From an uncultured Prevotellaceae bacterium (lineage in GTDB: Bacteria; Bacteroidota; Bacteroidia; Bacteroidales; Muribaculaceae): a stretch of DNA of 32,442 nt. Numbering within the stretch: the first letter of the stretch is position 1; each line of letters begins with the position of its first letter. The notes beneath the pieces were generated by a model. That model had not been told where the DNA came from. It saw nothing but the letters and a program-made list of their open reading frames with translations, and did not search any database. A program made the position numbers and the translations under genes. Shown one piece after another: positions 1 through 32,442 of the stretch. Location of the stretch: the NCBI GenBank assembly GCA_945983195.1, contig CAMFSS010000002.1:1-32442 (forward strand), in the 5' to 3' direction.

Positions 1-563
1 TTTTGTGCAACGGCGTAGTTGAGGAATGTAGCCGAATAGCTCGAATGTGCACCTCCGCGATACTCCGTATGCTCGATTTTGTACACTATGTAGCTGTCGC
101 AGAAGCCCACTGTGTGGCAGCGCACAGCCTGCGTCAGCTCGCGCACGGCATCGGCTCCGGCATCGGGCGCAGAGTCGGCTTTCACCAGCTTGTAGTCGCC
201 ATAGCCTATTGGGTGGGCAAGATAGTCGCCTATTGCAGCGTCGATCTCGGCAGGCTTGGAGTCGAACACCGCTGAGAGCAGCGAGTCGTGCAGGCAGGTC
301 ATGTCGTTGTCGCCGAAACGCTCCGGCCATTGCACCGACACTGAGCGAGTTGTGTACACAGCCACGTCGCTGCCGAAGGTGGTGTCGCCCTGGCACAGAT
401 ATGTAGCGGTTGCGGTCTTGAATGTCTCGTTGATAACGAAGTTGCTGATTGCGCCCTGTTGTGAGCCGTCGGCTTTAGCTTCCGTCGTGGAAGCATTGCC
501 ACACGATGTGGCTGCGGCGAGGAGGGCAATGATCGACAAAATATAGTTTGTAGATTTGTTCAT
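1..563 (-). CDS. Secreted lipoprotein, DUF3298/RsiV-like (5' part; continues beyond the left window edge)
   Basis: Reverse-strand open frame from ATG at 563: MNKSTNYILSIIALLAAATSCGNASTTEAKADGSQQGAISNFVINETFKTATATYLCQGDTTF... with lipobox-like ATSC and ...YRGGAHSSYSATFLNYAVAQ resembling the GGAH motif of DUF3298. No stop before position 1, so it is not in the ORF track. Confidence 0.75.
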   Translation of the reverse strand, partial: MNKSTNYILSIIALLAAATSCGNASTTEAKADGSQQGAISNFVINETFKTATATYLCQGDTTFGSDVAVYTTRSVSVQWPERFGDNDMTCLHDSLLSAVFDSKPAEIDAAIGDYLAHPIGYGDYKLVKADSAPDAGADAVRELTQAVRCHTVGFCDSYIVYKIEHTEYRGGAHSSYSATFLNYAVAQ

Positions 564-727
564 AGCGTGATGCTTAGTGTTTTGTGGTACAAAATTATAT
601 ATAATTTACAAGACAACCGCGAAAAAGTTCGATAGATTGCCTCTTTTGTAACACCATTGTAACATACATAAATCGTTAAAAATGCTATTTACTTTACATA
701 TCGGCTATTAAATCAATATTATTTTCG

Positions 728-735
728 TACCTTTG
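728..735 (+). promoter_or_regulatory. Bacteroidetes-type -7 box (TACCTTTG) upstream of the 776 CDS
   Basis: TACCTTTG matches TAnnTTTG, 41 nt before the ATG; no clear -33 TTTG seen. Confidence 0.5.
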
Positions 736-775
736 CAAGCAAATTTATCACATTTTACAACATCTATATTGCATT

Positions 776-3700
776 ATGAACAAATCTCGAATTCTACTCT
801 CATTCATTGCCATAGTGGCGTTGGCTTTCTCGGCTCCGGCAGCCAAGACGCTCTCTGCTGCAAAAGTGGCAAAATTGAAGGGTGAGGTGGCTCATCCGTT
901 CAGCTCCATTCGCCAAAGCACATCGTTTGGAGCTAAAGGCTTGGGCAAGGCTTCGCTCGCAGCACCTCTTGCTGCAAGCACCGACCCTGTCGTTACCATC
1001 AACGATGCAGGTGGCTGGGGCACTCTCGAAGGTCCCGACGGAACTACATGGTTCTATTCTCAGACCTACACCACCAATCCCACCAACAAGTGGTACTACG
1101 GCGGCACCGTAATCACAATCTACGACGACCTGAACCAGAAGGTGTGGGATTTTGAAATAACAATTCCCGATGACCAGTTGGTGAACCAGATTGCGCCTTT
1201 CGGCAAAATCACACGCTCTTTCTTTGAGCGCAACACTTCATCTTATGAGGTGATGGTCTATGTGCACCGCATTCTCTCGCCGGGTGTTGCCACAAGCGAC
1301 ATCGACGTATATAGCAGCGACGGCAGCAAGGTTATCAGCTACCCCGACGCTCAGAGTGCCAAGATGATAAGCGAGGGAGCAAGTGCCTACTCAAAGCAGG
1401 AGCGTCTTGCCCTTGCCTACTACGAGACTGTTACCGAAGGTGAGAATGTGCAGGAGAACATGCGCTTCGACATTCTACGCAAGGGCACATATTCCGAAGG
1501 TCCCAACCCGGTAGTCGACCACAGCTTCACTATCGACTACAACACTATCCACTACTCCGACGTTACTTCCTTCGATGCACTCTTCATCGACGGCAAGTTC
1601 TACTATATCCTCTCCCACTATGAGAAGCCCTACGTGGAAAGCTACGACTGGATGACCGGCGACATGGTCTACAGCGAGGACAACAACTACATCGTGGAAG
1701 TGTACGACCAGACCTACAAAAAGATAGGCGGCATCACTGCACCGGTTGAGATGGGCAGCGCAATGCCCACCATGTATGCTTTCAACGTGTTCTCCGACAA
1801 CGACATCAGCTTCGGATACTATTCGGGCGACGGTAAGCTCAACCTCGTGCTCACAAGCTACGACTATGTGGTTTCGTCTGACTCCTACACCTACTTCATC
1901 GACGTTTACGACGGTGATGGAAATATCATCAAGCCCGTCACTTCAAAGGTCGACGACTGGATTTCACTGGGTGCTATCCCCGGACAGGAGGACCAAATGG
2001 CATTCCTCAAGACCACCGAGGAGGGCAACCAATACTTTGAAATGCTCGATGTGCCTTCGTGCACCGTGGCTGCAACTATTCCGGCACAGCTCAACGGCAA
2101 GCGCATTTCCAACAACTTCGACCGTGTGGCGAGCAACGGCTCCTACAAGTATGCAATCTCAATCGGCGAGGCTGAAGGCGATGCCGAGGGCAACGTTATC
2201 GCACTCATCGGCTGGTACAACAAAGACCTCTCTTTCGACCGCTACACACGTTTCAACCTCGGTCCCAACGGCGAGCTGTTCACCCCGATTCTGCTCACCG
2301 AGTATCTCAACCCCTACATCTTCGACACCGATGACGACCTGGAGTATATCTACATCGCTAAAATCAAGCGCACCGACGGCTCCGGAAAGGTCGACAACGT
2401 GCTCTGCATCGCCAATGAAGACGGCTCGCTGATTCGCGAGTTCAAGGGCAATACCGAAATCGGCGACTACGCCAACGGCTCGCTCCTCAACCTCAACACC
2501 TCTCACCCGTCGATATTCATTGCCTACCAGAACACATCGGCAAGCACCTTCAAGCTCGACTTCTTCAATCTGCCTTTCACCATGTTTGCAGGCGGTGAGG
2601 GTACCAAGGAGAATCCCTACCTTGTGTCGGGAATCGGCGACCTCATGCAGGTGCAAAACAACCAAAAGGCTTACTTCAAGCAGATTGCCGACATCGACCT
2701 CTCAAGCGTAAGCACCTGGACGCCGGTTGACCTCCAAGGCGGTTACGATGGTGGCAGTCACAGCATCTTCAATGCCAACATCGCAAGCGAGAAGGGCGGT
2801 CTTGGAATATTCGGCACTGTAACCGGTGTCGACGGCACCAACCCTGCCTACATCAAGAATCTCACAGTCGTTAATCCCACTGTGACAGGCGGCGACGACA
2901 ACGATGCCATAGCAGGACTTGCAGGAAACGTCGTTGCTACCGTAGTCGACAATGCACACGTCATCAATCCTTCGTTTGAGTGGGATGCAACCTACGCTTC
3001 CACAATCGGAGGTCTTGTAGGCTCGGCTACATTCCAGTCGACCATCAGCAACTGCTCAGTTGAGGGAATGAACTCAGTTTCCGACAAGGCTTACCAGACC
3101 GGCGGCATACTCGGCTCGCTCGGCAACAGCACTCATGTGAGCAACTGCGTGGCAAGCATCAAGGCTACCGGACGCAACACCATTGGCGGTATCGCAGGTG
3201 CTGCCGGCGGAGTCAGTGCCGACGGCTCTATCACCAACTGCCACGCCGACGTCGACCTCACTGCCGAAAACACACTTGGCGGTATCGCAGGCTCTTCGTC
3301 GCGTATCAGAATTGCCAACTGCTACGCCACAGGCACACTCACTGCCACTCGTCCTGAGTATGGCGACTATAGCGAGCCTTTCTACAGCGTAGGAGGTATC
3401 ATTGGCAACCTTGCAACCGACTGGAACGGCTCCAGCAATATCGTGCTTGAGAACTGCGTCGCTGCGCTATCTTCAATCAGCGTCGACGACCCCAACAACA
3501 CTGACGGAAAGTATCTCGCTCTCGACCGCGTGGTAGGCTCAACCGTTGATGTGCTCGGAATGTCTGGCTACAGCGAGAAGGGCATAAAGAACTGCTACGC
3601 CAACAGTGCAATGACAATCAACGGCGTTGCCACTTCGGCTACCGACGACACCAAGGCTGCCGGTGCCGACAAGGCTCTTGCCGATATGGACAAGGCGTTC

Positions 3701-4291
3701 TTCGAAAGCCTCGGTTTCGCTTACGGCGACAATGCCGACGCTCCCTGGACTGCCGACGGCAAGCTGCCAATTCTCTTCTTCGAGAGCGCCCCAAAGGCCG
3801 CTGCCTTCGAAGCCGACAAGATTACTGTTGACGATGTGGAACTGACGTTCACCAACACGCTCCAAATCTTCGGCGGCACATTCTTCGATGTTGAAGCTTC
3901 GTCGAGCGATGAGTCGGTTGCCACAATTGGCGGCATTCTTGAGGATTTCGAGAACTTCACCGCTACCGTTTCGGTCATCTCGAAAGGCGTGGGCTCTGCC
4001 ACTATCACTGCCGTTGTCGACGGCTCAATCACAGTTTCATTCATCGTTGAAGTGACTGGCAACTCAGCAGTTGACGATGCAATTTCTGCAAAGGCTGCAA
4101 TCATGGTGAAGGACAATGTGGTAATTGCTCCCGAAGCTGATAAGATCGAAGTCTACAACATCAGCGGAGCTCGCGTAGCACAGGCTCAGCAAAGCTCGCT
4201 CAGCGTGGCCGAACTCAGCAATGGCATCTATGTGGCTGTTGCCACCGATGCTGCCGGACACCGCAGCACCGTGAAGTTTGTGAAGAAATAA
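776..4291 (+). CDS. Large secreted protein with GLUG-type repeats, Ig-like (BIG2-like) domain and T9SS type A C-terminal sorting domain
   Basis: Signal peptide MNKSRILLSFIAIVALAFSAPA; repeated GGIxGxx...ISNCxxxG units (GGLVGSATFQSTISNCSVEG, GGIAGAAGGVSADGSITNCHADV, GGIAGSSSRIRIANCYATG); C-terminus IEVYNISGARVAQAQQSSLSVAELSNGIYVAVATDAAGHRSTVKFVKK. Confidence 0.85.
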   Translation: MNKSRILLSFIAIVALAFSAPAAKTLSAAKVAKLKGEVAHPFSSIRQSTSFGAKGLGKASLAAPLAASTDPVVTINDAGGWGTLEGPDGTTWFYSQTYTTNPTNKWYYGGTVITIYDDLNQKVWDFEITIPDDQLVNQIAPFGKITRSFFERNTSSYEVMVYVHRILSPGVATSDIDVYSSDGSKVISYPDAQSAKMISEGASAYSKQERLALAYYETVTEGENVQENMRFDILRKGTYSEGPNPVVDHSFTIDYNTIHYSDVTSFDALFIDGKFYYILSHYEKPYVESYDWMTGDMVYSEDNNYIVEVYDQTYKKIGGITAPVEMGSAMPTMYAFNVFSDNDISFGYYSGDGKLNLVLTSYDYVVSSDSYTYFIDVYDGDGNIIKPVTSKVDDWISLGAIPGQEDQMAFLKTTEEGNQYFEMLDVPSCTVAATIPAQLNGKRISNNFDRVASNGSYKYAISIGEAEGDAEGNVIALIGWYNKDLSFDRYTRFNLGPNGELFTPILLTEYLNPYIFDTDDDLEYIYIAKIKRTDGSGKVDNVLCIANEDGSLIREFKGNTEIGDYANGSLLNLNTSHPSIFIAYQNTSASTFKLDFFNLPFTMFAGGEGTKENPYLVSGIGDLMQVQNNQKAYFKQIADIDLSSVSTWTPVDLQGGYDGGSHSIFNANIASEKGGLGIFGTVTGVDGTNPAYIKNLTVVNPTVTGGDDNDAIAGLAGNVVATVVDNAHVINPSFEWDATYASTIGGLVGSATFQSTISNCSVEGMNSVSDKAYQTGGILGSLGNSTHVSNCVASIKATGRNTIGGIAGAAGGVSADGSITNCHADVDLTAENTLGGIAGSSSRIRIANCYATGTLTATRPEYGDYSEPFYSVGGIIGNLATDWNGSSNIVLENCVAALSSISVDDPNNTDGKYLALDRVVGSTVDVLGMSGYSEKGIKNCYANSAMTINGVATSATDDTKAAGADKALADMDKAFFESLGFAYGDNADAPWTADGKLPILFFESAPKAAAFEADKITVDDVELTFTNTLQIFGGTFFDVEASSSDESVATIGGILEDFENFTATVSVISKGVGSATITAVVDGSITVSFIVEVTGNSAVDDAISAKAAIMVKDNVVIAPEADKIEVYNISGARVAQAQQSSLSVAELSNGIYVAVATDAAGHRSTVKFVKK

Positions 4292-4332
4292 TGTGACTGC
4301 CGGCGGCACAACGCCTACATTCACCCCCAATA

Positions 4333-4372
4333 GAAGAGGACTGCTCCATCAAGGCGCAGTCCTCTTCTTTTT
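4333..4372 (+). terminator. Rho-independent terminator
   Basis: Perfect 11-bp stem GAAGAGGACTG/CAGTCCTCTTC (4333-4343 / 4357-4367) followed by TTTTT. Confidence 0.85.
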
Positions 4373-4454
4373 GGGATAATTATGTGCATAATCTGTCGCA
4401 AATTGCCCATTTTGTAATAAATATGTGGAAAAAAGGGTGAATTAGGCTCAAATA

Positions 4455-4486
4455 TTTGCTTTTGCGCGTGATTTGCACTACTTTTG
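4455..4486 (+). promoter_or_regulatory. Bacteroidetes housekeeping promoter for korAB
   Basis: TTTG (4455-4458), 20-nt spacer, TACTTTTG (4479-4486), matching TTTG-N19-21-TAnnTTTG. Confidence 0.65.
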
Positions 4487-4583
4487 CCACGACTTTAGAA
4501 AACGTTCTTTAGCCGACTGCGATTATCAAGCAAAATTTATCTATTTAATCTCAACATAAAACAATTAGAATCCTTAAAAAGAC

Positions 4584-6431
4584 ATGTTGGAAAAGACTAA
4601 TGTTAAAGTTCTCGACCGCGTAGTTGTGCGTTTCTCGGGTGACTCGGGCGACGGTATGCAGCTTGCCGGGAACATTTTCTCGAATGTGTCGGCAGGAGTG
4701 GGTAACCAAATCTCCACTTTCCCCGACTATCCCGCCGAGGTACGCGCTCCGCAGGGAACGCTCAGTGGCGTTTCGGGTTTCCAAGTGCACATCGGCAAGG
4801 GTGTATACACTCCAGGCGACAAGGCCGACGTGCTCGTATCAATGAACCCGGCTGCCCTCAAGCAGAATGTGAAATTCCTCAAGGAGGGCGGTGTGGCTAT
4901 TGTCGACATCGACTCATTCAAGAAAGCCGACCTCGACAAGGCTCTCTACACCACCGATGAGCCTTACAAGGAAATCGGGCTGAAAGGCGAAGTTGTGGAA
5001 GTGCCTATGACTTCTATGGTGAAAGCCGCACTCGCCGACAGCGGACTCGACCTCAAGAGTGTGATGAAGTGCAAGAATATGTTTGCGCTTGGTCTTGTCT
5101 GCTGGCTATTCGACCGTCCTCTCGAAAGTGCATTGCACTATCTTCACAATAAATTTGCCAAGAAGCCTGCAATCTATGAGGCTAATGCCAAGGTGATGCA
5201 GGCAGGCTACGACTACGGTCACAACATTCACGCATCGGTGTCGACCTACCGCATCGAGAGCGACGCCATTCGCCCCGGTACCTACACCGACGTGAACGGA
5301 AACACTGCCACTGCATGGGGACTTATCCTTGCCTCCGAAAAGAGCGGGCTGCCGCTGTTCCTCGGAAGCTACCCAATTACTCCTGCCACCGACATTCTCC
5401 ATGAGCTTGCCAAGCGAAAGGATCTTGGCGTGAAGGCGTGCCAGATGGAGGACGAAATTGCCGGCGTATGCTCGGCTATCGGTGCCTCTTTCGCCGGTAA
5501 CCTTGCCGTGACAAGCACTTCAGGCCCCGGACTGGCTCTGAAGAGCGAAGGCATAGGCCTCGCAGTGATGGCTGAGCTGCCGCTTGTGATTATCGACGTG
5601 CAGCGTGGCGGTCCATCAACCGGACTCCCCACAAAGACTGAGCAGACCGACCTTCGCCAGGCTCTCTACGGACGCAACGGCGAGTCGCCGCTCGCTGTGG
5701 TGGCTGCCGCTTCGCCAACCGACTGCTTCAACATGGCTTTTGAGGCTGCTCGCATCGCAGTGGAACACCTGACTCCAGTGGTGCCGCTCACCGACGGATT
5801 CCTCGCCCACGGCTCTTCGGCTTGGCGCATTCCCGACGAGGACGAGTATCCTGCCATCAAGCCCAACTTCGTGAAGCCCGAAATGCTTGAAAGCGGCTGG
5901 AAGCCATATATGCGCAATGAGGAGACTGAGGTGCGCTACTGGGCTATCCCGGGCACGCCCGGATTCCAGCACCGTCTTGGCGGTCTGGAGAAGGACTACA
6001 ACACCAGCGCAATCTCCACCGACCCTGCCAACCACGAGAAGATGGTGCAAGCCCGACAGAAGAAAATCGACCTCATCGCACGCAACATTCCCGAAGTGGA
6101 GGTACAGGGCAACCCCGATGCCGACACACTGCTTATTGGCTGGGGTGGAACTTACGGACATCTCTACACTGCCGTCGAGGAGCTTAACCGCGCCGGAAAG
6201 CCGGTGGCTTTCGCCCACTTCCGCTACATCTGCCCGCTTCCTGCCAACACCGCCGACGTTATCAGTCGCTACAAGCGCGTGATTGTGGCTGAGCTTAACA
6301 ACGGACAGTTTGCCGACTATCTGCAAGCCAAGAACCCGATGACCGACATCAAGCGCATCAACAAGGTGCAGGGTCAGCCTTTCTTGGTGCAGGAAATTAT
6401 TGATGGTGTAACTAAAATTATGGAGGCTTGA
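4584..6431 (+). CDS. korA: 2-oxoacid:ferredoxin oxidoreductase, fused gamma-alpha subunit (KorA type)
   Basis: 615 aa; N-terminal gamma domain VVRFSGDSGDGMQLAGNIFS...FPDYPAEVRAPQGTLSGVSGFQVHIG, then alpha domain GSYPITPATDILHELAKRKDLGVKACQMEDEIAGVCSAIGASFAG...TSTSGPGLALKSEGIGLAVMAELPLVIIDVQRGGPSTGLPTKTEQTDL. Confidence 0.92.
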   Translation: MLEKTNVKVLDRVVVRFSGDSGDGMQLAGNIFSNVSAGVGNQISTFPDYPAEVRAPQGTLSGVSGFQVHIGKGVYTPGDKADVLVSMNPAALKQNVKFLKEGGVAIVDIDSFKKADLDKALYTTDEPYKEIGLKGEVVEVPMTSMVKAALADSGLDLKSVMKCKNMFALGLVCWLFDRPLESALHYLHNKFAKKPAIYEANAKVMQAGYDYGHNIHASVSTYRIESDAIRPGTYTDVNGNTATAWGLILASEKSGLPLFLGSYPITPATDILHELAKRKDLGVKACQMEDEIAGVCSAIGASFAGNLAVTSTSGPGLALKSEGIGLAVMAELPLVIIDVQRGGPSTGLPTKTEQTDLRQALYGRNGESPLAVVAAASPTDCFNMAFEAARIAVEHLTPVVPLTDGFLAHGSSAWRIPDEDEYPAIKPNFVKPEMLESGWKPYMRNEETEVRYWAIPGTPGFQHRLGGLEKDYNTSAISTDPANHEKMVQARQKKIDLIARNIPEVEVQGNPDADTLLIGWGGTYGHLYTAVEELNRAGKPVAFAHFRYICPLPANTADVISRYKRVIVAELNNGQFADYLQAKNPMTDIKRINKVQGQPFLVQEIIDGVTKIMEA

Positions 6432-6434
6432 TTT

Positions 6435-7448
6435 ATGGAAGATATGAAATATACTGCTGCCGACTATAAGAGCGACCAATATGTGCGCTGGTGCCCGGGC
6501 TGTGGCGACCACGCTGTGCTCAATGTGCTTCACAAGGCTATGGCCGAACTCGGCATTGCTCCGCACATGACGGCTGTGATTTCGGGTATCGGTTGCAGCT
6601 CGCGACTCCCCTACTACATGAACACCTACGGATTCCACACAATTCACGGACGTGGCGGTGCCGTGGCTACCGGTTTCAAGGTTGCCAACCCCGAAATGAC
6701 CGTGTGGCAAGTGTGTGGCGACGGCGACGGTCTCGCCATTGGCGGAAACCACTTCATTCACGAAGTGCGCCGCAACGTCGACCTCAACCTGCTCATGCTC
6801 AACAACAAAATCTACGGTCTTACTAAGGGTCAGTATTCGCCTACCAGCGACCGCGGTTTCGTGAGCAAGTCGTCGCCTTACGGAACAACCGAGGATCCGT
6901 TTATCCCTGCCGAGCTGGCTTTTGGCGCACGCGGCACTTTCTTTGCACGCAGCATCGACGTGGAGCTTAAAATATCGCAGGAGGTGATGGTGGCTGCCGC
7001 CAAGCACAAAGGCTGCTCTGTGGTGGAAATTCTGCAAAACTGCATGATTTTCAACAACGGCATACACAACTACATCACCGACCGTGCCACTCGCGCCGAC
7101 CGCACAATTCACCTTGTGCACGGCGAGAAGATGCTTTTCGGTGCCAACATGGACAAGGGTCTTGTGCAGGACGGCTTCGGGCTGAAGGCTGTCACTCTCG
7201 GTGAAGACGGCTACACCATCGACGATGTGCTCGTGCACGACGCTCACTGCCAATCGAATTTCCTGCACCAGCAGCTCGCCATGATGGACGGTCACGACCT
7301 GCCGCTCGCTGTGGGTGTGATCCGCGACGTAGAGGCTCTCACCTACGACCAGGAAGTGAAGAACCAGGTGGAGGAAGTCCGTGCCAAGAAAGGGCTCAAG
7401 TCGCTTCGCGACCTCGTACTCTCAGGCGAAACCTGGGAAGTGAAATAG
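6435..7448 (+). CDS. korB: 2-oxoacid:ferredoxin oxidoreductase, beta (TPP-binding) subunit
   Basis: RWCPGCGDHAVLNVLHKAMAELG...ISGIGCSSRLPYYMNTYGFHTIHGRGGAVATGFKVANPEMTVWQVCGDGDGLAIGGNHFIH, the TPP-binding motif; 3 nt after korA. Confidence 0.93.
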   Translation: MEDMKYTAADYKSDQYVRWCPGCGDHAVLNVLHKAMAELGIAPHMTAVISGIGCSSRLPYYMNTYGFHTIHGRGGAVATGFKVANPEMTVWQVCGDGDGLAIGGNHFIHEVRRNVDLNLLMLNNKIYGLTKGQYSPTSDRGFVSKSSPYGTTEDPFIPAELAFGARGTFFARSIDVELKISQEVMVAAAKHKGCSVVEILQNCMIFNNGIHNYITDRATRADRTIHLVHGEKMLFGANMDKGLVQDGFGLKAVTLGEDGYTIDDVLVHDAHCQSNFLHQQLAMMDGHDLPLAVGVIRDVEALTYDQEVKNQVEEVRAKKGLKSLRDLVLSGETWEVK

Positions 7449-7478
7449 CCTGTCACACTATCATATAAATGGATTCTG

Positions 7479-7505
7479 AAGGGGCGCAAATTTGCGCCCC
7501 TTTTC
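7479..7505 (+). terminator. Rho-independent terminator after korB
   Basis: AAGGGGCGCAAATTTGCGCCCCTTTT, a perfect GC-rich palindrome followed by a short T run. Confidence 0.75.
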
Positions 7506-7603
7506 CTTTGCCGCGTGCCGACTCTATCTGCCTCATTTTTTTGAAAACAAGTGTTAAATGGTGGTTTATTCCGCGGTTTCATTGTTCCAAATTACGCATT
7601 AGG

Positions 7604-7634
7604 TTTGATTTTGAACAGCTATTTACTATTTTTG
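7604..7634 (+). promoter_or_regulatory. Bacteroidetes housekeeping promoter for the AraC-family gene
   Basis: TTTG (7604-7607), 19-nt spacer, TATTTTTG (7627-7634); ATG at 7661. Confidence 0.65.
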
Positions 7635-7660
7635 TAGTCAAAATACGAATTTTAAGCACT

Positions 7661-8503
7661 ATGACCTACGAAGAAGCACTTAACGAAAAGGGATACGCAA
7701 TTTGCGATTCCGACATAAGCGACCTCGCAAAAGAAACATTCACCGCCATCAGCAGCAGCACTTTTCTCTACTGCACTTGCGGTTCGGCTTCACTCGAAGT
7801 CAACATGATTGAATTCACGCTGCACCCTAATAGCTACATATCAATCCCCGACGACTCACTTGTGAAGGTCACTTCACGAAGCGATGATTTCAGCACTATT
7901 CGCCTTTCCTACTCAAAGGAAGCCGGACTCACCGCATCTATCGGCATGAACATGGACACCATGCAGAACATCTTCCTGCATCCCTATAACCACCTCACCA
8001 ACCAAACCGAAATCGCTCTCTTCACGAATATGCTCAACACTCTGCGTGAGTACAGCCGCATGCCTAATTTCGGGCATCACAGCGACTATGCAAACGGGCT
8101 TATTCGCTGCCTTTTCCTCGCAATTGCCGACATTAGTGCCACCAAACGCAATGAGTCGACACAATCCACCGTGTTCACTTCGTCCGACTCCTACTTCCTC
8201 AATTTCATAAAGCTACTCAACAAGCACTGCTGCCAGCAGCACGACGTAGCTTTCTATGCCGACAAGTTAAGCATCACTCCGAAGTATCTCAACGAAATAG
8301 CACGAAAGACTGCCAACCACACCGCAAAAGACATTATCTCGAAGTTCATTGTCGCACGAGTCAAGCGCGAACTGCTCATTTCGGGCAACTCGGTGCAGCG
8401 CATCGCCTACGACTTCAATTTCTGCGACCAGTCGAGCCTCGGAAAGTTCTTCAAGAAAGCCACAGGAATGTCACCGGTTGCTTTCCGCCATTCCCACAAA
8501 TAA
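7661..8503 (+). CDS. AraC-family transcriptional regulator (start corrected from the ORF-track 7469)
   Basis: C-terminal AraC HTH: FYADKLSITPKYLNEIARKTANHTAKDIISKFIVARVKRELLISGNSVQRIAYDFNFCDQSSLGKFFKKATGMSPVAFR. The 7469 start would lie upstream of the korB terminator; the promoter supports ATG 7661 (MTYEEALNEKGYAICDSD...). Confidence 0.88.
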   Translation: MTYEEALNEKGYAICDSDISDLAKETFTAISSSTFLYCTCGSASLEVNMIEFTLHPNSYISIPDDSLVKVTSRSDDFSTIRLSYSKEAGLTASIGMNMDTMQNIFLHPYNHLTNQTEIALFTNMLNTLREYSRMPNFGHHSDYANGLIRCLFLAIADISATKRNESTQSTVFTSSDSYFLNFIKLLNKHCCQQHDVAFYADKLSITPKYLNEIARKTANHTAKDIISKFIVARVKRELLISGNSVQRIAYDFNFCDQSSLGKFFKKATGMSPVAFRHSHK

Positions 8504-8560
8504 AGACCGTCGATAACCCACCCGTAAACCTCGTAAAAAAGCCTGACACCAACCACTACT

Positions 8561-8830
8561 ATGGATTTAGCAACTATCATCGGATATGCAGCAACTGTGA
8601 CGCTGCTCCTCGGCTATCTGCCGCAGACTATTCGCACCATTCGAACCCGCTCAACCGACGACATCGCCATGGGCACTTTCTCAATGATGGGACTCGGAGC
8701 ACTGCTCTTTGCAATTCAAGGGGCTATGACAGGCAATATTCCGCTGCTTGTGGCAAATGTCTGCTCCACCACCATGAGCGCAATCATCTTCGGAATCAAA
8801 GTCTACAACGACTACTTCCGCCGCAAATAG
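8561..8830 (+). CDS. SemiSWEET-type (MtN3/PQ-loop) sugar transporter
   Basis: 89 aa, three hydrophobic segments with GYLPQTIRTIRTRSTDDIAMGTFSMMGLGALLFAIQGAMTGNIPLLVANVCS, typical of single-repeat PQ-loop proteins. Confidence 0.85.
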   Translation: MDLATIIGYAATVTLLLGYLPQTIRTIRTRSTDDIAMGTFSMMGLGALLFAIQGAMTGNIPLLVANVCSTTMSAIIFGIKVYNDYFRRK

Positions 8831-8853
8831 CAATTACCAAAAGCTCTAAATGC

Positions 8854-8896
8854 AACGAATGGTGCGCACCATAGTGGAAGCGCACCATTCGTTTTT
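8854..8896 (+). terminator. Rho-independent terminator after the SemiSWEET gene
   Basis: 14-bp stem AACGAATGGTGCGC/GCGCACCATTCGTT (8854-8867 / 8880-8893) followed by T run. Confidence 0.8.
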
Positions 8897-8918
8897 CTGT
8901 CGGCATGCCACAATGCCG

Positions 8919-11900
8919 TCACTGCACTATGGTCTTCACCGCCTTATTGCCCACTTTCACTGCATAGACACCTTAGGCAACAGGTATAACGAGGCTCTCA
9001 TGCCCCTTTCCTGCATAGACCACCCTTCCGTCGGCTGCAACCACAGTCACTGCCATGTTTACGGCATTTGTCACAACAATCCGATTCTTGCCGGTGGCGA
9101 CAATTGCCGCACAGCAGCCCTCAACCGGCTCCACTCCCGATACACTGACCGAGACATCATTCGACGGACGCGATTCGCCCTGGTCATAGACCGCTGTCAC
9201 CACATATCTGTGCTCGCCTTCGGGCACAAGGGCATCAACATAGGTAGTGGCGGCAACGGGTGAGTCATTGATTTTCTCTCCGTCGCGATAGATATTGTAG
9301 CCGAGCAACGACGGTGCTTCGGCTGCCACTGAGTAGGTTACATCGTCGATGCAGAAGATAAAGCGGTCGGCTGATATGCAGCGTATGGCGAAGTGCTTGG
9401 CTCCCTCAGGCAGCTCATATCCGTACTCCGTCCACTGTGCAGGCGTGTCGTGCACCTCGCCAAGGCTTATGAAGTCGGCAGGCACGGTACCCGCGGTTGA
9501 ATAGAGCACTTCAAACTCCTCGCAGCCGTAGTCGGTAACATAGCTCTTGGCATAGAAGCTCACCCTCTGCGCCTCACCCGACAGTGCCGGCGAAATCAGC
9601 CAGTCGTCGTTTTGCGACGACGGCACTGAGAAGGATGCCATATACTTGTTGCCTGAATGGGCGGCAAATGTGCCGTTGAAGCCCTCATACGTTGCATCAA
9701 GCACAATGTAAGCCATTGCCGAGCCCGAACCGGGGAAACTTATTCCGCTTATGGGATAAGTAGCCTTTCCATCGGCATCTACAAAAGTCCATTCTCCTGA
9801 AGGATTGACTGCAAATGCCTCGAAGCCCTCAAAGCTCTCCGTAATCTCCCTGCTGCCCGAAACAGCCGTTTCGGGTACATTCCATGTGAGTGTAGTGCCT
9901 ATGCCCTCCTCGTAGCGTGCCTCGAGGCCGCTTGCCGCCGGCACATTGGCGTGTGCTATCGCCACAGTTGCCTCCTCTGATGTGTTGTTGTCGGCAACCG
10001 CATCATCGGCAAGCACGACTTCAGCCCTATAGCTTACCTCATCGCTCCACAGGTGTGAGGCAGTCTCGGTGAACGTAACCGCCGTCTTTGCGCCTGCGGC
10101 AATCTCTGCTCCATTCGCCATTTCCTGCACTTGCTCTCCGTCGCGGTAGAGCTTCACGGCATATCCGCTCGCAGTTTTCAGTCCGTTGTTCACAAGCGTC
10201 ACGCCTATTTTCACCTGCTCTCCCGGCTTCACCCTCGATGTTGCACTAATCGACTCCACTGCGAGGTCGTTATCGGCAGGCGTACCCACGAAGAAGTTGT
10301 CGAAGATGGTGTAGTCAAGGTTGACAACTGTCACCTTTATGGCTATTTGTATGGTCTTGCCCTTGAAGCCTGAGAGGTCAACAAGCCCTAAGTTCCACTT
10401 CATCTCCTCGCCCATAGTGCTGAACTTCTTGAGTGTAATCCACTCTCCGCCCACTTCGCGCGCAAGCACGTCGAAGGTGTTCATGCTGTCATCGAAAGTG
10501 ACATACCAGAACTTGAACACCGGAGTCTCAAGGTCGCCAAGGTGGATTTTCCCCGACATCAGGCGGCTTACGCCCTCATTCTTCCCGTAGCACACCACTG
10601 CAACATTGTCGCCATTCTGTGCCGGTATTCCTGAATTGTCGTGTATCACGCTCCATATGATTTCGCTTCCCTCAAGCAGATTCATGCCCCATGCCGACAC
10701 AAAATTGTCGCCAAACGGCTCACTGAAAGGCACCGTGTAGGGCGCGCCTATCGGAGCAAGTTCGGTGTAGGCATACTCCTCCTGATTGTAGCCTCTGTCG
10801 TTTGAGGCTATCACCGCATAGTACACGAATGTCTGTCCGTCGAGGTTGAACTGCTTTGTTAGGCTTGTAGCCGCTATTCTGTCGGCAAGGATTGTGTTGT
10901 CGCTGCTTACAATGGTATAAGTCACTGTAGCCGGGTCAATTTTCGTGCCGTGAATGTCGGTAGCCGGTGCATTCCAGGTGATAGTTACGAGTCCGGGAGT
11001 CTCGGTGCTCTCGGTGAACCGTGCGTTGGTGGGAGCGGCAGGCACGTCGACTCCCACAAAGACTGTCTCCTTTGCCACAAAGCCTGCTCCACTCGCATTG
11101 TAGGCCTGGACGGAATAGGTACAGTAGCCACTCGTTTCCAAATCATCTACAAATTCCAGCTCTGCACCGGGTGCAGGAGTCGCAAATGTCTTCACAAGCT
11201 TGCCGTCGCGCTTCACCTCAATCTTCTCCAATTCCGTAAGACGCTCGCCCGACACTGTCTTTTCTGGTGCCTTGAAGCTCACTGTAGCCTTGTTGGCTCC
11301 TTCAGAGTCGGTCGATGCTGCAAGATTTGTGGCAGCCTCAGGGGCTGTGAGCGAGAATCCCTCATCAATGAACAGATTGTCGATATAGAGATAGAACATA
11401 TCGGCATCGCTACAGCCGTGCACGCCTATATAGTAAATTCCCGACTCCTCGGGCACGAAGTAGGTGCTGAGTGTGCTGGGAATGGCTGTGGTCAGGTCGG
11501 TCTTCGGAATGAGACTGATTGTCATTGCCTCGGCTGTGGGCGATGTGCCGGCACGAACCTCCACACGCTCCGAATACTTGTCGATATACACACGTGCATC
11601 TATCGACACTTTGTAGGTCTTGCCGGCTTCAAATGTGATGGCAGGAGCAATGAGCCAAGCGTCCATGGCAGCAGTTTCGCTATACATGAAGCGCAGCTCC
11701 CCTTTCGACAGCTCCCATGAGTTGCCGTCGTTGTTGCAGTTAATCTGAGTCAGGCCTGCGAGCGACGACTCGTCATCGAAGCCGTTGAAGTAGGGCAATG
11801 TTGCTGTGCCTATGGCAATGGCATTCGATGTGGCTATGGCTGAATAGTCATCACCGGCACTCACCTCCACCGTGTAGTACACGTTTTTGAGCGATTGCGA

Positions 11901-13400
11901 TGTGTAAGGCTCTGTGAATGTGGTTTCTTCCTGCTTCTCGGCAACTACCGCAGCATCGGGGTAGCGTGTGACTGTGTAGCGCACTGCCGAAGCATCATAG
12001 TAGCCGCCGTTCTCGGTGGTGGTAGCAGCGTCCCACGATAGGCTCATTATGCCGTCGGTATAGGTTAGTGTAAGGTTGGCAACCGGTTTCAGATGGTCAA
12101 CGCCCACAAACAGCGTAACCGACTCCGATGGTCCGTCGCCCGAGCTGTTGCTCACGTATGCGGCAACGACACGGTTGCCCGATGCTGCCACAGTTATAGG
12201 AACCGACACTGTAGCTCCGCTCTCGGTGGAGCCTGTTGCCGCCACCATTCCATCTACTGTCACCGTGTAGGTGAGCGAACCGGCAAGCGGTGAACCGTCG
12301 TAGCTCATTGTCGGGGCTGTGAACGTCACTGTGCCGCTCAATGAACCGTTGGCAAAGTCGGCTGCAAAGTTTTCAATCTTGCCGGGAGCTGCATTGTCGG
12401 TAGCGGGTTGTGCAAACCACGCTCCCACATACTCGTCGGTATTGTCGAATGTGAATAGCCGGGTGGCTGCGGCTGTATTGAGGTCAATCTCATAGAGAGC
12501 CGATTCGGTTGCGCCGCAATAGAGGTAGAAGTAGCGTCCCGTGGTCCGGTCGAATGCTGCCGATGCCTGATAATATGGAGCAAGACCGGTGGTACCCACC
12601 GAGGTGGATTCTCCTGTCGTCTTGTCGACCTTCATCAGGTTGCCGCTGAATGTCACCGCATAGATATAGCCGTCTGATGCCACTGCACAGGCGTTCCATG
12701 GGTCGGTAATCGGGGCTATTTCAGTGGTTGAGATGGTTTCAGGGTCATAGATTCCGAGAACATAGCCCGTGAGGCTACTGTTGTAGAAACAGCCGTAGGC
12801 ATTGCCTGTCGTTTCATCGTAGGCAAAGTCGGAAGCGTAGGTGGTGATGTCGCCGCCATAGTTGTTGGTGCTGATGATTTCCCATGTCGTGGCATCAAAC
12901 ACTTTGTTCGTAATAAAGTAGGCACTACCGTATGAATTCATCTGCACGGTGTAGTATTTGCCGTCGGCATAGTAGCCGGCTTGCACATCGAAGTTGTTGC
13001 TCTGTGCTACCGGAACAATCGAAGTGCCGTCGGTGGCGATGGAGTAGATTCCAAACTCAGGTGAACTGTTAGTCCACGTGGAGCGGTAGATGCATACAGC
13101 ATTAAGCGTGGGTACACTTCCGTCGGATTGCGGCACACCGATGGATTGCTGCATCAGTCGCGACAGATTGAGCTTGTTGTGGCTGATTTGTGTAAATCGC
13201 TGGGCTGAACTGCCGGAATGCCGTGTACGGAACATTGCAAATCCATAGTCGTCGGTCAATTCCTTTTGCCCTTTCACTTTTGCCGTCAAGGCGTCTTGTG
13301 TGGCTCGTTTTGCCACTACACTGCCTGTCGCGGCATTTGCGCCAAGCGTCACCGTCAGTGCAGCGACGAGCGAAAGCAGGCGTACTACAGGTATCTTCAT
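8919..13400 (-). pseudogene. Large secreted propeller/Fn3/choice-of-anchor J/CARDB-like protein, T9SS cargo; tail cut by an in-frame TAA at 8973-8975
   Basis: ORF track gives 8973..13400 ending ...YAGKGHESLVIPVA*. The same frame continues GVYAVKVGNKAVKTIVQ* to TGA at 8919-8921. The paralog at 13751 reads ...NIPVAEGIYVVKAGKKVEKVIVK*. Domains inferred from DDWLISPAL...FEVLYSTAG (anchor J-like), NDLAVESISATSRVKPGEQVKIGVTLVNNG (CARDB-like) and Fn3-like repeats. Confidence 0.75.
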
Positions 13401-13437
13401 ATCTCACTTTTCAAGGGGTGCTTTCACGGTTATCATT

Positions 13438-13484
13438 AGCTCCGCTGCGGAACAAGCTCCCCATAAAATATTTCCGGAGCGGCG
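13438..13484 (-). promoter_or_regulatory. Conserved 5' leader motif (copy A), candidate structured RNA with short upstream ORF
   Basis: Minus strand GCTCCGGAAATATTTTATGGGGAGCTTGTTCCGCAGCGG closely matches copy B at 18262-18300. Its ATG at 13464 opens MGSLFRSGANDNRESTP* (13464-13411). Confidence 0.45.
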
Positions 13485-13692
13485 CGATTGGTTAGTTGTC
13501 ATCTGTGTGTATGGTATTTGCTTGTAATTGTGTGTTTTGCGTGGCATATCCTTTCTAAGCGATGGATTTATGCAACCAAAATAAGCTTAACCATCATTAT
13601 TTTGCCTCAAATTTACACATTTTTCCGCATTTTGGCATTGCAAATATGAAAAAATTCGACAAACTTCCCTTACTTGCCGACATTTTCACAAC

Positions 13693-13723
13693 AAAAGAGG
13701 GTGGATTGACTCAACCCACCCTC
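13693..13723 (-). terminator. Rho-independent terminator for the 13751-18229 CDS
   Basis: Minus strand GAGGGTGGGTTGAGTCAATCCACCCTCTTTTGTT: 8-bp stem GAGGGTGG/CCACCCTC followed by T run. Confidence 0.75.
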
Positions 13724-13750
13724 AAATGAAATTCCATTTCAAATTACAGC

Positions 13751-16700
13751 CTATTTCACGATAACTTTCTCTACTTTCTTGCCTGCCTTGACAACGTAGA
13801 TGCCTTCAGCTACAGGAATATTCATTGCGTTGCTTCCCTTGCCGGCATATACGGTGCGGCCGTCAACCGATACCACGCTCACTGCCAGTCCTTCGGCATT
13901 GGCAATGTTGATTACGTTCTTGCCGGTGGCAATCTTGGCAACCTTAGTGGCAATGCCATCAACGCCCGACACGATTGCTGATACCTCATTCGAAGCCTGC
14001 GACTCGCCAAGGTCGTAAACCACAGTTACCACATACTTGTGTTCACCTTCAGCCAAATTGTCGTCGACGTAGCTGGTGTCAGCAACAGGTGCCTCGTTAA
14101 TCTTCACGCCATCACGATATACGTTGTAGCCGAGAATTGTCGGAACAACCACTGCCTTCTCAAACGATACATCATCAACCAAGAAGATGAAGCGGTCGTT
14201 CGATACGCAGCGTATTGCGAAATACTTGGCTCCCTCGGGCAGATTATAGCTGTACTCGGTCCAGTCCTTAGGAACTGAGTGGTCCTCGGCAAGTTTCACG
14301 AAGTCGGATATTTCCTTGCCGCTTGTCGAGTAGTAGAACTCAAACTCCTCATTGCCGTAAGAAATTGTGTAGCTCTTTGCCCAGAACTTCACCGTCTGTG
14401 CAATGCCCGGCAATTCGGGTGAAATCATCCAGTCGTCGTTGGCAGGATCGGTTGCTGCAAACGATGCAAGATACTTGTTGCCCGAATGTGCTGCAAACGA
14501 TTGGCCGAATTCAGAGTAAGTGGCATCAAGAACGATGTATGCCATAGGCTGCTCAGAGCCTTCGAACTCAAGCTCCTCAATACCGTAAGTTCCTGATCCG
14601 TCAACATCGACGAATGTCCACTCACCATCGGGATTGATTGCAAACGACTCAAATTCCTCAAAGCCCTCGTTAACGGCTTCTGATGAACCTGCCTCAGGCA
14701 GTACCGGTGCCGACCAATCGAGGGTGACTGATCCGTCACCTGCTACGAGCAACAGGTCGTCGACAACCGGCAGATTGTTCTTCACAATAGCCACCTTCGC
14801 GTCTTCTGAGCTGTTGTTGCCATTGTCCTCATCAGCGTTCCACTCTATTTCGGCAGAGTAAGTCACATCGTCCCAGAGCGGTGTTGCAGTTTCGGTGATT
14901 GAAACCATAGCTGAGCTTCCTACTGCTATTGCTTCAGTTGCCTCCACTTTCTTCACAAGTTCGCCATCGCGATAGAAGTTTACGCTATAGCCTTCAGCAT
15001 CAAGCAGTCCGACGTTTTCAATCTCTACACTCACTGTGAACGGCTCATTCGGAGCTATCTTGGCAGGTGCAGCAATCGACTTCATTGCGAGGTCGTTATT
15101 AAGAGGCTTGCCGATGAAGAAGTTGTCGAAGATGGTGTAAATCATGTTCACCGCTTTAGCGCGGATAGCAACCTGAACGGATTTGCCGGTGTAAGCCGAA
15201 AGGTCGACGAGTGCCATGTTCCATGCAACGACATCACCATCGGTTCCGAATTGCTTGAGCACGTTCCACTCGCCATTCATTTCGCGTGCAAGCACCTCAA
15301 ATGTGTTTTCGCTGCCTGGAACGGTTGCATACCAGAACTTGAATGCCGGAGCTTCAACGTCCTTGAGGTCAACCTTGCCCGACATAACCATCGACTCTTC
15401 GTCGGGAGCACCGGCCTTGAGAGCAAGCATCACGCCATCGCCATTTTGCGACTGAATGCTCTCATCATCATTGATGAATGTCCATGTAGGCATTCCGACA
15501 ATATTCTCAGTACCCCAATTGTAGGCAAGCTCGCCATTGAACGGCTCAACCAGCGGAGTTGCATAAGGAGTTCCCACCGGCTTCATCTCCGAGTAAGCAT
15601 ACTTGATAGAGTTCTCACCCTTGTCGCTCGAAACAATCAGTCCGAAGTAGACAAATTCTTGTCCTTGAGTCAAAGCTGTAGTAGTGTAGGAAGTTCCTGT
15701 CACACCCTCTGCAATGATTGTATTGGTGTTGTCGAGAACTACGTAGCTCAATGTGCTTTGGTCGATTGGCGTACCGTGGATATCGGTAGTCGGTGCGTCC
15801 CATGTGAGTGTCACCTTACCAAGTGTTGTCTCGCTCTCGGTGAATGTGAAGTTGGTCGGGAGTGCCGGAATGTCAATTCCGATGAAATTCGATGCGCTTA
15901 CTGCCTCTCCTTCGCCCTCCTCATTGTAGGCAATCACGGTGTAGGTGTAGTTGCCGTCGGCTCCTACCTCATCAACGAATGAACATTCTGAGCCAACTGC
16001 CGGTGCGTCGAATGTCTTGACAACATCGCCATCGCGGAGTGCTTCAATCTTGGTGATTGCTGCAAGAGCGTCACCGCTGATAGCCTTGGTCGGTGCAGTG
16101 AAGCTTACTGTAGGCTTGGTTGCTCCTGCTGCATCGTTAGCCACCTTGAGGTTGGTAACTGCTGCCGGTGCACCGGTCGACTTGCCCGATTCAATCTTCA
16201 GGTTGTCGACAAAGACGTAATACATGTCGGCATCGCTGCAACCGTGGATTCCGATGTAGTATTCGCCTGAAGTCTCAGGGATAAGCACTGCGGTAAATGT
16301 CTGGGCTACCGATGATTCAAGCACCGTCTTCGGAATGAGCGAGATTGTCATTGCATCTGCTGTAGCCTCTGTGCCTGCGCAAAGCTCGAATCGCTCGGGA
16401 TAGTAGCTTGAGTTGGCACGTGCATCAATCGAGATGTTGTACACCTTGCCTGCTTCGAGCTGAATCTTCGGAGTTATGAGCCAAGCGTCCATGTCAGCAT
16501 CTGAATTGTATTTGAAGCGTGCTTCACCGCCTACGAGTTCCCACATCTGGCCGTCGCCGTTAAGGTTGATTTGAGTGTAGCCCTCAAGAGCGCCTTCGGC
16601 ATCGAAGTCGTTGCCGTAAGGAGGCACGATGATACCGAGCGATACGGCATTCGATGGTGTTGCTGCCGACTGTTCGCCATTGTAGGATACTGCCACTGTG

Positions 16701-18229
16701 TAGTACAGGCTGACAAACGACTCACTTGCATAGCTTTCAGTAAATGTAGTCTCCTTTTGGTTCTCCGACACTACCACCGCGTCGGGATAGCGGGTCACAG
16801 TGTAGCTGACTCCGGCGGGGTCGAAGTAGCCGCCATTCACTGTTGCACTGGCTGCATCCCATGTGAGGGTCGAAACTCCATTGCTATAGTTGAGAGCCAC
16901 ATTATCCACAGGCAGAAGCATGTCGATGCCGATGAAGAGTGTGACGGTAGCCTTCGGGCTGCTACCTACGCTGTTGGCAACGCTTGCGCCAATCTTGTGG
17001 TTGCCCGATGCAGCTACGCTGACTTCGGTCTCTACCGTAGCTCCATATTCCGTTGCACCCGATGCTATCTCCTCTCCGTCGCAAGTGATTGAGTAGGTGA
17101 GTGCTCCTGTTGCGGCTGTGCCGTCGAAGAGTGTAGTAGGAGCAGTGAACGATACTTTTCCTGAGAGTGAACCCTCATTGAAGTCTACTGCGAAGTCGCT
17201 CAATGCTGCCGGTGCGCCGTCCTCGGCAAGTGGTGCAGGAACCCATGCGCCTACATACTCGTCGTAGTCGGGGAAGTCGAACAGCTTGGTAGCCTCGGCT
17301 GTAGCAAGATTAACCTCATACATTGCCGCCTCTTCATCGTTGCTTATCATTTGGAAGAAGCGGCCTGTCTTCTTGTCGAATGCAGCCGACGATATGTATT
17401 GCGGTGCCATTCCGGTGTCCCCGATTGTTGTTGCGGCACCGTTAGTCTTGTCGACTTTCAGGAGCGCACCATTTGCGTCGATTGCATAGATATATCCGTC
17501 GGCTCCAAATGCGCAGCCGTTCCAAGAGGTCTCAACTGCACAGATTTCAGTGGTCGTAAATGTTTCGGGGTCGAATGCTCCGAAGTTGTAACCCGACATG
17601 TCGGAATTGAAGAATGTTCCGTATGCCTTGCCGGTTACCTCGTCATAGGCGAAATCGGTTGCTACGAGTGTCATGTCATCGCCGTATTCGCTTGTTTGGA
17701 GGAGCTCACCTGTGGTGGCATCAAACACCAGATTCTGCACGAAATACATTCCAAAGAATTGGAAAAACGAAACTGCATAGAACTTGCCGTCGGCATAGAA
17801 GCCCGAAGTTACGGCATAATCATCGCCCTGGGCAATTGGTGAAATTGCGGTTCCATCGGTAGCAATTGAGTATAGACCATATTCACTGTACTCATCTGTC
17901 CATGAATCACGGTAGATACATACTCCGTTGACCACCGGTACGTAAGCACCCATCAAGGCAGGTGCCTTTCTCATTCCAAACTTTATGAGTCCGGGCTTGC
18001 TGTAGTTGATGTGTGAAAATAGGTTGGTTCTCTTGCCGATTTTGCGCTTGGTTGGCATCTCGACTTTTTTGTCGGCTCTAACCGACAGCTTTTGTGTTAA
18101 TTGATGCGTTCCGGCTTTTGCCGGTCCCGCCTTCTTTGCAAGCACATCGGCACCATTGGCGGTGCTGAGCGAAAATGCTAATACGAATGCTGCAAAGATT
18201 GAGACAAAACGTAATGCTGTCTTTTTCAT
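13751..18229 (-). CDS. Large secreted propeller/Fn3/choice-of-anchor J/CARDB-like protein with intact T9SS type A sorting domain
   Basis: 1492 aa, co-linear with the neighbour ending at 8919. Signal peptide MKKTALRFVSIFAAFVLAFSLSTANG; C-terminus VVSVDGRTVYAGKGSNAMNIPVAEGIYVVKAGKKVEKVIVK. Confidence 0.85.
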   Translation of the reverse strand: MKKTALRFVSIFAAFVLAFSLSTANGADVLAKKAGPAKAGTHQLTQKLSVRADKKVEMPTKRKIGKRTNLFSHINYSKPGLIKFGMRKAPALMGAYVPVVNGVCIYRDSWTDEYSEYGLYSIATDGTAISPIAQGDDYAVTSGFYADGKFYAVSFFQFFGMYFVQNLVFDATTGELLQTSEYGDDMTLVATDFAYDEVTGKAYGTFFNSDMSGYNFGAFDPETFTTTEICAVETSWNGCAFGADGYIYAIDANGALLKVDKTNGAATTIGDTGMAPQYISSAAFDKKTGRFFQMISNDEEAAMYEVNLATAEATKLFDFPDYDEYVGAWVPAPLAEDGAPAALSDFAVDFNEGSLSGKVSFTAPTTLFDGTAATGALTYSITCDGEEIASGATEYGATVETEVSVAASGNHKIGASVANSVGSSPKATVTLFIGIDMLLPVDNVALNYSNGVSTLTWDAASATVNGGYFDPAGVSYTVTRYPDAVVVSENQKETTFTESYASESFVSLYYTVAVSYNGEQSAATPSNAVSLGIIVPPYGNDFDAEGALEGYTQINLNGDGQMWELVGGEARFKYNSDADMDAWLITPKIQLEAGKVYNISIDARANSSYYPERFELCAGTEATADAMTISLIPKTVLESSVAQTFTAVLIPETSGEYYIGIHGCSDADMYYVFVDNLKIESGKSTGAPAAVTNLKVANDAAGATKPTVSFTAPTKAISGDALAAITKIEALRDGDVVKTFDAPAVGSECSFVDEVGADGNYTYTVIAYNEEGEGEAVSASNFIGIDIPALPTNFTFTESETTLGKVTLTWDAPTTDIHGTPIDQSTLSYVVLDNTNTIIAEGVTGTSYTTTALTQGQEFVYFGLIVSSDKGENSIKYAYSEMKPVGTPYATPLVEPFNGELAYNWGTENIVGMPTWTFINDDESIQSQNGDGVMLALKAGAPDEESMVMSGKVDLKDVEAPAFKFWYATVPGSENTFEVLAREMNGEWNVLKQFGTDGDVVAWNMALVDLSAYTGKSVQVAIRAKAVNMIYTIFDNFFIGKPLNNDLAMKSIAAPAKIAPNEPFTVSVEIENVGLLDAEGYSVNFYRDGELVKKVEATEAIAVGSSAMVSITETATPLWDDVTYSAEIEWNADEDNGNNSSEDAKVAIVKNNLPVVDDLLLVAGDGSVTLDWSAPVLPEAGSSEAVNEGFEEFESFAINPDGEWTFVDVDGSGTYGIEELEFEGSEQPMAYIVLDATYSEFGQSFAAHSGNKYLASFAATDPANDDWMISPELPGIAQTVKFWAKSYTISYGNEEFEFYYSTSGKEISDFVKLAEDHSVPKDWTEYSYNLPEGAKYFAIRCVSNDRFIFLVDDVSFEKAVVVPTILGYNVYRDGVKINEAPVADTSYVDDNLAEGEHKYVVTVVYDLGESQASNEVSAIVSGVDGIATKVAKIATGKNVINIANAEGLAVSVVSVDGRTVYAGKGSNAMNIPVAEGIYVVKAGKKVEKVIVK

Positions 18230-18261
18230 AATGCACTGTTAAGGAGCTATGATTCTTTATT

Positions 18262-18300
18262 CACCGCCACCGGAAGAAGCTCCCATAAATTCCGGAGCGA
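18262..18300 (-). promoter_or_regulatory. Conserved 5' leader motif (copy B), candidate structured RNA with short upstream ORF
   Basis: Minus strand GCTCCGGAATTTATGGGAGCTTCTTCCGGTGGCGGTG; ATG at 18286 opens MGASSGGGE* (18286-18257). Confidence 0.45.
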
Positions 18301-18360
18301 TGCCTTATAATATTGTTGTGAAGTGTATTCTGTTAAGAATATTAACCTATTACAACCTTA

Positions 18361-18368
18361 CAAAAATA
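18361..18368 (-). promoter_or_regulatory. Bacteroidetes-type -7 box for the 13751-18229 CDS
   Basis: Minus strand TATTTTTG (plus strand caaaaata), giving a predicted ~125-nt leader that contains motif copy B. Confidence 0.4.
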
Positions 18369-18514
18369 TACAAATATATAAATATGTAACTAAATTGGCG
18401 ATATTTCATATATTTTGCCGCAAATATACACATAATTCTAATAAAATGACAGCATGGCAAATTACAACATATAAATTTAAGTAATTTTAACTCTATCAAC
18501 CTGCGTTTTTTATA

Positions 18515-18553
18515 GACAAAGAGGAGCGACACCCTCATCGAGTATCGCTCCTC
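18515..18553 (-). terminator. Probable Rho-independent terminator of the PUL operon
   Basis: Stem GAGGAGCGA/TCGCTCCTC (18521-18529 / 18545-18553), followed on the minus strand by TTTGT; downstream of the GH3 gene. Confidence 0.55.
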
Positions 18554-18733
18554 GCTGCCTAATTAACCAATCTTTTATACCAAAGGGTACGAGCGCTATG
18601 CGGTTTGGGGAAAACTCGCACCCATAAGATTAAGGCTTTTTCTCTTAATCTTATATCCTTTGATTCCCTAAAATCAATGTCTTCTATTTCAAAATGCCCG
18701 TTGATAGCACGCAGGCTTCATCGGGGCATTAAA

Positions 18734-21016
18734 TCAATTCAGTGTAAATGTGGCTGTCTGCACATTGCGGCTGTCGCCACCCACCATCACCTGGAAGTCG
18801 CCCGGCTCACACACCAGCTCTATGTTGCTGTTGTAGAACTTCAGCAAGTCGGCGGTAATCTCAAATGTCACGTCGCGGCTCTCGCCCTTCTTCAGCGTCA
18901 CGCGCTCGAAGCCCTTAAGCTCCTTCACGGGGCGCGAAATGCTGCCCACCATGTCGCGAATGTAGAGCTGCACCACCTCAGTGCCGTCGTAGTTGCCGGT
19001 GTTGGTCACCTTCACTGTGGCTGTAATCTTGCCGCTCTCGTCCATTGTGGTGTTGTCGAGCGTAAGGTCACCATAGGTGAATGTAGTGTACGACAGTCCG
19101 TAGCCAAACGGATAGAGAGGGTCGTTGTCCACGTCGAGATAGTTGCTGCAGAACTTCGAGAACCACTTCTCAGCCGGACGGCCGCTGTTCACGTCATTTT
19201 CCTAGAGCCGCAGCCGTCCCACCGCAGTCGCGAACGATTCCGTGAGCTTGCCCGAAGGAACCTTGTCGCCAAAGAGCACGTCGCAGATGGCATCGGCAGC
19301 CTCCGAGCCGCCAAACCACACCTGGAGTATTGCCGGGAGATTCTCGTTCTCCCAGTTCATCACTGTGGCACGACCTGCAAAGTTGAGCATCACTATGGGC
19401 TTGCCGGTCTTCTTCAGTGCCTTCAAGAGGTCGAGCTGTGCATCGGGCAGGTCGAGATTGCTGCGCGAGCTGCACTCGCCGCTGAACTCCGACGACTCAC
19501 CGCCGGCAAACACTATCACATCGGCTCGCTGTGCCACGCTCAGTGCCTCGGCACGCATTGCCTCGGCTGAACGCGGGTCGCGCATCTCACGACCGAACAT
19601 TGTGGCATTTGCCTCAAGCGTTGCATCGTAGCACAAGTTGCTTCCCTTGGCATAGAGCACCTCAGCCTTGCCGGCTACGGCATCTTTCATGCCCTCAAGC
19701 AGCGACTTGTAGCGATCGCTCACGGCTGCCACGCTCCATGTGCCCGGCATATTCGCCTTGGTGTCGGCAAGCGGGCCGATAAGGGCAATGCAACCCTTTC
19801 GCTGAAGCGGAAGCAGATTGCCCTCGTTCTTCAGGAGCACAAATGTCTCAGCTGCGATTTCACGTGCCACTGCACGGTTCTCTGCCGTGAACACCTCCTG
19901 CTTGGGACGCTCCACATTGCAGTATTTATACGGATCGTCAAACAAGCCGAGCTTGTATTTTGCCTCAAGTATGCGGCGGCAAGCCTTGTTGATATCCTCC
20001 TCAGTGACCTTGCCCTCCTGGAGCGACTTCTCAAGTGTGCCCATGAAGCCGTCGGCTACCATGTCCATATCCGTTCCGGCTTTCAGAGCGAGTGCCGACA
20101 CTTGCTGAAGGTCGCCCATGCCGTGGGCAATCATCTCGGAGATGGCGGTGAAGTCGGTTACGACGAAGCCGTTGAAGCCCCACATGTCGCGGAGCACATC
20201 GGTCATAAGCCACTTGTTGCCGGTTGCCGGAATGCCGTCAACCACATTGAACGACGACATAACCGACCCTGCACCTGCCTCTACGGCAGCCTTGTAAGGC
20301 TCAAAGTAGCCGTTGAACATCGTCACGCGGCTCATGTCCACTGTGTTGTAGTCACGGCCTGCCTCAGGTGCTCCATAGAGTGCGAAATGCTTCACGCAAG
20401 CCATGATTGTGGCTGAATCCTGAAGGTTGTCACCCTGATAGCCCTTCACCATGGCACGTGCAATGGCTGCACCGAGGAATGGGTCTTCGCCCGAGCCTTC
20501 GCTCTGGCGGCCCCAGCGCGGTTCACGGCAAATGTCTACCATCGGGCTGAAAGTCCAGCATATACCGTCGGCACTCGCCTCACGGGCGGCAATCTGTGCC
20601 GACTTCTCGATTGCTTCCATATCCCAACTGCACGAGAGCGCAAGTGGAATGGGGAAAACAGTTTCATAGCCGTGAATCACGTCCATTCCGAAGATAAGCG
20701 GAATGTGAAGGCGGCTCTCCTCCACTGCCAAGCGCTGCACCTCGCGGATTTTCTCCACACCTTTCAGGTTGAAGAGTCCACCCACCTCGCCGGCCTTGAT
20801 TTTCTCGGCGATATTGCTGCTTTTGGCCTGTCCGGTTACAATGTCACCCGTAACGGGAAGGTTGAGCTGACCTATCTTCTCATGAAGCGTCATCTGCCCC
20901 ATCAGGTCATCAACGAAGCGGTCCATTTCGGCATCACCGCTGCCACCATTGCTTTGGCACGCTGTGAGAGCAGTTGCAGCCACAACGGCTGCCATCATAA
21001 ATTTATTCAATTTCAT
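18734..21016 (-). pseudogene. GH3 beta-glucosidase-like lipoprotein interrupted by an in-frame TAG at 19202-19204
   Basis: ORFs 19202..21016 (604 aa) and 18734..19192 (152 aa) are in the same frame. GH3 features: GFVVTDFTAISEMIAHG (nucleophile region), VKHF, GESSEFSGECSSRSNLDLP, then after the stop SNYLDVDNDPLYPFGYGLSYTTF and a C-terminal Fn3-like domain. Confidence 0.8.
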
Positions 21017-21063
21017 ATCTTTAATTTCTATTTTTTATCATTTCAAAAAAAATTTTTCACTTC

Positions 21064-21099
21064 GTCAGACAAGTCCGACTCGTCTGACTGGTCCGACAC
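21064..21099. repeat. Four-copy 9-bp tandem repeat, consensus GTCnGACnn
   Basis: GTCAGACAA GTCCGACTC GTCTGACTG GTCCGACAC in the gap between the GH144 stop and the GH3 start; also contains inverted repeat GTCAGAC/GTCTGAC. Confidence 0.75.
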
Positions 21100-21108
21100 C
21101 CCCTCACG

Positions 21109-22485
21109 TCACTTTGCCACCGTGAAACCGAGCTTCTTAAGTCCTGCCTGCACCTCCTCGCAGCTCATGAAGAGCTTCCATAGCAAGCCGGTACGGTAGT
21201 TCTCAATCATCGGGGCTATTGAGCACTGGTCGATTGCAAGATAGTGCGGTTTGGTCCAGTTAGCTTCCTCTGAGAAAGCATCATAGAAGCCATATTTGCC
21301 CCAAATCCATTCACCCTTGGCGTAGAAGCCCTTGAGTGCTGCCATCGACTCCTCAGGTGTGTAGGGGAACGACGACAGTGCAGCCGTAGGAGTAATCACA
21401 CCGCGGTCGTTGCCGGGGCTGTGTGCCGTGTAGCCGTCGATAGTGTAGCTTGCTGTGAGTCCCCAGCAGTCTTTGCCGTAGCCCTTATACCCCTTGGGGT
21501 TAGCCACACAGTAGCGGTAGTCGCTCAGTGCATGGTTGCGCACCACATTCCAGTAGTTGGCATATTGGTCGCTGAGATTGCGCGGGTCGAGTCCTATGTA
21601 GGAGTAGTGTGCCCAGAAAAGCGGTCCACCGGTCTCCTCGGCGTAGTTGTGCTTCAGTTCAAGAGGCAGGTCGTAGAATTTCGCATCACTCTTGATGCCG
21701 CCGCTGCGTGCCCAGCCCTTGTGGTAGCACTCTGCCGGAACGGTGTGTGTGGGCGATGCCGCCGCAAGGATATACACTATGAGGCACTCATTATAGCCCT
21801 CAAGAGGGAAATTCATCTCCCAGCCGTATTCGGGCGACCAGTGCCAGTAGATTACGCTCTCGCCGCCTTTTGTGTACCAGTCGAATTCCATTTCGCGCCA
21901 CAGCTTGTCGATTTTCTCGGCAAGTGCCTTCTCTTCGTCGTTGCCGGCACGGAAATACTGGCGCACGCACAGCAGGCTCTCCATAAGGAAGCAGCTCTCC
22001 ACCAGGTCACCGCCATTGTCCTTCTGTCCGAATGGCTTCACCTTGCCCGTGGGACCGTCGAGCCAGTGCGGCCACACGCCGTGGAAGCGGTCGGCCTTGG
22101 CAAGATAGTCTACAATCTTAGTGAGTCGCTTCACGCCCTCCTCACGGCTCACAAAGCCGCGGTCGATAGCAGCGAGCACTCCGGCGATGCCGAAGCCGCT
22201 GCCGCCGGTGGTCACCACGTCCTTGTCATTCTGGGGATAGTCACCATCAAGGTGTATGCGCTCGCAGGCGAGTCCCGAGGTAGCCTCGGCTCCTTCCCAC
22301 ATATAGTTGAAGTGAACCTTCTGTATGTAGTCGAGCAACTCATCTTCGCTGGCAAACTCAGCAGGGCGATTCGTTTCCTGCTGTGCCGCATCGTCACTGT
22401 TTCCGCTCTTGCTTGAGCCGGAGCAGGAAGCAACGAATAACGTCACCGCTAACATTATAGTGATATTCAAAAATCTGTTCATCAT
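21109..22485 (-). CDS. GH144-like (glycoamylase-domain PF10091 type) lipoprotein, probable endo-beta-1,2-glucanase
   Basis: Start revised to MMNRFLNITIMLAVTLFVASCSG (lipobox). Motifs: YIQKVHFNYMWEGAEATSGLACERIHLDGDYP, VTTGGSGFGIAGVLAAIDRGFVSREEG, FHGVWPHWLDGPTGKV, WHWSPEYGWEMNFPLEGYNECLIVYILAAASPTH, CWGLTASYTIDGYTAHSPGNDRGVITPTAALSSFPYTPEES. Confidence 0.8.
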   Translation of the reverse strand: MMNRFLNITIMLAVTLFVASCSGSSKSGNSDDAAQQETNRPAEFASEDELLDYIQKVHFNYMWEGAEATSGLACERIHLDGDYPQNDKDVVTTGGSGFGIAGVLAAIDRGFVSREEGVKRLTKIVDYLAKADRFHGVWPHWLDGPTGKVKPFGQKDNGGDLVESCFLMESLLCVRQYFRAGNDEEKALAEKIDKLWREMEFDWYTKGGESVIYWHWSPEYGWEMNFPLEGYNECLIVYILAAASPTHTVPAECYHKGWARSGGIKSDAKFYDLPLELKHNYAEETGGPLFWAHYSYIGLDPRNLSDQYANYWNVVRNHALSDYRYCVANPKGYKGYGKDCWGLTASYTIDGYTAHSPGNDRGVITPTAALSSFPYTPEESMAALKGFYAKGEWIWGKYGFYDAFSEEANWTKPHYLAIDQCSIAPMIENYRTGLLWKLFMSCEEVQAGLKKLGFTVAK

Positions 22486-22611
22486 ATACTTATAAGTTGG
22501 TCGAGGCATGGCACTTCCACGTGCCTGAATTATCGTTTCCGACAACAATTTCCATTGGTTATTTAAAAAGTGCCTCTAAGTTAGTAATTATTTTTGGGAA
22601 ATGCAAGTTTT

Positions 22612-24735
22612 TTACTGTTTTAATATTTTCGACATCTCCGAACAGCCGGTTTCGCCCAGTGCCTCGATTGCAAAATAGTAGTCGGTGCCCAGATCGAGAC
22701 CGCGGAGGTCGTACTCACACTCGCCGTTCACGGTGATGCAGTGGTAGAGCTTGTCGGGGGCGATGCCATAGCGTATGTTGTAGCCGTAGGCACGCTCCGA
22801 GGGCTTCCACGTAATCATGCAGTTGCGCATGTCCTTCTTGTCGCGTACCACCTTGAAGCCCTTCACCGCAGTGGGTGCCTCACCTTCGGCAATGCCAAAC
22901 ACGCGCAGGTCGCTCAGGCAGAAGTTGCCCGAGGGCATGTGCAGGTTCTCCACCTTCAGGTAGCGCGCACGCAGCGGCTGGCGCAGCTCCACATAGTCGT
23001 GTGGCACATCGCGGTCGTTGTTGCTCTTGTCCACCACAAGTTCCCATTCGCTGCCGTCGCTTGAGGCATAGATGCGATACTGGTGGTAGAGGTCGTTGGC
23101 GCGGTTGTGCTGCACGGTCATGAAGTCGTAGTAGTTAAGCTGGATTGCACGAATCTCCTTCACCGCATCAAGGTCAATCTTCACCCATTCGCCGGGTTTG
23201 CCGGTCTTGGCAGCCCAGATGGTGCGTATGTTCTCGTCGGTGATGTTGCGCGGGGCGAGTGAGTCGTCCTCGGCAGTGCTCGATGCCTCCACTTTCTTGC
23301 CATAAGAGAGGAGCATCCAGCCTGTGAAGCGGTCGGTGCCGGCAATGGTGCGCTCAGAGTTCCAGCAAGGATAGTCACCAAATGACGTGTTGCAGTACAT
23401 CACGCCGTCGGCATCGAATCCCACAGGATAAAGCCCTATGCGACGCTCAAACTTATACTTCAGCGAGAGCATGCAAGTGCCCACATGCCAGTAGTTGCCC
23501 TTTGCATCGCACCAAGTGCCGCCGTGCCCCACACCCTGCACAAATCCTCCGGGCTTGTAGCTCATCGGGTTGTGCTTCTGATAGGCGAAGGGACCGAGCG
23601 GGCTGTCGCTCACATACACGCCGTCGGCATACACCTTGAATTCCGTTCCAGGTGCGCCATATTGCAGATAGTATTTGCCGTCATGCTTGGTCATGTAGGC
23701 ACCCTCGGTGAAGGGCGCGAGCGTAACCTCATCGTCGTTGTTCATGCCGAAGCGTTCCCAGCCGTGCTGCTTGGGGTGCAGTGCCACCACATCGTGAATC
23801 TTGCTGATGGGGCGGAAGTCGTCGCGGCTCACCTGCACGGCTTTCAGCGGATATTCGTTGCTTGAACCGTAATATTCGTAGAGCTTGCCGTCGTCGTCGA
23901 GGAAGAGACACGGGTCCCAAGTGGGAATGGTGTTGCGCTCCACCACGCGGCGGAAACGTCCGCTGAATGGCTCGGTGGTGTACCAGATGGGCAGTCCCTC
24001 GTAGGTAGAGCCGGTGTAGAAGAGCGTGTCGCCGCACACGAATGCTGCAGGGGCACACTGGTCATCGTCGGTAGGCTTGCGCTGGAACGATGCCGGGGCA
24101 AATTCCCAGTCACTCATGTTTCGGGAGTAGTGGAAACCACCCTGATTGGTCGAACAGAGCATATTGGTGACCTTGTAGTAGAGTCCCATAGGGTCAGCCG
24201 ACGAGCGGAACGAACCGTGCGGGCGCACATTGTTGTTGTAAGGCTCGTAGTTGTAGCTGATGTTCATCGGATTGCAGTAGGTGTGCGTGCCGCAGTCGTC
24301 GGGGTCAAACCAGCGTGTAGCCACAGCCTTGGTACGCTGCACCGCCTTGCCCGTGTAGGGCGTAAGCGTGACATTCACCTCACGCTGCTCCACTTCGCGA
24401 ATCACGCTGCCGAACTCCTTGCCGGGGTAGTACACATAGATGTGGCGGTCGCCGTCGGTACACTTGAGCGTGTAGCGGCCCGCAGCATCGGTGTTGCAGT
24501 GCACAGGCGAGCTGAAGAACATCACTGTGGCTCCTTCGAGAGGCTTACCCTGCTCATCGGTGACAGTGCCGCTTATGTGATATTCCTTGTGTACGGGGAT
24601 GTAGTAGTCGCTCACTTGTCCTTTCACCACCTTTATTGAGTCGCCCTGAGCATTTGCCGCAATGGAGGGTGCTGCCATAATGCTGCACACTGCTGCCAGT
24701 TTCAGCATTAAGCCTGATATTGTTTTTTGTAGCAT
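22612..24735 (-). CDS. GH43-like family glycosidase with N-terminal CarboxypepD_reg-like domain and C-terminal discoidin (F5/8C)-like and Fn3-like modules
   Basis: Start revised to MLQKTISGLMLKLAAVCSIMAAPSIAANAQ. ISGTVTDEQGKPLEGATVMFFSSPVHCNTDAAGRYTLKC (CarboxypepD_reg); catalytic region with TWDPCLFLDDDGKLYEYYGSS, VTLAPFTEGAYMTKHDGKYYLQYGAPGTEF, GVGHGGTWCDAKGNYWH; AIQLNYYDFMTVQHNRANDLYHQYRIYASSDGSEWELVVDKSNND (discoidin-like). Confidence 0.75.
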   Translation of the reverse strand: MLQKTISGLMLKLAAVCSIMAAPSIAANAQGDSIKVVKGQVSDYYIPVHKEYHISGTVTDEQGKPLEGATVMFFSSPVHCNTDAAGRYTLKCTDGDRHIYVYYPGKEFGSVIREVEQREVNVTLTPYTGKAVQRTKAVATRWFDPDDCGTHTYCNPMNISYNYEPYNNNVRPHGSFRSSADPMGLYYKVTNMLCSTNQGGFHYSRNMSDWEFAPASFQRKPTDDDQCAPAAFVCGDTLFYTGSTYEGLPIWYTTEPFSGRFRRVVERNTIPTWDPCLFLDDDGKLYEYYGSSNEYPLKAVQVSRDDFRPISKIHDVVALHPKQHGWERFGMNNDDEVTLAPFTEGAYMTKHDGKYYLQYGAPGTEFKVYADGVYVSDSPLGPFAYQKHNPMSYKPGGFVQGVGHGGTWCDAKGNYWHVGTCMLSLKYKFERRIGLYPVGFDADGVMYCNTSFGDYPCWNSERTIAGTDRFTGWMLLSYGKKVEASSTAEDDSLAPRNITDENIRTIWAAKTGKPGEWVKIDLDAVKEIRAIQLNYYDFMTVQHNRANDLYHQYRIYASSDGSEWELVVDKSNNDRDVPHDYVELRQPLRARYLKVENLHMPSGNFCLSDLRVFGIAEGEAPTAVKGFKVVRDKKDMRNCMITWKPSERAYGYNIRYGIAPDKLYHCITVNGECEYDLRGLDLGTDYYFAIEALGETGCSEMSKILKQ

Positions 24736-24877
24736 AAGCAAATGATTCGGTTTCGTTTTTTTTAGGTGTATTTTTATGGAAAAGTGCGCCGTAACGTCAG
24801 GCAAAATGCCTTGGTATCGGCGCACCTTCAAATTAAAACCAATCTGTGTTGTATAGTGTTAATACCTAATGGGAATG

Positions 24878-26338
24878 TTATTCGTCCTTAGGCTCGTTGG
24901 CAAGGCTTGGAATGTTGCTGCTCTGCTCGAATGGGATAGGATAGTAGGTCTTTGAAGCGTCCCAACCCTTGAGGGTAGAAGCTGCCTTTCCGCGACGGAT
25001 AAGGTCGTTGTAACGCTCTCCCCACTCGCAGCACAGCTCCATGCGGCGCTCGTCGAGAATGTTGTCGATAGTCACGGTGCTGAGGGTAGGCATTCCGGCA
25101 CGTGTGCGCACGAGGTTGAACGGAGTCACTGCATCGCCGCCCACTTCAAGGCAAGCCTCGGCGTTCATCAGCAGTACGTCGGCATAGCGGAGGATGCGCA
25201 CGTTGTTGTTTGAGCCATATTTTGTGCGGCCTTCGGTGAGCTGGTGGCTCGGAGTGTAAGCCTTTCCGTTCCAGCAGTCGGTCTGAGTGGGGTTCTGGAG
25301 CGGGCGGATTACGTCGCCGCTCGGAGTAGTGCTTCCTGCAAGGAGGAACGATGTAGTGGCACGGATACCCTCACCGCGGGCTGCAGCCCAGTCGCGGAAC
25401 TCCTTGTAGAGTCCGATGAAGCCCCAGCCTGAGATGTTGCCGTTGTTGGCGGGTCCCTGGAATACAAACCACTGGTCGGCATCTACCATGTCGCCCGAGC
25501 CATTGCCGAAGTCGGTGCACTGGCACTCGAAGAGCGACTCGTTGCAGAGCTTGCCGGGTATCTTGAAGAGGTTGTAATAGTCGTCGTAGAGTTCAAACTT
25601 TTTGCTGCTGATGATTTTGTCGGTAAGTTCCTTTACCTTTGCATAGTTGCCCATGTTGAGATATACCTTAGCTGCGAGAGCCATTGCCGAGTAGGCAGTC
25701 ACGGCACCGAAGTGGTTGCTCTCGTTGGGGCGGATAAGCGGCATGTTGGTGTAGCCATACTCAAGGTCCTCAAGCATATAGCGGTTCACGGCATCGATAG
25801 TCGAGCGGGTCATGTCGGTCTGGCTGTTAGAGCGCAGGATAGTCACGGCACCGAAGCCCTGCACGAGGCGATAGTAGGCGTAGGCGCGGAGGAATCGTAC
25901 TTCACCGCAGTAGGTGTAGTAGTTCTTCATGTCGGCATCGCTCTTGATGTTCTCGGCATAGCTGTCGAGCGATTCAAGTGCGGCATTAGCCACTTTAATC
26001 ATACCATAATACTGGTTCCACATCTCGTTCAAGCCCCAGAAGGAGTTGTCGTAGTTGTAGTTGCCCATATCTACCAGAGTAGCCTGGTCATCAACACGTC
26101 CCGACCACACATCGTCGTCGCGGATGATAGAGAGAGGCCAGATAACCCAGTGCATGCCACCGGTGCGCAGCTTTGCATACACACCCGATACAGGCATATA
26201 CATATTGTCTAAGTTGGTGAAATCCACGCTGTTTTCCGGGACGCTGTTCTCCGGCTCTTTGTCGAGGAAGTCGCACGATGTAGTTGCAAGCAGCATTGCC
26301 GGCAACGCATATAATAATGCTTTTTTAAGAATATTCAT
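24878..26338 (-). CDS. SusD/RagB-family nutrient-binding outer-membrane lipoprotein
   Basis: Start revised to MNILKKALLYALPAMLLATTSCDFLDKEPENSV; EVRFLRAYAYYRLVQGFGAVTILR, RILRYADVLLMNAEACLEVGGDAVTPFNLVRTRAGMPTL, DERRMELCCEWGERYNDLIRRGKA are SusD hallmarks. Confidence 0.93.
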   Translation of the reverse strand: MNILKKALLYALPAMLLATTSCDFLDKEPENSVPENSVDFTNLDNMYMPVSGVYAKLRTGGMHWVIWPLSIIRDDDVWSGRVDDQATLVDMGNYNYDNSFWGLNEMWNQYYGMIKVANAALESLDSYAENIKSDADMKNYYTYCGEVRFLRAYAYYRLVQGFGAVTILRSNSQTDMTRSTIDAVNRYMLEDLEYGYTNMPLIRPNESNHFGAVTAYSAMALAAKVYLNMGNYAKVKELTDKIISSKKFELYDDYYNLFKIPGKLCNESLFECQCTDFGNGSGDMVDADQWFVFQGPANNGNISGWGFIGLYKEFRDWAAARGEGIRATTSFLLAGSTTPSGDVIRPLQNPTQTDCWNGKAYTPSHQLTEGRTKYGSNNNVRILRYADVLLMNAEACLEVGGDAVTPFNLVRTRAGMPTLSTVTIDNILDERRMELCCEWGERYNDLIRRGKAASTLKGWDASKTYYPIPFEQSSNIPSLANEPKDE

Positions 26339-26439
26339 TGTTCTCAATTTTTTTTGTTGTTTTTTACTTTTATATTTTGAGGTTCTTCAGCAAGAAGTCA
26401 AGCCACTATGGTAGTACCGCATCTTGCATCTTGCCTCAT

Positions 26440-29400
26440 TTAGAAATCGATTTGCACACCGAGTGTGTAGGTCGAAGTCAATGGATAAACCTCTACGTCC
26501 CAGCCTTCTGCATCGCTAAGCTCAGGAGTGAAGGCGTTGGCTTTGAAAGTGGTGAATGGACGGTCGGCGGTTACACTCACGCGGATACCCGGCAAAGTGT
26601 AGTTGCCCATCTTGATGTTGCGGAAGTTGTAGGCAAGTGTGATGTTCTGGATGCGGAAGTAGTCGGCGCTCTCCACGAAGTAGGAGTTCACTTTCTGGTC
26701 GCTCACGTTCCAGCCCTTCACGAGTGCTGCAGCCGACGGGTGCTCGTTGGTTGAGCCTTCGCCTGTCCAGCGGTTAGTGTATTGAGCCTCGTCGAAGTTG
26801 AAGTTTGATTGAGAGTAGCGCAAAGCACGCTTGCGGTTATACATCTGTGCGCCTGCCTGGCCGTAGGTGGTAAGTTCAAAGTCGAGGTTCTTCCAGCTCA
26901 AGCCGAAGTTGAGTCCGTAGGTAAGGTTAGGAATGTAGGCACCGAGAGTCTGGCGGTCGTTGCCGTCGATTACACCATCCTTGTTCACGTCTTCATACTT
27001 GAAGTCGCCCGGTACGAGACCGTTAGCCACAGCTACGGGGTCGGCTGCACACTCAGCATCGTTCTGATATACGCCCACCACCTTGAAGCCGTAGAAAGAG
27101 TTCATTTCCTCGCCTACCATGTTAATGGTCTTGCCGCCCTTCACGTAGGCGGTACCGCCAAGGTCTTTCACCTCGTTCTTGAGGAATGAGAGGTTGAGAC
27201 CGATGCTATACTTGAAGTCGTTGCCGATGCGGTCGCTCCAGTTAGCCGAAATATCGAAACCGGTGTTGAGGATTTCACCGTAGTTGCCGGCAAGCACATC
27301 GTTGCTGAAGGGGAGGCGCGGTGAAATCACGGCACGCTTGGTCATGCGGTAATACCAGTCGAGGTCCACGTTCAAGCGGTTATTGAGGGTCGAGAAGTTC
27401 ACACCCACGTTGGTTTCATCTACAAGCTCCCACTTGAGGTAGCTGAAGTAAGATGTATTCTGGAAGCCCGGGATTGTGGTGTTGCCGAATACGCCCGATG
27501 CACTGTTACCTGTGGAAATCGAAGCGAAGCCGTCGCTTGCAGCCACGTGGTCGTTACCGAGGCGGCCCCAGCTTGCACGCAGTTTCAAGTAGTCAAGCAC
27601 TTTCTGGTCCTGCATGAACGACTCTTGGCTCATTACCCATGATGCACCTACCGATGGGAAGGAGCCCCACTTCTCCTGATACTTCGAAGAACCGTCGGCA
27701 CGCATTGTGAACATGAGGAGGTACTTGCCTGCGTAGTCGTAGTTCAAGCGGGCGAAGTACGACTGTCCGCGGTAGCAGTATCCGTCGTCGCCGAGTGTCA
27801 CGCCGTCGGCATCACCCTGGCTCAGATACAAGTATTCATCCTTGCCTTCGGGTACGTTCGAAGCCTTGCCCCACATGTAGCGGTATTGCTGCTGGCGCAT
27901 AGAGTAGCCGAGCATTGCACCCACCTTGTGGTCGCCGAAGCGGTCGTTGTAGGTAAGGGTGTTATCCCAGATGTAGTTGTAGTAGTTTGTAGTGGATTTT
28001 GTGAGTTCAGAAACACTCTTCTGCTGCCAACTGCTCACATAGTAGGGCTTGATGTAGGTGCGTCCGCGAGTTCCTGTGTAATCATAGCTGTAGCTTGTCT
28101 TGAAATTCAGTTTTTCGGGGAGTATGTTGAATTGTGCGTAGAAGTTGCTGAGCACTTGGTAGTTCTCGTTGCGGCTGTTGTTGTATTGGGCAGTTGCAAC
28201 GGGGTTGTAGAAGTTGCTTGTGAAGCCCACGCTTGCAGGAGAAGCGAATTTCTCGGGTGTAGCCTCTACATTGTTTTCGTCATACACCGGATAGATAGAA
28301 GGAGCGTTGAAAGCCTCTTTCCATGCCGAGTTGTTCGGGAGAATCTGTGTAGAGTTGCTGAATACGCCGTTGAATCCCACCTTCAGCCAGCTTGTTGCAT
28401 CGTAGTCAACAGCTGCGCGGAAGTTCATGCGCTTGTAGTTGTTGTCGGCGTCCATGATACCATCCTGGTAGAGGTAGCTCACGCCGAGAGAATAGACAGC
28501 CTTCTCCGAGCCGCCGCTGATGCCGAGGCTGTGGTTGGTGATTACAGCCTTGCGGAGCAATTCGTTGTACCAGTCGGTGTTGGCACCGTAGGTCCAGTTG
28601 TGGAAATCTGCGTCGGCGTAGCTGCCTCCGTAGCGGTCGATTGAAGCCTTCATTGTCGATACGTAGGCGTCATAGTTGGCTTCGAGAAGCATTGTGGCAT
28701 ACTGCTGCGAGTTTGCCATCTTCAGCACGTTGGTAGCCGACTGGACTCCCACATAACCGTTGTAGGTGATTTTGGCGTTCTGGTTGCGCTTTCCTTTCTT
28801 GGTGGTGATGATTACCACACCATTTGCTGCGCGTACACCATAGATGGCTGCTGCCGATGCGTCCTTGAGCACCGACATTTCCTGAATGTCGCTGTTGTTG
28901 AGGAAGTTGATGTCGTCGTAGAACATACCATCAACCACATAGAGCGGTGAGCTGTTGGTGAATGAGCCTGTACCGCGGATTGATACGCGTGGACCCGAAC
29001 CCGGAGTTCCGCTGTTCACCACATTCACACCTGCCACTTTTCCCTGCATGGCAGCCATAGGCGAAGTTGCCGGAACTGAGAGAAGCTCCTCTCCCTTCAC
29101 CACTGTGATAGGCGAGGTAAGGTCCTTGGCTTTGGCTGCACCATAACCGATTACTACCACCTCATCGAGCTTCTGGAGGTCGTCCTCAAGTGTTACGTTG
29201 ATTGTTGTGTCGGTAGCTTTGACCTCTTTGGTCTTCATACCGATGTAAGAGAATGTAATTACCGCATTGTCGGGAACATTTTTCAGTTCATAGTTTCCGT
29301 CGAAGTCGGTCACTGCTCCGGTGGTTGTGCCGTTCACTTGCACACTCGCACCAATTACGGGTTGGTTGCTCTGGTCGAGAACCACTCCTATTACTGTCTT

Positions 29401-29466
29401 AGGCGCTGCCCTCGCTCTGGCTACACCGGCCAAGTCGAGTAACACAGATAGAATTCTTTTCTTCAT
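26440..29466 (-). CDS. SusC/RagA-family TonB-linked outer-membrane receptor
   Basis: 1008 aa; CarboxypepD_reg KTVIGVVLDQSNQPVIGASVQVNGTTTGAVTDFDGNYEL; plug VVVIGYGAAKAKDLTSPITVVKGEEL...PGSGPRVSIRGTGSFTNSSPLYVVDGMFYDDINFLNNSDIQEMSVLKDASAAAIYGVRAANGVVIITTKKG. Confidence 0.95.
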   Translation of the reverse strand: MKKRILSVLLDLAGVARARAAPKTVIGVVLDQSNQPVIGASVQVNGTTTGAVTDFDGNYELKNVPDNAVITFSYIGMKTKEVKATDTTINVTLEDDLQKLDEVVVIGYGAAKAKDLTSPITVVKGEELLSVPATSPMAAMQGKVAGVNVVNSGTPGSGPRVSIRGTGSFTNSSPLYVVDGMFYDDINFLNNSDIQEMSVLKDASAAAIYGVRAANGVVIITTKKGKRNQNAKITYNGYVGVQSATNVLKMANSQQYATMLLEANYDAYVSTMKASIDRYGGSYADADFHNWTYGANTDWYNELLRKAVITNHSLGISGGSEKAVYSLGVSYLYQDGIMDADNNYKRMNFRAAVDYDATSWLKVGFNGVFSNSTQILPNNSAWKEAFNAPSIYPVYDENNVEATPEKFASPASVGFTSNFYNPVATAQYNNSRNENYQVLSNFYAQFNILPEKLNFKTSYSYDYTGTRGRTYIKPYYVSSWQQKSVSELTKSTTNYYNYIWDNTLTYNDRFGDHKVGAMLGYSMRQQQYRYMWGKASNVPEGKDEYLYLSQGDADGVTLGDDGYCYRGQSYFARLNYDYAGKYLLMFTMRADGSSKYQEKWGSFPSVGASWVMSQESFMQDQKVLDYLKLRASWGRLGNDHVAASDGFASISTGNSASGVFGNTTIPGFQNTSYFSYLKWELVDETNVGVNFSTLNNRLNVDLDWYYRMTKRAVISPRLPFSNDVLAGNYGEILNTGFDISANWSDRIGNDFKYSIGLNLSFLKNEVKDLGGTAYVKGGKTINMVGEEMNSFYGFKVVGVYQNDAECAADPVAVANGLVPGDFKYEDVNKDGVIDGNDRQTLGAYIPNLTYGLNFGLSWKNLDFELTTYGQAGAQMYNRKRALRYSQSNFNFDEAQYTNRWTGEGSTNEHPSAAALVKGWNVSDQKVNSYFVESADYFRIQNITLAYNFRNIKMGNYTLPGIRVSVTADRPFTTFKANAFTPELSDAEGWDVEVYPLTSTYTLGVQIDF

Positions 29467-29519
29467 TTTGTTGAAAGTTTTGGTTAAATGTTTAAGGTGA
29501 TTGCTTTCGCTTTCGGCTG

Positions 29520-29551
29520 CAAAATTGCGAACTCTCTTTTAAGGCGCAAAA
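29520..29551 (-). promoter_or_regulatory. Putative promoter for the PUL (susC)
   Basis: Minus strand TTTTG-N19-CAATTTTG, near-match to TTTG-N19-TAnnTTTG. Confidence 0.4.
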
Positions 29552-29724
29552 TTTTGCAGTACTACCTTACCACTACACCCACTTTAGACACTACGTTTTT
29601 ACTACGTTTCCCACGTCTTAATTATTGTGCATCAGGCATATATCTCTGAAAATTTTTTCATACTGCATCACCGCCTACGACACTGCTTTTTATTGTGGCA
29701 TCCGCTTTTTTCTTGAATAAAAAA

Positions 29725-29754
29725 TTGCAATTATAAGTTTTTTTCCTACCTTTG
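29725..29754 (+). promoter_or_regulatory. Promoter for the divergent sensor gene
   Basis: TTG (29725-29727), 19-nt spacer, TACCTTTG (29747-29754); ATG at 29801. Confidence 0.6.
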
Positions 29755-29800
29755 CGCCCGAATACCGCACCATAAATTATTGCCCAAGACCATTAATTTT

Positions 29801-32389
29801 ATGAAACATAAAGCTTCAGTCAGCCTCATTACTGTCGTATTGGCATTTGCATTCTTTTCCGGGTCATTCAATTCCCGGGCGGCTTCTTTTTTGCCTATCG
29901 TCACCAATTATGCTGCCGCCGACTACAATGCCGGGCTACAGAACTGGAGCTGCACACAAGGCGAAAACGGCGACATTTTCATAGGCAACAACACCGGGCT
30001 GCTGCGATTCGACGGCTACCGATGGGAGCGTATCGAAATGCCGGGAAACAGAATAGTGCGCTCTGTCCTTGCCGATGCCGACCGCATCTATGTGGGCGCA
30101 TACAGCGAATTTGGATACTTCGAGCCCGACGACTGCGGAAACATGTGCTATGTGTCGCTGCACTCGCTCGTGAAAAAGCGCAAGACCGAGCAGCACGACT
30201 ACGACATCTGGAACATCGTGAAGCTAAATGGCAAAATCTATTTCCAGTCGTTCAGCTCCTGGTTTGTCTACGACGGGAAATCGGTGCGCGAGCACTACGA
30301 CCCCCAACTGCTGCCGCTCTACTTCCACCGAATCGACAACCGCATCTTCGTGCAGATGATGAACGGCGACTTCTACCAGCTCATCAATGAAGAAATGCAC
30401 TTCGTGTTCTCCCGAAAGGAAGTGGGCGACGACCATGTGGTGGCTATCATTCCTAAGACTAAAGGCCGAATGGTGCTCTGCACCGAGTGGCACGGTCTTT
30501 TCGACTTCGACGGTCAGCATGTGACACGCCGCTACACCGAAATCGACTCCGAACTGTGCGGACAGCAAGTCAACCGCGGAACAATGCTCCGGGGCGACTC
30601 CACCATCATCATCGGCACTATCCACAATGGTGTGTATGCAATCAGCCGGGAGGGCAAGTGCCTGTGGCGGTGCAACATGAGCAACCGCCTCTACAACAAC
30701 TCTGTGCTCTCGCTTTTCATCGACCGCGACAACAATATCTGGGCGTGCCTCGACAATGGAATCTCGCTAATACACACCGGCTCGCCCTACTCAATTCTGC
30801 GCCCCGACAGCTATGCAATGTCGCTCGGAATGGTATATGGCATCGACTGGATTGGCTCTAAGATGTACATCGCCACAAATCAGGGTGCCTACACATTCGA
30901 GGAAACAACCGGAGTGATTGCTCCAATCACCGGAGCCAAAGGTCAGAACTGGCACATCAAGCGTTACCCCACAGGGCAAGTATTCGTGGGCAACACACAT
31001 CCTAAACTCATCGAAGGCAACACTGCAACCGATATTCCCGGAACTACCAACTCAAGCAGCACCTGTATGCGCGAGTGCACAATCCACGGGCAGGAAGTGC
31101 TGCTCGAATCGTCGTACATAGGATTCAGAGTCTATCGTATGCAGAATGAAAAATGGACCCTCGCTTGCGAAATAAACAGCCTCAACATCCCCATCCGCAA
31201 TTTCGAGGTCGACCACAGCGGCTCGATATGGGCGGCTCACATGAGCCGGGGGCTATATAAAATCGAGCTCGACAAGTCGCTCTCGCGAGTGGCGCAAATC
31301 ACCCCTCTGGCACAAATTCCCGGCGGTTTTGAGGGCGGCATCATGTTTGTGATGAAAATACAGGGTCGCGTAATGTTTGCCAGCAGGCAAAAGCTCTACA
31401 CTTTCGACGATGTGAACAACAAAATTGTCCAGGTCTACTTCCTTAGCAGCACACTCAAGCGCAACATCAACTCATCCACTGCAATCTACACTAAAAACTA
31501 ATGGATTTCGAGAGACCACGACTATACACTCATCAACATCAGCTCAAACAATGCCTCAATAGTGCAGACGGTGGCAGCACGCTTCTTCGGCACTGAGTGC
31601 AATGAAACAAACAACAAAATCTTCGTACACCGCAACGAGGCTTATTTCCTCCTCAACAACGCAATTGCCCGCTACAGCCGCCGCGATTTGCCGTTGCCTT
31701 CCTCCACAAGCCACCTGTGCTTCTATCGCGTCACATCGACCGACCGCGACAAGAATCCCATTGCCATGCCCATCGTGAGCGGCAAAAGCACGAATGTGGA
31801 AACTTCGGGCGACATCACCTTCAATCTCTCCCTGCCGCACTTCGACAATTCAATCATATATTTCCGTTACAGGCTCGTTGGTGGCGACATCGACCTCGCT
31901 TCGCTGTCGCAAGACCCTCAAATCTCCTACACAAGCCTCGCCTACGGAAAATACCACTTCACCGCCGATGCACTCAACGCCAACTATGAGCCTATCGGCT
32001 CGGTCGACTACCACTTCTGCGTGCCACGTCCGTTCTACCTCTCTTTCTTGGCTATTGCAATCTACATCGTGCTGCTGGTGGCTGTCACCTACTTCATCAC
32101 GCGTTACCGTGCCGCTCAAACCATGGAGATGCGTCGCCGTGAATATGAGGCCGACAAAGTGAAACAGGATCTCAAGATGATGGAGCAGCAGCGTATCATC
32201 GACCACCAGCAGCAACAATTGCTCGAGTCGGAACTCTCGAACAAGGGTAAGGAGATTGCCAGCCTCGCACTCGACGTGTTCACAAAGGACCGTGCTATCG
32301 AGTCGTTGCGCGAGATTGTGGGCAAAAAGCATTCCGGCGGTCGCCTGCCGCAAGCCGAAGTCGACTCACTGCTAAAGCTAATATACTAG
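29801..32389 (+). pseudogene. Beta-propeller plus triple-tyrosine (Y_Y_Y) transmembrane sensor/regulator, interrupted by in-frame TAA at 31499-31501 and ending at TAG 32387-32389
   Basis: ORF-track entries 29780..31501 and 31562..32389 are in the same frame, and the intervening codons read WISRDHDYTLINISSNNASI. Start revised to ATG 29801 (MKHKASVSLITVVLAFAFFSG). Y_Y_Y-like SYTSLAYGKYHFTADALNANYEPIGSVDYHF, TM FYLSFLAIAIYIVLLVAVTYFIT, then a coiled coil. Confidence 0.75.
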
Positions 32390-32442
32390 TCCAATCAGCC
32401 AACCAACGAAGACTGGGAACTCTCTCCCGCCCTAGTCCACCT

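Follow-up and report, generated by a model that had tools for sequence, protein, structure and literature searches.

A frame-keeping substitution patch with an in-frame stop in a GH3 beta-glucosidase gene is probably a consensus error of a metagenome-assembled genome

The window (the whole stretch of DNA analysed, 32,442 nucleotides) carries a GH3 beta-glucosidase gene that is interrupted by a dense patch of substitutions with an in-frame TAG. With a probability of roughly 85%, this patch is not real biology but an error in the consensus of a draft metagenome-assembled genome. The verdict rests on two findings: similar patches recur in unrelated genes elsewhere in the assembly, and one of them removes a catalytic residue from an essential enzyme. 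In that case, the GH3 gene is most likely intact in the organism, where it would encode an ordinary beta-glucosidase.

The window corresponds to contig C2 in a 2.48-Mb metagenome-assembled genome (MAG), which is distributed over 390 contigs and 76.6% complete. The GH3 gene (BglX-like) lies at 18734-21016 on the minus strand and comprises 760 codons plus the terminal stop, counted through the in-frame TAG. Pfam domains PF00933 and PF01915 precede the TAG and PF14310 follows it, giving the order GH3 N-terminal, GH3 C-terminal and Fn3-like, and the NCBIfam profile PRK15098 (BglX) matches the frame on both sides of the stop (16-606 and 614-764). Apart from the TAG, which sits within a short run of unusual residues, the frame is clean. 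Neighbouring genes encode a Glycoamylase-domain protein (PF10091), a GH43-domain protein, SusD and SusC, and the neighbourhood looks like a glycan-utilisation locus. A separate feature of this locus is that SusD and most of SusC (window positions 24500-28316) are about 98.6% identical to a sister-species MAG, whereas the flanking DNA is about 87% identical; this step may stem from DNA exchanged recently between the species or from cross-binning of the contig.

The minus-strand reading SFATAVGRLRL*ENDVNSGRP (asterisk, stop) given in the initial annotation was confirmed, with the TAG codon at 19204-19202, corresponding to residue 605. The motif FPxxVGQxPxYYNHxNTGRP is not found in the GH3 frame, as residues 596, 601, 603, 605, 606, 608 and 611 are replaced. 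The alignment with relatives passes through this segment without gaps, as had been described, and the motif segment is indeed hit, but the patch extends beyond the motif that was listed: it covers residues 593-611 (about E593 to S611) at 19184-19240 on the minus strand, 57 bases in which 10 of 19 residues are changed and no indel occurs, with C623 as a possible outlier. The initial annotation also held that conserved residues were hit and variable ones spared. Conserved residues are replaced, but the variable positions E593, T597 and V609 are changed too. The C-to-G changes noted earlier account for half of the base changes in altered codons on the gene strand (6 of 12), and eight of the twelve lead to G.

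The nearest relatives of the GH3 protein are encoded by MAGs of the same genus, L015 (94% amino acid identity, taken over the first 604 residues) and L016 (87%), and both have FPKAVGQLPLYYN-LNTGRP at the patch site. Compared with L015, 10 of the 19 codons at 593-611 alter the amino acid, while other windows of 19 codons contain at most 5 such changes (mean 0.88); when the 47 amino acid changes were placed at random, a cluster this dense appeared in 1 of 100,000 trials. Among 281 alignment columns that are at least 90% conserved in 80 homologs, the GH3 protein deviates at 10, seven of them within residues 596-611.

RLRL/END occurs as a native variant in none of the 80 homologs. Likewise, A596, R601, R603, E606, D608 or a stop at 605 were found in none of them, and 75 of 79 homologs carry Tyr at residue 605. 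That the GH3 protein has a native variant of the motif, or that its stop is read through or recoded to give a functional product, would agree with the conservation of the downstream frame, but the absence of the patch residues and of the stop from these homologs makes it very improbable. Readthrough in particular was rejected because the changes flank the TAG and are not limited to it.

Both sides of the patch are conserved. Upstream, 571 codons show 25 amino acid changes against 156 synonymous differences relative to L015, and the downstream portion with the Fn3-like domain (18734-19183, minus strand) has 12 amino acid changes in 149 codons and 36 synonymous differences. A neutral pseudogene was thus rejected, as substitutions and indels are not spread along the gene and the frame continues intact, which bears out the earlier view that the pattern does not resemble neutral decay. 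The gene is therefore not in decay; its patch has either arisen extremely recently or is not real. A genuine cluster of mutations that this strain acquired very recently, through error-prone repair of damaged single-stranded DNA, and that inactivated the gene before further decay could set in, would explain the kept frame and the unchanged conservation past the stop, and a lesion in one strand could yield a C>G bias on one strand. This explanation is nevertheless unlikely in view of the same type of patch in RecQ and at the metal-binding Asp of the only D-Ala-D-Ala ligase found (see below), a combination that a living lineage could scarcely sustain.

Templated replacement or microconversion was a further origin considered for the patch, with the template at a different locus or on the complementary strand of an inverted repeat close by. 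Part of the patch lies within an imperfect inverted repeat at 19176-19219 on the minus strand, whose arms (19176-19190 and 19205-19219) are complementary at 12 of 15 positions, and a dense cluster beside an inverted repeat resembles the short template-switch mutations of quasi-palindromes. However, no second copy of the 24-mer at the core of the patch was present in the same genome with up to three mismatches, and a BLAST search with 66 bases against five genomes from the genus (this one and four congeners) gave no sizeable match. The donor search suggested in the initial annotation thus lends no support to a templated origin. Unlike in quasi-palindrome mutations, the changed bases do not follow from the sequence of the opposite arm: the partner arm accounts for at most two of them, the change of CCG to CGG brings no gain in complementarity, and the altered loop bases (TAG GAA, and GAC) have no template in the repeat. 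The fold is also not unusually stable (z = 0.66). Templating by the inverted repeat was rejected because the mate arm does not supply the changed bases and the fold is ordinary, and templated replacement in general is considered highly improbable. Diversity-generating retroelements likewise cause localised nonsynonymous change in one gene, but the changes on the GH3 coding strand occur mostly at C and not at A, and no template repeat was found.

Comparable patches occur elsewhere in the assembly. About 0.84 Mb of this genome was compared with about 0.92 Mb of a sister-species genome, and the number of patches from the approximately 76,000 aligned codons is a lower bound; some dissimilar stretches, among them L205, L207 and L129 versus L238, look like ordinary divergence and were left out of the count. 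Other patches that keep the reading frame were found in unrelated genes, encoding RecQ, a GHL10-like protein and a D-Ala-D-Ala ligase, the last with two patches. Similar patches in an S66 peptidase and in SusC are less certain; their polarity, like that of the GHL10-like patch, is presumed, and Pfam scores of the S66 peptidase do not differ between the two genomes. In RecQ (L177, contig C30, 4547-6727), which is 95% identical to the sister copy, NIPGVGAGKAK is replaced by NIP*LAAGTAK, placing an in-frame TGA and adjacent changes, at 6.2-6.4 kb of the contig, in the helix-hairpin-helix motif of the HRDC domain; the HRDC profile score is 48.2 bits here and 58.6 bits in the sister copy. In a further protein, 85.6% identical between the genomes and presumably GHL10-like, FGVC*ENFRRVLQKVK stands where the sister copy has FANSQDNIRRDLEKAR, again with an in-frame stop.

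The R-x-D Asp of D-Ala-D-Ala ligases binds metal and is catalytic. In the ligase of this genome (L174, contig C27, 2424-3635), one of the two substitution patches located at 2.5-3.0 kb of the contig replaces this metal-binding Asp by Gly, so that RVG occupies the position where solved ligases carry R-x-D. The C-domain scores 127.1 bits here against 153.5 bits in the sister species, while the N-domain is unchanged (111.5 and 111.1 bits). The score drops in the HRDC domain and in the ligase C-domain identify the copy of this genome as the odd one. This is the only full-strength D-Ala-D-Ala ligase found in the genome, with 128.9 bits compared with 150-181 bits in four congeners, although a second ligase gene could lie in the missing part of the incomplete (76.6%) genome. 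It is unlikely that a living cell would carry the loss of the metal-binding Asp in the only ligase found.

The artefact option raised in the initial annotation is therefore supported by patches in other genes, including one at a catalytic residue of the only ligase found. Local hypermutation, also raised there, is still conceivable, but it would need to have hit essential functions too. That the lineage undergoes real, strand-biased and patch-like hypermutation across many genes, essential ones included, is hardly credible, and we know of no bacterial process that produces such patches genome-wide.

A bias toward A>T, C>G or any base to G on one strand is visible, to varying degree, in six of the seven patches, the bias of the RecQ patch not being clear. 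In altered codons, the ratio of A>T plus C>G to the reverse changes is 6:1 in GH3, 9:0 in the first ligase patch and 6:2 in the GHL10-like gene. It reaches 12:0 in the S66 peptidase, where nine A>T and three C>G make up 12 of 14 changes, and 15:2, on the opposite strand, in SusC, but these two patches were chosen partly for their strand bias. The first ligase patch contains nine A>T and no T>A changes, and in the second, seven of nine changes lead to G. When directions were randomly flipped in a genome-wide scan for strand asymmetry, the observed maximum (11) was reached in 5 of 200 runs and a value of 10 in 31 of 200. Genome-wide strand bias by itself is thus only weakly significant.

In two-colour sequencing chemistry, A shares one dye with C and another with T, and G is dark; overcalling of G upon signal drop-out has been reported, and average error profiles show no clear dye signature (PMC8002175). 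Loss of the dye common to A and C would cause A to be read as T and C as G, and loss of all signal would give G. The one-strand bias hints at such a loss of signal in reads from two-colour Illumina chemistry but does not prove it. The patches resemble the known G overcalling in their changes to G, or of A>T together with C>G, on one strand, but published profiles describe scattered errors, while here patches of several bases are kept in the consensus. Under the consensus-error reading, a run of wrong base calls would arise in one or very few reads, as two-colour Illumina reads lose signal in some cycles and C turns into G, A into T or any base into G. An assembler keeping a low-coverage path would then let the bad run enter the contig where coverage is thin. 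MEGAHIT is known to rescue some k-mers of coverage 1 (PMC8021871).

Consensus errors at low coverage in metagenome assemblies share with the present case a fragmented draft and in-frame stops beside clusters of substitutions in conserved genes. If the patches are artefacts, MAGs that represent species may hold dense runs of errors that keep the frame and can pass for pseudogenes, recoding or a loss of catalysis; simple filters for stop codons and frameshifts would overlook patches without a stop, such as those of the ligase.

Two minor observations were made in the same assembly. A CarB-like gene (L128, contig C1, near 9466) has a single in-frame TAA near its end, where a relative has Tyr. On contig C27 (L174), a gene contains 13 consecutive A at about 1430-1490, where the relative has mixed sequence; this run may be a further error patch or a genuine lysine-rich linker.
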